Assembly (NCBI RefSeq): GCF_032878875.1
Contig: NZ_CP118157.1
Span: forward strand, 2,480,001-2,544,000
Origin: Microbacterium sp. AB
GTDB lineage: Bacteria > Actinomycetota > Actinomycetes > Actinomycetales > Microbacteriaceae
Direction of reading: 5' to 3'
Length of the DNA: 64,000 nucleotides
Of the stretch, positions 1 to 64,000 are shown piece after piece. A program made the translations under genes and the position numbers. The notes beneath the pieces are model-generated. The model worked only from the letters and a program-made list of their open reading frames with translations, was not told where the DNA came from and did not search any database. Numbering within the stretch: position 1 is the stretch's first letter; every line of letters begins with the position of its first letter.

Positions 1-1400
1 AGTCCCGACAGCCGCAGCGGGCTCAGCTGCTTGTCGACCTCGGCACGGTCCATGAGCCCCGCCTCGACGACGAGATCCGCGACGTTGCGGTTCGTCAGCA
101 GCGCGGTCTTCGCCAGAGCGGCCGCCGCCGCGTAGCCGATGAAGGGCGTCAGCGCCGTGATCACGCCGACGCTGGAGCCGACCATCGCGCCGAGGCGCTT
201 GCGGTTGGCCGTGATGCCGTCGACGCAGTTGACGCGCAGCGTGCGCATCGCCTGGCGCATCCAGATGATGGACTGGAAGATCGAGTGCGCGATGATCGGC
301 TCGAAGGCGTTCAGCTGCAGCTGGCCGCCCTCCACCGCCATCGTCACGGTCACGTCCGCGCCGACCACGGCGAACGCGACCTGGTTGACGACCTCGGGGA
401 TGACCGGGTTGACCTTGCCGGGCATGATGCTCGAACCCGCCTGGCGTGCGGGGAGGTTGATCTCCCCGAGACCGGCCTGCGGGCCCGACGACAGCAGCCG
501 CAGGTCGTTGCAGATCTTGGAGAGCTTGATCGCGTTGCGCTTGAGCGACGCGGAGAACGACATGAACGAGCCGGTGTCGCTCGTGGACTCGACGAGATCG
601 CTCGCCGTCTCGAGGTCGAGTCCCGTGATCTCGCACAGATGGCGCTCCACCGCGGACGCGTATCCGGGATGCGTCGTGATGCCCGTGCCGATCGCCGTGG
701 CGCCCATGTTGATCTCGTGCAGGAGCACGGCGTTCTCCCGCAGACGACGGTAGTCCGCGTCGAGCGTCGTCGCGAAGCCGTGGAACTCCTGGCCGAGCGT
801 CATGGGCACGGCGTCCTGCAGCTGGGTGCGGCCCACCTTCAGCACGTCGTGGAACTCGACGGCCTTGGCGAGGAACGACCGCCGCAGCAGGTCGAGCTCT
901 TCCAGCAGGGAGCGGAGCGAGAGCGAGAGGCCGATCTTGATGGAGGTCGGATAGACGTCGTTGGTCGACTGGCTGCGGTTCGTGTGGTCGATGGGCGAGA
1001 GGTACGCGTAGTCGCCCTTCTCGCGCCCGGCGAGCTCGAGGGCGATGTTCGTGATGACCTCGTTCGCGTTCATGTTGGTCGAGGTGCCGGCGCCGCCCTG
1101 CACGACGCCCACGACGAACTGCTCGTGGTGCTCGCCGTCGATCACGAGCTGCGCCGCCTTGTCGACGAGCTCGGCGCGCTCGTCGTCGAGCACGCCGATC
1201 TCGCGGTTCGCCCGCGCCGCCGCCTGCTTCACCATCGCGAGCGCCACCACGAGCTCGGGGTACACCGAGATGGGCCGCTTGGAGATGTCGAAGTTCTCCA
1301 GCGCCCTGGCCGTGTGGATGCCCCAGTACGCCTCGGCCGGGATCTCGAGGGATCCCAGGGAGTCGGTCTCGATGCGGATGGACGTGGCGTCGTGGGCCAT
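1..1400 (-). CDS. aspA: aspartate ammonia-lyase, 3' end cut by window edge
   Basis: The protein interconverts L-aspartate with fumarate and ammonia in the cytosol. The reading frame is open from an ATG at 1398-1400 to the left edge and gives 466 residues. The family is about 470-480 long, so only the last few residues are missing. The class II fumarase/aspartase signature GSSIMPGKVNP is seen near residues 322-332, and the TNMNANEVI and SQSTNDVYPT substrate-binding stretches are present. A GAGGA ribosome-binding site lies 8 bases before the ATG. Fumarate hydratase is the main alternative in this superfamily, but the N-terminal pattern (RIETDSLGSLEIP, YWGIHTARA) is that of aspartases. Confidence 0.93.
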   Translation of the reverse strand, partial: MAHDATSIRIETDSLGSLEIPAEAYWGIHTARALENFDISKRPISVYPELVVALAMVKQAAARANREIGVLDDERAELVDKAAQLVIDGEHHEQFVVGVVQGGAGTSTNMNANEVITNIALELAGREKGDYAYLSPIDHTNRSQSTNDVYPTSIKIGLSLSLRSLLEELDLLRRSFLAKAVEFHDVLKVGRTQLQDAVPMTLGQEFHGFATTLDADYRRLRENAVLLHEINMGATAIGTGITTHPGYASAVERHLCEITGLDLETASDLVESTSDTGSFMSFSASLKRNAIKLSKICNDLRLLSSGPQAGLGEINLPARQAGSSIMPGKVNPVIPEVVNQVAFAVVGADVTVTMAVEGGQLQLNAFEPIIAHSIFQSIIWMRQAMRTLRVNCVDGITANRKRLGAMVGSSVGVITALTPFIGYAAAAALAKTALLTNRNVADLVVEAGLMDRAEVDKQLSPLRLSG

Positions 1401-1565
1401 GTGATGTCTTCCTCGTGGGTCTTCACGGCGATGTGGGACGGATGGCCCCGATCCTACCCGGGGCCCCGGGGCATCCGATCTCCGCGATGTACAGCGGATG
1501 GGAGCGATCTGTACGTCGTGGACGGACACGCCGTCGACCGCCCCCCGCACGGATAGCGTTGTCGT
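1401..1565. promoter_or_regulatory. aspA-ptrB divergent intergenic region with inverted repeats
   Basis: These 165 bases separate two divergent genes. Two imperfect or spaced inverted repeats are visible: CGGATGGCCCCG at 1439-1450 against CGGGGCATCCG at 1467-1477 (one-base bulge), and GTACAG at 1489-1494 against CTGTAC at 1509-1514. A minus-strand TAGGAT at 1451-1456 could be the aspA -10 box. Which regulator, if any, binds here is unknown. Confidence 0.35.
1554..1559 (+). promoter_or_regulatory. putative -10 box (TAGCGT) of leaderless ptrB
   Basis: TAGCGT ends 6 bases before the GTG start of ptrB and no Shine-Dalgarno sequence is present, so transcription probably starts at the GTG. No clear -35 box is seen. 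Confidence 0.5.
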
Positions 1566-3713
1566 GTGACCGTCGAAGCAACCCCCGCCCAGCCCACCGC
1601 CCCCGTCGCCGCCCGGCGCCCCGTCGTCCGCTCGCACCACGGCGACGACGTCGAAGACCGGTACGAATGGCTGCGCGCGAAGGAGGACCCGGACGTCATC
1701 GCGCATCTCGAGGCGGAGAACGCGTACACCGACGCGCGTCTGGCGCACCTCGCGCCGCTGCGCGAGACGCTCTTCCAGGAGATCAAGGGGCGCGTGCGGG
1801 AGACCGACCTGACGGTGCCCGTCCGGCAGGGCGGATGGTGGTACTACGGCCGTTCGCTCGAGGGCCGGCAGTACGGGCTGCAGTGCCGGGCTCCGCTCGC
1901 GAGCGAGGACGACTGGACGCCGCCGCGGCTCGAGGCCGGCGTCGACGTGCCCGGCGAGGAGGTGCTCCTGGACGGGAACGCGGAGGCGGAGGGGCACGAG
2001 TTCTTCTCGCTCGGGGCGTTCAGCGTCACCACGGACGGCACGCGGCTGCTGTGGGGCGTCGACACGCAGGGCGACGAGCGGTACACCGTGCGGGTGAAGG
2101 ACATCGCCACGGGCGAGCTGCTGCCGGACGTCATCGACGGCGTCGGCGGCGGCGCCCGGTTCACGCCCGACGGCGCGTTCGTCCTCTACTCGACGGTCGA
2201 CGACGCGTGGCGCCCCGACGGCGTCTGGCTGCACCGGGTCGGCGAGGCGGGACGCGAGAACGACGTCGAGATCGCGCACGAGGACGACGAGGCGTTCTGG
2301 ATCGGCGCGGGCTTCACGCGCAGCCGCCAGTACCTCGTCATCGAGTCGGCCTCGAACACGACGAGCGAGATCGACGTCATCGCGGCATCCGACCTGCCGC
2401 TCCTCCTCGCGGACCCCGAGGCCGTCGACGCCGTCTCGATCTGGGATCGCTCGGCGAAGGTCGAGTACTCCGTCGACCACGCCGTGATCGAGGGGCGCGA
2501 CTGGCTGTACGTCCTCCACAACCAGGACGCGCTCGACTTCGAGCTCATCCGCCTGCCCGCCGACGACGAGGACGCCGAGCCCGAGGTCGTCATCCCCCAC
2601 TCCCCCGGCACGCGCCTGGAGAGCGTCGACTGCCTGCGCGACTTCGCGATCGTCGAATACCGCTCGGGCGGCATCCCGCGTGTCGGCATCCTCGACTACG
2701 CGACCCACGCGGTGCGCGAGATCGCGTTCGACGAGCCGCTGTACGACGCCGGCTCGGGCGGCAACCCGGAGTGGACGCAGCCGGTCGTGCGCCTGAGCTA
2801 CGGCTCGTTCACGACACCCGGCACGGTCTTCGACTACGACGTCGCCACGGGCGAGCTGCGCGAGCTCAAGCAGGTGGAGGTGCTGGGCGGCTACGATCCC
2901 GCGGACTACGGGCAGGAGCGCCTGTGGGCGCCCGCGGGCGACGGCACCGAGATCCCCGTCTCGCTCGTCTGGAAGCGCTCCTTCGGCGCGCCCGGCGAGG
3001 CCCCGCGGCCCGTCCACCTCTACGGCTACGGATCGTACGAGCATTCGATCGACCCCGGTTTCTCCTATGCGCGGCTCTCCGAGCTCGACCGCGGCGTCGT
3101 CTTCGCCGTGGCGCACGTCCGCGGCGGCGGCGAGATGGGACGCGCCTGGTACGAGAACGGCAAGCTGACGCGCAAGCGCAACAGCTTCACGGACTTCGTC
3201 GACGTGGCGCGCTTCCTCGTGGACCGCGGCTACACGTCGCCCGACCGCATGGTCGCCGAGGGCGGGTCGGCGGGGGGCCTGCTCATGGGCGCGGTCGCGA
3301 ACCTCGCCCCGGAGCTCTTCGCCGGCGTCCTCGCCGACGTGCCGTTCGTCGACGCGCTCACGACCATCCTCGACCCTTCGCTCCCCCTCACGGTGATCGA
3401 ATGGGAGGAGTGGGGCGATCCGCTGCACGACGCCGACGTCTACGCGTACATGAAGTCGTACACGCCGTACGAGAACGTCCGCGAGGGCGTGGCGTACCCA
3501 CGCATCCTCGCCACGACGTCGCTCAACGACACGCGCGTGTTCTACGTCGAGCCCGCCAAGTGGGTCGCGCGCCTGCGCGAGGCCGGCGCCGACGCGCTGC
3601 TGAAGTGCGAGATGGTCGCCGGCCACGGCGGGGTGAGCGGCCGGTACAACGCCTGGCACGACCGCGCGTTCCAGCTGGCCTGGCTGCTCGAGGCCGTGGG
3701 ACTGGCCGAATAG
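1566..3713 (+). CDS. ptrB: oligopeptidase B / prolyl oligopeptidase family serine peptidase (S9A)
   Basis: This 715-residue cytosolic serine peptidase cleaves short peptides, in the oligopeptidase B group probably after basic residues. The N-terminal half (residues about 70-430) is the beta-propeller gate and the C-terminal 280 residues are the alpha/beta hydrolase domain. The catalytic triad is visible as Ser at about 568 (GGSAGG), Asp at about 655 (SLNDTRV) and His at about 687 (GHGG). The start is GTG at 1566, placed 6 bases after a TAGCGT box. The length matches oligopeptidase B (about 690-720). It converges on the metallophosphoesterase gene, leaving only 12 bases between the stop codons. 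Confidence 0.92.
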   Translation: MTVEATPAQPTAPVAARRPVVRSHHGDDVEDRYEWLRAKEDPDVIAHLEAENAYTDARLAHLAPLRETLFQEIKGRVRETDLTVPVRQGGWWYYGRSLEGRQYGLQCRAPLASEDDWTPPRLEAGVDVPGEEVLLDGNAEAEGHEFFSLGAFSVTTDGTRLLWGVDTQGDERYTVRVKDIATGELLPDVIDGVGGGARFTPDGAFVLYSTVDDAWRPDGVWLHRVGEAGRENDVEIAHEDDEAFWIGAGFTRSRQYLVIESASNTTSEIDVIAASDLPLLLADPEAVDAVSIWDRSAKVEYSVDHAVIEGRDWLYVLHNQDALDFELIRLPADDEDAEPEVVIPHSPGTRLESVDCLRDFAIVEYRSGGIPRVGILDYATHAVREIAFDEPLYDAGSGGNPEWTQPVVRLSYGSFTTPGTVFDYDVATGELRELKQVEVLGGYDPADYGQERLWAPAGDGTEIPVSLVWKRSFGAPGEAPRPVHLYGYGSYEHSIDPGFSYARLSELDRGVVFAVAHVRGGGEMGRAWYENGKLTRKRNSFTDFVDVARFLVDRGYTSPDRMVAEGGSAGGLLMGAVANLAPELFAGVLADVPFVDALTTILDPSLPLTVIEWEEWGDPLHDADVYAYMKSYTPYENVREGVAYPRILATTSLNDTRVFYVEPAKWVARLREAGADALLKCEMVAGHGGVSGRYNAWHDRAFQLAWLLEAVGLAE

Positions 3714-3725
3714 GCGGGCCGGGCG

Positions 3726-4622
3726 TCAGGACGGCTTGCGCGAGAAGGCGTCCAGACGCTGCTCGGGCGTGAGCGCGGCCATGGCCGCGTACCACGCGGG
3801 CGTGAACGCGTCGCCGGGCTCCGCCGACGCGATGGGCACGACGGAGTGCGTGATCGTGTCCTCGTACACGTGCACGAGATGGAACGACTGCCCCGCGTCC
3901 ATCCCGTTCACCCGCTGCGCGGGCAGCGAGATGTCCATCGTGTAGCAGGAGGCGGATGCGACGCTGACGGGGACGCCCGCGAAGGTCCCGCTCGTGGAGT
4001 AGTGCAGATGACCGGCCAGGATGGCGCGCACGTCGCTTCCGGCGATGACGGCGGCGAGCCGGCCCTGGTCGCGCAGCTCGAGGACGTCGAACAGCGGGAT
4101 GTGGCTCGGAAGCGGCGGATGGTGCAGGGCGAGGACGGTGCCCAGCGGCGCCGGCTCCGCGAGCACCTCCGCCAGCCACGCGAGCTGCGCGTCGTCGAGA
4201 TCGCCGTGGTGCCATCCGGGCACGGTCGAGTCCAGCGCGACCAGACGCAGGCCGCCGAGGTCCCAGACGCCCGTGAGCGGCTCCTGCGTCGACGCGAGGC
4301 CCAGCAGGTCTCGCCGCAGCTCCGGCCGCTCGTCGTGGTTGCCGGCGACCCAGACGACGGGCGCCCCGAGCCGCGCGGCGACGGGATCGACGAGCTCCCG
4401 GAGGCGCACGTAGGCCTCCGGCTCGCCGAGGTCGGCGAGGTCGCCCGTGAACACGAGCGCGTCGACGCCCCCGGAGAGGCGTTCGACGCGCTCGAGGGTC
4501 GCGACGAGGTTGGCGTCCGCGTCGATCGTGCCGCTGAGACGGCGGCCGCCCCCGACGAGGTGGGTGTCGCTCAGATGGACGATCGTCCGGGAGGCCGGCG
4601 GATGCTGACCGAGCTGAAGCAT
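3726..4622 (-). CDS. metallophosphoesterase, CpdA-like cyclic nucleotide phosphodiesterase
   Basis: This 298-residue calcineurin-like phosphoesterase probably hydrolyses a cyclic nucleotide or other phosphodiester. The metal-binding motifs are all present: D19-x-H21 (LSDTH), G60-D61 (FTGDL), G94-N95-H96-D97 and G204-H205-L-H207, with an extra HH pair at 167-168. This order is that of CpdA-type class III phosphodiesterases. There is no signal peptide. The true substrate cannot be read from the sequence; other small phosphodiesters remain possible. A TAGGCT box lies 6 bases before the ATG, so the mRNA is probably leaderless. Confidence 0.8.
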   Translation of the reverse strand: MLQLGQHPPASRTIVHLSDTHLVGGGRRLSGTIDADANLVATLERVERLSGGVDALVFTGDLADLGEPEAYVRLRELVDPVAARLGAPVVWVAGNHDERPELRRDLLGLASTQEPLTGVWDLGGLRLVALDSTVPGWHHGDLDDAQLAWLAEVLAEPAPLGTVLALHHPPLPSHIPLFDVLELRDQGRLAAVIAGSDVRAILAGHLHYSTSGTFAGVPVSVASASCYTMDISLPAQRVNGMDAGQSFHLVHVYEDTITHSVVPIASAEPGDAFTPAWYAAMAALTPEQRLDAFSRKPS

Positions 4623-4628
4623 GCCGCC

Positions 4629-4634
4629 AGCCTA
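4629..4634 (-). promoter_or_regulatory. putative -10 box (TAGGCT) of the phosphoesterase gene
   Basis: On the minus strand TAGGCT is followed by 6 bases and then the ATG at 4622; no ribosome-binding site is present. Confidence 0.5.
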
Positions 4635-4654
4635 CGACGCCGCGCCGACGCGGA

Positions 4655-5683
4655 TCAGCCGAAGAGGGCGGCCGCCTCCTCGTAGCGGTACAGCGGCACG
4701 CTGTTGAGCTCGCCGAGCGCCTCGTCGAACGGAACGCGCACGATGTCGGTGCCCTTGAGGGCGACCATCTGACCCCAGGCGCCGTCCACGACGGCGTCGG
4801 CGGCGTGCAGGCCCAGGCGGGTGGCGAGCACCCGGTCGAAGCCCGACGGCGATCCGCCGCGCTGGATGTGGCCGAGCACGGTCGCGCGCGTCTCGATGCC
4901 CGTGGCCTCCTCGATGAGCGGGGCGAGGACCTCGCCGATGCCGCCCAGACGCGGGCGGTTGAACGCGTCGAGGCCCTTGTCGCTGTACGCCTCGTCCTGG
5001 CCCTCGATCTTGAAGCCCTCCGCGACCACGACGAGCGGGGCGCGGCCGCGCTCGTGCGCCGCGAGGACCTGCTTCGTGATCTCGTCGAGCGAGAGCGGCA
5101 CCTCGGGGATGCAGATGATGTGGGCGCCCGCCGCCACCCCCGAGTGCAGCGCGATCCACCCGACGTGACGCCCCATGACCTCGGCCACCATGCAGCGCTG
5201 GTGCGAGTCTCCCGTCGTGCGCAGCCTGTCCATCGCCTCGGTGGCGATGTTGACGGCGGTGTCGAAACCGAACGAGTAGTCGGTCGCGCGCAGGTCGTTG
5301 TCGATCGTCTTCGGCACGCCGAGGACGGGGATGCCGTCGTTGTTGAGCCGCTGCGCCGCCGCGAGGGTGCCCTCGCCGCCGATCGCGATGATGCCGTCCA
5401 GCTTGTGCCCGTAGAGCGTCTTGGCGATGTTCTCGGCGCCGCCGCGGTCGCCCTCGTAGGGGTTCGTCCTGCTCGTGCCGAGGATGGTGCCACCGACCTT
5501 CGAGAGGCCTTTGACGTCGCGACGCGTGAGCGGGGAGAAGTCGGCCTCGACGAGGCCCTTCCACCCGTCGCGAATCCCGACGAACTCCATGTCGTAGGCC
5601 TCGGTGCCCTTGAGCACCGCGCCGCGGATGACTGCGTTGAGGCCGGGGCAGTCGCCACCACTCGTCAGAATGCCGATCTTCAT
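4655..5683 (-). CDS. pfkA: 6-phosphofructokinase
   Basis: The protein phosphorylates fructose 6-phosphate to the 1,6-bisphosphate, the committed step of glycolysis. It has 342 residues, the usual length of the actinobacterial group III enzymes. Visible motifs are GGDCPGLNA near residue 9, GGEGT with Gly at 105, and PKTIDND at 124-130 with the catalytic Asp at 128. Gly105 favours ATP as phosphoryl donor, while Lys125 in place of Gly is found in PPi-dependent and in actinobacterial ATP-dependent enzymes; I infer ATP dependence. The gene seems leaderless (TAGCGT 7 bases before the ATG) and an 11-bp palindrome sits just upstream of that box. Confidence 0.92.
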   Translation of the reverse strand: MKIGILTSGGDCPGLNAVIRGAVLKGTEAYDMEFVGIRDGWKGLVEADFSPLTRRDVKGLSKVGGTILGTSRTNPYEGDRGGAENIAKTLYGHKLDGIIAIGGEGTLAAAQRLNNDGIPVLGVPKTIDNDLRATDYSFGFDTAVNIATEAMDRLRTTGDSHQRCMVAEVMGRHVGWIALHSGVAAGAHIICIPEVPLSLDEITKQVLAAHERGRAPLVVVAEGFKIEGQDEAYSDKGLDAFNRPRLGGIGEVLAPLIEEATGIETRATVLGHIQRGGSPSGFDRVLATRLGLHAADAVVDGAWGQMVALKGTDIVRVPFDEALGELNSVPLYRYEEAAALFG

Positions 5684-5690
5684 GACATCA

Positions 5691-5696
5691 ACGCTA
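5691..5696 (-). promoter_or_regulatory. putative -10 box (TAGCGT) of pfkA
   Basis: TAGCGT on the minus strand, 7 bases before the ATG at 5683. The large palindrome at 5703-5729 begins 6 bases upstream and covers the -35 region. Confidence 0.5.
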
Positions 5697-5702
5697 GGGC
5701 AT

Positions 5703-5729
5703 CCCGGAGGGTGCGATTCACCCTCCGGG
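5703..5729. repeat. 11-bp perfect inverted repeat between helicase stop and pfkA promoter
   Basis: CCCGGAGGGTG at 5703-5713 and CACCCTCCGGG at 5719-5729 are perfect reverse complements around a 5-base loop. It lies 17 bases after the helicase stop codon and 6 bases before the pfkA -10 box. It may be a terminator hairpin for the helicase gene (no U-tract follows) or an operator over pfkA; the sequence does not decide. Confidence 0.6.
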
Positions 5730-5746
5730 CGACGAATCCCGAACGG

Positions 5747-7900
5747 CTACTCGCCGCCGAGGGCCTGACGCAGCAGATGCATGAGGGCGGCGAGCTGGAC
5801 GGAGTCGCTCGACGCGTCGTCGAACGCCTCGCCGTCGAGCGCACGGCCGGCGAGACCCTGCTTGCGGTCGATGAGCTCGGCGATCTTCGTGTCGATCGTG
5901 TGGGCGGCGATGATGCGCCACGCGGTGACCGGCTCGTCCTGCCCGATGCGGTGCACGCGGTCGATCGCCTGCGTCTGCTCGGCCGCGGTCCAGCTGAGCT
6001 CGGCGAGCACGACGTTCGACGCCACCTGCATGTTGACGCCGACGCCCGCGGCCGTCAGCGAGCAGACGGCGATGCCGACGTCGGGGTCGCTGTTGAAGGC
6101 GTCGATCGCGGCCTGGCGGACGACGCTCGTCTGCTCGCCGCGCACCGAGACGGCCTTGATGCCCGCGGCGGCGAAGTGCGCCTCCGCCTGGTCCATGACG
6201 TCGATGTGCTTGGCGAAGAACACGACCTTGCCCACGGAGCGCTGCAGCTGGGCGGCGTAGTCGGCCGCGAGCAGCGCCTTCGCCTGGCCGATGCGGCGCA
6301 CCATCGCGAAGACGTTGTCGCCCTCCGTGCCCGCGGCCTTCGACTCCTCGAGCTCGCCCTGCGCGACGAGGCGGACGATGTCGTCGTCGATCTCGCCGGC
6401 GGCGAGACCGCGGTCGCCTCTGGCCTCGATGATCCGGCGGTAGCGGGCGGCGAGCCGCTCGCCCAGCTCGCGCTCCGCCGCGCGGATGCCTCGGCCGAAC
6501 TCGTCGTCGAGCTGCACCGGGAGGTCGGCGACCAGCTTGTCCGGGAGATCCTTGGCGACGTCCTTCTTGCGACGGCGCACGATGCCCATCGAGATGACGG
6601 CGTTGCGGGCCTCCGGGTAGAAGGCCTTGTCGGCGGGGGTGAGGCCCGTCTCGTCGAGCTTCTCCATGAGCTCCGCGCCGGGCTTCTCGCCGTTGGTCCA
6701 GCCGAGGAAGCGCCAGATGGCGTCGAAGTCCTCGACGTCGTTGATGAGCGGGGTCCCCGTGAGGGCGAGCAGCAGCGGATCGCCTCCCGGCGTCGTCTCG
6801 CGGACGCGCTGCGCGAGGGCGAGCACGTTCTGCGAGCGCTGCGACGTGAGGTTCTTGATGAAGTGCGCCTCGTCGACGACCATCCCGCGCAGGCCGATCG
6901 TGGCGAGCCATCCGAGATGCCGGTCGAGGATCTCGTAGTTCACGATGAACACGTCGGCGAAGGCGTCGACGTCGCGCCCGTCGCCGTTGATGACCGTGGC
7001 GCGACGCTGCGGCGTCCATCGCTCGACCTCGCGCGCCCAGTTCATCTTCACGACGTTCGGGACGACCACGACGAGGGGGTACGCCTCGGCGACGGATGCG
7101 GCGAGCACCGACTCCGCGGTCTTCCCGAGGCCGGGCTCGTCGGCGAGCAGGAAGGATCGGTGCCCCTCGCGCACCGCCTCGAGGAACCGGGACTGGTGCG
7201 GCATCACCTCGAGGCCCTTGGGAGAGAGCCTGTCGAACTCGGGGACGGGGGGCAGCGGCATGGTGGCCGCGCCCCCGCCGGCTCCCTGTTCGAACGACTT
7301 GTAGAGCGGCCCCATGAGCTCCCAGCCGTCGAGACGGCGACGCGGCGACGGCGCGGGGACGGCGCGCTCGAGGTCGGGGGCGAGGAACGGGTTGGCGTCG
7401 AGGCGGGCCTCCACCTGCGGCGGCGTGACGGCGCGCTCGGAGACGACCACGGACACGACGGGCGTGGCGATGACCGGCTTGTCGTCGGTGATGACGAGCT
7501 CCTCCGGCGGCAGATCGGCGCCCGATTCGAGCAGCCAGTCGCGCCGCATGCGGCGGGCGACGGGCGAGGTCGCGTGGTCGGCCTCGAGCAGCTGGATGAG
7601 CGAGGTGTCGCGGGCGGCGGTCTTGGCGAGGATCGTGGCCACGCCGTCGAGCCGCTTGAGGAGCTCGGCGCGCACGCCGTCCGCGAGCGCCGCGTCGGCC
7701 TTCACCCTCGCGCGCTCCTCGCGGACGAGGAACGCGATCACCTGGAACTTGACCCGGTTGGTGGGGCCCAGCTTGTTGCGCTGCGCCTTCGCCTCGATCT
7801 CGCGGACCTTGCGGGCGAGGATCGGGATGATCGGGGCCTCCTCGTCGCGTCGTGCGGACGAGGACGTCTTGCGCTGTCGCGCGGGTGCCGTGGTCGGCAT
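5747..7900 (-). CDS. SNF2-family DNA helicase, SMARCAL1-like
   Basis: This 717-residue superfamily 2 ATPase probably remodels or anneals DNA. After about 230 residues without a recognised domain come Walker A (DEPGLGKT, about residue 255), DEAH with VVDEAHFIKN (about 341), a GTPLIND motif III, and the C-terminal helicase lobe ending in the DRVHRIGQ motif (about 651). The pattern FFAKH, VRGEQTS, SLTAAGVGVN and AELSW resembles the SMARCAL1/ZRANB3 branch more than RapA. I chose ATG 7900 because AGGAGGAG lies 2-9 bases upstream; a longer frame to 8032 has no such site. Motif I carries Pro where Met is usual. Confidence 0.85.
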   Translation of the reverse strand: MPTTAPARQRKTSSSARRDEEAPIIPILARKVREIEAKAQRNKLGPTNRVKFQVIAFLVREERARVKADAALADGVRAELLKRLDGVATILAKTAARDTSLIQLLEADHATSPVARRMRRDWLLESGADLPPEELVITDDKPVIATPVVSVVVSERAVTPPQVEARLDANPFLAPDLERAVPAPSPRRRLDGWELMGPLYKSFEQGAGGGAATMPLPPVPEFDRLSPKGLEVMPHQSRFLEAVREGHRSFLLADEPGLGKTAESVLAASVAEAYPLVVVVPNVVKMNWAREVERWTPQRRATVINGDGRDVDAFADVFIVNYEILDRHLGWLATIGLRGMVVDEAHFIKNLTSQRSQNVLALAQRVRETTPGGDPLLLALTGTPLINDVEDFDAIWRFLGWTNGEKPGAELMEKLDETGLTPADKAFYPEARNAVISMGIVRRRKKDVAKDLPDKLVADLPVQLDDEFGRGIRAAERELGERLAARYRRIIEARGDRGLAAGEIDDDIVRLVAQGELEESKAAGTEGDNVFAMVRRIGQAKALLAADYAAQLQRSVGKVVFFAKHIDVMDQAEAHFAAAGIKAVSVRGEQTSVVRQAAIDAFNSDPDVGIAVCSLTAAGVGVNMQVASNVVLAELSWTAAEQTQAIDRVHRIGQDEPVTAWRIIAAHTIDTKIAELIDRKQGLAGRALDGEAFDDASSDSVQLAALMHLLRQALGGE

Positions 7901-8148
7901 GCTCCTCCTGAGCGTCGCTGCCGGCTGCTCCATGAGCCCTGCCGGTCGAAGTCGTGCGTGCGTCACGCGCTGCCAGGCTGCGGGTGGTGTCGCCCGCCTT
8001 CTCGCCGGACGGCGACCGAGTCGCTCTTCCACTCGGCATCCGATGACGCGGCCCGCTCTTCCGGCGCTGTCGCGTCGATCGGATGAGCGGAGGCCTCACG
8101 GGCATTCTACGGCATGCGCGGCGCCGTCTCCTGCGAGCGGCGCGCGCG

Positions 8149-8787
8149 TCATCCCCAGAGGCTCGCGATGATGTCCTCGGTGTAGTCGGGCTCGAGATTC
8201 GTGTTGAGCCAATGCGTCGCCACCCAGCCGTTGCCGCCGAGCACGTGCACCTCGCCCGAGGACGCCGTCGTCTCGCCCTCGAGGGTCTGCTCCCGGTCGC
8301 AGCGCGTGACGACGTCGCGGTCCTCGCACGCGAAGCCCGCGTCCCGCAGGGCCGTGCGGACGGTCTCGGCCTGGGCCGCGTCGACGATCGCGACGGTGGT
8401 CGCGGTGCCGACCTCGCTCGCCGCGCCCCACGTGCAGCGGATGCTCGGGGCGACGTCGAGGACCTCGAGCGCCGGCACGACCTCCGTGGAGAGCATGGTG
8501 AGGCTCTCGTCGTTGAGCGGGGCGACCTCCTCGCTGAGGATGCCGAGCCCCCGCTCCGTCCACACCTGCTCGCACGACGCCGGCAGCGCGATGTCGCCGG
8601 CCGCCGGGGGATCCTCCGTGGACTCGGGGTCGGCGCTCGCCGTCGGCGCCGAGGTGACGGTCGGCGTCTCCGCGGGGAGGGTCGGGGCCCCCGTGGCGTC
8701 GGGCGTCGTGCCGACGCCGCCGCTCGCGCACCCGGCGAGGGCGAGCAGCATCCCGGCGGCGAGGAGGGGCAGGACGCGGCGCTTCAT
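8149..8787 (-). CDS. hypothetical lipoprotein
   Basis: The 212-residue product starts with a lysine-arginine tip (MKRR), a hydrophobic stretch and the lipobox LAGC at residues 16-19, so it is probably exported and lipid-anchored. A Thr/Pro/Ala-rich linker of about 45 residues follows, then a compact domain with several cysteines (SCEQVW, IRCTWG, GFACED, TRCD) that could form disulfides outside the cell. I do not recognise a family. A TAGCGT box 7 bases before the ATG suggests a leaderless mRNA of its own. Confidence 0.8.
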   Translation of the reverse strand: MKRRVLPLLAAGMLLALAGCASGGVGTTPDATGAPTLPAETPTVTSAPTASADPESTEDPPAAGDIALPASCEQVWTERGLGILSEEVAPLNDESLTMLSTEVVPALEVLDVAPSIRCTWGAASEVGTATTVAIVDAAQAETVRTALRDAGFACEDRDVVTRCDREQTLEGETTASSGEVHVLGGNGWVATHWLNTNLEPDYTEDIIASLWG

Positions 8788-8794
8788 AGGGCCG

Positions 8795-8800
8795 ACGCTA
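8795..8800 (-). promoter_or_regulatory. putative -10 box (TAGCGT) of the lipoprotein gene
   Basis: TAGCGT on the minus strand, 7 bases before the ATG at 8787, without a ribosome-binding site. Confidence 0.45.
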
Positions 8801-8921
8801 GCGGAGCCGTCCCCCGGACGGCGACGACGCCCGCCGATCGTGATGCAATCGCGTCGGATCGGCGGACGCTCGCCGCCGCCGCGAAGGCCCCCACGAGGGG
8901 TGTCCCGCCCGCGGCGCCGGG

Positions 8922-8927
8922 TACGCT
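8922..8927 (+). promoter_or_regulatory. putative -10 box (TACGCT) of deoC
   Basis: TACGCT is followed by 6 bases and the ATG at 8934; no Shine-Dalgarno sequence is seen, which points to a leaderless transcript. Confidence 0.5.
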
Positions 8928-8933
8928 GGTGCG

Positions 8934-9653
8934 ATGGCCATCGAGCTCACCGAGACGGCTGTCGCCGCCGCCATCGACCACGCGATCCTCAAGCCCGACC
9001 TCACCCGGGCCGACGTCGACCGCGAGCTCGACGTCGCCGCGGAGTGGGGCGTCTTCAGCGTATGCGTGCGTCCGTCCGACGTCTCCTACGCCGTGCGGCG
9101 TCTCGCGGGGACGGCGGTCGCCGTCGGCACCGTCATCGGCTTCCCGCACGGCACGACGTCCACCGCGGCGAAGGTCGCCGAGCTCCGGCAGGCGCACGAG
9201 GACGGCGCGTCCGAGTTCGACATGGTCGTGCACATCGGCGCGCTCCTCGGCGGCGAGGACGAGCGCGTCGTCTCGGACATCCGCACCGTCGTCGACGCCG
9301 CGGGCGGCCTCGTCACGAAGGTGATCCTCGAGACGAGCTTCCTCGACGACGAGCAGATCGTCCGCGGCAGCCGCCTCGCGGAGGCGGGCGGCGCGACGTT
9401 CGTGAAGACGTCGACGGGCTTCGCCGGCGGCGGCGCGACGGCCGAGCACATCGCCCTCATGCGCCGCAGCGTCTCCCCCGCGGTGCAGGTCAAGGCCTCC
9501 GGCGGCGTCCGGGGGCTCGAAGCCGCCGTCGCGATGCTGGAGGCGGGTGCGACGCGCCTCGGCACGAGCGCCAGCGCCATCATCCTCGGCGAGCTGCGCG
9601 CCCGCGCGGCGGGCGGTCCGGCGACCGGCACGGAGGACGCCGGCTCGTACTAG
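8934..9653 (+). CDS. deoC: deoxyribose-phosphate aldolase
   Basis: DeoC splits 2-deoxyribose 5-phosphate into acetaldehyde and glyceraldehyde 3-phosphate in deoxynucleoside breakdown. The 239-residue protein has the TIM-barrel class I aldolase motifs: the N-terminal DHAILKPD, EFDMVVHIG around residues 94-102 with the catalytic Asp, and VKTSTGFA with the Schiff-base Lys at 158. A second lysine (VKASGGV) completes the active site. Length and motifs are typical. It converges on manA with 7 bases between stops and is not next to other deo genes here. Confidence 0.95.
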   Translation: MAIELTETAVAAAIDHAILKPDLTRADVDRELDVAAEWGVFSVCVRPSDVSYAVRRLAGTAVAVGTVIGFPHGTTSTAAKVAELRQAHEDGASEFDMVVHIGALLGGEDERVVSDIRTVVDAAGGLVTKVILETSFLDDEQIVRGSRLAEAGGATFVKTSTGFAGGGATAEHIALMRRSVSPAVQVKASGGVRGLEAAVAMLEAGATRLGTSASAIILGELRARAAGGPATGTEDAGSY

Positions 9654-9660
9654 GCGGGTC

Positions 9661-10650
9661 TCACGGCGCCGGAGGCCGTGCGATCAGGACGTCGCCGCGA
9701 CCCTCGAGGCGGACGACGCCGGCGCCGTGCGGCACGAGCACGGTCGCCCCGCGAGCGCACCGCGCATCCCGGCCCGTCGCGGGCCGCAGCACGACGTCGC
9801 CGGAGACGACCAGCACGACGGCGAATCCCGCCGCGAGCTCCGCGCCGCCGCGCGCCTCGCGACGTTCCAGCCGGAAGTACGGATCCGCGGCGTCGGGCAG
9901 CGGGCGACCGGCCGAGGCCCGATGGACGAGCCCGTCGACGTCCGAGCCCGTCCGCGCCGTCGTCTCCACCGCGTCCAGCGCACGGTCGAGGCCGAGTCCG
10001 AGGTGCCCGTCCTTCGCGCCGTCGATCGCGAATCCGCGCCACTCGAGCAGGATCGACAGGTCCTCGGGCTCCTGCACCTCGAGCAGGAGCACGCCCTCGC
10101 CGATCGCATGGAGCACCCCGGGAGGCACGAAGACGACGTCGCCCGGCGCCACGTCCCGCCGATGGAGGAGCGCCAGCAGACGCTCGGTGTCCTGCCCCTC
10201 CACGAGCGCACGGAGATCCGCCGGCGAGACCGTCTCCCTCAGCCCCAGATGGACGGATCCGCCCTCGAGGATCCACCACGCCTCCGCCTTCCCGTGCGCA
10301 CGCCCGAGCTCGCGCGCCGAGAACACGTCGTCGGGATGCGCATGGACGGGGAGCCGCTGACCCGCGTCGAGGAGCTTGACGAGCAGGCGGGTGTCCGCGC
10401 CGTAGGCGGCGACGTGCGCATCGCCGAGCCAGGCGACGGGATCCGCCTCGACGGCATCGCGCAGAAGCCGTCCGTCGGGCAGCGCCGTGAGTCCCTGCGG
10501 CGCCTCGCCCGCCACGGCCGTGACGGAGGCGACCCAGTCCTCCGGCTCGTGGCTCCCCGCGTCGGGCTCGCCCCTGAGCGCGGTGATCCGCTGTCCGCCC
10601 CGGTAGAACCGGTGCGCCGGACGGTTGGAGGGCAGGACGACGAGGTCCAT
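9661..10650 (-). CDS. manA: mannose-6-phosphate isomerase, class I-like
   Basis: The 329-residue protein is a cupin-fold phosphomannose isomerase, expected to interconvert mannose 6-phosphate and fructose 6-phosphate. Zinc-site motifs are HAHPDD, KAEAWWILE, and the PPGVLHAIG / LLEVQEPEDLS pair typical of the family. The start ATG at 10650 overlaps the kinase stop by one base (TGATG), so the two are translationally coupled; a longer frame upstream is not credible. As the last gene of the sugar operon it probably feeds an imported or internally formed hexose phosphate into the kinase and aldolase steps. Another aldose/ketose phosphate pair is possible. Confidence 0.85.
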   Translation of the reverse strand: MDLVVLPSNRPAHRFYRGGQRITALRGEPDAGSHEPEDWVASVTAVAGEAPQGLTALPDGRLLRDAVEADPVAWLGDAHVAAYGADTRLLVKLLDAGQRLPVHAHPDDVFSARELGRAHGKAEAWWILEGGSVHLGLRETVSPADLRALVEGQDTERLLALLHRRDVAPGDVVFVPPGVLHAIGEGVLLLEVQEPEDLSILLEWRGFAIDGAKDGHLGLGLDRALDAVETTARTGSDVDGLVHRASAGRPLPDAADPYFRLERREARGGAELAAGFAVVLVVSGDVVLRPATGRDARCARGATVLVPHGAGVVRLEGRGDVLIARPPAP

Positions 10651-11843
10651 CAGGGAGCGTCCTCCCGTGCCAGCTCGGCGATGAACCCGCCGACGAACGT
10701 GTCGCCCAGGCCGATCGTGGTCGGCCGATCCGGATGCAGGTCGAACGCCGGGAGGCACCGCGCGCGACGACCGAGGCGCCGCTCCAGCTCGGCGGCGAAC
10801 GCCCGCGCGGCGGGCTGGCGCTCGCGAGCGGCGACCGAGGAGACGTGCGCGTCTCCGATGTCGTCGCCGTACAGGTACCGGGCCCCCGCGGCGGCGTTGC
10901 CCGCGTCGGCCGCCGCCGCGAACGACGCCGCCCGTTCCCCGGCCACGACGGTCCAGTGGCGCGTGTGGACGACGAGCGTCGCCTGCCCCAGCTCCGCCTT
11001 CATCTCCTCGACCGCGGCGGCCACGGCCGAGACGTCGAGCAGGTCGAGCGTCCTGCCCCGCCTCGCCTGGAGCTCGTCCTCGTTCATGCCGAACACGTCC
11101 ACGACATCCGCGAGCGCGCGCGACACGAGCGGTGCGAAGCGCTGGTCGTGGAAGCCCGCGTCCTCGTAGACGACCACGCCGCCCTCCGGCATCCTCGCGA
11201 TGACCTCGCGGATCTCACGGAGCCGCTCGCGCAGGACCCCCTCGTCCTGGATCGTGTTGAACCCGGAGACGAGGAACACCCCGGCCTCCGCGACGCGATC
11301 GCCGAGCTCGGGCGCGAGACGCAGCGCGCTCGCCGGAGGGTCGTCGGCGACGATGACGCGGTTCGCGCTCGGAGCGACGATCGCGACCTCCCCGATCCGT
11401 GCGCCATCGCCCTCACGGTACTGGACGATCAGGTGCGGGTCGAGGGTGTCCTCGGTCGCGCTCGAGATGGACGCGCACTCCGCGGGCAGCAGACGACGGA
11501 CGGTGTCGTCACGGCTCACGAGGTGGAGGAGCGACGGGACGCCGAGGCGGCGCAGGAGGAGCGCGGCCCGCACGCTCGTGCCGCCGAGCGCGACCTCGGT
11601 GCGGAAGCGGGCGGCGAACCGCTCGACGACCTCCGACGACGCCGCATGCCGCTCGCCGCCGCGGCCGGAGGCGAGGAAGCTCAGCAGCGTCACGAGCAGG
11701 CTCCTCTCGTCGACGACGGACCCCGGTGCGGCGAGCTCTCCCACGGCGACGGCGTACTCGTCGGCGAGCGCCTCGATCGTCGCGCCGTCCCACTCGATGA
11801 GATAGTCGACCGTGCCCTGGAGCCCCAGGACGACGGGCCTCAC
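10650..11843 (-). CDS. sugar(-phosphate) kinase of the ADP-dependent PFK/glucokinase family
   Basis: The 397-residue protein has the ribokinase-like fold of the ADP-dependent phosphofructokinase/glucokinase family, best known from archaea. Diagnostic pieces are ALGGTSVRAA (substrate loop), FLVSGFN at about 190, VVYEDAGFHD where archaeal enzymes carry HxExA, GMNEDEL at about 252-258, and GLGDTF near the C-terminus with the catalytic Asp at 381. Ordinary PfkB kinases have GAGD and lack the NEDEL block. The start is GTG at 11843 after a GGAGGGG site. Placed between a class II aldolase and ManA, it may make a ketose 1,6-bisphosphate for the aldolase. Donor (ADP or ATP) and sugar are not proven. 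Confidence 0.72.
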   Translation of the reverse strand: MRPVVLGLQGTVDYLIEWDGATIEALADEYAVAVGELAAPGSVVDERSLLVTLLSFLASGRGGERHAASSEVVERFAARFRTEVALGGTSVRAALLLRRLGVPSLLHLVSRDDTVRRLLPAECASISSATEDTLDPHLIVQYREGDGARIGEVAIVAPSANRVIVADDPPASALRLAPELGDRVAEAGVFLVSGFNTIQDEGVLRERLREIREVIARMPEGGVVVYEDAGFHDQRFAPLVSRALADVVDVFGMNEDELQARRGRTLDLLDVSAVAAAVEEMKAELGQATLVVHTRHWTVVAGERAASFAAAADAGNAAAGARYLYGDDIGDAHVSSVAARERQPAARAFAAELERRLGRRARCLPAFDLHPDRPTTIGLGDTFVGGFIAELAREDAP

Positions 11844-11874
11844 GATCCCCTCCCCTCCCCCGCCGCGGCGCGCA

Positions 11875-12780
11875 TCATGCCGTCGCCGTCTGTCCCGACG
11901 TGAAGAGGTCGGCCTTCCGCGCGGGCAGCGGCCGGTAGAGCGCGGCCTTGCCCGCCGCGCCGAACAGGTCGATCTTCTGCGCCGCGACCGCCTTCAAGGC
12001 CTCGATCGCCGGCGGGACGATCGCATCGGGCTCGCGCAGGCCGCGGTCCTCCAGCACCCCGCGGAGCGCCTCGTGGTACGCGACCTTGATGTCGCTGGAG
12101 ATGTTGATCTTGTTCACGCCGCTGCGCGCGGCCTCCCCGACCTCGTCGTCGGGGTTGTTCGACCCGCCGTGGAGGACGAGCGGGATCCCGACGGCCGCCT
12201 TGATCTCGCGCAGCAGATCGAGCCTGAGCTGCGGCGTGATGTCGGCGGGGTAGATGCCGTGACGCGTCCCGATCGCGATCGCGAGGCTGTCGACGCCCGT
12301 CTCGCGCACGAAGGCGACGGCGTCCTCGGGGTCGGTGTAGACGATCCCCCCGTCGGCCGACTCCATCTTCCCGATCGTGCCGAGCTCGCCCTCCACGGAG
12401 ACGCCGACGGCGTGCGCGGTCTCGACGGCACGCCGCGTCCACGCGACGTTCCGCTCGAAGGGCTCCGCCGACGCGTCGAGCATGACCGAGGTGAACCCGC
12501 CCTGGATCGCCGCGACCATCTGCTCGTGGCTCGCCCCGTGGTCCCAGTGGATCGTGGCGGGGATCGGCGAGCGGTGCAGGCGGTTGCGGATGGCATGGAT
12601 CACGTCGAAGCCGAGCAGGTCGATCTCGTTGGGATGGATCGCGACGATGAGCGGGGCGCCCCTGTCCTCGCTGACCTCCACGAGGCCGTTGAACATGTGG
12701 TAGTCGGCGACGTTGAACGCGGGGATCGCGAAGTCGTTCGCGCTGGCGACGTCGAGCAGGTCCTTGCCGGATACGAGCAT
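11875..12780 (-). CDS. class II ketose-bisphosphate aldolase (FBA/GatY/KbaY family)
   Basis: This 301-residue zinc aldolase cleaves a ketose 1,6-bisphosphate (fructose or tagatose type) to two trioses. Catalytic and metal residues are visible: Asp80-His81 (IHWDHGAS), His174 (GTRHGIYP), His204 (VLHGGSN) and the phosphate-binding GVNKINISSD at 221-230. At about 300 residues it fits the shorter GatY/KbaY-like group rather than the 340-residue glycolytic FbaA. The ATG at 12780 is preceded by AAGGAG. Its place between the transporter and the kinase suggests that it handles the product of that kinase. Fructose against tagatose specificity cannot be read here. Confidence 0.88.
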   Translation of the reverse strand: MLVSGKDLLDVASANDFAIPAFNVADYHMFNGLVEVSEDRGAPLIVAIHPNEIDLLGFDVIHAIRNRLHRSPIPATIHWDHGASHEQMVAAIQGGFTSVMLDASAEPFERNVAWTRRAVETAHAVGVSVEGELGTIGKMESADGGIVYTDPEDAVAFVRETGVDSLAIAIGTRHGIYPADITPQLRLDLLREIKAAVGIPLVLHGGSNNPDDEVGEAARSGVNKINISSDIKVAYHEALRGVLEDRGLREPDAIVPPAIEALKAVAAQKIDLFGAAGKAALYRPLPARKADLFTSGQTATA

Positions 12781-12824
12781 GGGTGTCTCTCCTTCTGGGG
12801 TGGGGTCGTGGGTCCTCTGGGGCG

Positions 12825-13733
12825 TCAGCTCTTCACGGATCCGGCGGTGAGACCGCCGATGAAGTAGCGCTGGAAGAAGAGGAACAGGATCAGGACGGGG
12901 ATCGATCCGACGACGCTCATCGCCATCATCTCGTTCCACTCGTACGAGTGCTGGCCCATGAGCAGCTGGATGCCGATGGGGACGGTGCGCATGTCGACGG
13001 TGCGCGTGAGCGTGAGCGCGAACAGGTACTCGTTCCAGGCGAGCATGAACGTGTACATGCCGACCGACACGATGCCGGGAGTCGCCACGGGCACGAGGAC
13101 GCGCCACAGCGCCGTCCAGGTGCCGCCCCCGTCGACCCGGACCGCCTCGTCGAGCTCCCGCGGCAGGGTGTTGAGGTAGCCGGTCATCATGATGATCGCG
13201 TACGGCAGCGTGAAGACGAGGTACGTGAGGATGAGGCCCGGATAGGTGTCGTACAGGCCCAGCGCCACGATCAGGCCGAAGTACGGGATGAGGAGCGTGA
13301 TGGGCGGGACCGCCTGCACGCTCACGACGATGACGTTGAGGGGCTCCTTGAACCGGAAGTCGAACCGGCTGAACGCGTATGCGGCGAGGATGGCCACGAC
13401 GAGCGTGCACGCGACCACCGCGAGCGCGACGACGTAGCTGTTGACGAAGAACCGGAGCTTCTCGGGGTCGGTGAGGATCGACGTGTACGCCGCGAACGAG
13501 AACGACTCCGTCACGAGCCGCGGGGGCGAGGCGAAGATCTCGGTGTTCGACTTGAACGAGCTCGCGAGCATCCACAGGATCGGGAGGCCGGCGAAGAGGG
13601 CGCCGGCGAACAGGCCGAGCGCCGTGAGGGCCTTCGCGGTCGTCCGGCGGGCCCTGCGCGACACGGCCCTGCGGGGGACGCGCCGGCTCGTGACGAGGGT
13701 CTGCGTGGTCGTGGCCGAGGCGGTGATCGCCAT
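12825..13733 (-). CDS. carbohydrate ABC transporter permease, MalG type
   Basis: The 302-residue inner-membrane permease is one half of the channel for the sugar importer of this operon. About six membrane segments are seen after a cytoplasmic N-terminus. The EAA loop that contacts the ATPase is ELDEAVRVDGGG followed by TWTALWRVLVPVATPG, and the C-terminal EWNEYLFAL is typical of MalG-like subunits. AGGAAGG precedes the ATG, whose gene starts 3 bases after the stop of the MalF-type gene. No ATPase gene is present in the operon, so a shared MsiK-type ATPase encoded elsewhere is likely, as is usual in actinobacteria. Confidence 0.92.
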   Translation of the reverse strand: MAITASATTTQTLVTSRRVPRRAVSRRARRTTAKALTALGLFAGALFAGLPILWMLASSFKSNTEIFASPPRLVTESFSFAAYTSILTDPEKLRFFVNSYVVALAVVACTLVVAILAAYAFSRFDFRFKEPLNVIVVSVQAVPPITLLIPYFGLIVALGLYDTYPGLILTYLVFTLPYAIIMMTGYLNTLPRELDEAVRVDGGGTWTALWRVLVPVATPGIVSVGMYTFMLAWNEYLFALTLTRTVDMRTVPIGIQLLMGQHSYEWNEMMAMSVVGSIPVLILFLFFQRYFIGGLTAGSVKS

Positions 13734-13736
13734 CGT

Positions 13737-14690
13737 TCAGTCCTTCCTCCGCTGATGCCGTGCGTAGAACACGGCGAGGACCATCGACAGCGCGAGGACG
13801 ATGACCGCGCTCGCGGATGCCGCGCCGAACTCGTACCGCGTGAACGCGAGCTTGTACGTGAAGGTGCTCACCAGCTCCGTGGCGTCGACGGGGCCGCCGC
13901 CCGTCGTCATCCAGATGAGGGCGAACTGCTGAGACGTCCAGATCAGGTCCAGCAGCGACATGCTCACGATGATCGGCCGCAGCTGCGGCAGGGTGACGGC
14001 CGTGAACCGCTGCCAGGGGCCTGCCCCGTCCACGCGTGCCGCCTCGTAGAGCTCCGAGGGGATGCCCTGGAGCCCCGCGAGAAGGCTCACCATGAAGAAC
14101 GGGTAGCCGGCCCAGATGTTGACGAACGTCACGGCGCCCAGGGCGAGCGAGGGATCGGCGAGCCACTCGATCTGTCCTGCGCCGAGGAAGGAGAGCAGGT
14201 GGTTGACCACGCCGTTCGGGTTGAGCAGGAGACGCCAGAGCACCGCGACGATCGCGACCGTGAAGAGCCAGGGCAGGACGTAGATCGTGCGGTAGATCGC
14301 GATGCTCGCGCGCCCCAGGAGGCGAGAGTCGAGCAGCAGGGCGAACGCGAGACCGAGGACGAGGTGCGCCGCGACGCTCGTCACGGTGAACACGAGCGTG
14401 TTGCGGATCGACGTGTGGAAGCGCGGGTCGACGAGGAGGTCGGCGAAGTGCGCGAGGCCGACGAACCGCGGGTCGGGGTCGCTGATGACGTTGTCGAAGA
14501 GGGAGTAGCCGATGACCGTCGCGATCGGCACGACGAGGAGCACCCCGATGAGGATCGCCGTCGGAGCGATGTAGAGGTACGGCTCCGCTCGCCGGCCGAT
14601 CCGCCGGCGGCGCGCGCCCGCCTCCCGCGCCGGCGGGCGGGACGTCCCCGGCGCGGCGATCTCTCGCGATTCCTCCGCGACGGAGAGCAT
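13737..14690 (-). CDS. carbohydrate ABC transporter permease, MalF type
   Basis: The 317-residue permease pairs with the MalG-type protein. An Arg-rich cytoplasmic N-terminus (REAGARRRRIGRR) precedes about six membrane helices. The EAA loop ELYEAARVDGAGPWQRFTAV contacts the ATPase. I chose ATG 14690 because it overlaps the stop codon of the solute-binding protein gene by one base (TGATG), a coupled arrangement; the open frame extending to 15338 is an out-of-frame shadow of that gene. The uptake substrate is probably a mono- or disaccharide or polyol, judged from the aldolase, kinase and isomerase downstream. Confidence 0.92.
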   Translation of the reverse strand: MLSVAEESREIAAPGTSRPPAREAGARRRRIGRRAEPYLYIAPTAILIGVLLVVPIATVIGYSLFDNVISDPDPRFVGLAHFADLLVDPRFHTSIRNTLVFTVTSVAAHLVLGLAFALLLDSRLLGRASIAIYRTIYVLPWLFTVAIVAVLWRLLLNPNGVVNHLLSFLGAGQIEWLADPSLALGAVTFVNIWAGYPFFMVSLLAGLQGIPSELYEAARVDGAGPWQRFTAVTLPQLRPIIVSMSLLDLIWTSQQFALIWMTTGGGPVDATELVSTFTYKLAFTRYEFGAASASAVIVLALSMVLAVFYARHQRRKD

Positions 14691-15949
14691 CAGAACTCCG
14701 CCTCCCACGACTCCTGCGTGCGCGAGAGCATCTCGTCGAGCGCGATCTCGCCGTCCAGCAGGCGCTGGAACTGCTCGTCGAACTGGCGCATCAGCTCCTC
14801 CGCGACGGGGAGCCCCGTGAACTCGTTGGCCGGGTAGCCGTCCTGGTAGATCTCGAACGCCTGCGCGAAGAGCTCGTCGTCGTCGACGAAGTCGGGCACG
14901 GCGTTCACGTTGCCCGGGAACGCCTTGGCGGCGGACGCAAGCTCTGCGTTGCCGGACTCGCTCATGAGGAACTCCACGAGCTTCCAGGCCTCGGCCTGGT
15001 GCGGGGAGCTCTCCGACACGCCGACGCCCCAGGAGGCGTAGGGGATGCCGCGCTCGCCCTCGTACCCGTCCTCGGCGGGGAGCGCGCTGATGCTGAACTC
15101 GAGATCGGGGTTCGCCTCGCGGATCGTCGTGAGGTGCGCGAGGGAGTCGATCATCATCCCCACGCGCCCGTTGGCGAACTCCTCCACCATGTCCTGCTCC
15201 TTCATCGTGAAGGCGCCGGGCGCGAAGACGCCGTCCTCGTAGAGGTCGGCGAGATAGCCCACCGCGCTCGTGACCTCGTCGTTCGTCAGGTCGGGCTCGC
15301 CCTCGTCGAGCATCGACCCGCCCGACGCCCAGACCCACGACATGACCTGGTTCTGGATGCCGCTGGGCGTCTCGAGCGAGAGCGGCATCGCCGTGCCGTA
15401 GGCGTCGCCGAGGTCGGTGACGGCCTGCGCCGCCTCCGCGAACGCGGTGCGGTCGCTCGGAGGCCCGTCGACGCCCGCCGCCGAGAGCAGCGCGTCGTTC
15501 GTGTACAGCGGATAGACGAAGTTGACGACGGGGAGCATGTACGTCGCCCCGTCCACCTGCACCTGCGATGCGAGGGCGCCGTCGTCGTACCCCTCATCCG
15601 CCATGAGCGCCGTGAGGTCGGCGATGGCGCCCTGCCTGGCGAAGTCGTTGACCCAGGCGCCGTCGAGACCGACGACGTCCGACATCGTCCCCGACGCCGC
15701 TCCGGCGAACAGCTGCTCGCGGGTGGAGGCGTAGGGCCCGCTGAGCAGCTCGACGGTGATGCCGGGGTTCTCCGCCTCGAAGGCGTCGAGCAGCCCGCGG
15801 AGCGCGCCGTCGGGGAGCTCGGGCTCCCACCACTGGGCGAACTCCAGGACGACGTCGCCGCCCGACTCGGACGGCCCGGAGCCGGCGCAGCCGGCGAGGG
15901 CGAGCGAGGCCGTCGCGAGGATCGCAGCGGCCGTGCGCATGTGGTTCAT
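14690..15949 (-). CDS. extracellular sugar-binding lipoprotein (ABC transporter, family 1)
   Basis: The 419-residue lipoprotein captures the sugar outside the cell for the two downstream permeases. It has a signal peptide with lipobox LAGC (Cys21), then the family 1 solute-binding pattern: FAQWWEPELPDGALRGLLDAF at the start of the mature part and ENPGITVEL soon after. A strong AAGGAG lies 7 bases before the ATG at 15949. It is the first gene of the operon and so should be the most highly expressed; the divergent DeoR regulator gene starts 172 bases away. Aromatic WW near the N-terminus suggests sugar stacking, but the sugar itself is unknown. Confidence 0.92.
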   Translation of the reverse strand: MNHMRTAAAILATASLALAGCAGSGPSESGGDVVLEFAQWWEPELPDGALRGLLDAFEAENPGITVELLSGPYASTREQLFAGAASGTMSDVVGLDGAWVNDFARQGAIADLTALMADEGYDDGALASQVQVDGATYMLPVVNFVYPLYTNDALLSAAGVDGPPSDRTAFAEAAQAVTDLGDAYGTAMPLSLETPSGIQNQVMSWVWASGGSMLDEGEPDLTNDEVTSAVGYLADLYEDGVFAPGAFTMKEQDMVEEFANGRVGMMIDSLAHLTTIREANPDLEFSISALPAEDGYEGERGIPYASWGVGVSESSPHQAEAWKLVEFLMSESGNAELASAAKAFPGNVNAVPDFVDDDELFAQAFEIYQDGYPANEFTGLPVAEELMRQFDEQFQRLLDGEIALDEMLSRTQESWEAEF

Positions 15950-15975
15950 GTGAGCTCCTTTGCTCAGGTTCCCGT

Positions 15976-16046
15976 ATCTGCGTTTATCTACAGCTTTATG
16001 CTGTTTTGTACAGCTACAGGCATGCTAGCTGCAACCTTTCGCAGAT
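15976..16046. promoter_or_regulatory. candidate DeoR-type operator: nested palindromes between sugar operon and regulator
   Basis: In this AT-rich patch three inverted repeats are visible: ACAGC-TTTAT-GCTGT at 15990-16004; CAGCTA (16011-16016) with TAGCTG (16026-16031); and an outer pair ATCTGCG (15976-15982) with CGCAGAT (16040-16046). The element TACAGCT occurs at 15989-15995 and 16009-16015. The position between the divergent regulator and the transporter operon is where an autoregulating repressor would bind. Confidence 0.55.
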
Positions 16047-16121
16047 TTCAAGCATCACTTTCGCCGCTCCCTGCGCGCAGCCGAGTCGGGGGACAGCCGT
16101 CCTCTGTGATAGGAAGGCGGC

Positions 16122-16964
16122 ATGACGGCGGGGGACGCGGACGGCAAGCGCAGAGAACGGCGCCTTCCCGCGGGGAGGAAGGCGGAGCTCGCCGCGTACG
16201 TCGCGGCGAACCGCCAGGTCACCGTCGCCGAGCTCGCCGAGCGCTTCGCGGTGTCGATCGACACGGTGCGACGCGACCTCGATCAGCTGGACGCCGAGGG
16301 CAGGCTCATCCGCACGCACGGAGGCGCCGTCAGCACGGACGCCGGTGCACCTCCGGACCAGGGTCTCGGCGTCCGCATGCGCATGCGCGCCGAAGAGAAG
16401 GAGACGATCGGCGAGCTCGCCGCGCGGCTCGTGCCCGACGGCGCGGTGGTCGTCGTCAACTCGGGGACGACGACGCTCGCCGTCGCTCGCCATCTGCGCG
16501 ATCACCGCGATCTGACGATCGCGACCAACAGCCTCGTCCTCCCCGGCGAGGTGTCGCCGACGGCGCTGCGCGAGCTCTACGTGTTCGGCGGCTCGGTCCG
16601 CACGATCACGCAGGCGACGACCGGACCGGTGAGCTTCCGCCCGACGGCGGCGGGCCCGGACATGGACATCCGGGCCGACCTCGCCATCATCGGGGTGGGA
16701 GCCGTCTCACCCGACGGATACAGCACGAGCAACCTGGCCGACGCCGCGATGATGTCCGAGATGATGTCCCACGCGGCGCGCGTGGCCGTCGTCGCCGACT
16801 CGTCGAAGTTCGGGCACCGCCTCTTCGCACGCGTGGCCCCTCTCGGCGCGGCGTCGTTCCTCGTCACGGACGCGTCGCCGCCCGACGACCTCTCCCGCGC
16901 GCTGCTCGCAGCGGAGGTGGAGATCCTCACCCCGGCGAGCGCGGCGGGGGCGCAGCGCTCCTGA
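16122..16964 (+). CDS. DeoR/GlpR-family sugar-responsive transcriptional regulator
   Basis: The 280-residue regulator has an N-terminal DeoR helix-turn-helix at about residues 34-68 (VTVAELAERF, SIDTVRRDLDQLDAEGRL, RTHGGAV), followed by a DeoRC sensor domain of the sugar-phosphate isomerase fold (VVVNSGTTTLAVARHL, TIATNSL, ADLAIIGVGAV, VAVVADSSKFG). Such proteins usually repress sugar catabolic genes and are released by a phosphorylated sugar intermediate. AGGAAGG precedes the ATG. It is divergent from the transporter-aldolase-kinase operon, so it very likely controls that operon and itself. The inducer is probably the substrate or product of the neighbouring kinase; this is inference. Confidence 0.9.
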   Translation: MTAGDADGKRRERRLPAGRKAELAAYVAANRQVTVAELAERFAVSIDTVRRDLDQLDAEGRLIRTHGGAVSTDAGAPPDQGLGVRMRMRAEEKETIGELAARLVPDGAVVVVNSGTTTLAVARHLRDHRDLTIATNSLVLPGEVSPTALRELYVFGGSVRTITQATTGPVSFRPTAAGPDMDIRADLAIIGVGAVSPDGYSTSNLADAAMMSEMMSHAARVAVVADSSKFGHRLFARVAPLGAASFLVTDASPPDDLSRALLAAEVEILTPASAAGAQRS

Positions 16965-16976
16965 CGATCGCCCAGC

Positions 16977-16992
16977 CCGCACGGAGGCGGGT
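16977..16992. terminator. weak convergent hairpin between deoR-type gene and ribF
   Basis: CCCGC (16977-16981) and GCGGG (16988-16992) can pair around a 6-base loop in the 31 bases between converging stops. There is no T-tract, so this is a weak terminator candidate. Confidence 0.25.
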
Positions 16993-16995
16993 CGC

Positions 16996-17949
16996 CTACC
17001 GGAGCGCCTCGCGCACGCGCACGACGTCGTCGGTCATCTGCGCGACGAGCCTCTCGATGCCCTCGAAGGCGACCATGCCGCGGATGCGCGCGGCGAACTG
17101 CACCTCGACCTGCAGACCGTAGAGGTCCAGGTCGTCCTCGTCGAGCACGTACGCCTCGACCTGACGCCGTTCCACGTCGTCGAAGGTCGGATTGGTCCCG
17201 ACGGAGACGGCCGCGGGGTATCTCACCCTCGATCCGAGGCCGCCGCGCGGCGCCACGAGCCAGCCGGCGTAGACGCCGTCGGCCGGGACGAAGCCCTCGG
17301 AGTCGGGAGAGAGGTTCGCGGTCGGGAAGCCGAGCTCCCTGCCGCGCTTGAGGCCGTGCACGATCTCCCCGCGCACCGTGTGGAATCGCCCGAGCAGCTT
17401 CGCGGCGCGCTCGACGTCCCCGACGGCGAGGAGCTCTCGGATCCACGACGAGGAGACGCGACGGCCGTCGCCCGAGCTCGCGATGTCGGGCATGACCTCG
17501 ACGGAGAAGCCGTGCTCCTCCCCCATCCGCTCGAGCAGCGCGGCGTCGCCGGCGCCGCCCCGGCCGAAGCGGAAGTCGCCGCCCACCAGCACCCGCTCGG
17601 CGCGGACGGCGCCGACGAGCACGCGTTCGACGAACGCCTCCGGCTCCTCGGATGCGAGTGCCTCGTCGAAGGTGAGGACGAGGGTCGCGTCGATCCCCGT
17701 GCGCTCGATCAGGTCGATCTTCTGCCTCACGCCGACGAGCGGCTGCGGGCATCTCTCCGGGGCGATGAGCGCGAGCGGATTCCGGTCGAACGTCACCGCG
17801 ACCGTGCGCGCCCCCGTGCCGACGGCGTCGACGAGCATCTGCTCGATGATCGCGCGGTGCCCGGCGTGCACGCCGTCGAACTTGCCGATGGCCACCACCG
17901 ACGGACCGAAGTTTTCCGGCACCTCGGCGGCGTCCCGGAAGAGGATCAC
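16996..17949 (-). CDS. ribF: bifunctional riboflavin kinase / FAD synthetase
   Basis: RibF turns riboflavin into FMN and then FAD. The 317-residue protein has the N-terminal nucleotidyltransferase domain (GKFDGVHAGHRAII, VTFDRNPLAL, GGDFRFGRGG, SSSWIRELL) and the C-terminal flavokinase domain (GFPTANLSP, DGVYAGW, VSVGTNPTFDD, with the EAY/V block). The start is GTG at 17949, overlapping the stop of the upstream membrane protein gene (GTGA), so the two are coupled. A longer frame to 18186 would run through that gene and is rejected. The usual partner truB lies three genes upstream. Confidence 0.94.
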   Translation of the reverse strand: MILFRDAAEVPENFGPSVVAIGKFDGVHAGHRAIIEQMLVDAVGTGARTVAVTFDRNPLALIAPERCPQPLVGVRQKIDLIERTGIDATLVLTFDEALASEEPEAFVERVLVGAVRAERVLVGGDFRFGRGGAGDAALLERMGEEHGFSVEVMPDIASSGDGRRVSSSWIRELLAVGDVERAAKLLGRFHTVRGEIVHGLKRGRELGFPTANLSPDSEGFVPADGVYAGWLVAPRGGLGSRVRYPAAVSVGTNPTFDDVERRQVEAYVLDEDDLDLYGLQVEVQFAARIRGMVAFEGIERLVAQMTDDVVRVREALR

Positions 17950-18398
17950 CGCGTCTGCTCCACCGGCACGGCCTGCTCCGCCGGCACGCGGGAGGGGCCG
18001 TGGTGCACGACGAGCCACCAGATGCCGAAGAACGGCAGCACGAGCGGCACCCAGAAGTAGCCGCTCCCGTACAGCGACCACACGGTGGCGTGCTGGAACA
18101 GCTCGGGCGCCGCGATGCTGAGCGTCCCCACGACGACGACGCCCACGAGCTCGAACACCACCGACACCCACGCGATGCGGTACCACACGCGGCTCTTGGC
18201 GAACATGAGCGCGAGCGTGGCGAGGATGTAGACCACGGCCGCCACCGCCGACAGCGAGTAGGCGAGCGGCGCCTCGTCGAAATCCCGCAGGATCTGCACG
18301 GTCGAACGCCCGGTGGCCGCCAGCGCCAGGATGCCGTAGACGAACACGAGGACCATGCCGACGCCGGTCATGCGGCGGGTGCGCGAGGGTTCTGTCAT
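17946..18398 (-). CDS. small four-helix membrane protein, function unknown
   Basis: The 150-residue protein has a short basic N-terminus (TEPSRTRRMTG) and four predicted membrane helices: about residues 12-30, 46-66, 72-95 and 107-130 (GYFWVPLVLPFFGIWWLVV). The C-terminal tail is short. Actinobacteria often carry a membrane protein of this kind near truB-ribF, but I cannot name its function. The gene overlaps ribF by 4 bases and so is probably co-expressed with it. TAAAGT lies 9 bases before the ATG and may be its -10 box. Confidence 0.75.
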   Translation of the reverse strand: MTEPSRTRRMTGVGMVLVFVYGILALAATGRSTVQILRDFDEAPLAYSLSAVAAVVYILATLALMFAKSRVWYRIAWVSVVFELVGVVVVGTLSIAAPELFQHATVWSLYGSGYFWVPLVLPFFGIWWLVVHHGPSRVPAEQAVPVEQTR

Positions 18399-18462
18399 AA
18401 CGGGTCCACTTTAGTTCCTGTCGGCGCGCGGACAGCTCATCCCGCGCGTCCGCGGCGTCCCG

Positions 18463-18831
18463 TCAGGCGATCTGGATGGTCCAGATCACGTGCATGCGGT
18501 ACACCATGATCGCCACCGCGAGCGAGAGCACGCCCATGACGACCACGCTCCACCTCGTGCGGTCGACGAAGGCCCACACGACGCCGGCGATCGGCAGGAT
18601 CGCCGCCGTCACGAGATAGGCCCAATACTCGAGCAGGTCGCCCGTGGGCGGGTTGCCGACGAGGGGGGCCACGATGGCGACCACGATCTGCGCGATGAGC
18701 AGCACCTGCACGAGGGCCAGGGCTCCGACGGACACGTCGCCCGGGCGGCGCCCGGCGAGCCCGAGCACGACGCAGAGGACGCCCGCGACGGTGGCGACGG
18801 CGACCTGCGCGATCGTGAACCAGAGGATCAT
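18463..18831 (-). CDS. small four-helix membrane protein, function unknown
   Basis: The 122-residue product is almost all membrane: helices at about residues 5-25, 35-58, 69-88 and 93-112. It ends in MYRMHVIWTIQIA with hardly any cytoplasmic tail. I recognise no family. Its ATG overlaps the truB stop by 4 bases (ATGA), so translation is probably coupled to truB, and it precedes the other small membrane gene and ribF. Expression with tRNA-modifying and flavin enzymes looks like operon convenience rather than functional linkage. Confidence 0.75.
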   Translation of the reverse strand: MILWFTIAQVAVATVAGVLCVVLGLAGRRPGDVSVGALALVQVLLIAQIVVAIVAPLVGNPPTGDLLEYWAYLVTAAILPIAGVVWAFVDRTRWSVVVMGVLSLAVAIMVYRMHVIWTIQIA

Positions 18832-19745
18832 GCGCGGCCCGCCCGAGGCTCCGGCATGTTCATCGCGCTCTTGAGGGCGGACCCGCGTCGTTCGACGACG
18901 CCGATGAGCGCGCCGTCCGGATCGACGGCCGCCGCGAGGGACCCGTCGAGCCGCGCGGCGGCGCCCTCCAGCCGCTTGCCGTGTCGCAGATCGCGCGCCT
19001 CCTCGGCCGTCGCGTCGAAGCGTCCCAGCACGCGCGCCGCGATCTCCGCCGGATCCTGCGGCGTCGCGGCGTCGAGGTCGTCGACCGCGACCGCCTGCGC
19101 CACGTCGAACGGGCCGACGTGCGTGCGGCGGAGCGCCGTGAGGTGCCCGCCGACGCCCAGATCGGCGCCGAGGTCACGGGCGAGGGCCCGGATGTAGGTG
19201 CCGGACGAGCAGTCGACGACGACGTCCAGGTCGACGGACCCCTCGCCGCGGCGGACGGCGACGACGTCGAGCCGCGAGACGGTCACCTCGCGCGGTGCGA
19301 GCTCGACCCGCTCGCCGGCGCGGACGCGGTCGTACGCACGCCGTCCGTCCACCTTGATCGCCGACACCGCGCTCGGCACCTGGGAGATCGTGCCCGTCAG
19401 GCGCTCCGCCCCCGCCGCGATCGCGTCGTCCGAGACCTGCGCGACCGCCTGCGCGTCCGCCGCGGAGACCACATCGCCCTCGCCGTCGTCCGTCGTCGTC
19501 GCCTGCCCCAGGCGGATCGTCGCCGTGTAGGTCTTGCCGAGCCCGACGAGGTACGTCAGCAGCCGCGTCGCCCCCTCGATGCCGAGGACGAGCAGCCCCG
19601 TGGCCATCGGGTCCAGGGTCCCGGCGTGGCCGATCCTCCGCGTGCCGAACGCCCGGCGCGATCGCGCCACGACGTCATGGCTGGTGATGCCGCCCGGCTT
19701 GTCGACGAGGAGGACTCCTCCGGGGCTCGGATCTCGTGACGCCAT
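18828..19745 (-). CDS. truB: tRNA pseudouridine(55) synthase
   Basis: TruB isomerises U55 in the T-loop of tRNAs. The 305-residue protein has the N-terminal LLVDKPGGITSHDVV block, HAGTLDPMATGLL with the catalytic Asp45, GLGKTY, and the RRAYDRVRAGE and SGTYIRALARDLG segments of the family. TACGCT lies 6 bases before the ATG, suggesting a leaderless promoter of its own. In most actinobacteria truB follows rbfA directly; here mutY and a lipoprotein gene stand between them. Confidence 0.95.
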   Translation of the reverse strand: MASRDPSPGGVLLVDKPGGITSHDVVARSRRAFGTRRIGHAGTLDPMATGLLVLGIEGATRLLTYLVGLGKTYTATIRLGQATTTDDGEGDVVSAADAQAVAQVSDDAIAAGAERLTGTISQVPSAVSAIKVDGRRAYDRVRAGERVELAPREVTVSRLDVVAVRRGEGSVDLDVVVDCSSGTYIRALARDLGADLGVGGHLTALRRTHVGPFDVAQAVAVDDLDAATPQDPAEIAARVLGRFDATAEEARDLRHGKRLEGAAARLDGSLAAAVDPDGALIGVVERRGSALKSAMNMPEPRAGRA

Positions 19746-19751
19746 CCGTCC

Positions 19752-19757
19752 AGCGTA
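19752..19757 (-). promoter_or_regulatory. putative -10 box (TACGCT) of truB
   Basis: TACGCT on the minus strand is followed by 6 bases and the ATG at 19745. No ribosome-binding site is present. Confidence 0.5.
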
Positions 19758-19788
19758 TTGCGTCGGCGGGATGCGGGCGTGCGGATCC

Positions 19789-20460
19789 CTACGCGCAGGC
19801 TTCGTACGCGGGGGTCTCCAGCGCGGTGACCGTCACCGACTGCGCGCCGGCCTGGCCGTCGGCGAACTCGAAGAACAGCGCACCGTCGTCCGCGTCGTCG
19901 CCCGCGACGCGGAGGAACGAGAGCCCGTCGACGGGCGAGTCGACCTCGACCGCCTCCGGGAGGGACGCGAGCACGTCGTCCCGCGTGGCGCCGACGCCGA
20001 GGCCCTCGTCCGTGCGGGGCCCGATGGCCGTCACGTCGCTGAGCCACTCGACCGTGACCCCCGTCACCGGTCCGTCGTCCTCCGTCTGGTCGCGCTGGAA
20101 CGAGACGAGATAGGAGCCGTCCGACGCGCTCCAGTACGCCACCCATGCGCAGGCCGAGTCGTTGATCCAATCGCTCGGCAGCTCGGCCAGGGTGTCGGCG
20201 AAGCTCTCCCCCAGCTCGACGGGCCCGATCTCCCCGTCCTCGATCTCCCACGTCGACGGGTCCGCGGGATCCTCCTCGACCTCGCCCGGCCTGGCGGAGG
20301 TCGGGGGCGGCGAGCTCGGGGTCTCCTCCGCGGACGCGCCCGAGGTCGGCGAGGGCGTCTCCGTCACGACTTCGTCGGCGGCGTCATCCCCCGCCGCGCA
20401 GCCGACCAGCGCCAGCGTCAGCGCTCCGGCCAACGCGATGCCCCTGGTCACGTGCGTCAT
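19789..20460 (-). CDS. hypothetical lipoprotein
   Basis: The 223-residue protein is probably exported and lipid-anchored: signal peptide with lipobox LVGC (Cys21), then an acidic Ser/Thr/Pro-rich linker of about 50 residues, then a domain of about 130 residues with two Cys (SACAW and the terminal YEACA) that could be disulfide-bonded. No family is recognised. I chose ATG 20460 because GAGGAG lies 6 bases upstream; the frame is open to 20487 without a better site. It stands alone between mutY (divergent) and truB. Confidence 0.78.
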   Translation of the reverse strand: MTHVTRGIALAGALTLALVGCAAGDDAADEVVTETPSPTSGASAEETPSSPPPTSARPGEVEEDPADPSTWEIEDGEIGPVELGESFADTLAELPSDWINDSACAWVAYWSASDGSYLVSFQRDQTEDDGPVTGVTVEWLSDVTAIGPRTDEGLGVGATRDDVLASLPEAVEVDSPVDGLSFLRVAGDDADDGALFFEFADGQAGAQSVTVTALETPAYEACA

Positions 20461-20609
20461 GATGATCTCCTCTCCGCGTCCCCTCATCGACGGTAGTGCC
20501 AGGATCCGCGCACTCGGTAACGGTTAGGACGCCGTCCGATAACGCTTCGGTCGCGCCCGGCTGTACGCACGCTGACCGCGCACGGGGCGATGTCGGATGC
20601 GCCCGCACG

Positions 20610-20615
20610 TAGGCT
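20610..20615 (+). promoter_or_regulatory. putative -10 box (TAGGCT) of mutY
   Basis: TAGGCT precedes the ATG at 20622 by 6 bases. The spacer GGGAGG resembles a ribosome-binding site but touches the start codon, so a leaderless mRNA is more likely. Confidence 0.45.
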
Positions 20616-20621
20616 GGGAGG

Positions 20622-21494
20622 ATGCCCGCCAGCGCCCTCTCCGACACGCTCGTGCCGTGGTTCCGGGAGCACGCGAGAGACCTGCCGTGGCGGCGTCCCG
20701 GGTACGGGGCGTGGGGCACGCTCGTGAGCGAGTTCATGCTGCAGCAGACGCCGGTCGCCCGCGTCGTCCCGCATCTGGAGGCGTGGCTCACGCGCTGGCC
20801 GACGCCGGCGGCGCTGGCCGACGACCCGCCGGCGGAGGCCGTGCGGCAATGGGCGAACCTGGGCTATCCGAGGCGCGCGCTGTGGCTGCACCGCGCGGCC
20901 GTGGAGATCCGCGACCGCCACGACGGCATCGTCCCGCGCGACGTCGACGCGCTGCTCGCGCTCACCGGCATCGGCGACTACACCGCGCGCGCCGTCGCGA
21001 GCTTCGCGTACGGCGAGCGGCATCCCGTGGTCGACACGAACACGCGACGCGTGATCGCCCGGGCGGTCGACGGCCGCGCGCAGCCGGGGCCGCCGCACCG
21101 ACGCGACCTCGAGGCGATGGAGCGGCTGCTCCCCTCGGCGCCGTCGGAGGCGGCCGTCATGAACGCCGCCGCCATGGAGCTCGGGCAGATCGTCTGCACC
21201 GCCCGCGCCCCGCGCTGCGACGCATGCCCGATCCGGCATACATGCGCCTGGCTGACCGCCGGCAGACCGGGCACGCCGGACACGCGACGTCGCCAGGCGC
21301 GCTACGAGGGCAGCGACCGGCAGGCACGCGGGGCGGCCCTCCGCGCGCTCCGCGAGCGCGATCCGTCCGCGATCGCGGAGGGAGCCCTGCTCGCGGGATG
21401 GCCCGACCGAGCTCAGCGCGACCGGGCCGTCCTCTCGCTCCTCTCCGACGGGCTCATCGAGTCCGCCGACGGGATGCTGCGCCTGCCCCGATGA
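20622..21494 (+). CDS. mutY: A/G-specific adenine DNA glycosylase
   Basis: MutY removes adenine mispaired with 8-oxoguanine. The 290-residue protein shows the catalytic Glu37 in SEFMLQQT, the helix-hairpin-helix LTGIGDYTA near 114-122, Asp138 in VVDTNTRRV, and the [4Fe-4S] ligands Cys192-x6-Cys199-x2-Cys202-x5-Cys208. It is about 60 residues shorter than the E. coli enzyme; only about 80 residues follow the cluster, so the NUDIX-like 8-oxoG recognition domain is reduced or absent, as in other short actinobacterial MutY proteins. It converges on rbfA with 3 bases between stops. Confidence 0.92.
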   Translation: MPASALSDTLVPWFREHARDLPWRRPGYGAWGTLVSEFMLQQTPVARVVPHLEAWLTRWPTPAALADDPPAEAVRQWANLGYPRRALWLHRAAVEIRDRHDGIVPRDVDALLALTGIGDYTARAVASFAYGERHPVVDTNTRRVIARAVDGRAQPGPPHRRDLEAMERLLPSAPSEAAVMNAAAMELGQIVCTARAPRCDACPIRHTCAWLTAGRPGTPDTRRRQARYEGSDRQARGAALRALRERDPSAIAEGALLAGWPDRAQRDRAVLSLLSDGLIESADGMLRLPR

Positions 21495-21497
21495 GGC

Positions 21498-21938
21498 TCA
21501 GGCGTCCTCTTCGTCGCCCTCGCGCGGCTTGACGTACGGGTCCTCGCCCGCGGCGTACTGGGCCCCTGCGGCGATGCCCGCCACGGCCTCGTCCCGCTCT
21601 CGCGCCTCCCGCAGCAGCTCCGCGAGATGGTCCGCCGTCTCCGGCAGCGCGTCGGGGATGAACTCGAGCGACGGGGTGAGCCGGGTGTTCAGCTGCCGTC
21701 CGACCTCGCTGCGCAGCATGCCCGTCGCCGCCTTCAGCGCGGCCCCGCTCGCCTCGCGCTCCTCGTCGGAGCCGTAGACCGTGTAGAACACCGAGGCGTG
21801 CTGCAGATCGCCGGAGACGCGCACGTCGGTGAGCGTCACGAAACCGAGACGCGGGTCGCGCAGGCCCTTCTCGAGCCGCTCGGCGAGGATGACGCGGATG
21901 CGATCCGCGAGACGCGCCTGTCGTTCCTGTCCTGCCAT
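21498..21938 (-). CDS. rbfA: 30S ribosome-binding factor RbfA
   Basis: RbfA helps mature the 30S subunit (16S rRNA 5' end processing) and is needed for growth in the cold. The 146-residue protein has the KH-like fold pattern (LADRIRVILAERLEKGLRDPRLGFVTLTDV, DLQHASVFYTV, LRSEVGRQLNTRLTPSLEFIPD). A tail of about 30 acidic residues follows the domain. CTGAGGAGGACACC before the ATG is a strong ribosome-binding site. It is the last gene of the nusA-ylxR-infB-rbfA block; a 16-bp hairpin lies between infB and rbfA. Confidence 0.95.
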   Translation of the reverse strand: MAGQERQARLADRIRVILAERLEKGLRDPRLGFVTLTDVRVSGDLQHASVFYTVYGSDEEREASGAALKAATGMLRSEVGRQLNTRLTPSLEFIPDALPETADHLAELLREARERDEAVAGIAAGAQYAAGEDPYVKPREGDEEDA

Positions 21939-21960
21939 GGTGTCCTCCTCAGGATGGGAC

Positions 21961-21996
21961 GGCCCTGCCGGGCGGCCGAGGCCGCCCGGCAGGGCC
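21961..21996. repeat. 16-bp perfect hairpin between infB and rbfA
   Basis: GGCCCTGCCGGGCGGC (21961-21976) and its exact reverse complement (21981-21996) flank a 4-base loop CGAG. It begins 17 bases after the infB stop codon and ends 22 bases before the rbfA start. No T-tract follows on either strand, so it may be a partial or Rho-assisted terminator, or an RNA processing or stabilising stem that lowers rbfA relative to infB. Confidence 0.75.
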
Positions 21997-22013
21997 CTTG
22001 TGCGGAAGTCGCG

Positions 22014-24815
22014 TCAGGAACGCGGCTTCTCGACCATCTCGGTCGTCTCGATCTCGTCGCCGACCTGGATGTCGTTGTACTTGCCGAGGCCGATGCCCGC
22101 CTCGAAGTCCGTGCGGACCTCGGTGACGTCGTCCTTGAAGCGGCGCAGCGACTCGATCGCCAGGCCGTCGGCCACCACGACGCCGTCGCGGATGACGCGC
22201 GCCTTCGCGTTGCGCGTGATCGTGCCGGAGCGGACGATCACACCGGCGATGTTGCCGACCTTCGAGGACCGGAAGATCTCGCGGATCTCCGCGACGCCCG
22301 ACTGGACCTCCTCGTACTCCGGCTTGAGCATGCCCTTGAGGGACTGCTCGACATCGTCGATCGCGTTGTAGATGACCGAGTAGAAGCGCACGTCCACGCC
22401 TTCGCGTGCAGCGGCCTCCCGGGCCTTCGCGTCGGGCCGGACGTTGAAGCCGATCACGATCGCGTTGTCGATCGTGGCCAGGTTGACGTCCGACTCCGTG
22501 ATCGCGCCCACGCCGCGGTGGATGATCCGCAGCTGCACGCTGTCGTCGACCTCGATCTTCAGGAGGGACTCCTCCAGCGCCTCGACGGCACCGGCGACGT
22601 CGCCCTTGATGATGAGGTTGAGCGACTCGACCTTGCCCTCCTCGAGGGCACGCGTGAACTCCTCGAGCGACATGCGCTTGCGGGCCTTGGCCAGCTGGGC
22701 GTTGCGCTCGACGGCCTCGCGCTTCTCGGCGATCTGACGCGCCGTGCGGTCGTCGTCCGTGACGATGAACGTGTCACCGGCACGGGGCACCGAGCTGAGG
22801 CCCTGCACCTGGACGGGGCGCGACGGAGCGGCCTCGTCCACGGCGTCGCCGTTCTCGTCGATCATGGCGCGGACGCGGCCGTAGGCCGTGCCTGCCACGA
22901 TCGGGTCGCCGACGCGCAGCGTGCCCGCCTGGACGAGCACCGTGGCGACGGAGCCGCGCCCCTTGTCGAGCTTCGCCTCGATCGCGACGCCGCGGGCGGC
23001 CTTGTTCGGGTTCGCACGCAGGTCGAGCCCGGCATCGGCCGTGAGGAGCACGGCGTCCAGGAGATCCTGGATGCCGACGTTCTCGCGAGCGGAGACGTCG
23101 ACGAACATGACCTCTCCGCCGTACTCCTCCGCCACGAGCCCGTACTCGGTCAGCTGCTGACGCACCTTGGCCGGGTTGGCATCGGGCTTGTCGACCTTGT
23201 TGACCGCGACGACGACCGGCACGCCGGCCGCCTGCGCATGGTTCAGGGCCTCGACCGTCTGGGGCATGATGCCGTCGTCGGCCGCGACCACGAGGATCGC
23301 GATGTCGGTCACCTCGGCGCCGCGGGCTCGCATGGCCGTGAAGGCCTCGTGACCCGGGGTGTCGATGAAGGTGATCGCGCGCTCGAAGCCCTCGTGCTCC
23401 GTCCACACCTGGTAGGCGCCGATGTGCTGCGTGATGCCGCCGGCCTCGCCCGCGACGACGTTCGTCTTGCGGATCGCGTCGAGCAGTCGCGTCTTTCCGT
23501 GGTCGACGTGCCCCATGACGGTGACCACCGGGGGACGGATCTCGAGGTCGGCCTCGTCCTCTTCGAGCTCCTCCTTCTCGAGGTCGAGGCCGAAGCCCTC
23601 CAGGAGCTCCTTGTCCTCGTCCTCGGGGGAGACGATCTGGATCTTGTAGCCGAGCTCCGAGCCGAGCACGTCGAACGTGGCCTCGTCGAGCGACTCGGTC
23701 GCCGTCGCCATCTCACCGAGGTGGAACAGCACCGTGACGAGGTTGCCCGGCTGGACCGTCATGCCCGTGATCGACTCGATCTTGTCGGCGAAGTCCGAGA
23801 TCGACGCGCCGCGGCGCATCCGGATGATCGTGTTGCCGTCGCCGCGGGGGACCTTGACGCCGCCGACGATCGGCGCCTCCCGCATCTCGAACTCTTGACG
23901 CTTCGCACGACGCGACTTGCGCTGCTTGGACTTGCCTCCGCCCTTGCCGAAGGCTCCTGCCGTGCCGCCGCGACCGCGACCGCCGGGACCGGGACGACCG
24001 GCGAAGCCGCCGCCGCCCGGCGCGCCGCCGGGACGGAAGCCGCCGCCTGCCCCGGGACCGCCGGGACGACCGGCGCCCGCGCCGCCGGGACGCTGCTGGA
24101 ACGGAGCGCCGGGACGACCGCCGCCTGCGCCGCCGGGACGACCGGCGCGCGGAGCGCCCGGACGGGGAGCACCGGGGCGCGGGGCCTGCGGCTTGGGGGG
24201 ACGGGGGATGTTGCCGGGCGACGGGCGCTGGCCCATGCCCTGCTGGGACGCGAACGGGTTGTTCCCGGGACGCGGGCCCGCAGGACGCTTGCCCATGCCC
24301 TGCTGGGACGCGAAGGGGTTGTTGCCGGGGCGCGGTCCGCCCGGACGGGGTCCGGGGGTCGGGCCGTCGGCCTCGGGAGCCGTCTCCTCGGGCGCCGAGG
24401 ATGCGGGCGCCGAGGATGCGGGCGCCGAGGATGCGGGCACCGGGGCCTCGTCCGCGACGGGGGCCTCGGGCGCGGCCGGGGCGGCCGCCACCGGAGCGTC
24501 CGCCTGCTCGGCCTGCGGCTTCTCCGCGGGCTTGGCGGGGCCGGGCGTGGGCGCGCCGGGGCGCGGCGCGCGGGAGGCGCCGGGGCGGGCCGCCGGTCCG
24601 GGGCGCGCGGAGGCGGGCTTCGCAGCGGCTGCGGCCTCGGCGGGCTTGGCGGCGCCCTCGGACTCGAGCGCCGCGCGCAGCTTGCGCGCGACGGGGGGCT
24701 CGATCGTCGACGACGGGCTCTTCACGAACTCGCCGAGCTCCTTCAGCTTCGCGAGCGCGAGCTTGCTGTCGACGCCCAGCTCCGCGGCGATCTCATGTAC
24801 GCGTGGTTTTGCCAC
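22014..24815 (-). CDS. infB: translation initiation factor IF-2
   Basis: IF-2 brings initiator tRNA to the 30S subunit and promotes subunit joining. The 933-residue protein has an N-terminal IF2_N motif ([26 protein letters not shown]), then about 270 residues of Pro/Gly/Ala/Arg low-complexity sequence, a second IF2_N-like segment, and the GTPase domain with G1 GHVDHGKT near 434-441, DTPGHE and NKVDK, then domains II-IV. The low-complexity part contains short tandem repeats (listed separately). Downstream of nusA and ylxR, in the standard order. Confidence 0.97.
24231..24350 (-). repeat. two 60-bp tandem repeats inside infB
   Basis: A 60-bp unit beginning with gcccatgccctgctggga occurs at 24231-24290 and 24291-24350 with few differences. 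It encodes a duplicated 20-residue unit containing [13 protein letters not shown] in the disordered N-terminal part of IF-2. Confidence 0.85.
24391..24435 (-). repeat. three 15-bp tandem repeats inside infB
   Basis: ggcgccgaggatgcg is repeated three times without change (24391-24405, 24406-24420, 24421-24435), giving the repeated pentapeptide APASS. Such a run can gain or lose units by slippage without changing the frame. Confidence 0.9.
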
Positions 24816-24874
24816 AATTCTCCTGTCAGGGCGGCCCGCCCCGGACAGGGCAGACCTCTAAAGGCGGACGGGTC

Positions 24875-25147
24875 TCATTTCGAGCCGTTCACTTGATTTC
24901 CATAGCTGCTCAGCCATCTCTCGAAGGTCTGCGTGTCAAGCGGGCCTGACACGCGCAATGCGCGCACGAAGGCGCGGCGCTTGAGGGCGATTCCGATGCA
25001 ATCGTTCGTCGGGTGAACCCACGCGCCTCTTCCCGGCATGACCGCTCCCTCGTCTGGGACGAGTTCCGAGTCGATGACGACCACTCTGAGCAGAGCGGCT
25101 CGGGAAGCACGCGTGCGACAGGCGACGCACATCCGTACGGGTTCCAT
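24875..25147 (-). CDS. ylxR: YlxR / RnpM family RNA-binding protein (DUF448)
   Basis: The 90-residue basic protein belongs to the YlxR family, reported to bind the RNA of RNase P and to affect transcription in firmicutes. The N-terminal MCVACRTRASRAALLRVV and the GRGAWVHPT motif near residues 40-48 are diagnostic, followed by a helix of CIGIALKRRAFVRAL type. It lies between nusA and infB, its usual place, and is probably co-transcribed with both. Whether it acts as an RNase P modulator in actinobacteria is inference. Confidence 0.9.
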   Translation of the reverse strand: MEPVRMCVACRTRASRAALLRVVVIDSELVPDEGAVMPGRGAWVHPTNDCIGIALKRRAFVRALRVSGPLDTQTFERWLSSYGNQVNGSK

Positions 25148-25223
25148 CCTACACCTCGGTATCGGAGCCGCCGCCGCTCGCGTGTCGCGGACGGCCGCGG
25201 TCGGGCCGACTCCTCCGCGGGGC

Positions 25224-26213
25224 TCAGCCCTGCTCGAGGATGCTGTCGGGCTGGATGTCGATCTTCGCCCCCGTGAGCTTCGCGGCCAGGCGGGCGTTCT
25301 GGCCCTCCTTGCCGATCGCCAGCGACAGCTGGTAGTCGGGCACGAGCGCGCGGACGGCCTTGGTCGTCGCGTCGAGGACGAAGCTGCTGGTCACCTTCGC
25401 GGGCGACAGGGCGTTCGCGACGAACCTCGGAAGCTCGTCGTCGTGGTCGACGATGTCGATCTTCTCGCCGCTCAGCTCCTCCGTCACGGCGCGCACGCGG
25501 CGTCCGAGCTCGCCGATGCACGCGCCCTTGGCGTTGATCGAGGGGTCGCGGGCCACGACGGCGATCTTGGTCCTGTGTCCCGCCTCGCGGGCGAGCGACG
25601 TGATCTCGACGAGGCCGTTCGCGATCTCGGGGACCTCGAGGGCGAAGAGCTTGCGGACGAGGCCCGGGTGGGTCCGCGACACCGTGATCTGCGGCCCCTT
25701 GGTGCCCTTGGCGACGCTCGTCACGTAGACGCGCAGACGCGAGCCGTGCGCGTAGTCCTCGCCGGGGACCTGCTCCTCCGGCGGGAGGATGGCTTCCACG
25801 GACCCGAGGTCGACGTGGATCATCCGGGGGTTGGGGCCCTGCTGCACGACCCCGGCGACGATGTCGCCCTCCTTGCCGCGGAACTCGCCGAGCACGGCGT
25901 CGTCCGCGATGTCGCGGAGGCGCTGGCTGATGACCTGCTTGGCCGCGTAGGCGGCGATGCGCCCGAAGTTCTCGGGGGTCGTCTCCTCCTCCCCGACGAC
26001 CGCGCCCTCCTCGTCCCTCACGGGGATGAGGATCGCGACGTGGCCGGACTTGCGGTCGAGATGCGCGCGCGCACCCTCGGGGATCTGCCCGTCGTCGGAG
26101 ACGTGCTTGCCGTAAGCCGTGAGGATCGCCTGCTCGATGATCCGTACGAGCTCCTCGAACGGGATCTCCTTCTCGCGCTCGACCGTTCGCAGCAATCCGA
26201 GATCGATATCCAC
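25224..26213 (-). CDS. nusA: transcription termination/antitermination factor NusA
   Basis: NusA binds RNA polymerase and controls pausing, termination and antitermination. The 329-residue protein has the N-terminal polymerase-binding domain (DIDLGLLRTVEREKEIP), an S1 domain (GDIVAGVVQQG, 138-200) and two KH domains (GACIGELGRRVRAV and SLAIGKEGQNARLAAKLTG). It lacks the C-terminal acidic repeats of the E. coli protein, as in other actinobacteria. The start is GTG at 26213 with GGAGGACGCT upstream. The rimP gene that normally precedes nusA is absent here; proS is directly upstream. Confidence 0.95.
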   Translation of the reverse strand: MDIDLGLLRTVEREKEIPFEELVRIIEQAILTAYGKHVSDDGQIPEGARAHLDRKSGHVAILIPVRDEEGAVVGEEETTPENFGRIAAYAAKQVISQRLRDIADDAVLGEFRGKEGDIVAGVVQQGPNPRMIHVDLGSVEAILPPEEQVPGEDYAHGSRLRVYVTSVAKGTKGPQITVSRTHPGLVRKLFALEVPEIANGLVEITSLAREAGHRTKIAVVARDPSINAKGACIGELGRRVRAVTEELSGEKIDIVDHDDELPRFVANALSPAKVTSSFVLDATTKAVRALVPDYQLSLAIGKEGQNARLAAKLTGAKIDIQPDSILEQG

Positions 26214-26412
26214 AGCGTCCTCCGTATTCAGCTCTCACCGGCAGACGTCACGCCGATATCACCGCAACGATACCGGATCCGGCCCGGGAGAACCTGCGAG
26301 GAGGCCACGCCGGGCGCGCCCCGCAGCGTGCGACGCCGCCCAGCGGAGGACGATCCCGTGGGGGCGGCGGATGGCGACGAGGACGTCCTCCTCTCGCCGC
26401 GTCCGCCCGCCC

Positions 26413-28170
26413 TCAGCGCGACGTGAGACGCGTCACGGCGTCGGCGAGGGACACGACCTCGCGGTCGCCCGTGCGACGGTCCCAGAGCTCGACCTGGCCG
26501 TCGGCCGCGCCGCGACCCGCCACGACGAGCCTCGGGACCCCGATGAGCTCGGCGTCGCCGAACTTCACGCCGGGCGACGCCTTCGGCCGGTCGTCGTAGA
26601 GCACGTCGAGACGGGCGGCCTCGAGATCGGCGACGAGCTGCTCGGCGAGCCGGTACGCGTCGTCCCCCTTGCCCGTCGCGACGACGTGCACGTCGAAGGG
26701 CGAGACGGTCTCGGGCCAGATGAGGCCCCTGTCGTCGTGGGAGAGCTCGGCGATGATCGCCAGGATGCGCGTCACGCCGATGCCGTACGAGCCCATCGTG
26801 ACCGTGACGAGCTTGCCGTTCTCGTCGAGCACCTTGAGACCGAGCGCCTCGGCGTACTTGCGCCCGAGCTGGAAGACGTGGCCGATCTCCATGCCGCGCG
26901 CGAGCGCGACGGGACCCGAGCCGTCCGGTGCGGGGTCGCCGTCGCGCACCGAGGCGACCTCGACGAAGCCGTCCGACGCGAAGTCGCGGCCCGCGACGAG
27001 GCCGTGCACGTGCTTGTCGAGCTCGTTGGCTCCCGTGATCCAGCTCGTGCCGTCGACGACGCGCGGATCGAGCAGGTACCGGATGCCGGTGGCCGACTCC
27101 TCGCCGAGCATCGGGCCCTGCGGGCTCCACGGCCCGATGAAGCCGCGCACGAGGAGCGGGTGACGGGCGAGGTCCTCCTCGGTGGCGGGCTCGACCTCGG
27201 CGGGCGCGAACGCCACCTCGGCGCGCTTGGCGTCGACGTCGCGGTCGCCCGGGAGGCCGACGACGACGATCTCGCGCGTCCCGTCGAGATGCGTGAGCGC
27301 GAGGACGACGTTCTTGAGCGTGTCCGCGGCCGTCCGCTCGCCATCGAGCACCTCGTTGGCGTGGTCGACGAGGGTCTGGATGGTCGTGGTCCCCGGCGAG
27401 TCGAAGACGACGGGGTCGGGCAGGCCGTCGAACGGGATCGGCTCGGGCGCCGTCGTGGTGAACGCCTCCACGTTGGCGGCGTAGCCGCCCTCCGTGCGCA
27501 CGAACGTGTCCTCGCCGACGGGGGTCGGGTGGAGGAACTCCTCCGAGCGCGAGCCTCCCATGGCGCCGGCGTCGGCCTGCACGATGACGTACTCGAGGCC
27601 GAGGCGCCGGAAGATGCGCTCATACGCGTCGCGCTGCGCCGTGTAGCTGCGGTCGAGGCCCTCGTCGGTGTGGTCGAAGGAGTACGCGTCCTTCATCGTG
27701 AACTCGCGGCCGCGCAGAAGCCCCGCGCGCGGACGGGCCTCGTCGCGGTACTTGTCCTGGATCTGGAAGAGCGTGAGGGGCAGGTCCTTATACGAGTTGT
27801 AGAGGTCCTTCACGAGCAGGGTGAACGCCTCCTCGTGCGTGGGCGCGAGCAGGTAGTCGCCGCCCTTGCGGTCCTGCAGACGGAAGAGGAGGTCTCCGTA
27901 CTCGTCCCAGCGTCCCGTCGCCTCGTACGGCTCGCGCGGCATGAGCGCGGGGAAGTGCACCTCCTGCGCCCCGGCCGCCGTCATCTCCTCGCGGATGATC
28001 CGCTCGATCCTCGCCTTGACGCGCAGGCCCAGCGGCAGCCAGGCGAAGACGCCTGCCGCCTGGCGTCGGATGTACCCCGCGCGCACGAGCAGCCGGTGGC
28101 TCGCGACCTCCGCCTCGGCGGGGTCCTCTCGGAGCGTGCGGACGAAGAGATGCGACAGACGGGTGACCAC
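26413..28170 (-). CDS. proS: prolyl-tRNA synthetase
   Basis: ProS charges tRNA-Pro. The 585-residue enzyme is the bacterial type: class II core with [17 protein letters not shown], motif 2 around [31 protein letters not shown] (split here by ordinary family variation), a YbaK-like editing insertion (residues about 230-390) and the C-terminal anticodon-binding domain. Motif 3 [10 protein letters not shown] is visible. GTG start at 28170 lies 6 bases after a TAGACT box, so the mRNA is probably leaderless. It precedes nusA in the same direction with a gap of 199 bases. Confidence 0.95.
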
Positions 28171-28176
28171 GGAACG

Positions 28177-28182
28177 AGTCTA
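28177..28182 (-). promoter_or_regulatory. putative -10 box (TAGACT) of proS
   Basis: TAGACT on the minus strand, 6 bases before the GTG at 28170; no Shine-Dalgarno sequence. Confidence 0.45.
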
Positions 28183-28302
28183 GGCCGTGGCTGCGGGACC
28201 GTCCTGCTCCCCGCGGGCGTGGGGCGTCACACTCCGGCGGCGCCGTCCGACACCTGTCATGAGGCGCACCGCACCCGGCGGACGGCCGACGAGGAGAAAC
28301 CC

Positions 28303-28764
28303 ATGACACGGATCAGCATCGGGCGCACGAACAGACTCGGCTATGCCGCCGTGGGCGCGTTGGAGGCCTACGCGAGAGGCGCGGTCGACCGCGAGCTCTA
28401 CGAGCTCGTGAAGCTCCGCGCATCCATCGTCAACGGATGCGGGTTCTGCATCGACATGCACGTGACCGACGGCCGGTCCCGAGGCATCCCGCACCGCAAG
28501 CTCGCCGCCGTCGCGGGATGGCAGCATGCGGGCCCGCTCTTCGACGACCGGGAGAGGGCAGCACTCGCCCTCACGGACGCGATCACGCGCCTCGGCCCCG
28601 ACACGGTGACGGACGAGATCTGGGACGAGGCGGCGCGCCTCTTCGACGACGCGGGGCTGGGAGCCCTCGTGCTCGCGATCTCGACGATCAACGTGTGGAA
28701 CCGCATCGCGATCGCGACGGAGATGGAGCCGCCCGTCGACGACAGGCATCCGGCGCATGGCTAG
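28303..28764 (+). CDS. AhpD-like carboxymuconolactone decarboxylase family protein
   Basis: The 153-residue protein is of the AhpD/CMD fold. The redox motif Cys46-G-F-Cys49 followed by His53 (GCGFCIDMH) is that of alkylhydroperoxidase-type members, which reduce peroxides through a disulfide relay. A GAGGAG ribosome-binding site lies before the ATG at 28303; a far longer open frame upstream is a shadow of proS. The next gene, overlapping or 10 bases away, encodes an ECF41 sigma factor. CMD proteins are one of the three enzyme types usually linked with and controlled by ECF41 factors, so this is its likely target. Confidence 0.9.
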   Translation: MTRISIGRTNRLGYAAVGALEAYARGAVDRELYELVKLRASIVNGCGFCIDMHVTDGRSRGIPHRKLAAVAGWQHAGPLFDDRERAALALTDAITRLGPDTVTDEIWDEAARLFDDAGLGALVLAISTINVWNRIAIATEMEPPVDDRHPAHG

Positions 28765-29674
28765 CGTGGGCTCCATGCCGTCCACGTCCCCCGCCGCGAC
28801 CGCGTGGCGGGGAGAGCGCGACCGGCTCGTCGGCATCGCCTACCGGATGCTGGGCGACTTCGGCCATGCGGAGGACGTCGTCTCGGAGGTCGCCGTCGAG
28901 GCGCTGCGCGCCGAGACGGACACCGACGTGCGCTCCTGGCCGGCCTGGCTCACCACGACGTGCGTACGCCGCTCGATCGACCGGCTGCGGCAGCTCGCGG
29001 CCACGCGCGAGGAGTATCCGGGGCCATGGCTCCCCGAGCCCGTCGCCACCGGGCTGCTGCCGGACGAGGTCGTCGCGAACCGCGAGCTGCTGTCGATCAC
29101 GGTGCTGCACCTCGCCGAACAGCTGACTCCCGAAGCGCGTGCCGCCGTCGTGCTGCACCGCGCCTTCGGCATGAGCGCCGTCGAGATCGCACCGCTTCTC
29201 GATCGCTCCCCCGACGCGGTGAGGCAGCTCATCTCACGCGGCGAGCGCCGTCTGAGGATCGACGACCACGCCCCCGCCCCCGCCTGCGGAGACCCCGAAG
29301 CCGTTGCCAGGATCGTGCGCGCGATCGAGCAGGGAGACGTGACGGGCGTCCTGGCGCTGCTCGACGAGGACGCCGTGCTGTGGACGGACGGCGGCGGCCG
29401 GGTCAAGAGCGCGCTCAACCCGATCTTCGGCGCCGATCGCATCGCGCGGTTCTTCCTGGGCATCCTCGACAAGGCGTGGGCGGATTCCGAGAGCGGCACT
29501 CCTGGCGTGGCGGCGGTGGATGTCAACGGCCAGCCCGCGCTGTCGCTGAGCCTGCACGGCGTGCACGACGTCCTGGTGCTCGAATTCTCGCCGGACGGAG
29601 GCATCAGCGAGCTGCGCCGCGTCGCGAACCCCGAGAAGCTCACGCGCGCCTTCCGACTCCGAGGGGACCCCTGA
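28757..29674 (+). CDS. ECF41-family RNA polymerase sigma factor with C-terminal SnoaL-like domain (SigJ type)
   Basis: The 305-residue sigma factor has region 2 at about residues 20-85, region 4 at about 120-170, and a fused SnoaL-like domain to the end. Three ECF41 hallmarks are visible: WLPEP at 91-95 in the inter-domain linker, DGGG at 211-214 and NPEKL at 291-295. In this group the C-terminal domain replaces an anti-sigma factor and regulates activity. The start is uncertain: ATG 28757 overlaps the AhpD gene by 8 bases, ATG 28775 is an alternative, and neither has a good ribosome-binding site. The signal sensed is unknown. Confidence 0.9.
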   Translation: MASVGSMPSTSPAATAWRGERDRLVGIAYRMLGDFGHAEDVVSEVAVEALRAETDTDVRSWPAWLTTTCVRRSIDRLRQLAATREEYPGPWLPEPVATGLLPDEVVANRELLSITVLHLAEQLTPEARAAVVLHRAFGMSAVEIAPLLDRSPDAVRQLISRGERRLRIDDHAPAPACGDPEAVARIVRAIEQGDVTGVLALLDEDAVLWTDGGGRVKSALNPIFGADRIARFFLGILDKAWADSESGTPGVAAVDVNGQPALSLSLHGVHDVLVLEFSPDGGISELRRVANPEKLTRAFRLRGDP

Positions 29675-29686
29675 GAGGATGGTCGG

Positions 29687-30517
29687 ATGGGGAATGACGA
29701 GCAGGACGTCGCGTCGCTCGTGCGCGATGCCGCGGAGCTCCTCGGCCGCCGGGTGCATTTCGACCGGTTCCTGTCCGGAGGGCAGCACGCCGTCACGGCG
29801 GTCGTGCTCGATGAGGGACGGCCTCTCGTCGTGCGTCGGTTCCCGCCCGGAGACGACGCCGTCGCGCGCGAGGCCGCGACGCTCCCCCGGCTCGCGTCGC
29901 TCGGCGCCCTCGTCCCGCAGCTGGTCGCGCACGACGGCGACGCGGAGCATCCGCTCATCGTCACGACGATGCTCGGCGGCACCACGCCGCCGCCCGGGCT
30001 CGATCCGGACCGGATCGCCCGCGAGATGGCGCGCGTGCTTGCCCGCATCCATGCGCTCCCCGGATCCGGCCTCCCGCACAACCCCGTGGCGCCCCCGCGC
30101 GGCGACGGGCCGCTCGCACGCCGCAGCAGAGACGGCTGGGAGGGGCTCGACACGAGCGAGCGCGTCCTCGCCCACACCGACTTCTGGAGCGGCAACGCCG
30201 TCTGGCGGAGCGGCTCCCTCACCGGCATCGTCGACTGGTCCGGAGCGAGCGACGGGCCGCGCGGGGTCGACCTCGCCTGGTGCCGCCAAGACCTCGTGCT
30301 TCTCGGATCGCACGACGCCGCGCACCTTCTGCTGCGCGAGTACGAGAGGCATGCGGGCGTCCGGATCGACGACATGCGCGCCTGGGACGTCCACGCCGGC
30401 GCGCGGGCGGAGGACCGCGTCGAGACCTGGGCGCCGAACTACGCCGGGATCGGCCGCGCGCACCTGACCGAGACCGTGCTGCGCGAGCGGCTCGACGCGT
30501 GGAACCAGCTCCTCTGA
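29687..30517 (+). CDS. APH/kinase-fold phosphotransferase, substrate unknown
   Basis: The 276-residue protein has the aminoglycoside-phosphotransferase/choline-kinase fold. The catalytic loop is His163-x-Asp165-x4-Asn170 (HTDFWSGN) and the metal-binding Asp is Asp183 in IVDW. Family members phosphorylate sugars, choline, homoserine or antibiotics, so an antibiotic-resistance role should not be assumed. It begins 12 bases after the sigma factor stop, in the same direction, and may be co-transcribed with it. No ribosome-binding site is clear. Confidence 0.75.
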   Translation: MGNDEQDVASLVRDAAELLGRRVHFDRFLSGGQHAVTAVVLDEGRPLVVRRFPPGDDAVAREAATLPRLASLGALVPQLVAHDGDAEHPLIVTTMLGGTTPPPGLDPDRIAREMARVLARIHALPGSGLPHNPVAPPRGDGPLARRSRDGWEGLDTSERVLAHTDFWSGNAVWRSGSLTGIVDWSGASDGPRGVDLAWCRQDLVLLGSHDAAHLLLREYERHAGVRIDDMRAWDVHAGARAEDRVETWAPNYAGIGRAHLTETVLRERLDAWNQLL

Positions 30518-30555
30518 ACCGGCCTGCTCCGCATCGAGCAGGGCGCGCCTGCTCC

Positions 30556-30561
30556 TAGGCT
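30556..30561 (+). promoter_or_regulatory. putative -10 box (TAGGCT) of pcp
   Basis: TAGGCT followed by 6 bases and the ATG at 30568, with no ribosome-binding site. Confidence 0.5.
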
Positions 30562-30567
30562 GTTCGG

Positions 30568-31206
30568 ATGACCACCGTGCTGCTGACCGGATTCGAGCCC
30601 TTCGGCGGCGACGCGCGCAATCCCTCCGAGGAGGCCGTCGCCGAGGTCGGACGCGAGTGGAGCGGCCCCGAGACGCTCGTCACGGCCGCCCTTCCCGTGG
30701 CGTTCGACGCTGCGGCGGAAGAGCTGCGCCGGCTCGTCGTGCAGCACGCGCCCGACCTCGTCATCGCGACGGGTCTCGCCGGCGGGCGCGACGCGGTGAC
30801 GCCCGAACGCGTCGCGATCAATCTCCGCGACGCCCGGATCCCCGACAATGCCGGGCAGCAGCCCGCGGACGCCCCGTGCGTCGAGGGAGGCCCTGCCGCG
30901 TACTTCTCGTCGCTCCCGGTCAAGGCGATCGTCCGCGCGATCGCCGACGACGGCATCCCCGCCTCCCTGTCGCACACGGCGGGGACCTTCGTCTGCAACC
31001 ACGTCTTCTACGCGGCGTCCGGCCTCGCCGCCGCGCACCCGGGGCTGCGCGCCGGGTTCATCCACGTGCCCTGGTCGACCGAGACCGTGCCGGACGACTC
31101 CCCCGCGCTGCCGACCGCCACCATCGCTCGGGCGCTCGCCCTCGCCCTCCGCGCCGCGCTCGACTCGGAGGAGGACCTCGCCGTCCCCGCCGGCACGCTG
31201 CACTGA
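30568..31206 (+). CDS. pcp: pyrrolidone-carboxylate peptidase (pyroglutamyl peptidase I)
   Basis: The 212-residue cytosolic cysteine peptidase (family C15) removes N-terminal pyroglutamate from peptides. Its triad is visible: Glu80 in TPERVAIN, Cys143 in GTFVCNHVFY and His166 in FIHVPW. The N-terminal TGFEPFGG block is diagnostic. Length matches the family (about 210-215). It has its own leaderless-type promoter, separate from the sigma-factor genes upstream, and may contribute to peptide turnover together with the oligopeptidase B elsewhere in the window. Confidence 0.95.
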   Translation: MTTVLLTGFEPFGGDARNPSEEAVAEVGREWSGPETLVTAALPVAFDAAAEELRRLVVQHAPDLVIATGLAGGRDAVTPERVAINLRDARIPDNAGQQPADAPCVEGGPAAYFSSLPVKAIVRAIADDGIPASLSHTAGTFVCNHVFYAASGLAAAHPGLRAGFIHVPWSTETVPDDSPALPTATIARALALALRAALDSEEDLAVPAGTLH

Positions 31207-31250
31207 GCACGACCCGGAGGAGGGCCCGCTCGCCGAGCACGCCGCATCGC

Positions 31251-31256
31251 TACGCT
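31251..31256 (+). promoter_or_regulatory. putative -10 box (TACGCT) of the luciferase-like gene
   Basis: TACGCT followed by 6 bases and the ATG at 31263; no ribosome-binding site. Confidence 0.5.
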
Positions 31257-31262
31257 CAGAGC

Positions 31263-32168
31263 ATGAAGTTCAGTCTCTGGCTGCCCGCGAATCTGTCCTG
31301 GCACGACCTTCGTGCCGCCGCGGCCCATGCCGCAGCGCCGAGGGCGGGATCCGTCGACTGGCGCGGCCTGTGGCTCGAGGACCACTTCATGGACAACACC
31401 GACGAGCCGAACGACGGCGCGCGAGGAGAGGCGCTGACGCAGCTCACCGCCCTCGCGGCGACCGTTCCGGACGTGCGGATCGGCTCGCTCGTGCTCGGCA
31501 ACACCTACCGGCACCCGGCCGTCGTCGCGAAACAGGCGGCGGCGATCAGCGACATCAGCCAGGGTCGATTCGTGCTCGGACTCGGCGCCGGCTGGCAGGA
31601 GAACGAGCACCGCGCCTTCGGCCTCGAGTTCGGCGACGTGCCCGCGCGGATCCGGTGGTTCCGCGAGGCGCTGCAGGTGATCACCGCCCTGCGGGACGAG
31701 GAGTTCGCCGACTTCGAGGGCGAGCGCTACCGTCTCGAGCACGCGTCGCTGAACCCGAAGCCGCATCCCCCGCTTCCGATCCTGATCGGCGGCAAGGGCG
31801 AGAAGGTGATGCCGAAGCTCGTCGCGCGCTACGCCGACGAATGGAACATGTGGTCGACGCCGGACCTGTTCGCGGCGAAGAACCGGATCTTCACCGCCGC
31901 GCTCGAGGACGCCGGCCGCGACCCCGCGACGCTGTGGCGCACCACGCAGGCGCTCACCTTCCAGGGCGACGACGGTGCGGAGAGAGCCGCCCGGTCGGCC
32001 CGCCCGGCGATCGGAGGGACGCCGTCGCAGCTCGTGGACACGATCGCGGCGTTCGCCGAGGCGGGCGTCGACGAGTTCATCCTGCCGCTGACGGGCGTCC
32101 ACGATGTCGCGAGGATCCAGGACCTCAGCGACCGCTTCCTCGCCGAGGTGGCGGTGCACGTCGCCTGA
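31263..32168 (+). CDS. LLM-class flavin/F420-dependent oxidoreductase
   Basis: The 301-residue protein is a TIM-barrel oxidoreductase of the bacterial luciferase-like family. Typical stretches are WLEDHFMD, IGSLVLGNTYRHPAVVAKQAAAISDISQGRFVLGLGAGWQ (read as separate blocks), HPPLPILIGG and the ADEWN turn. In actinobacteria most such proteins use F420 rather than FMN, but the cofactor cannot be told from this sequence. The start ATG 31263 is chosen from the TACGCT box 6 bases upstream; the frame open to 30657 is a shadow of pcp. The substrate is unknown. Confidence 0.85.
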   Translation: MKFSLWLPANLSWHDLRAAAAHAAAPRAGSVDWRGLWLEDHFMDNTDEPNDGARGEALTQLTALAATVPDVRIGSLVLGNTYRHPAVVAKQAAAISDISQGRFVLGLGAGWQENEHRAFGLEFGDVPARIRWFREALQVITALRDEEFADFEGERYRLEHASLNPKPHPPLPILIGGKGEKVMPKLVARYADEWNMWSTPDLFAAKNRIFTAALEDAGRDPATLWRTTQALTFQGDDGAERAARSARPAIGGTPSQLVDTIAAFAEAGVDEFILPLTGVHDVARIQDLSDRFLAEVAVHVA

Positions 32169-32240
32169 TCGCGCGGCCGCGTGGAAGCCCGCTGGATCGA
32201 TGACGGCGGGACGGCCGCGGGGACGGGCGGGCGAGCGGTC

Positions 32241-33392
32241 CTAGACCGTGACGACCTGCGCGGTTCCGGTGGGGGCGGCGGGGCCCATCTCGTCGGCGAT
32301 GCGATTCGCCTCGTCGATGAGGGTCTGCACGATGTCGGCCTCCGGGACGGTCTTGATGACCTCGCCCTTGACGAAGATCTGGCCCTTGCCGTTGCCGGAC
32401 GCCACGCCGAGGTCGGCCTCGCGCGCCTCACCGGGGCCGTTCACGACGCAGCCCATGACGGCCACGCGCAACGGCACGGTCATGTCCTTCAGACCGTCCG
32501 TCACGTCGTTCGCGAGCGTGTAGACGTCGACCTGCGCACGCCCGCACGACGGGCACGAGACGATCTCGAGCTTGCGCTCGCGGAGGTTCAGCGACTGGAG
32601 GATCTGGTGGCCGACCTTGACCTCCTCCGCGGGGGGCGCCGACAGCGACACGCGGATGGTGTCCCCGATGCCCTCCGAGAGGAGGATGCCGAAGGCGGTC
32701 GCCGACTTGATCGTGCCCTGGAACGCGGGCCCCGCCTCGGTGACGCCGAGGTGCAGCGGCCAGTCTCCGCGCTCGGCGAGGAGGCGATAGGCCTTCACCA
32801 TGACGACGGGGTCGTTGTGCTTGACCGAGATCTTGAAGTCGTGGAAGTCGTGCTCCTCGAACAGGCTCGCCTCCCACACGGCCGACTCCATGAGCGCCTC
32901 GGGCGTCGCCTTGCCGTACTTCTCGAGAAGGCGCTTGTCGAGGGATCCGGCGTTGACGCCGATGCGCAACGAGACGCCGGCCGCCTGGGCGGCCTTCGCG
33001 ATCGCGCCGACCTGGTCGTCGAACTTGCGGATGTTGCCCGGGTTCACGCGCACGGCGGCGCAGCCGGCGTCGATCGCCTGGAAGACGTACTTGGGCTGGA
33101 AGTGGATGTCCGCGATCACGGGGATCTGGCTCTTCTTCGCGATGATGTGCAGCACGTCGGCGTCGTCCTGGCTGGGCACCGCGACGCGGACGATCTCGCA
33201 GCCCGACGCGGTCAGCTCGGCGATCTGCTGCAGCGTGGCGTTGATGTCGGTCGTGGGCGTCGTCGTCATCGACTGCACGCTGACGGGCGCGTTTCCGCCG
33301 ACGAGGACCTTCCCCACCCGGATCTGGCGGGACTTCCGCCGCGGGGCGAGGGTCTCGGGGACGCGGGGCATACCGATGTTGACTGCAGGCAC
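32241..33392 (-). CDS. ispG: 4-hydroxy-3-methylbut-2-en-1-yl diphosphate synthase
   Basis: IspG (GcpE) makes HMBPP in the MEP isoprenoid pathway with a [4Fe-4S] cluster. The 383-residue protein has [11 protein letters not shown] near the N-terminus, [26 protein letters not shown], and the cluster cysteines in SCPSCGR and [12 protein letters not shown] chose GTG 33392, giving the family start [12 protein letters not shown], because TAACCT lies 7 bases upstream; ATG 33413 would add 7 residues. In other actinobacteria it follows dxr and rseP directly; here those genes are 3-8 kb away on the same strand. Confidence 0.95.
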
Positions 33393-33399
33393 GGTCCCC

Positions 33400-33405
33400 A
33401 GGTTA
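33400..33405 (-). promoter_or_regulatory. putative -10 box (TAACCT) of ispG
   Basis: TAACCT on the minus strand, 7 bases before the GTG at 33392. It supports the shorter start and an independent promoter for ispG. Confidence 0.5.
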
Positions 33406-33566
33406 CGCCGCATGAGGTGGAAGCGGCCTGGACGGCCGACGAGGTCAGAACGGCGGCGGCTCGCCGACGAACGCCTCCGCGTCCGTCGGCTCCCCGCGAG
33501 GGGGTCGGAGACGCGGAAGCGGGCCGCGCAGACGAGCCGTCGACGGGGCACATCGCGCGCCTGTGG

Positions 33567-33572
33567 TAGTTT
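33567..33572 (+). promoter_or_regulatory. putative -10 box (TAGTTT) of the trp leader transcript
   Basis: TAGTTT with an upstream TGG (extended -10 like, TG at 33564) ends 7 bases before the leader ATG at 33580, so the leader RNA probably starts at or next to that ATG. No convincing -35 box is seen. The 174 bases upstream (33393-33566) hold nothing else I can support beyond a 7-bp inverted repeat GCCGACG/CGTCGGC at 33463-33490. Confidence 0.45.
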
Positions 33573-33579
33573 CGGGCGC

Positions 33580-33612
33580 ATGATCGCGAACCGCACCTGG
33601 TGGCACGCCTGA
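33580..33612 (+). CDS. trpL: trp operon leader peptide ([10 protein letters not shown])
   Basis: The ten-residue ORF ATG...TGA encodes [10 protein letters not shown], with two adjacent Trp codons at 33598-33603. It lies 102 bases before a fused anthranilate-synthase-type gene and just before a terminator-like hairpin, the arrangement of a ribosome-dependent trp attenuator. Stalling at the Trp codons when charged tRNA-Trp is scarce would favour an alternative pairing, for example GGCGG (33615-33619) with CCGCC (33644-33648), and release the downstream gene. No ribosome-binding site is seen; the ORF looks leaderless. Confidence 0.85.
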
Positions 33613-33641
33613 CCGGCGGCGCTCTCGCGAACCTCGATACC

Positions 33642-33681
33642 GACCGCCCAGTTCAACCGGATGGGGCGGTCTTCTCTGTTT
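33642..33681 (+). terminator. trp attenuator: intrinsic terminator hairpin with T-rich tail
   Basis: GACCGCCC (33642-33649) and GGGCGGTC (33664-33671) form a perfect 8-bp stem around a 14-base loop, followed by TTCTCTGTTT. It stands 30 bases after the leader peptide stop and 32 bases before the TrpEG/PhzE-type start. The 5' arm overlaps the CCGCC that could pair with GGCGG at 33615-33619 as antiterminator. Confidence 0.85.
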
Positions 33682-33713
33682 GAGGGCAGCCTCGCCCAAG
33701 AGGAGTACGACGC

Positions 33714-35651
33714 ATGACCGGGCACCCTGCCCCCACCCCCGCCACGGCTGCGATCATCGCGCGCCTGGCCGCAGATCCCGCCGCCTCGTTCGCGCTCATC
33801 GCCCGCGAGGGCGGCGACTCCGTGGAGGTGCTCGAGGGAGAGGCGATCGACGTCGAGCTGCTCGGAGACATCCCGCTGACGGATGGCGACGGGAGGCCCC
33901 GAGAGGTGCTCGCGCTCGTCCCCTACCGGCAGGTGCGCGAGCGCGGGTTCGAGGCGCACGACGACGGCGCCCCGCTGCGCTGCCTCACCGTCGACGCGCA
34001 CGCCGCCGTGCCCCTCGCGGATGCCGTCGCCTCGCTGCCCTCGGCCACCATCCCGCTCGCCGACGCCGGCTTCGACCTCACGGACGAGGAGTACGCCGGC
34101 ATCGTCCGCCGCGTCATCTCCGACGAGATCGGCCGGGGCGAGGGCGCGAACTTCGTCATCCGCCGCGACTACGTCGCCGGTGTCGACGCCGACCCGCGCA
34201 CCGCCGCCCTCACGTGGTTCCGGGCGCTCCTCGAACACGAGCGCGGCGCCTACTGGACGTTCGCGATCGTCACGCCCGGGCACGTCGCCGTGGGTGCGAG
34301 CCCCGAGGCGCACGTGAGCGCCCAGGACGGCATCGTCACGATGAACCCGATCTCCGGCACGTTCCGCCATCCCCCGGGCGGTGCGACGGTCGAGACGCTC
34401 ACCGAGTTCCTCTCCAGCACGAAGGAGACCGAGGAGCTCTTCATGGTCGTCGACGAGGAGCTCAAGATGATGAGCGCCGTGTGCAGCGACGGCGGCCGCA
34501 TCACGGGACCGCATCTCAAGGAGATGTCGCGCCTCACCCACACCGAGTACGTGCTGCGCGGGCGATCGCGGCTCGACCCGCGGGAGATCCTGCGCGAGAC
34601 GATGTTCGCGCCGACCGTGACCGGCTCCCCCATGCAGAACGCGTGCGCCGTCATCCGCCGCCACGAGAGGACGCCGCGCGGCTACTACTCCGGCGTCGCC
34701 GCGCTCTTCACGCCGAACGCCGAAGGCGGGCACGATCTCGACGCCCCGATCCTCATCCGCACCGCTTACCTCGAGGACGGACGCCTCCGCGTGCCGGTCG
34801 GCGCGACGCTCGTGCGCCATTCCGACCCGTACGGCGAGGTGAGCGAGACCCACGGCAAGGCCGCAGGCGTGCTCGGCGCGATCGGCGCGATTCCGCGCGC
34901 CATCACGATCGTCCCGGACGACGACGAGCCGGCACCGGCTCGCCGGCTCGCCGACGACCCGGCCGTCGCGGCCCTCCTCGCCTCGCGCAACGTGCGCCTC
35001 GCGCCGTTCTGGATGCAGGAGCAGGGCGCGTCGGACGCGACCCCGCTCGCGGGGCACCGCGCGCTCGTGGTCGACGCCGAGGACCGCTTCACGACGATGC
35101 TCGCCCATCAGCTGCGCCATCTCGGCCTCGACGTGGACATCGTGCACTGGAGCGAGGCGTCGGCCTCGCGCCTCGACGCCGCGGAGCTCGTCGTCGCCGG
35201 CCCCGGCCCGGGCGACCCGCGAGACGACGGCAACGAGCGCATCGCACGGATGCGCGACGTCGTCTCGCGCCGCCTCGCGCGGCATCGCCCGCTGCTGGCC
35301 GTGTGCCTGAGCCATCAGATCGTCGCCGATCGCATCGGCATCGGGCTCGGCTCGCTCGCGAGCCCGCACCAGGGTCTGCAGCTGAGCGTCGACCTGTTCG
35401 GGGAGGAGGCGTCCATCGGCTTCTACAACACCTTCACGGCGCGCGTGACGCCCGGCGTGAGCCGGCTGACGCCGAGCGAGACGCGCTGCGGGGAGGTCGG
35501 CGCCGTCGAGATCGCCGCCGACGCCGCGACGGGCGACGTGTACGCGCTGCGGGGCCAGGGCTTCGCATCGGTGCAGGGGCACCTCGAGTCGATCCTCTCG
35601 CGCGACGGCCTGCGCACGCTCGAGCGCCTCGTGACCCACGCGCTCGGCTGA
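33714..35651 (+). CDS. fused anthranilate synthase-type enzyme (TrpE-TrpG fusion, PhzE-like)
   Basis: The 645-residue protein joins a chorismate-utilising synthase domain (about residues 120-400) to a class I glutamine amidotransferase domain (about 440-640) with Cys531 (VCLSHQ) and His623/Glu625 (VQGHLES). It turns chorismate and glutamine into anthranilate or into aminodeoxyisochorismate. The [14 protein letters not shown] and [14 protein letters not shown] stretches are closest to PhzE, but the trp leader and attenuator upstream argue for tryptophan-linked anthranilate supply. No other phenazine or trp gene is adjacent. GAGGAG lies 9 bases before the ATG. Confidence 0.85.
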
Positions 35652-35682
35652 GACGCGGCGCGTCTCGCCGCCGGGCGGGGCG

Positions 35683-35741
35683 GACGCCGGGCCGGCTGCG
35701 GGGCGGCCGTTTCGTCGTTCGTCTCGGCGGCCCGGCGCGTC
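35683..35741. terminator. candidate bidirectional terminator between TrpEG-type gene and eamA
   Basis: CCGGGCCG (35687-35694) can pair with CGGCCCGG (35728-35735), extended by GACG (35683-35686) with CGTC (35738-35741) across a two-base bulge. The loop is long (33 bases) and only TTA follows, so this is a moderate candidate. It fills the gap between two converging stop codons. Confidence 0.35.
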
Positions 35742-36635
35742 TTACCCGGATCGACGCCGTTCGGAGGTCAGCGCGACCCCGACGAGCACGAGCGCACCGC
35801 CGACGACCTCGTCGACGGTGACCGGTGTGCCCAGCAGGATGCTCCCCGCCACGGTGAACACGGTGATGAGGTTGAGGAAGACGCCCGCGCTCGGGGCGGG
35901 GATGACCTGGAGCGCGATGTTCCAGAGCACATAGGAGACGAGGGAGGGGAAGACCGCGATGTACGCGAGCGACCCCCAGCCCGCGGCCGTGTCGGGCAGG
36001 TCGAGCCCCGAGAACAGCGCGAACGGCGCCATCCCGACCGCCACGACGAGCGCCTGCGACGCCACGGACGCGATGGGAGGCAGCCGCGGACCCGTGCGGC
36101 CCAGGACCGTGTAGACCGTCCACGCCACGATCGCGACGAGCATGAAGAGGCTGCCCGCGGAGAGAGGATGCGACGCCAGCGCGAACGGGTCGCCCCCGGT
36201 GAGGATCCACACGACGCCCGCGAACGCCGTCGCGATGCCGATCACGCCGCGCACGCCCGCTCGTGCGCGGAGGAACACCGCTGCGGCGATCGCGATGAGC
36301 GCGGGATTGAACGCGTTGATGAGCGAGGCGTTGAGCGCCGTGTCGGCGTCGAGCGACAGATAGAGGAAGACGTTGTAGGCGGCGATCCCGAAGACCGCGA
36401 GGAGGACGGTGCGGGGCCAGTTGCGGAGGACGAGCCGCCAGTCCGGCCTCTCCACGACCTGGGCGACCACGAAGAGCGGCGCGACGGCGAGCGCCCAGCG
36501 CATCCACACGAGGCTGATGACGCCCATCTCGCCGACGGCCGTGCCCCCGATGAGGAAGTTGCCGGCCCACGCGAGGGTGGCTCCGACGAGGGCCAGGACG
36601 CCGACCCACGGCCGGACGGCAGGAGCGACGTTCAC
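35742..36635 (-). CDS. EamA/DMT-superfamily exporter
   Basis: The 297-residue protein has ten membrane helices in two EamA repeats: the first at about residues 10-135 (WAGNFLIGGTAVGEM, LRNWPRTVLLAVFGIAAYNVFLYLSL, NAFNPALIAIAAAV) and the second at about 155-290 (AWTVYTVLGR, PSLVSYVLWNIALQVIPAPSAGVFLNLITVFTVAGSILLG). Members export amino acids or metabolites or import nucleotide sugars; the substrate is unknown. It converges with the TrpEG-type gene, which could hint at an aromatic compound, but that is weak. GTG start follows a TAGCGT box by 6 bases. Confidence 0.9.
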   Translation of the reverse strand: MNVAPAVRPWVGVLALVGATLAWAGNFLIGGTAVGEMGVISLVWMRWALAVAPLFVVAQVVERPDWRLVLRNWPRTVLLAVFGIAAYNVFLYLSLDADTALNASLINAFNPALIAIAAAVFLRARAGVRGVIGIATAFAGVVWILTGGDPFALASHPLSAGSLFMLVAIVAWTVYTVLGRTGPRLPPIASVASQALVVAVGMAPFALFSGLDLPDTAAGWGSLAYIAVFPSLVSYVLWNIALQVIPAPSAGVFLNLITVFTVAGSILLGTPVTVDEVVGGALVLVGVALTSERRRSG

Positions 36636-36641
36636 CCCGTC

Positions 36642-36647
36642 ACGCTA
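36642..36647 (-). promoter_or_regulatory. putative -10 box (TAGCGT) of eamA
   Basis: TAGCGT on the minus strand, 6 bases before the GTG at 36635. Confidence 0.5.
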
Positions 36648-36662
36648 CCGGCTTTCCCGCGC

Positions 36663-37997
36663 TCAGCCGCCGAGCAGCTGCACGGGGTTGAAGATGTCTG
36701 CGGCGAAGAGCAGCGCGCCCATGCCGACGAGCAGCACGACGACGACCAGCGTGACCGGCACGAGCCGGGTCGCGTCGGTCGGGGCCGGGGGCGGACGGCG
36801 GAAGAGCTTCGCGAACGCGCGCCGGACGCCGTCCCACAGCGCGACGAGGATGTGCCCGCCGTCCAGCGGCAGGAGGGGCACGAGGTTGAAGACGAACAGC
36901 GCGATGTTGAGCGACGCCAGCAGGCTCACCATCACCCCGACACGGTCCATGATCGGCGCGTCGGCGGCCGCGACCTCGCCCGCGAGACGCCCGACGCCGA
37001 CGACGCTCATGGGGCCGTCCGCGTCGCGCTCGCCGCCCGTGAACAGATCGTATGCCGTGTCGTAGAGGCGCGCCGGCAGGTTGGCGACGATCTGCACGAC
37101 GGCTCCGACGTTCTCGAAGGCGGCCTGCGGCCCCGCCCAGATCGGCTCGCGCACGCGCTCGACGGACGAGGTGATGCCGGCGTAGCCGACGGTCTCGACC
37201 GACGTGCTGCCGTCGTCGGCCGTCACCTCGACCCGGTTCTCGATCGGGGTCAGCGTGAGGGTCACGTCCGCCCCGTCCCGCTCGACGACGACGAGGATGG
37301 GCCGCCCCGGGTTCGCCTGGATGATGGCGGACGCCTCGGCGAACGTCGACACGGCGGTGCCGTCCAGCGACACGAGGCTGTCGCCCGGCTCGATGCCCGC
37401 GGCGAGCGCCGGGGCCGCGGCGTCGCCGTCGGCGCACTCGGTGGCCGTCGAGCCGGCAGGGAGCACGCACTCCGCGACCGAGGACACGGTCGTCGTGGCC
37501 TGCTGCATGCCGATGCCGCTGAAGAGCACGGCGAAGAGGACGACGGCGAGGACGAGGTTCATGAGGGGCCCGCCGAGCATGATCACGACGCGCTTCCACA
37601 CCGACAGGCCGGAGAAGGTGCGCGACGCGTCGACGCCGTCGAGGGTCTCCTCGTTCGCGGCCTGGGCGTCCTGCACGAGCGTCGCGTAGATGCTGCGCCT
37701 GCGCGTCTCCCGCGCGGAGGCGGCCCCCGCGAGCGCGGGCGCCTTCGCGTCGGCGCTCGCCGCCGGATACATGCCCGCCATGGAGATGTAGCCGCCGATC
37801 GGGAACGCCTTCAGGCCGTACTCGGTCTCGCCGCGTCGCTTCGACCAGACGGTCGGCCCCATGCCGATCATGTACTGGCCCACGCGCACGCCGAACCGCT
37901 TCGCCGGCACGAGATGACCGATCTCGTGCAGCGCGATGGAGACGCCGAGGCCGATGACCATGACGACCACGCCGATCAGGAACGCGAGCACACCCAC
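36663..37997 (-). CDS. rseP: M50 site-2 zinc metalloprotease, RseP/Rip1 type
   Basis: This intramembrane protease cleaves membrane-bound regulators such as anti-sigma factors. The 444-residue protein has HEIGH at residues 24-28 (two zinc His and the catalytic Glu) in the first helix, GGYISMAGM, a PDZ domain near 195-270 (AAGIEPGDSLVSLDG), and NLVPLLPLDGGH near 370-380 with the third zinc ligand. Four membrane helices are predicted. GTG start at 37997 follows TAGCGT by 6 bases, and that box lies inside an 8-bp palindrome. In mycobacteria the gene sits between dxr and ispG; here other genes separate the three. Confidence 0.93.
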   Translation of the reverse strand: MGVLAFLIGVVVMVIGLGVSIALHEIGHLVPAKRFGVRVGQYMIGMGPTVWSKRRGETEYGLKAFPIGGYISMAGMYPAASADAKAPALAGAASARETRRRSIYATLVQDAQAANEETLDGVDASRTFSGLSVWKRVVIMLGGPLMNLVLAVVLFAVLFSGIGMQQATTTVSSVAECVLPAGSTATECADGDAAAPALAAGIEPGDSLVSLDGTAVSTFAEASAIIQANPGRPILVVVERDGADVTLTLTPIENRVEVTADDGSTSVETVGYAGITSSVERVREPIWAGPQAAFENVGAVVQIVANLPARLYDTAYDLFTGGERDADGPMSVVGVGRLAGEVAAADAPIMDRVGVMVSLLASLNIALFVFNLVPLLPLDGGHILVALWDGVRRAFAKLFRRPPPAPTDATRLVPVTLVVVVLLVGMGALLFAADIFNPVQLLGG

Positions 37998-37998
37998 C

Positions 37999-38019
37999 CC
38001 GACACGCTAGCCGTGTCGG
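37999..38019. repeat. 8-bp perfect palindrome over the rseP -10 box
   Basis: CCGACACG (37999-38006) and CGTGTCGG (38012-38019) flank CTAGC. The rseP -10 box TAGCGT (38004-38009, minus strand) lies within it. It could be an operator for a dimeric repressor or, if transcribed from further upstream, a hairpin next to the rseP start. Confidence 0.6.
38004..38009 (-). promoter_or_regulatory. putative -10 box (TAGCGT) of rseP
   Basis: TAGCGT on the minus strand, 6 bases before the GTG at 37997; it lies inside the palindrome at 37999-38019. Confidence 0.5.
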
Positions 38020-38058
38020 CTATGAAACGCCCGCATGACGCGATGCGCGCCGGCGCTC

Positions 38059-38064
38059 TATCCT
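38059..38064 (+). promoter_or_regulatory. putative -10 box (TATCCT) of the membrane protein gene
   Basis: TATCCT is followed by 6 bases and the GTG at 38071. It is one reason to prefer this start to ATG 38035. Confidence 0.45.
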
Positions 38065-38070
38065 TGGCGG

Positions 38071-38676
38071 GTGACCGCCCGGCAGCTGCGCGCCCTCCGC
38101 GGCGCCGCCGCATCGGGCACGGCGACCGTGCTGGCCGCCGTGTCGCACACGCTCGGAGGGGGCGCGGCGCCCGCTCCCCTGCTCGTCCTCGCGATGGCCG
38201 CGCTGCTGACGCCGCCCGCCGTCGTGCTCATGGGGCGCCGGACGAGCCTGCCGCGGCTCGTCGCGACGGTGCTGACGTCGCAGGCCGCGTTCCACCTGAC
38301 GTTCGTCGCGCTCGGAGCCCCCGTCTCGCGTCCCGCGTCCTCCCCGCCATCCGCGCACGTCCACGATCTCGCGGCGCCCTCCGCGCTCGGCTCGTCGTCG
38401 AGCGCCGCCGTTCTCGCCGGGCAGGCCGGCGCGGCCATGATGGCGGCGCACGCGGTGTCGGCGCTCGCCACGATCGTCCTGCTCCGGCGCGGCGAGCACG
38501 CGCTCCGCGCGATCGCGTCGTGGGCGGTCGCGGTGGCGCGCCGCGCAGCCGACCCGGCGCCGGTCCTGCCGTCCGCGCCGCCGTCCCTCCCCGCCGCCGC
38601 ACCCGCGTCGCGGGCGAGCCGGCTGTGCCACGACGCCCGCCTGCAGCGCGGGCCGCCCGTCTCCGCCGCCTCCTGA
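38071..38676 (+). CDS. small His-containing membrane protein next to ycnI, function unknown
   Basis: The 201-residue protein has four predicted membrane helices (about residues 14-32, 36-55, 60-80 and 112-136). Histidines occur at membrane edges or loops (VSHTLGG, AAFHLTF, HVHDL, AAHAVS) and suggest metal binding, though this is only inference. The C-terminal 50 residues are Ala/Pro/Ser-rich and end in HDARLQ. It is the upstream partner of the YcnI-like gene, a family tied to copper handling. Start GTG 38071 is preferred from the TATCCT box; ATG 38035 would add 12 residues. Confidence 0.7.
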   Translation: MTARQLRALRGAAASGTATVLAAVSHTLGGGAAPAPLLVLAMAALLTPPAVVLMGRRTSLPRLVATVLTSQAAFHLTFVALGAPVSRPASSPPSAHVHDLAAPSALGSSSSAAVLAGQAGAAMMAAHAVSALATIVLLRRGEHALRAIASWAVAVARRAADPAPVLPSAPPSLPAAAPASRASRLCHDARLQRGPPVSAAS

Positions 38677-38811
38677 TCGCCCCGTCCCGACGGGGCCCCG
38701 CCGACGCGCCCGTGGAGCATCCGCTCCGGGCCGTGTCGCTTCCGGCGCGCATGCGCCGCGGATGCGCATGTCCGTGCGCGTCCGGATCGAACAGAGCCAG
38801 AAGGAACCCTC

Positions 38812-39549
38812 ATGACCGTCCCCACCACCGTCAACGCCACCCGCCGTCGCCGTCGCGGCCGCCGTGCGGCCGCCGCCGCGCTCGCCGGAGCCCTCGTCGT
38901 CGCCGCTCCCGTCGCCGCGCAGGCGCACGTCTCGGTCTCTCCCGACACCCCCGTCGCCGGCGCGTCCGACGTCCTCACGTTCTCGTTCAGCCATGGCTGC
39001 GACGACTCCCCGACGACGGCGCTCGTCATCTCGACGCCCGACGAGGGCCTCGACTCCGCCGTGCCCACCGTCCAGGCCGGATGGAGCATCGACGTCGACC
39101 GCGACGCGTCGACGGGCGTGGTCTCGACGATCACCTACACGGCCGACGAGCCCGTGCCCAACGCGATGCGGGCGGCCGTCGAGCTCTCCGTGAGATACGC
39201 GCAGGATGCGCCCGAGTCGCTCGCGTTCCCCGTCGAGCAGGTCTGCGAGGAGGGGTCGGCCTCATGGTCCGAGATCGCGGAGGAGGGCCAGGATCCCGAC
39301 GACCTCGAAGCGGCGGCCCCCGTGGTGACGCTCGCCGAGACCCCGGCGGAGGCGGGCGCATCGTCCCACGGCCACGGCGACGGCGAGGAGACCGCCGACG
39401 CCGGGACGGCCGACGCCGGGACGGCCGAGGCCGACGGCGCCTCCGCGCTGCCCGTCGCGGTCGGAGCGCTCGGCGCGGGCGGGTTCGTCGCGGGCGTCGC
39501 GGCACTCGTCGTGAGCGTCCTCGCCTACCGCCGGGGCGCGCGCGGCTGA
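38812..39549 (+). CDS. YcnI-like copper-associated protein (DUF1775)
   Basis: The 245-residue protein has an Arg-rich N-terminus, a signal peptide ending at AQA, and a mature domain starting with His39 (HVSVSP). In YcnI proteins this N-terminal His binds Cu(II) as a mono-histidine brace. The domain (about residues 39-165) includes FSHGCDDSPTTAL and the conserved Trp91 region (QAGWSIDV). A His/Gly/Glu/Ala-rich linker (HGHGDGEE) and a C-terminal membrane helix (about 212-238) anchor it outside the membrane. An AAGGA ribosome-binding site precedes the ATG. Role in copper homeostasis is from family knowledge. Confidence 0.88.
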   Translation: MTVPTTVNATRRRRRGRRAAAAALAGALVVAAPVAAQAHVSVSPDTPVAGASDVLTFSFSHGCDDSPTTALVISTPDEGLDSAVPTVQAGWSIDVDRDASTGVVSTITYTADEPVPNAMRAAVELSVRYAQDAPESLAFPVEQVCEEGSASWSEIAEEGQDPDDLEAAAPVVTLAETPAEAGASSHGHGDGEETADAGTADAGTAEADGASALPVAVGALGAGGFVAGVAALVVSVLAYRRGARG

Positions 39550-39627
39550 GCCGCCGCGGGGCGTCGCCGGCGACACCCGTCGATGCCCCGCGCGGTCGCC
39601 TCCGGAGCGCGTGAGACGATGGGGAGG

Positions 39628-41244
39628 ATGTCCGAGTCACCGTCGAACCTGCCCCCCGTCCTGCGGCCGGAGAACACGCCGAAGCGCCCGCTGACCGCGC
39701 TCGCCGAGCGCTTCGGCGGAGAGCTGCGCGGCGACGCGTCCGGAGTGGAGGTCAGCGGCGTGACCCTCGCGACGGCCGATCTGCGCCCCGGCGAGGCCTT
39801 CGTCGCGATCCGCGGCGTCAACCGGCACGGGGCGGAGTTCGCCGCCGTCGCCGCGGAGAAGGGCGCCGTGGCGGTCGTGACGGACGCGGGCGGCGCGGAG
39901 ATCGCCGCCGGCTCCGGGCTCCCCGTCGTGGTGGTCGACGATCCGCGTGCCGTCCTCGGAGCCCTGTCCGCGTGGGTCTACCGGACCGGGCGCGACGACG
40001 ACCTCCCGCTGCTGCTCGGGACCACCGGCACGAACGGCAAGACCTCGGTCACGCACCTGCTGGACGGCGTCCTGAACCAGCTCGGCGTCGTGACGGGCCT
40101 GTCCTCCACGGCGGAGCGGCACATCGCGGGCGACGTGATCGTCTCACGGCTGACGACGCCGGAGGCGAGCGAGTTCCACGCGCTGCTGGCCCTCATGCGC
40201 GAGCGCGGGGTGGAGGCCGTGGCCGTCGAGGTGAGCGCCCAGGCGCTGACCCGTCACCGGGTCGACGGCATCGTCTTCGACGTCGCCGCGTTCACCAACC
40301 TCACGCACGACCACCTCGACGACTACGCCGACATGGACGAGTACTTCGAGGCGAAGGCGCCCTTCTTCACGCGCGAGCGCTCGCGCAGGGCCGTCGTGTC
40401 CCTCGACTCGACGCCCGGCGCGGAGTACGCGCGGCGCGCCACGGTGCCGGTCGTGACGATCGCGACGCCGTCGATCGCGGCCGACCCCGCTCTCGCGGCG
40501 GGCGCCGACTGGATCGTCACCATCGACGAGGAGCGCCAGGAGGGCACGCGCTTCACCCTCACGGGGCCGGACGGCCGCGCCCTCACGTCGACCGTGCCCG
40601 TCATCGGACCGCACATGGCGTCGAATGCGGGGACCGCGATCGTCATGCTGCTCGAAGCCGGCTACGACGGGGACCGCATCGCCGCGGCCCTGGAACGCGA
40701 CGGCGGGATCCGGGCCTTCCTCCCCGGCCGCACCCAGCTCGTGTCGGGTCCGGAGGGTCCCGCCGTGTACGTCGACTTCGGACACACCCCGGACGCCTTC
40801 GAGAAGACGCTCGCCGCCGTGCGTCGGGTGACGCCCGGCACGGTGCTCATGCTCTTCGGCGCCGACGGCGACCGCGACAAGACGAAGCGGCACGACATGG
40901 GGCGCGCAGCGGTCGAGGGCAGCGACATCGTCGTCGTCACCGACCACCACCCCAGGCACGAGGACCCCGCGGCCATCCGCGCCACGCTCCTGGAGGGCGC
41001 CAGGGCGGCCGGGCCGGATCATCCGATCTACGAGTTCTCGCCCCCCGAGACCGCGATCGTCGAGGCCGTGAAGCTCGTCGGCCCCGGCGACGCCATCCTC
41101 TGGGCCGGCCCCGGCCACCAGGACTACCGCGACATCAGGGGCGTGCGCACCCCCTACTCGGCCCGCGAGCTCGCCCGCCGCGCGCTCCGCGACGCCGGAT
41201 GGGATGTGCCCGAGCCCTCCTGGCGCGTTCCCTACGCGGACTGA
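39628..41244 (+). CDS. Mur ligase family protein, MurE-like
   Basis: The 538-residue ATP-dependent ligase adds an amino acid to a UDP-MurNAc-peptide or a related carboxylate. The N-terminal MurE domain (VEVSGVTLATADLRPGEAFVAI) is followed by the P-loop GTTGTNGKTS at about 131-140, TTPEASEFH, YFEAKA with the carbamylated Lys243, and a C-terminal domain. Where diaminopimelate-adding MurE has DNPR, this protein has DHHPRHED at about 439-446, so the amino acid added is probably not diaminopimelate. Microbacteriaceae often have other diamino acids at peptide position 3. No division genes are adjacent. ATG 39619 is an alternative start. Confidence 0.82.
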   Translation: MSESPSNLPPVLRPENTPKRPLTALAERFGGELRGDASGVEVSGVTLATADLRPGEAFVAIRGVNRHGAEFAAVAAEKGAVAVVTDAGGAEIAAGSGLPVVVVDDPRAVLGALSAWVYRTGRDDDLPLLLGTTGTNGKTSVTHLLDGVLNQLGVVTGLSSTAERHIAGDVIVSRLTTPEASEFHALLALMRERGVEAVAVEVSAQALTRHRVDGIVFDVAAFTNLTHDHLDDYADMDEYFEAKAPFFTRERSRRAVVSLDSTPGAEYARRATVPVVTIATPSIAADPALAAGADWIVTIDEERQEGTRFTLTGPDGRALTSTVPVIGPHMASNAGTAIVMLLEAGYDGDRIAAALERDGGIRAFLPGRTQLVSGPEGPAVYVDFGHTPDAFEKTLAAVRRVTPGTVLMLFGADGDRDKTKRHDMGRAAVEGSDIVVVTDHHPRHEDPAAIRATLLEGARAAGPDHPIYEFSPPETAIVEAVKLVGPGDAILWAGPGHQDYRDIRGVRTPYSARELARRALRDAGWDVPEPSWRVPYAD

Positions 41245-41262
41245 GAGCCGGGGCAGAGCGGC

Positions 41263-42345
41263 TCAGCGCGCCGCGATGAGGGCGTCGGCGGTCCGGCGCG
41301 CCCACGACTCGGCGTCCGCGAGGGTCTCGAGCGAGAGCCCGGCGGGCGTCTCGTGCCGGTCGAGCACGGCCTCGATCGTGTCCACGATCCCGAGGAACGG
41401 CAGGCGCCCCTCGTGGAAGGCGTCGACGGCCTGCTCGTTGGCCGCGTTGTAGACGGCCGGATGCGTGCCCCCGACCTCGCCCGCACGGCGCGCGAGGCGC
41501 ACGGCGGGGAAGGCGGCGTCGTCGAGCGGCTCGAACTCCCAGGTCTGCGCCCTCGTCCAGTCGATGGGGACGTCGACGTCGGCGAGACGCTCCGGCCACG
41601 ACAGCCCGAGCGCGATCGGCACGAGCATGCGCGGCGGACCCGCCTGCGCGATCGTCGATCCGTCGTGGAACTCGACCATCGAGTGGATGAGCTGCTGCGG
41701 ATGCACGACGACGTCGATGCGGTCGTACGGCACGTCGAACAGCAGATGCGCCTCGATGACCTCGAGCCCCTTGTTGACGAGCGTCGCCGAGTTCGTCGTG
41801 ATGACGCGGCCCATCGCGAAGTTCGGGTGCCGGAGCGCCTGCGCGGGCGTCACACCGGCGAGCCCGGATCGCGTGCGGCCCCGGAACGGCCCGCCCGACG
41901 CCGTCACGACGAGGCGGCGCACCTCGCGGCTCTCGCCCGCGCGCAGCGCCTGGGCGATCGCGGAGTGCTCCGAGTCGACGGGCACGATCTGCCCCGGCCG
42001 CGCCAGCGCCTTGACGAGCGTGCCGCCCACGATGAGCGACTCCTTGTTCGCGAGCGCGAGCGTCCGCCCGGCCTCGAGCGCGGCGAGCGTGGGGCCCAGG
42101 CCGACCGAGCCGGTGATGCCGTTGAGCACGACGTCCGCCTCGACGTCGCGCACGAGCTGCGCCGACGCCTCCGCCCCCAGCGCCGTGTGCTCGACGCCGA
42201 ACTCCGCGGCCTGGGCCCGGAGCGTCTCGGCGTTCGAGCCGGTGGAGAGGCCCACGAGACGGAACCGGTCGGGGTTCGCCCGGACGACGTCGAGCGCCTG
42301 CGTGCCGATGGACCCGCTGGAGCCGAGGACGATGACGCGGCGCAT
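41263..42345 (-). CDS. dxr: 1-deoxy-D-xylulose 5-phosphate reductoisomerase
   Basis: Dxr turns DXP into MEP, the committed step of the non-mevalonate isoprenoid pathway. The 360-residue protein has GSSGSIGTQ (NADPH binding), ANKESL, the metal ligands Asp124 and Glu126 in VDSEHSA, SGGPFR, and [15 protein letters not shown] with Glu195. The flexible loop that closes over substrate and fosmidomycin reads HPNFAMG at 173-179, with Phe176 where Trp is usual. It starts 7 bases after the FKBP gene stop and is probably co-transcribed with it. Confidence 0.95.
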
Positions 42346-42352
42346 GCGCGTG

Positions 42353-43324
42353 CTACTCCGCGGCGACGGCGTGCTGCGTGCCGAGGATGTCCACGACGAA
42401 GACGAGGGTCTCGTCGTAGAGCTCGTTCTCCTCCTGGCCCTCGACGCCGTAGCCCTCGGCCGGCGGGATCACCGCGAGCACCTGGGAGCCGACGGTCTGC
42501 CCCTCGAGCGCCTTCTGGAATCCCTCGACGACGCCCGCGGTGGAGAACTGCGCGGGGGTTCCGGCGTCCCAGCTGGAGTCGAAGACCGTTCCGTCCGACA
42601 GCTTGACGCCCGTGTACTGCACGAGCACGTTGTCGCCCGACTCCACGGTCGTGCCGTCGCCGAGCTTGAGGGTCTCGAGCTCGGTCGTCTCGGGGGCGGT
42701 CGCGCCGTCCGGGATCGTCACCGTTGGGGCGCCGTCCTCGGCGAGCTCGACCGTCGGCAGGCCCTCGACGGGCTCCTGCGGCTCGCCCCACGCGGCCGTC
42801 GGGTTCTCGCTCAGGACGTCGAAGACGTAGACCTGCGCCGTGAGCTCGGCGCCGGTGGTGGAGTCGGTCGTCGCGGGGAACCCCAGGACGAAGCGCGAGC
42901 CGATCGAGGCGCAGCCGATGTAGGGGCCGAGCGACTCAGGGGCCACCGAGCTGGGCAGCAGCTCGCCCTCGTCGTAGCCGAGCTGGCCGAGCTCCTCGCC
43001 GGACGCGGCGTCGTACGCCGTCATCGCGTAGTTGATGTAGTCGCCGGACTCGATCGGGTCGCCCTCCCCCTCCGAGATCTGCAGGCTCTGGAGCTCGGGC
43101 ACCTCCAGCGGTGCGTCGAACGTGGCGGTCGACGGCTCTCCGACCTCTCCGTCGACGGTCACGGACTCGACCGCGTCTCCCGAGGGGGACACGGCGTCGC
43201 ACAGGTCCGCGGGCGCGGCGGTGGCCTCCGTGTCCGTCTCGGCGTCGCCGGACGACGTGCAGCCCGCGAGGGCGAGCGCCGCGACGGCGACGGTGGACAT
43301 CAGGCCAAGGGAGCGGAAGCGCAC
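42353..43324 (-). CDS. FKBP-type peptidyl-prolyl isomerase lipoprotein
   Basis: The 323-residue exported lipoprotein has lipobox LAGC (Cys22) and two FKBP-like modules. The C-terminal one (about residues 235-320) is canonical: [53 protein letters not shown] (given as family blocks). The N-terminal module (about 85-180) is divergent ([28 protein letters not shown]) and lacks several active-site aromatics. It probably helps proline isomerisation of secreted proteins. GTG start with GAGG 5 bases upstream. dxr follows closely, an association seen in Microbacteriaceae. Confidence 0.88.
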
Positions 43325-43429
43325 GGGAACCTCAATCGTCGGGGATTCCCCTCATCCTCCCCGATCTCGCCTCCGGAAGGGCTGAACGCGCCAGCGAACG
43401 GGGATTCCCGGCGCGGCATACGGCCGCAG

Positions 43430-43435
43430 TACGCT
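43430..43435 (+). promoter_or_regulatory. putative -10 box (TACGCT) of plsC
   Basis: TACGCT is followed by the 6-base spacer GGAGGG and the ATG at 43442; the spacer could double as a very close ribosome-binding site. Confidence 0.45.
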
Positions 43436-43441
43436 GGAGGG

Positions 43442-44215
43442 ATGACCGACGACGTGCAGGCGCAGTCCGCCGAGCCCGGCGACGCCCCCGTCCGGCCCAG
43501 CTGGGTCTACACGCTGGGTCGCGTCGTGCTCGCGCCTCTCGCCCGGACCGTCTACCGTCCGAAGATGGAGGGCCGCGAGAACATCCCGCCGAAGGGGGCG
43601 GTGATCTTCGCGAGCAACCACCTCTCGTTCATCGACTCGATCGTCATCCCGATCGCCGCGGCTCCGCGTCCCGTCCACTTCCTCGCGAAGTCCGACTACT
43701 TCACGGGCAGGGGTCTCAAGGGCTGGTTCTCGCGGACCTTCTTCACCGCCGTCGGCGCCATCCCCGTGGACCGGGGCGCCGGCCAGGCCGCGCTCGACGC
43801 GCTCGACCGGCAGCGGGAGATCCTCGACACGGGAGCGGCCGTCGCGCTGCATCCTGAGGGGACGCGCTCCCGCGACGGCCGGCTCTACAAGGGACGCACG
43901 GGCGTCGCCTACCTCGCGCTCGAGACGGGAGCGCCCGTCGTCCCGATCGGCCTCATCGGCACCGATCGCGTGATGCCCGTCGGCGCCAAGATGCCGTCGC
44001 TCACGGAGCGCGTCACAGTGCGGTTCGGCGAGCCGCTCGATCTGTCCGTGCACGGTCCCGCCTCCTCCGGCAAGGCGCGGCGCGCGGCCACGGACGAGAT
44101 CATGACCGCCATCCACGCGCTCTCGGAGCAGGAGCTCGCCGGCGTCTACAACGAGCTCCCGGCGAGCAACACGCTGGAGAAGATCAGGCGAGCGCTGCCG
44201 CACGAGCGCCGCTAG
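43442..44215 (+). CDS. plsC: 1-acyl-sn-glycerol-3-phosphate acyltransferase (PlsC family)
   Basis: The 257-residue membrane-associated enzyme acylates lysophosphatidic acid or another lysophospholipid. The family boxes are all present: NH60xxxxD65 (SNHLSFID), the LAKSDYF and GAIPVDRG region, HPEGTRS at 137-143 and VVPIGL(I)G near 170. It has no clear multi-helix anchor, only an amphipathic N-terminus. The frame open upstream to 41465 is a shadow of dxr and FKBP; ATG 43442 is chosen from the TACGCT box 6 bases upstream and the homologous start. It converges on the OsmC gene with 3 bases between. Confidence 0.92.
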   Translation: MTDDVQAQSAEPGDAPVRPSWVYTLGRVVLAPLARTVYRPKMEGRENIPPKGAVIFASNHLSFIDSIVIPIAAAPRPVHFLAKSDYFTGRGLKGWFSRTFFTAVGAIPVDRGAGQAALDALDRQREILDTGAAVALHPEGTRSRDGRLYKGRTGVAYLALETGAPVVPIGLIGTDRVMPVGAKMPSLTERVTVRFGEPLDLSVHGPASSGKARRAATDEIMTAIHALSEQELAGVYNELPASNTLEKIRRALPHERR

Positions 44216-44218
44216 GGG

Positions 44219-44686
44219 TCAGCCGGCCTCGACGACCGCCTCGTGCCGGACGGGGAAGCTCACCGAGCTCGCGATGAAGCACCATTCGTGCGCGTCGTCG
44301 TGCGCGGCGACGGCCGCGTCGATCATCGACGCGTCGGAGACGGTCACGCGCGGGCGCAGGGTGACGGACTCGAACCGCCCGCCGTTGCCCTCCTGGCGCA
44401 TCGTGCCGACGGCGTCGTCGACGTACGACGTGACGATCACGCCGCGCCCGACGCAGGCATGGAGGTACGACAGCAGATGGCACTCCGACAGCGAGGCGAG
44501 CAGGAGATCCTCCGGGTTCCACCGCGTCCCGTCCCCGCGGAACGGGGTGTCGGCCGAGGCGAGCAGCTCCGGCTTACCGTCGACGCGGATGGTGACGGCG
44601 CGGTCGTAGTCGCGGTAGCCGGACGTGCCGGTGCCGCGGTCGCCCGTCCAGGTGGTCGTGAGCGCATAGTGGTGTTCGCCGGGCAT
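44219..44686 (-). CDS. OsmC-family peroxiredoxin-like protein
   Basis: The 155-residue protein belongs to the OsmC/Ohr fold. It reads WTGDRGTGTSGYRDYDRAV at the N-terminus, TRWNPEDLLLASLSECHLLSYLHAC with Cys69 and Cys78, and a third Cys at 136 (EWCFIASS). In OsmC/Ohr the two redox cysteines are in the central helix and in a C-terminal position near CFIA; Cys69 and Cys136 fit these. It probably reduces organic hydroperoxides. The CAGGAT 6 bases before the ATG is a weak version of the leaderless box. Confidence 0.88.
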   Translation of the reverse strand: MPGEHHYALTTTWTGDRGTGTSGYRDYDRAVTIRVDGKPELLASADTPFRGDGTRWNPEDLLLASLSECHLLSYLHACVGRGVIVTSYVDDAVGTMRQEGNGGRFESVTLRPRVTVSDASMIDAAVAAHDDAHEWCFIASSVSFPVRHEAVVEAG

Positions 44687-44741
44687 GACCCCATCCTGGC
44701 ACCCCGCGGGGCGGCCGGCGTCGCCCGGAACGTCGCTTCGT

Positions 44742-44747
44742 TAGGGT
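44742..44747 (+). promoter_or_regulatory. putative -10 box (TAGGGT) of the asparaginase gene
   Basis: TAGGGT followed by 6 bases and the GTG at 44754; no ribosome-binding site. Confidence 0.45.
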
Positions 44748-44753
44748 TGTCTG

Positions 44754-45749
44754 GTGAGTGCTGAGACCTTCGCCGCCCAGGACGCCGCCGAGCTCGCCGT
44801 CGTCGAGCGCGGCGGCTTCGTCGAGTCCCGCCATGCCGGAGCGGCCGTGGTGCTCCGTCCGGACGGAGAGGTCGCCGCGATCGTCGGCCGCCCGGAGGCG
44901 CTCGTGCTGCCGCGCTCCGCGCTCAAGCCCCTGCAGGCGATCGGATCGGTCACGGCGGGCGCCTCGCTCGAGGGCGAGCGGCTCGCCCTCTCGACGGCGA
45001 GCCACACGGGGACGGATCGGCACGCCGCGGTCGTCCGCGACATGCTCGGCTCGGTCGGGCTCAGCGAGGACGCGCTCGGCTGCCCGGCACAGTGGCCGAG
45101 CGACTCCGCCACGCGCGACGCGATGGTGCGCGACCGCTTCGAGCCCTCGCGCGTCCGGATGAACTGCTCGGGCAAGCATGCGGCGATGCTCGTCGCCTGC
45201 GTCGCCGCCGGATGGCCAGTCGACGGCTACCTCGACGTCGCGCATCCGCTGCAGGTGCACATCCGCGAGGTCGTCGAGCGGCTGGCGGGCGAGCGCGTCG
45301 CCGCGACCGTGATCGACGGCTGCGGTGCGCCCGTGCACGCGCTGACCCTCTCGGGCCTCGCCCGCGCGATCCACCGCGTCGGCAGCTCCTCCGAGCGCTC
45401 GCCCTTCGCCATGCATCGCGTGGCCGGCGCCCTCGTGCGCGCCGTGCGCGAGCACCCGTGGGCCGTGGACGGACCGGGCCGTCCGGACACGATCGCCGTC
45501 GAGCGGTTCGGCGTCTACGCGAAGTACGGCGCGGAGGGCGTGCAGACGATGGTCGCCCCCGACGGCACGACCGTCGCCCTCAAGGTCCTCGACGGATCGA
45601 CGCGCGCGGGCGTCCTCGTGGCGCTGACGCTCCTGGCACGCGCGGGGGCGCTCTCGGCGGACGCCGTCGACGCCTTCGCGCGCACGCATCCGCTCTTCGA
45701 GGTCCAGGGCGGGGGCGTCGAGGTCGGGCGCATCCGCGCGAGCGTCTGA
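44754..45749 (+). CDS. L-asparaginase, Rhizobium-type (class 3, PF06089-like)
   Basis: The 331-residue enzyme hydrolyses asparagine to aspartate and ammonia. It is not of the common type I/II fold but of the serine-beta-lactamase-like R. etli group. Its motifs are Ser55-x-x-Lys58 (PRSALKPLQ), STASHTGTDRH near 80-90, and MNCSGKHAAM with Cys138 and Lys141, which match the Cys-x2-Lys zinc-binding pair of that group; a second Cys is in DGCGAP. No signal peptide is seen, so it is cytosolic. It converges on the FtsK-like gene with 6 bases between stops. GTG start. Confidence 0.88.
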   Translation: MSAETFAAQDAAELAVVERGGFVESRHAGAAVVLRPDGEVAAIVGRPEALVLPRSALKPLQAIGSVTAGASLEGERLALSTASHTGTDRHAAVVRDMLGSVGLSEDALGCPAQWPSDSATRDAMVRDRFEPSRVRMNCSGKHAAMLVACVAAGWPVDGYLDVAHPLQVHIREVVERLAGERVAATVIDGCGAPVHALTLSGLARAIHRVGSSSERSPFAMHRVAGALVRAVREHPWAVDGPGRPDTIAVERFGVYAKYGAEGVQTMVAPDGTTVALKVLDGSTRAGVLVALTLLARAGALSADAVDAFARTHPLFEVQGGGVEVGRIRASV

Positions 45750-45755
45750 ACGGGC

Positions 45756-48560
45756 TCACGGCAGCACGATCCGCTCCGGGGGCCGTCCGTCGGCGAGGAG
45801 CCACGCCCGGGACGCGCGCGTCCGCGCATAGGGCGGGAGCTCCCGCTCCCCGGTGACGGCGCGCAGCTCCGCCGCGCACTCGGCGCCGACCACGATCGGC
45901 AGTCTCGCGCGGGCCTCCTGCAGCAGGCCCCATTGCCGCTGCCACGACTCGGGGTCGCCCGCGACGACGACGGGATGCGCGCCGGCCTCGGCGAGCCGGC
46001 CGAGAGGAATGCCCGTCGCGATCTCGTCCACGAGCACGATGCGGACGTCCGCGCCCCATCCCTCGGCGAGCGCGACACGCCGCCGATGGGGCGCGCGCAC
46101 GACGAGCGCCGTCATCTCGGCCGTCGGGCGCCACGGACGCGGCTCGGGAGACCGCTGCCGATCGGCCGGCGCGGACGCCGCGTCCGGAGCGAGCGCGAAC
46201 TGCACCTCGCCGCCGTCGAGGACGCCGCGGCCCGGCGGTCGGCCCGGGACGAAGCTCGCGCCGTCGCCGCCGGCCGCGGCATGCTCCGCGCGGGTGGCGA
46301 GGGCGAGGAGCGCCCGGCGCGGCAGCGGATCGATGATGCGCGAGACCGCTCCCGTGATGCGGGCCGTCGTGAGGAGCACGGTCATCCGCAGCTCGCCTGC
46401 GTCCCGGACGAGGCCCTCCAGCCGCTCTGCGACGATCTGCGCGTAGTCGTGCGGGTAGCGCCCGAGCAGCGCGTCCACGTCGTCGACGACGAGCAGGCGC
46501 GCAGGCTCGCTCTCCGCACGCGCGACGGCGTCCCACGCCCCTTCCGCGTCGCGCGGCACGACGAGCGCATCGGGCGTCTGCGACGCGACGAGGCGCACGA
46601 TGCCCGTCTTGCCGCTGCCTCCCCCGCCGATCACGACGAGCCCCCTGTCGACGCCGGGACGCAGCAGCACGACCGGCTGCCGCTGCCGCTCCGGGTCGTC
46701 GGCGACGCCGAGGATCACGGCGTCGCCGTCCGCCCCCTCGTCACGGGCCCGCGCGAGCGCCGCGTCGAAGCCGATCGCGGACGGAAGGGGAGGCAGCCAG
46801 GGACCGGATGCACGCGTCCGCGCCCCCGTCGCGGCGATCGCCGCGAGATCCGGCGCCGTGGTGAGCGCGATGCGCGTGAGCTGCGGGGCTACGTCCGCCG
46901 CCCTGCGGACGTAGGCCAGGCCTCTCGCCGCCTCTCCCCCGGACAGCTCGGCCGCCTCGTCGGAGCCGATGACGCCGCGGCTCTCGGCCCGCTCGGCGAC
47001 GCGCAGCGCGATCCGCAACGGGCAGTTCGCGACGAGGGCGTCGCGCAGCACGCCGCTGGAACGCTGTGTGCCGAGCACGAGGTGCATCCCGAGCGCACGG
47101 CCGCGCGCGGCGACGTCGGAGAAGACGGCGTGGAGATCGGGGTGCTCCTGCAGCATCGCCGCGAACTCGTCGACGAAGATCACCAGACGGGGCAGCCCCA
47201 CCCCCGGGTCTGAGACGTCGCGGGCTCCGGCGCCCGCGATCCGCGCCTCGCGCCGCCGGAGCTCCGCGCGCAGGCTCTCGACGGCGCGACGCGACGCGGC
47301 CCCGTCGAGGTCGGTGATGACCCCCGTCACGTGCGGCAGGTGCGCGAGCGGCTCGAACGCGGTGCCTCCCTTGAAGTCGGCGAGGAGGAGCACGACGCGA
47401 TCGGGGGTGTACGTCCGCGCGAGCGACGCGACCCAGGTCGTGAGGAGCTCGCTCTTGCCGGCGCCCGTGGTGCCGACCACGACCGCGTGCGGACCGTCTG
47501 CGACGATGTCGACCACGGCCGGGGACCCTCCCGACGCGCCGATGACGACCGGCAGCCGCGCGCCTCCGGCAGCCGCGGCGACCGGCTCGAGCGCGCCCAG
47601 GGTGACCTGCGGGTCGGGAGCGTCTCGTCCGTCCGCCCCGCTCCTCTCGGCCAGCGCGTCGGCCGCGGCCCCGGCCTGCGCCGCCGACACCGCCTCGAGC
47701 GCGAGGGAGCGCGTCTGCGTGCCCCGCAGCAGCCGGCCGCGGAGCGGCCCGTCGACCTCGATGATCGCCCCGCAGGCGTCCGGGACGACGCCGTCGGCGT
47801 CCGTCGCCGCGATGACGGTGCCGGCGCGGACACGCGTCGCGGCCGCGTCGACGGCGAACGCGACACGATGCACGCCGTCGGGAGCGTCGGCGCGCCGATG
47901 CGGCAGCCGGGCGGCCCAGTCCTCGTCCTCCGGAGCGGCGACCACCGCCAGCGCGGCCGGCGGCGACCTCAGGCAGAGCTGGAGGAGAAGCGCCCGTGCG
48001 ACCGCCCGCGCGGTCACCCTGTCGCCGCGCACGCAGACGCCCTCGTCGAGGGCGATCGTGACGGGAGCGTCCGCGAGCACGCTCGCCCGCGCCCGCAGGC
48101 CGTCCGCCCGCTCCCCCTCGCCTCCGGTCACGCGGACACGGCTTCCGACGTCGCCGCGGCCCACGACCAGCTCGTCCGCCGGCACGCGCCAGACCCGGCG
48201 CTCGTCCGCCAGCAGCGCACCCGCGTCGACGTCGCGCCGCAGCAGCTCGGCGCGTTCGCGCTCGTGCCGGCGCGCGACCTCCTGCTCGACGCGCGCGCAC
48301 GCCTCGGCGTGCTCCGCATCCGCCCTGCGCTTCTCGCGCCGCGAGCCGCGACGCCCGTCGACGATCGACGCGACCGCCATGAGCGGCCCGAGGGCGGCGA
48401 AGCACAGCGACAGGATCGACCCCGTGACGAGCCACATCGCGACCCCGCCGACGACGGGCACGATCGCCGCGAGCAACGGCCACGGCGCGCGCCGGGGAGG
48501 AGGCGCCGGCGCGGGCAGGGACAGCGGCTCGTCGATACGGGGGTCGAGGGGACTCGTCAT
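45756..48560 (-). CDS. FtsK/EccC-type membrane ATPase, possible type VII secretion motor
   Basis: The 934-residue protein has two N-terminal membrane helices (about residues 27-66), a charged coiled-coil stretch (about 72-112), then ATPase modules. The first complete one has GTTGAGKSE at about 362, LLLADFKGGTAFEPL (the EssC/EccC hallmark) and Walker B FVDEFAAML at about 462; a second has GGGGSGKT at about 648 and LLVVDDVDALL. A third, at the C-terminus, is degenerate. This layout fits the EccC/EssC motor of type VII secretion rather than cell-division FtsK. No WXG100, EccB or EccD gene is nearby, so its partners are unknown. A PP2C phosphatase gene lies upstream. Confidence 0.82.
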   Translation of the reverse strand: MTSPLDPRIDEPLSLPAPAPPPRRAPWPLLAAIVPVVGGVAMWLVTGSILSLCFAALGPLMAVASIVDGRRGSRREKRRADAEHAEACARVEQEVARRHERERAELLRRDVDAGALLADERRVWRVPADELVVGRGDVGSRVRVTGGEGERADGLRARASVLADAPVTIALDEGVCVRGDRVTARAVARALLLQLCLRSPPAALAVVAAPEDEDWAARLPHRRADAPDGVHRVAFAVDAAATRVRAGTVIAATDADGVVPDACGAIIEVDGPLRGRLLRGTQTRSLALEAVSAAQAGAAADALAERSGADGRDAPDPQVTLGALEPVAAAAGGARLPVVIGASGGSPAVVDIVADGPHAVVVGTTGAGKSELLTTWVASLARTYTPDRVVLLLADFKGGTAFEPLAHLPHVTGVITDLDGAASRRAVESLRAELRRREARIAGAGARDVSDPGVGLPRLVIFVDEFAAMLQEHPDLHAVFSDVAARGRALGMHLVLGTQRSSGVLRDALVANCPLRIALRVAERAESRGVIGSDEAAELSGGEAARGLAYVRRAADVAPQLTRIALTTAPDLAAIAATGARTRASGPWLPPLPSAIGFDAALARARDEGADGDAVILGVADDPERQRQPVVLLRPGVDRGLVVIGGGGSGKTGIVRLVASQTPDALVVPRDAEGAWDAVARAESEPARLLVVDDVDALLGRYPHDYAQIVAERLEGLVRDAGELRMTVLLTTARITGAVSRIIDPLPRRALLALATRAEHAAAGGDGASFVPGRPPGRGVLDGGEVQFALAPDAASAPADRQRSPEPRPWRPTAEMTALVVRAPHRRRVALAEGWGADVRIVLVDEIATGIPLGRLAEAGAHPVVVAGDPESWQRQWGLLQEARARLPIVVGAECAAELRAVTGERELPPYARTRASRAWLLADGRPPERIVLP

Positions 48561-48621
48561 CCCTCCATCCCAGCGGGCGGGAGCGGGCGCTGCGGCGGCG
48601 CGGCCGGATCTGTGGAGGGAT

Positions 48622-49470
48622 CTACGCGGGCTGCGGGCCTGGGGACGCGGCGTCGGCGCCCTCGACCACGGGAAGCTGCCGCGTCGCGGAGTCGGCTCCC
48701 GCCTCGGCGACGTCGACGACGATGATCGAGATGTTGTCCCGCCCGCCGTTCTCGATGGCGGCCTCGAGCATGGCGTCGATGGCGGCCGCCGGATCGGCGT
48801 TCTGACGGAGGAAGTGCAGGATGCCGAAGTCCGTGAGCTCCTTGGTGAGGCCGTCCGAGCAGATCACGAAGCGATCGCCCGCGCGCACGTCGATGCGCAC
48901 GTAGTCCGGGACGACGCTCTCGCTCGGCCCGACCGCACGCGTGATGACGTTGCCGTACGGGTGGTTCTCCGCCTCCTCCGGGCTCAGCCTCCCCGACGCC
49001 ACGAGCTCCTGCACGAGCGAATGATCGACGGTGACCTGCTCGAGGGCGTCGTCGCGGTCGATGTAGACGCGCGAGTCGCCGATGTTGAGGACGACCCACG
49101 CGTCCTCGTCCCCGGAGGCGTCGAGGTAGATCCCGGTCACCGTCGTCCCGGTGCCCTCGTCCGTCGTCTCGGGATGGTCGCCGATGTCGCCGACGGCGCG
49201 CAGCAGGGCCTCCTCGATGCCGTCAGGGGAGACGGCGCCGTGATCGACCATGGCCTGCAGCCGCTCCACCGTGCTGGCGCTCGCGATCTCGCCGCCGATG
49301 TGCCCGCCCATCCCGTCGGCGACGACGAACAGCGGGAACTGCGCGAGCACGGCGTCCTGGTTCACCTCTCGCTTGCGTCCGCGATCGGTGACCGCGGCCC
49401 ACGAGACGGTGACGTCGCCGCCGGACCTGCGCACGGTCCTCGTCTGCGTCGTCAGCGGTGCGTCTGGCAC
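48622..49470 (-). CDS. PP2C-family serine/threonine protein phosphatase
   Basis: The 282-residue phosphatase removes phosphate from Ser/Thr of proteins. Metal-binding motifs are visible: NQD at 37-39, VVADGMGGH around 50-57, GDSRVY, ICSDGL and GRDNIS. The start is GTG 49470 with GGAGG 8 bases upstream; an open frame to 49524 adds 18 residues with no family match. No transmembrane helix is seen, unlike mycobacterial PstP. Its gene precedes the EccC-like ATPase gene and the two may be co-expressed; no kinase gene is in the window. Confidence 0.9.
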   Translation of the reverse strand: MPDAPLTTQTRTVRRSGGDVTVSWAAVTDRGRKREVNQDAVLAQFPLFVVADGMGGHIGGEIASASTVERLQAMVDHGAVSPDGIEEALLRAVGDIGDHPETTDEGTGTTVTGIYLDASGDEDAWVVLNIGDSRVYIDRDDALEQVTVDHSLVQELVASGRLSPEEAENHPYGNVITRAVGPSESVVPDYVRIDVRAGDRFVICSDGLTKELTDFGILHFLRQNADPAAAIDAMLEAAIENGGRDNISIIVVDVAEAGADSATRQLPVVEGADAASPGPQPA

Positions 49471-49615
49471 GTCAATCGCCTCCGGGGGTCGGGGGCGCTC
49501 GGCTGTGCGAGCGCGGATCATCACATCCTAGTCGAGGGGCGGACCCGATCGCCCGCCTCAGGCCGGGGAGGGCCGCACCGATCGGCGCGGACCTCCGCGG
49601 GAGGACGGCCGTCCG

Positions 49616-50413
49616 TCACGGCCGAGCGGGGGGCTGCTCGTCGGGAGCGTCGTCCTCGGCGGGCGGCTGCGACGGCGCGACGGGCGGAGCGGGAGGGGAG
49701 GGCGGCGCAGGCGGCGTCGTGGGAGTCTGCCCCGGAGGGGTGAAGGCCTGCGTCGGCGGCGCATAGCCGCCGGCGGGGGGCGGCGGGTACGCGCCGGGCG
49801 CGGGAGGCGGGTACGCGCCGGGCTGCTGTCCGTAGCCGGGCTGGGGGTAGCCGGGCTGCTGTCCGTAGCCGGGCTGCTGTCCGTAGCCGGGACGGACGGC
49901 CGCGCCCGGCTGGACGGGGACGCCGTCCCAGACGGTGCGGTCGCCGAGGAAGCCGTTGCCCGCCCAGCTCGCGGGAGGCACGTTCGGGTTCCAGCGCGAC
50001 CTGTCGAACGCGTTGATGCCCAGCCACACGAGCGCGAGGAAGAAGTAGAGGACGACCCAGGCGCCCTCCTTCTGGAGCTTGAGGCCGACACGGTACGCCG
50101 CGAGGAGCGACAGCACGCCGAGCGCGAGGCTGAAGAGGAAGCCGACCCCGATCCAGCTGAGAAGGAGCGTCCCGCCGAGCCCGTACAGCACCAGCCAGGG
50201 GCTCAGATCGCCGAGCTTGAAGAAGATCATCGTGCTGTAGACGGGCACCCACGCCCGCCATCTGCCCTGCACTCCCGCCTTGTCGAAGACCTTCATCGTG
50301 AACCACGACGTCACGACGTAGACGGCGATGCCCACGATCGGTCCGACGATCGCGACGAACGCGAGGAAGGCCACCACGGCGGCGTCGCCGGGATTGGGGC
50401 CGTAGATGTCCAT
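49616..50413 (-). CDS. DUF5684-like membrane protein with Pro/Gly/Gln-rich tail
   Basis: The 265-residue protein has about four membrane helices in the first 130 residues (about 12-38, 62-85, 86-108 and 119-135). A small WNPNVPPASWAGNGFL region follows. The last 110 residues are low-complexity, first GYGQQP repeats and then Pro/Ala-rich with acidic residues, probably cytoplasmic and flexible. Similar proteins are often annotated as large exoproteins or DUF5684 in Microbacterium; I recognise the family only by look, and no function is known. GGGGAG lies 5 bases before the ATG. Confidence 0.72.
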   Translation of the reverse strand: MDIYGPNPGDAAVVAFLAFVAIVGPIVGIAVYVVTSWFTMKVFDKAGVQGRWRAWVPVYSTMIFFKLGDLSPWLVLYGLGGTLLLSWIGVGFLFSLALGVLSLLAAYRVGLKLQKEGAWVVLYFFLALVWLGINAFDRSRWNPNVPPASWAGNGFLGDRTVWDGVPVQPGAAVRPGYGQQPGYGQQPGYPQPGYGQQPGAYPPPAPGAYPPPPAGGYAPPTQAFTPPGQTPTTPPAPPSPPAPPVAPSQPPAEDDAPDEQPPARP

Positions 50414-50480
50414 GGGTGCTCCCCTATCTGCGACCGGTCTCGGCCACACCCCCACGATGCCAGAGTGCACGCATGCCGCG

Positions 50481-51239
50481 CTACCGCCCGGCGACGAGCA
50501 GGATCTCGCCGCGTGCCGTCCCCGGACGCAGGTCCACGTCCGCCGAGGCCGCCCACTCGAGCAGGTCCTCCGCCGAGGCGGGACGAGGCCTGTCCGCGGC
50601 GAGGAGGCGCGCGAGCTCCCCCTTGGCCCTCTTGTTGAAGTGGTTGAGGGCGCGCACCGTGCCGTCGGCCTCCGCGGTGACGACGGAGACGTAGACCGAC
50701 TCGACGCCCGACGGCACGGGGCCCAGCTCGACGTAGGCCTTCGACCGCAGATCGACGACGAGACCGTCCGCCGCCTCGCGCAGCGCCTCGGTCGTCGCCG
50801 ACGCCCAGTGCCGCCGGAGAGGCGGCAGCCCCGGGAGCGAGGTGCCCGCGGCGAGCCGGTACGCGGGGACGGGGTCGCCCGCCCCCACCGGCCCGAACGG
50901 AGCCGTCTGGATGAGCGCATGGTCCGCGAGCCAGGCACGATCGCCCGCGGGCAGGGCGGACGCGCCGAGCGCGTCGTACAGCACCCCCGTGTACCGGTCC
51001 ATCGCCGGCATCGTCGCGGCACGCCTGAGCGCCGCGTTCACCGAGACCTCGCCGCGCTGCCGCTCGCTCAGCTTGAGCGCGCGTGCCGCCCGGTCCGCGT
51101 CGTCCGAGAGGCGGACGAGCGCCTCCACGGCCGTCTCGCGCAACGGACGCAGCGAGGGCAGCCGCAGCGTGGCGAGGTCCAGGGACGCGCCGTCGCCTCC
51201 CGGGCGCTTCGTCTCGGAGGGCGGGAGCAGGACGAGCAC
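50481..51239 (-). CDS. yaaA: YaaA family peroxide-stress protein (UPF0246)
   Basis: The 252-residue protein is of the YaaA family, in E. coli a peroxide-inducible protein that lowers intracellular free iron. The N-terminal LVLLPPSETK, the AMDRYTGVLYDALG region, the APFGPVGAGDPVPAYRL stretch and VRALNHFNKRAKGEL near 215 are characteristic. I chose GTG 51239, with GAAGGGG 6 bases upstream, giving the family start; the frame is open to 51272 without a good site. It lies downstream of the atp operon in the same direction. Confidence 0.85.
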   Translation of the reverse strand: MLVLLPPSETKRPGGDGASLDLATLRLPSLRPLRETAVEALVRLSDDADRAARALKLSERQRGEVSVNAALRRAATMPAMDRYTGVLYDALGASALPAGDRAWLADHALIQTAPFGPVGAGDPVPAYRLAAGTSLPGLPPLRRHWASATTEALREAADGLVVDLRSKAYVELGPVPSGVESVYVSVVTAEADGTVRALNHFNKRAKGELARLLAADRPRPASAEDLLEWAASADVDLRPGTARGEILLVAGR

Positions 51240-51328
51240 GGAGGACCCCTTCCGCGCACCCGCGGTGCGCACACGGACGTCGCCGGCCCCGGGATCGGCG
51301 GATCCCGGGGCCGGCGGAGCGACGTCTG

Positions 51329-51589
51329 TCAGTCGATCAGCTGAGCGTTGCCGGCCACGATGGTGAGCTCGTCGCCCTCCATCGACACGAAGCCGTCGCG
51401 CGCATCCGCGACGACCTTCGTGCCGTCGACCCGCGTGATGCGGACCTGCCCGTGGGAGAGGATCGACAGCACGGGCTCGTGCCCCGGCATGAAGCCGATC
51501 TCACCCTCGGTGGTCTTGGCGACCACGAGGCTCGCCTCGCCCGTCCATACCTCCGCCTCGGCGGAGACGAGGGTGACGTTGAGCGCCAT
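51329..51589 (-). CDS. atpC: ATP synthase epsilon subunit, short form
   Basis: Epsilon sits on the central stalk of F1. This one has 86 residues: only the N-terminal beta-sandwich (LNVTLVSAEAEVW, ASLVVAKTTEGEIGFMPGH, LTIVAGNAQLID). The usual C-terminal helical hairpin, which inhibits ATP hydrolysis in many bacteria, is missing. The protein ends after LID, right where that domain would begin. The ATG is 2 bases after the atpD stop (TGATCATG), so translation is coupled. Last gene of the operon. Confidence 0.93.
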   Translation of the reverse strand: MALNVTLVSAEAEVWTGEASLVVAKTTEGEIGFMPGHEPVLSILSHGQVRITRVDGTKVVADARDGFVSMEGDELTIVAGNAQLID

Positions 51590-51591
51590 GA

Positions 51592-53965
<2,374 letters not shown>

Positions 53966-53986
53966 GATGCGTCGTCTCCGAAGGCT

Positions 53987-55630
<1,644 letters not shown>

Positions 55631-55698
55631 TGTCTTCCTTCGTGTTGTGGGGCAGCTTGCGGCCCCTGAGCCGTCCGCCGGGGCGGGAGGAGGGCTTT

Positions 55699-56481
55699 TC
55701 AGCCTGCGAGCCTCTGCCGGAGGTCGGCGAGGCGGGACGAGATGCTGCCGTCGATCACGTCGTCGGCCACCTGGATGCGGACGCCGCCGACGACGGCCGG
55801 GTCGATCACGGTGTTGAGCGTGATGTCCCCGCCGTAGCGCGTGGAGAGCGATGCGACGAGCCGCTCGCTCTGCGCGGCGGTCAGCGGGACGGCGGTGTGC
55901 ACGGTCGCGACCGTGCGGCCACGCTCCGCGGCGGCGATCCGCAGGGCGCGCGCGAGCAGGGCGCGCACGCGACGCCCTCGGACCTGCTGCACGAGCGACG
56001 AGACGATGAGCGTCGTGCCGGCGCTGGTCTTCCCGTCGAGAAGCGAGGCGATGAGCTCGCCCTTCTTCCCGTCGTCGCCGAGCCGGCTGCCGAGGGCGAA
56101 CTCGAGCTCGGGGCTCGACGCGACGATGCGGGAGACCTGGAACAGCTCCCCCTCGACGTCGCCCGGCTCCGCCTTCGCGGTCGCGCGGATCGCGAGCTCC
56201 TCCACGCCCGACACGAGATCGGACGACGAGGACCAGCGGTGGGCCGCGAGCCGGTCGATGAGGGACCGCGCCGTCTGCGACAGCGAGCCGAAGACCTGGG
56301 CGATGAGCGCGCTGCGCGCATCGGGGGTCGCGACGGGGTCGACGAGCGCGCCGCTCAGGGCGGGCGAGCCGGCGACGGCACGCGACGCCGCGAACAGCTC
56401 GCGGGCCGTGTCGAGGTCGACCTGCGCGCTCGCGAGCGCGTCCGCGCTCGCGGCGAGCGCCTGAGTCGTCGCGCTTCCCAT
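55699..56481 (-). CDS. atpH: ATP synthase delta subunit
   Basis: Delta (OSCP) links the peripheral stalk to the top of F1. At 260 residues it is about 80 longer than the E. coli protein. The extra length looks like a repeat of the N-terminal helical domain: [15 protein letters not shown] near residue 28 resembles [15 protein letters not shown] near residue 112, and the sequences after each can be aligned. The C-terminal domain ([34 protein letters not shown]) is standard. Its ATG overlaps the atpF stop by one base (TAATG). Confidence 0.93.
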
Positions 56482-57029
56482 TACCTGGCCGCCTTCTCGG
56501 ACGACTCGAGGTCGGCGAGGAAGCGGTCCACCACGGACTGCGCCTTCCGGTCGTCGCTCAGCGCCTCGCCGATCACGTTGCCCGCGAGGTCGAGGGCGAG
56601 CGAGCCGACCTCGCCGCGCAGCGACACGATCGCCGACTGGCGCTCCGCCTCGATCTGCGAATGCGCGCTGGCCTGGATGCGCTCGGCCTCGACGGAGGCG
56701 TTGTCCCTGGCCTCGGCGACGATCTTCTTGCCGTCCTCGCGGGCGGCCTCGCGGATCTCGCCGGCCTCCCTGCGAGCCTCGGCGAGCTGTCGCGTGTACT
56801 CCTCGAGCGCGGCCTCGGCCTGCTTCTGGGCCTCGTCCGCCTTCGCGATGTTGCCCTCGATGGCGGCCGAGCGCTCGTCGAGCACCTTCGTCAGACGCGG
56901 GAGGGCGACGAACACCACGACACCGAGGATGACGATGAAGCAGACTCCCGACCAGATGATGTCGTATACCGCGGGGAGCAGCAGGTTCGGCGATTCCTCC
57001 GCCGCGACAGTGACAAGAGCGTTCAGCAT
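56481..57029 (-). CDS. atpF: ATP synthase b subunit
   Basis: Subunit b forms the peripheral stalk. The 182-residue protein has a short N-terminus, one membrane helix (about residues 24-46, [21 protein letters not shown]) and a long charged coiled coil rich in Ala, Glu and Lys. It is a separate b subunit, not the b-delta fusion of mycobacteria. AAGGAG lies 6 bases before the ATG. Confidence 0.96.
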
Positions 57030-57061
57030 CCTGTCTCCTTACGTGTGAGTCGCGGAATGGA

Positions 57062-58147
<1,086 letters not shown>

Positions 58148-58151
<4 letters not shown>

Positions 58152-58204
58152 CGGAGTGGCTCCAGCTTCTCGTGCCGAACGACGTCGACACGGTGCGTTT
58201 TCAT
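58148..58204 (-). CDS. possible 18-codon leader ORF overlapping the atpB start
   Basis: ATG at 58204 opens MKTHRVDVVRHEKLEPLR and stops with TGA at 58150-58148, which overlaps the proposed TTG start of atpB by two bases (TTGA). AGGGAGCTCACTG before its ATG is a good ribosome-binding site, better than any site for atpB itself. If translated, it would couple translation into atpB. It might instead be chance, with atpB starting at another codon. Confidence 0.4.
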
Positions 58205-58275
58205 CAGTGAGCTCCCTATCCACCCTCTGCGCTTCAGCAGCGCTGCGGATGTCTCACAGGGGCGGATCAAGCCTA

Positions 58276-58298
58276 TCAAAGGTCCGGACCGGCTTTGA
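58276..58298. repeat. hairpin between atpI and atpB
   Basis: TCAAAG (58276-58281) pairs with CTTTGA (58293-58298); the inside holds GGTCCGGACC, itself a palindrome. It lies about 20 bases after the atpI stop and 72 before the small ORF. No T-tract follows, so it may be an RNA processing or regulatory stem of the atp mRNA. Confidence 0.45.
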
Positions 58299-58319
58299 CG
58301 CCTCGTAGAAATCGGGCGC

Positions 58320-58781
58320 TCACGCCTCGTCGCCGGCGTCGCCGTCGACGCGCGGGTCCGAGACGGCGGGGACCCGGATCCGCCAGATGACGAGCACGTC
58401 GACCGCGAACGACACGACGACGGCAGCGACGAGCGCGCCGTACAGGACGCCGGGGACGGCCCACGCCTGGCCGAAGAGCACGAAGAGCACGACGATGAAG
58501 ACGACGAACTTGACGAGCCATCCGCCCAGGAAGACGCCGAAGAAGATCGCGGGGTAGTTGGGCGTCCCGAACCACCGGTTCGCGAAGAGGATCGTCGCAG
58601 CGGTCAGGCCGGGGAAGACGGCGCCCACCGCGGCGCCGAGCACGCCGCTCCACAGCCCGGGCGAACCCGCGACGGCGAGCCCGATCGCTCCCGAGGCGAC
58701 GACGACGACCGCCGCGGCGATCGCGCCCCAGACGAGCGCGGCGCGCAGGACGGGTGTGCTCGTGACGGGCGATGGCGACAT
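58320..58781 (-). CDS. atpI: AtpI-like / F1Fo-associated membrane protein
   Basis: The 153-residue protein has four membrane helices (about residues 13-35, 40-62, 74-100 and 105-130). In position and topology it matches AtpI, the accessory protein thought to help assemble the c-ring or move Mg2+. Key family residues are not strongly conserved, so the name rests largely on its place before atpB. AGGAGG precedes its ATG, which overlaps the wecA-type stop (TGATG). Confidence 0.72.
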   Translation of the reverse strand: MSPSPVTSTPVLRAALVWGAIAAAVVVVASGAIGLAVAGSPGLWSGVLGAAVGAVFPGLTAATILFANRWFGTPNYPAIFFGVFLGGWLVKFVVFIVVLFVLFGQAWAVPGVLYGALVAAVVVSFAVDVLVIWRIRVPAVSDPRVDGDAGDEA

Positions 58782-59962
58782 CAGGCCTCCTGGGGGGTCG
58801 GTGCGCCGGCAGGCGTCGGGACGGCGTCGGTGCGACGGGGCGAACGGCGCGAGGGGACGAAGGTCACCACGAGGCACGCGGCGATGCCGACGGCGGCGAA
58901 GACGAGGCCGATCCACCAGTCCCCGGGCCAGCCCTCGCGCGTGGAGATGTACATGAGCAGCACGGCCAGCGAGCAGATCGCCGTCCACGCGTAGAAGATG
59001 AGCGTCGCGTCGCGTCCGCTGTGCCCCATGTCGAGCATGCGGTGGTGCAGGTGCTTGCGGTCGGGCGAGAACGGCGACTTGCCCGCGCTCATGCGGCGGA
59101 TGACCGCGAGCCCGAAGTCGAGCAGGGGCAGGACGACGACGATGATCGGCAGCAGGATCGGGATGAACGCGCCGAGCAGCTGCGAGCGGCCGAAGGCGTC
59201 GGGGTTGAGGATCGACGGCGGCAGCTGGCCCGTGATCGCGATCGCGCTCGTGGCCATGAGCAGGCCCAGCACGAGCGCGCCGGAGTCTCCCATGAAGAGC
59301 TTCGCGGGGCTCCAGTTCAGCGGGAGGAAGCCGATGCACGCGCCGATGAGGACGGCGGCGATGAAGGTCGCGAGGTTGAAGTAGACCGTCGCCCCCGTGT
59401 CCCGCACGACGAGGTAGGAGTAGACGAAGAACACCGCGTTGGAGATGAGGCTGACGCCGGCGACGAGGCCGTCGAGGCCGTCGATGAAGTTGACGGCGTT
59501 CATCACGACGACGATCGAGAGGACCGTCAGCGCGATGCTCACCCAGCTCGACCACACGGTCATCCCGCCCAGCGGCAGCGCGTAGATCTGAAGCTGCCCG
59601 CCGACGGCGATGATCCCGGCCGCGAGGAACTGCGCGGCGAGCTTGATCATCCAGTCGAGGTCCCACAGGTCGTCCGCGACGCCGACGAGCATGATGAGGG
59701 TGACCGCGCCGAGGATCGACCACACCCGCTGCGGCTCGTCCCAGAAGATGCCGAAGTAGGGGTTGGCCGCCGACACCGCGAAGGCCGTCGCGATGCCGAG
59801 GAAGATCGCCACTCCCCCCAGGCGCGGGGTCGGCGTCTTGTGCACGTCGCGCTCGCGGATGCCGGGGTAGAGCTTGAAGCGCATCGCGAGCTTCCACACC
59901 GCCCACGCGACGCCGAAGGTGAGGGCGGCGGTGAGGATGATGATGAAGACGTACTGCCTCAC
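58781..59962 (-). CDS. wecA: WecA/TagO/MraY-family undecaprenyl-phosphate sugar-phosphate transferase
   Basis: The 393-residue membrane enzyme transfers a sugar 1-phosphate (probably GlcNAc-1-P) from UDP to the lipid carrier, starting wall polymer or surface glycan synthesis. It has about eleven helices and the family's catalytic motifs: VADDLWDLDW (DDxxD-like), NAVNFIDGLDGLVAG, LFMGDSGALVLG and the HLHHRMLDMGHS His box. GTG start at 59962 overlaps the tsaC stop (GTGA). A tail of about 20 Pro/Thr-rich residues is cytoplasmic. The tsaC-wecA-atpI order is normal in actinobacteria. Confidence 0.93.
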   Translation of the reverse strand: MRQYVFIIILTAALTFGVAWAVWKLAMRFKLYPGIRERDVHKTPTPRLGGVAIFLGIATAFAVSAANPYFGIFWDEPQRVWSILGAVTLIMLVGVADDLWDLDWMIKLAAQFLAAGIIAVGGQLQIYALPLGGMTVWSSWVSIALTVLSIVVVMNAVNFIDGLDGLVAGVSLISNAVFFVYSYLVVRDTGATVYFNLATFIAAVLIGACIGFLPLNWSPAKLFMGDSGALVLGLLMATSAIAITGQLPPSILNPDAFGRSQLLGAFIPILLPIIVVVLPLLDFGLAVIRRMSAGKSPFSPDRKHLHHRMLDMGHSGRDATLIFYAWTAICSLAVLLMYISTREGWPGDWWIGLVFAAVGIAACLVVTFVPSRRSPRRTDAVPTPAGAPTPQEA

Positions 59963-60642
59963 GCGTCGCTCGCCGCCTCGGGCTCGAGCAGGTCGCCGAG
60001 CTCCTCGCGCAGGTCGCCGCGCGAGACCGCCCCGTCGCGGAGGACGCGCACGAGGGGCTCGTCGTGGACGCCGACGAGGGAGGTGGCGTCGATGATCGTC
60101 GAGGCGACGCCCGTCTTCGAGGCGCCGTGGTCGAGGTAGACCGCCACGCTCTCGCCGAGCATCCCGATCGCGGAGTCGACGGTCACGGCCGCGGGGCGAC
60201 CCGTGAGGTTCGCGCTGGAGACGGCGAGCGGCCCGGTCTCGCTGAGCAGCTCGAGGGTGATCCTGTGGTCGGGCATCCGCACCGCGACCGTGCCGCGCGT
60301 CTCGCCCAGGTCCCAGCTCAGCGAGGGCTGCGCGGGCAGCACGATCGTGAGCGCGCCCGGCCAGAACCGCTCGACGAGCCGCTGCACGGGCTCGGGGACG
60401 TCCTCGACGAGCGCGCGCATGGCAGCCGCGTTCGCGACGAGCACGGGCGGGGGCTGCTGCCGGCCTCTCCCCTTCGCGTCGAGGAGCCGCTGCACGGCGG
60501 CCGGGCTGAACGCGTCGGCCGCGACGCCGTAGACCGTGTCGGTCGGCAGCACGATGAGCTCGCCGCGGCCGATGGACTGACGCGCCTGGCGCATGCCGGG
60601 GAGGAGCTGCGTCTCGTCGCGCAGATCGAAGAGGGGGGACAT
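59959..60642 (-). CDS. tsaC: L-threonylcarbamoyladenylate synthase (TsaC/Sua5/YwlC)
   Basis: The enzyme makes threonylcarbamoyl-AMP for the t6A37 modification of ANN-decoding tRNAs. The 227-residue protein has the YrdC fold: GGELIVLPTDTVYGVAADAF-like N-terminus (IVLPTDTVYGVAAD), KGRGR, FWPGALTIVLP, TVAVRMPDH, and SSANLTG with the nucleotide site. It is longer than TsaC by about 30 residues but lacks the full Sua5 domain. It lies just after prmC. The TAGACTTGA before the start also occurs before prmC. Confidence 0.94.
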   Translation of the reverse strand: MSPLFDLRDETQLLPGMRQARQSIGRGELIVLPTDTVYGVAADAFSPAAVQRLLDAKGRGRQQPPPVLVANAAAMRALVEDVPEPVQRLVERFWPGALTIVLPAQPSLSWDLGETRGTVAVRMPDHRITLELLSETGPLAVSSANLTGRPAAVTVDSAIGMLGESVAVYLDHGASKTGVASTIIDATSLVGVHDEPLVRVLRDGAVSRGDLREELGDLLEPEAASDA

Positions 60643-60694
60643 AGCGGCTCAAGTCTACGGCGCACGCGCTGAGAACAGCGGGCGGATCGGCCGC

Positions 60695-61579
60695 TCAGGG
60701 ACGGACGGCCGTGGTGGCCCGGTCCCGCAGGGTGAGATCGGGATGCGTCGCCGTCGCGCGCCATCCGTCCGCCGCGAGCAGCTCCCGGACGGGCGCGCCC
60801 TGCCACTCGCCGTGCTCGATCACGAGCACGCCCCCGGGCCGCAGCAGCCGGGCGGCCACCCCGCTCAGCACGCGCACGACGTCGAGGCCGTCCGGCCCGC
60901 CGTAGAGCGCGGCCGCGGGGTCGTGGAGCCGCACCTCGGGGTCACGGGGGACGGCGTCGTCCGGGACGTAGGGAGGATTCGAGACGACGACCGAGACCGT
61001 GCCGTCCAGATCGGCGAACGCGTCGGCGAGATCGGCGAGGACGATCCGCACGTTGTCCGCGCCGACCGCGGCGGCGTTGCGCGCGGCCCACGCGAACGCC
61101 TCCGGCGACCGCTCGGCGGCGAACACCCGCGCGTGGGGAACCTCCGTGGCGAGGGAGAACGCGATCGCGCCGCTGCCCGTCCCGAGGTCGACGCCGATCG
61201 GCGAGGGCGCGGGGTCGGCGCGCAGCGCGTCGATCGCCAGCTGCGCGACCGTCTCGGTCTCGGGACGCGGCACGAAGACCCCGGGGCCCACGGACAGCGC
61301 GAGGTGGCGGAAGTACGCCGCACCCGTGATGTGCTGGAGCGGCTCGCGTGCCGCACGCCGCTCGACGAGCGCCGCGAACGCCGCGGCGTCCGCCCCGGCG
61401 AGGAGGTCGCCCCGGACGGTCGCGGCCTGGACGCCGCCGCGGCTGTCGCCGCGCAGATGCGCCAGGAGCAGCTCGGCGTCGACGGACGGATCGGGGACGC
61501 CCGCGAGGGAGAGGCGCTCGGCGGCCTGCGCGACGGCGGCGCGGATCGGGAGGGGCGGATCGTCCGCGGGGATCGTCAT
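60695..61579 (-). CDS. prmC: peptide chain release factor N5-glutamine methyltransferase
   Basis: PrmC (HemK) methylates the GGQ glutamine of release factors. The 294-residue protein has an N-terminal helical domain, then the Rossmann methyltransferase with DLGTGSGAIAFSLA (SAM), and the catalytic NPPYVP at about 202-207. Most actinobacteria have prfA directly upstream; here cysK lies there on the other strand. ATG 61579 follows a TAGACT box by 9 bases. Confidence 0.95.
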   Translation of the reverse strand: MTIPADDPPLPIRAAVAQAAERLSLAGVPDPSVDAELLLAHLRGDSRGGVQAATVRGDLLAGADAAAFAALVERRAAREPLQHITGAAYFRHLALSVGPGVFVPRPETETVAQLAIDALRADPAPSPIGVDLGTGSGAIAFSLATEVPHARVFAAERSPEAFAWAARNAAAVGADNVRIVLADLADAFADLDGTVSVVVSNPPYVPDDAVPRDPEVRLHDPAAALYGGPDGLDVVRVLSGVAARLLRPGGVLVIEHGEWQGAPVRELLAADGWRATATHPDLTLRDRATTAVRP

Positions 61580-61654
61580 GGCCGGTCAAGTCTATGTTCC
61601 GCGGGAGCCCCGTAACCCGACGACGCCCGCGGGGCGGGCTCGGCGGATCTGCCA

Positions 61655-61660
61655 TAGGGT
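61655..61660 (+). promoter_or_regulatory. possible -10 box of cysK
   Basis: TAGGGT lies 38 bases before the cysK start; unlike most genes here cysK also has a ribosome-binding site (AAAGG, 6 bases before the ATG), so a leadered mRNA is expected. No -35 box is clear. Confidence 0.3.
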
Positions 61661-61698
61661 GATTCCGATCGAAGGATCTCCTCCGCAGAAAGGCCGTC

Positions 61699-62637
61699 AT
61701 GTCCGGTATCCACCCCGACGTCACCACCGCATTCGGCAACACCCCGCTCGTCCGCCTCAACCACGTCACGGAGGGCGCCGGCGCCGAGGTCTACGCGAAG
61801 CTCGAGTTCTTCAATCCCGGGTCGAGCGTGAAGGACCGGCTCGGCATCGCGATCGTCGACGCGGCCGAGGAGTCGGGCGAGCTCCAGCCCGGCGGGACGA
61901 TCGTGGAGTCCACGAGCGGCAACACCGGCATCGCGCTCGCCCTCGTGGGCGCGGCACGCGGCTACCGGGTGATCCTGACGATGCCCGCCTCGATGTCGAA
62001 GGAGCGCCGTGTGCTCCTCAAGGCGTTCGGCGCCGAGCTCGTCCTCACCGACCCCACGGGCGGCATGAAGCTCGCGCTGTCCGAGGCCGAGCGCATCGTG
62101 TCGGAGACCCCCGGCGCCATCCTCGCCAAGCAGTTCGCCAACGAGGCCAACCCCGCCATCCACCGCAGGACGACCGCGGAGGAGATCTGGCGCGACACCG
62201 ACGGAGACGTCGACGTCTTCGTCGCGGGCGTCGGCACGGGCGGCACCATCACGGGCGTCGGCCAGGTGCTCAAGGAGCGCAAGCCCGGCGTTCAGGTCAT
62301 CGCCGTCGAGCCGACCGCGTCGCCGCTTCTGTCCACCGGGACGCCCGGTCCCGCCAAGATCCAGGGCATCGGCCCGAACTTCGTGCCCCCGATCCTCGAC
62401 ACCGAGGTGTACGACGAGGTCGTCACGGTCGATTTCGAGGACTCCCTCTCCACCGCGCGCGCCCTCGCCGCGCAGGAGGGTCTGCTCGTCGGCATCTCCG
62501 CCGGCGCGGCCGTCTGGGCGGCGCTCGAGGTCGCCCAGCGCCCGGAGAACGCCGGGAGGAAGATCGTCGTCATCATCCCCGACACGGGCGAGCGCTACCT
62601 CTCGACGGCGCTCTTCGAGGACCTCCGCGAAGGCTGA
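61699..62637 (+). CDS. cysK: cysteine synthase A (O-acetylserine sulfhydrylase)
   Basis: CysK makes cysteine from O-acetylserine and sulfide with PLP. The 312-residue protein has [19 protein letters not shown] with the PLP Lys45, [21 protein letters not shown] and the GISAGAA loop. It is followed after 19 bases by cysE, in the same direction, so the two enzymes of cysteine synthesis form an operon. Its ATG 61699 has AAAGG upstream. Confidence 0.97.
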
Positions 62638-62656
62638 GGCCCCCTCGGAGTCGCAC

Positions 62657-63226
62657 ATGACCGTCTGGATCCGCGTACGCGAGGACATCGCCGCCGCCAA
62701 GCGGCGGGATCCCGCTGCGCGCTCGGGGCTCGAGATCGCCCTGCTCTACCCCGGGCTGCACGCCGTCTGGGCGCACCGCCTCTGGCATCGGCTGTGGCGC
62801 GGACGGCTCCGCTTCGTCGCCCGCGCCGGGTCGCAGCTCACCCGCCTGCTGACGGGCATCGAGATCCATCCCGGCGCCGTGATCGGCCGCCGGCTCTTCA
62901 TCGACCACGGCATGGGCGTCGTCATCGGCGAGACCGCCGAGATCGGCGACGACGTCATGCTCTATCACGGCGTCACGCTCGGGGGTCGCACGCACGACTC
63001 CGGCAAGCGCCATCCGGCCCTGGGCGACGGCGTCGCCGTCGGGGCCGGCGCGAAGGTGCTCGGCCCCGTCGTGATCGGCGCCCGGTCGATCGTCGGGGCG
63101 AACGCCGTCGTCACCCGCAGCGCCCCGGCCGACACCGTGCTCGTCGGCATCCCCGCCAAGGCCCGCGCGCGGCAGTCCGGCGACGACGCCCGCGCCGTCC
63201 TCATGGCGCCGGAGTACCACATCTGA
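62657..63226 (+). CDS. cysE: serine O-acetyltransferase
   Basis: CysE acetylates serine to give the substrate of CysK. The 189-residue protein has a helical N-terminus ([16 protein letters not shown]) and a left-handed beta-helix of hexapeptide repeats ([34 protein letters not shown], read as repeats). His in IDHGMG and the ending MAPEYHI, whose terminal Ile docks in CysK to form the cysteine synthase complex, are both visible. It is a short form without the long N-terminal domain of E. coli CysE. Confidence 0.96.
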
Positions 63227-63324
63227 CGCGAGGTCGCGCGCCCGGACACCCTTTCCCTCGTCGGTGCGGGAGTGTCGTTATGACGCCGGACAACCGCACT
63301 TCGGCACCAATGACCCGGGCGAGC

Positions 63325-63345
63325 GGGCCCGACGCGGGCGGGCCC
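63325..63345. terminator. weak convergent hairpin between cysE and amidase
   Basis: GGGCCCG (63325-63331) and CGGGCCC (63339-63345) can pair; the same bases form a direct repeat CGGGCCCGACG at 63324 and 63339. It lies in the 125 bases between two converging genes. There is no T-tract. Confidence 0.3.
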
Positions 63346-63351
63346 GACGGC

Positions 63352-64000
63352 TCACCAGACGGGCGGATGCGGCAACGGCCCGCGAGCGGCCTCCAGCTGC
63401 GCGGCCAGCGACAGCAGGACGGCCTCGCCGCCCGGACGGCCGATCAGCTGCACGCTCACGGGACGCCCCGTCGCGTCCGGATGGAGCGGCACGGTGATCG
63501 CCGGCAGCCCCGCCACGTTCACGAAGCTCGTGTGCGGCGCGTACCGGCACTGCTGCGCGAAGTTGCGCTCGGGATCGTCGGCGGGATACCAGCCGACCGG
63601 CCGCGGCGACAGCGCGAGCGCGGGCGTGACGACGACGTCGAACGGGGAGAAGGCCGAGATCGTCTCCCGCTCGAACACGGCCGCCTCGGCGTACGCCGCG
63701 AGGACGCGCTCGGCCGGAAGCGCCCTGCCCTCGCGGACGAGCCAGGCCGTGAGGGGCTCGAGCAGATCGTCGAGCCGCTCGTCGGCGACCGGGATGCGCG
63801 CCGCGGACGCCCGCCAGATCGTCGCGAAGAGCGCGGGGTACCCCCGGGGCCGCCATCCGGCGTCCGCGACGTCGTGACCCGCGGCCTCGAGCAGCCGGAC
63901 GCCGGCGTCGAACGCCGCACGCGCACCGGGGTCGAGGGTCGTGTCGGTCCAGCCGTCCCACGGGGTGACGGTCGTCGCCCCGACGCGCAGGCGCCCGGGC
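63352..64000 (-). CDS. amidase signature family protein, C-terminal part (cut by window edge)
   Basis: The visible 215 residues are the C-terminal part of an amidase (GatA/AtzF-like fold). TPWDGWTDTTLDPGARAAFDAGVRLLEAAGHDV near the edge and the family's TSFVNVAGLPAITVPLHPDA, followed by SVQLIGRPGGEAVLLSLAAQLE, identify it. The catalytic Lys-Ser-Ser region lies outside the window. Since a GatCAB set is not seen nearby, it is more likely a catabolic amidase than the tRNA-dependent GatA; that is inference. Confidence 0.85.
   Translation of the reverse strand, partial: PGRLRVGATTVTPWDGWTDTTLDPGARAAFDAGVRLLEAAGHDVADAGWRPRGYPALFATIWRASAARIPVADERLDDLLEPLTAWLVREGRALPAERVLAAYAEAAVFERETISAFSPFDVVVTPALALSPRPVGWYPADDPERNFAQQCRYAPHTSFVNVAGLPAITVPLHPDATGRPVSVQLIGRPGGEAVLLSLAAQLEAARGPLPHPPVW

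Follow-up and report, generated by a model that had tools for sequence, protein, structure and literature searches.

Attenuation in the Escherichia coli trp leader, which has a ribosome-binding site, follows a 1:2, 2:3, 3:4 pairing logic, and the leader described here has this logic in common with it, differing in that it appears to be leaderless and has no Rfam match. The E. coli leader is Rfam family RF00513 (PMC4046766). For Streptomyces lividans TK24, PMC8079986 describes a leaderless leader, trpL1, whose three Trp codons stand ahead of a monocistronic trpE, and a second Trp leader ahead of trpS; the spacing between the −10 box TAnnnT and the start site is given there as 5–7 nt in 88.7%. 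The TrpEG of S. venezuelae is fused and PhzE-like, and a title cited in PMC3111181 reports it to act as an anthranilate synthase instead of an ADIC synthase; the trp attenuator of the same species is the subject of Lin, Paradkar and Vining 1998 (title cited in PMC4833913). Classical trp attenuators are described in Corynebacterium and Streptomyces (Seliverstov 2005, PMC1262725), leaderless polycysteine attenuators in mycobacteria (Canestrari 2020, as described in PMC9031893), and Trp attenuators in Actinobacteria are the topic of Korolev 2015 (cited in PMC4833913). No paper in the literature searched brings Microbacterium, attenuator, tryptophan and leader peptide together; a prediction for Microbacterium may exist in Korolev 2015.

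We analysed a 64,000-nt stretch of the Microbacterium sp. AB genome (the window), in which a candidate leader (33567–33713) stands directly before a gene for a fused TrpE-TrpG. It resembles the trpL1-trpE arrangement of S. lividans, with its leaderless tandem-Trp peptide (MFAHSTRNWWWTAHPAAH), hairpins, U-rich stretch and monocistronic trpE, but trpL1 is described as 18 aa long with three Trp codons (PMC8079986), whereas the window leader encodes 10 aa with two. The S. lividans trpE and the window TrpEG are linked only through the WWW leaders of TrpEG relatives in Kitasatospora and Streptomyces. With S. venezuelae the likeness lies in an attenuator before an anthranilate synthase gene whose enzyme is a fused, PhzE-like TrpEG (PMC4833913, PMC3111181); that attenuator was studied experimentally, and it is likened to the window leader by description, not by sequence. 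The classical attenuators share the double or triple UGG, a GC-rich terminator with a U tract and three-way complementarity, while the core of the window leader is GGCGG/CCGCC/GGCGG, and the passages of PMC1262725 on classical attenuators mention no counterpart of the additional pairing that we call P1. The mycobacterial attenuators likewise use a leaderless short ORF in which a run of codons senses an amino acid, as here, although they sense cysteine and the window leader would sense Trp (PMC9031893). The leaderless variant and the PhzE-like target, which a sequence-only reading of this DNA had singled out as the unusual parts, were thus already known from S. lividans trpL1 and S. venezuelae TrpEG, respectively, and the window leader is a further case of a switch known from Streptomyces, not a new type of switch. 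The present analysis, by which the elements, their conservation, their spacing and the predicted switch are established computationally, adds the near-universal presence of the leader in the sampled genomes of the genus and the lack of canonical TrpE there, together with P1, a spacing rule and two more target genes in the family.

All elements of the window leader lie on the forward strand, and those listed in the sequence-only reading were each confirmed in place by checking the sequence. The extended −10 promoter element TGTGGTAGTTT (33562..33572), read from the sequence and its relatives, contains the box TAGTTT (33567–33572), from which a 7-nt spacer leads to the leader ATG at 33580. The putatively leaderless ORF (33580..33612, encoding 10 aa) contains the tandem Trp codons TGG TGG (33598–33603) and ends in the stop TGA (33610–33612). 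GGCGG (33615..33619), the 5′ strand of the antiterminator, begins 14 nt from the start of the last Trp codon, and its partner CCGCC (33644..33648) is common to antiterminator and terminator. A putative intrinsic terminator follows the leader ORF, consisting of a hairpin of GACCGCCC (33642–33649) and GGGCGGTC (33664–33671), with 8 bp and a 14-nt loop, and a U-rich tail TTCTCTGTTT (33672..33681), with 7 U over 11 nt when the last two stem bases are counted in. The repeat TCGCGAACC, which contains TCGCGA, occurs twice, at 33584 and 33625. GAGGAG (33700..33705) reads as the ribosome-binding site of trpEG, whose ATG is at 33714. Just 5′ of this site a further short hairpin is possible at 33682–33697 (GAGG-GCAG-CCTC or GGGC-AGCCTC-GCCC), which is also present in M. 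barkeri (L001). Generic tools found little at the leader: a promoter scan gave no consensus sigma-70 promoter, a terminator scan confined to loops of 3–8 nt gave no terminator, and an Rfam scan gave three matches, all far under their gathering scores and none of them a trp leader, with no match to the Rfam trp leader family up to E 5; the leader does not belong to that curated model.

To compare the leader with its relatives, we fetched 80 related loci. A short ORF with tandem Trp codons precedes the gene in 76 of them, giving 77 leaders together with the window; of the four loci without one, L040 and L042 offer hardly any sequence ahead of the gene, and L072 and L079 have no such ORF. The tandem TGG occurs in all 77 leaders, as two codons in 67 and as three in 10. 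A −10 box about 5–7 nt before the start codon is the mark of a leaderless start, and a TAnnnT box ends 6 nt (41 leaders) or 7 nt (36 leaders) before the leader start in 77/77, the start having been chosen among in-frame candidates by having the box (with a single candidate in 57 leaders); in 72, this spacing also holds for whichever start is nearest the Trp codons. TG stands at the extended −10 place in 56/77, and upstream of TGTG conservation is weak, with no position above 0.63 bit. Both this constant spacing and the ending of conservation just upstream of the extended −10 support the leaderless initiation that the sequence-only reading had deduced from the missing ribosome-binding site. A TGGTGG short ORF turned up in 110 of 6,899 random 450-nt stretches drawn from these relatives, and one with a TAnnnT box 5–8 nt ahead of its start in 2 of the 6,899. 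The leader layout is therefore more than chance (76/80 loci versus 2/6899 control stretches).

The distance between the Trp codons and the antiterminator is similarly constrained. In all 67 leaders with an exact GGCGG, this motif lies 14 nt (60 leaders) or 15 nt (7 leaders) from the first base of the last Trp codon; the remaining 10 of the 77 lack the exact motif. We examined base pairing in an alignment (A1) and a covariance model (R1) of 61 leaders, leaving out 5 identical and 11 distant or long ones; in L011, L056 and L070 the hairpin was assigned by hand after the script had picked another. The terminator pairing is kept in 98.4% of cells over the 61 sequences, with both-sided changes in 13 cells, all at one pair. 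The antiterminator core hardly varies among these 61 aligned leaders, and neither both-sided change nor covariation was found in it. U tails are poor in several Streptomyces-type loci (2–3 of 11), and the stem and U-rich tail are kept in the Microbacterium loci. The relatives thus provide the support that the sequence-only reading had asked for, namely conserved WW codons and stem with some compensatory changes.

In the ribosome-free fold of the window, the two copies of TCGCGA pair with each other as P1, a 1:2-type pairing whose 5′ arm (33584..33589) falls within leader codons 2–4 and whose 3′ arm (33625..33630) was placed by folding and by the exchange test below; in the window P1 has 6 bp only. 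The proposal that the repeat serves alternative pairing holds in refined form: both copies are present and have a pairing role, which they most likely exert through the self-complementary core TCGCGA by pairing mutually. The arms differ between relatives yet match, as in Jiangella (L061), where TACGCGA pairs with TCGCGTA, and Agromyces (L056), where ACGTCGA pairs with TCGACGT. RNAalifold on a MAFFT alignment, in which the P1 3′ arm is misaligned, recovered the terminator together with a small stem that spans the Trp codons, but not P1; we therefore used an alignment-free exchange of arms between leaders. Over 77 sequences, a leader's own arms paired with a mean of −13.0 kcal/mol and exchanged arms with −10.8 kcal/mol (z = −8.3); 16 dissimilar representatives gave z = −5.1, and in sets of 16, 30, 47 and 77 sequences none of 20,000 permutations was as good as the observed own-arm pairing. 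This advantage is an average effect, a median of 18 of 76 foreign leaders pairing better than the own one, and for the linker of the window the own leader is surpassed by 22 of 62 foreign ones. On average across relatives, P1 is maintained by compensatory change. The exchange test and folding together point to a 1:2-type pairing that a stalled ribosome would be predicted to mask.

We modeled the switch by folding the leaders with a ribosome whose footprint was assumed to reach from 17 nt upstream to 12 nt downstream, counted from the first nucleotide of the A-site codon, in keeping with a reported downstream coverage of about 12 nt (PMC4833913). Capture was counted when the terminator 5′ strand was paired upstream in the unfinished RNA with a mean probability of at least 0.5. 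Capture is predicted in 76/77 leaders for a ribosome placed on the last Trp codon, compared to 11/77 for one on the stop codon and 26/77 without a ribosome. Shifting the ribosome downstream by 3, 6 and 9 nt reduces predicted capture to 70, 25 and 8 of 77; counting against the model, capture is still predicted in 68/77 when the ribosome is set 18 nt too early. In the window, for RNA ends 33650–33659, a ribosome on either Trp codon gives a predicted antiterminator probability of 0.98–0.99, and one on the stop codon gives 0.0; the core has just 5 bp, and at RNA end 33663 the value with a ribosome on a Trp codon is down to 0.71–0.87. As soon as the RNA includes the 3′ strand of the terminator, the prediction favours the terminator despite a stalled ribosome, with 0.99 in the window in every state and a mean of 0.77 over the 77 leaders for a stalled ribosome and a complete hairpin. 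Since the complete terminator is predicted to prevail, the switch would have to be kinetic. As modeled, the antiterminator is mutually exclusive with the terminator, and the position of the ribosome sets which of them is predicted to form.

Within the genus, R1 detects the leader in 58 of 59 genomes, exactly the 58 with TrpEG, although these matches are partly by construction since R1 was built largely from the genus; the one genome without the leader (G192) also lacks TrpEG. Canonical (actinobacterial) TrpE was detected in 0/59 of them at E 1e-100, and fused TrpEG seems to have replaced it in the genus. In the family, 20 of 150 genomes have TrpEG and 133 canonical TrpE; by comparison of the lists, 12 of the TrpEG genomes also have canonical TrpE and 8 have TrpEG alone. 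R1 matches 25 of the 150, including 19 of the 20 with TrpEG, where the match lies directly upstream of the gene. A 1.4-Mb genome (G027, locus L131) has TrpEG close to ispG, and no Trp leader was found on either strand of that locus. The gene ispG itself was found in 53/56 Microbacterium-type loci and in 0/22 other named loci; the three Microbacterium-type misses are L040 and L042, whose upstream flank is nearly missing, and L019, whose flank there extends for about 980 nt. The leader therefore stays with the gene when the neighbourhood changes. For a second, weak match of R1 in the window's own genome (C1:2140929, E 0.039), neither strand of the fetched sequence showed a boxed Trp leader, and the match was treated as chance.

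Six model-match genomes in the family lack TrpEG. Both strands were searched in each, and a boxed Trp leader was found in two (G089 and G136) and on neither strand in G102, G108, G128 and G137. In G136, where no TrpEG and, at E 1e-100, no canonical TrpE was found, the boxed leader MSRNAMQSWWAA, followed by a stop, precedes trpB (L109, reverse strand, 1496 of the reversed locus; TIGR00263, 546.8 bits, cut-off 392). In this leader, GGCGG lies 13 nt from the start of the last Trp codon, and predicted capture is 0.14 free, 1.0 at Trp and 0.16 at the stop. In G089, the boxed leader MHMTTAWWPTFSVG, also followed by a stop, precedes a gene with a methyltransferase domain (L107, reverse strand, 1501 of the reversed locus; PF08241, 27.6 bits), a gene with no known role in Trp metabolism and a case from one genome only. 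Its core is GGTGG, 14 nt from where the last Trp codon begins, and CCACC and a second GGTGG match it in the hairpin; all three strands have therefore changed together. Predicted capture is 0.0 free, 0.87 at Trp and 0.36 at the stop. These two leaders, keeping the design in genomes without TrpEG, give independent support for the attenuator.

The gene behind the window leader (33714..35651) encodes a 645-aa, PhzE-like fused TrpE-TrpG of the anthranilate synthase type, with a chorismate-binding and a class-I GATase (glutamine amidotransferase) domain; its best solved-structure match is 3r74, which we take to be PhzE. The genome has two other chorismate enzymes, for one of which the top assignment is PabB (317.6 bits, cut-off 328.4), and the second passes the isochorismate synthase subfamily cut-off, leaving TrpEG as the only anthranilate synthase candidate; trpD is present. 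We considered C1:2195051, near a TrpG/PabA-like gene, as a canonical trpE and rejected it, its best assignment being PabB, just below cut-off, and trpE_most reaching 287 bits against a cut-off of 518. As the only such candidate, trpEG probably makes the leader a control element of a Trp biosynthesis gene. The four neighbours tested were ispG (upstream of trpEG on the opposite strand), an EamA transporter, an RseP-like metalloprotease (below cut-off) and a pyroglutamyl-peptidase, and no phenazine cluster was found among them. The EamA-type transporter (35742–36635, − strand) is convergent to trpEG, weakly resembles YddG, an exporter of aromatic amino acids, and had no match in the fetched flanks of relatives. 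The leader is absent from two PhzE-type relatives, L072 (P. aeruginosa PA7) and L079 (2501–4576, Streptomyces verrucosisporus); in L079 the PhzE-like gene lies beside DAHP synthase, isochorismatase and transketolase genes.

With a probability of about 0.9, we interpret the element before trpEG as a ribosome-mediated transcription attenuator acting on what is apparently the genome's only anthranilate synthase gene. The conserved WW codons and stem, the compensatory changes and the predicted switch all speak for the Trp attenuator that the sequence-only reading had proposed; we infer the 5′ end of the leader, its leaderless initiation, termination and a response to Trp. RNA polymerase would start at the leader ATG or one base before it, and the ribosome would therefore initiate on a 5′-terminal AUG without a Shine-Dalgarno site. 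When Trp-tRNA is scarce, the ribosome would stall at the two Trp codons, masking the leader codons that otherwise pair past the stop in P1 and leaving GGCGG just beyond its leading edge, free to pair with CCGCC; the terminator could not form in time, and trpEG would therefore be transcribed. When Trp-tRNA suffices, the ribosome would reach the stop codon and cover GGCGG, so that CCGCC would join the terminator and transcription would end. Without a ribosome, P1 would tend to hold the region past the stop, and termination would be favoured.

Other readings of the same features appear improbable. One is that the leader acts mainly on translation, its own translation and folding gating the trpEG ribosome-binding site and not termination. 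Weak U tails at some related loci and the empty result of the generic terminator scan would fit this, yet the ribosome-binding site (33700–33705) lies about 30 nt past the hairpin and takes part in none of the described pairings, and in the Microbacterium loci both stem and U-rich tail have been kept. Slightly harder to sustain is a start further upstream, with TAnnnT a chance or secondary feature and the leader ORF translated through ordinary or weak ribosome binding. Little conservation is seen upstream of the extended −10, the box recurs at 6 or 7 nt in 77/77 while the whole combination arises in 2/6899 controls, and RNA-seq is reported to place S. lividans trpL1 among leaderless transcripts (PMC8079986), against which stand the missing −35 consensus, a 5′ end deduced from sequence, and a 4-nt Shine-Dalgarno core match upstream in 17/77 leaders, some of which, by inspection, stem from the box itself (e.g., TAGGTT).

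The reading to which we assign the smallest weight concerns the enzyme: like PhzE, it would make ADIC for a secondary metabolite, and the Trp codons would regulate a side pathway. The structural match to 3r74 and anthranilate synthase equivalog scores far under cut-off lean that way, but the genome offers no other anthranilate synthase candidate while retaining trpD, canonical TrpE is missing throughout the 59 genus genomes at E 1e-100, and the tested neighbours are not phenazine genes; moreover, the title that PMC3111181 cites describes S. venezuelae TrpEG as an anthranilate synthase rather than an ADIC synthase. Building on the transcription attenuator, we tentatively suggest, as a speculation that is more doubtful than not, that promoter, leaderless Trp attenuator and gene form a portable module, accompanying the fused enzyme that replaces TrpE in the genus and standing before trpB and a methyltransferase-domain gene elsewhere in the family. 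P1 may be a second lock that begins at about nucleotide 5 of the RNA and can hide the leaderless start, keeping the module off by default unless a ribosome catches the emerging RNA.

The leader is a compact, well conserved and testable case of probable attenuation from a leaderless start, on a gene that is apparently the only source of anthranilate in the genus. The 14–15-nt rule between Trp codon and antiterminator, together with P1, yields precise predictions. The leader also suggests that PhzE-like genes of this kind encode the anthranilate synthase used in making Trp, and its model can help to locate more Trp-regulated genes.
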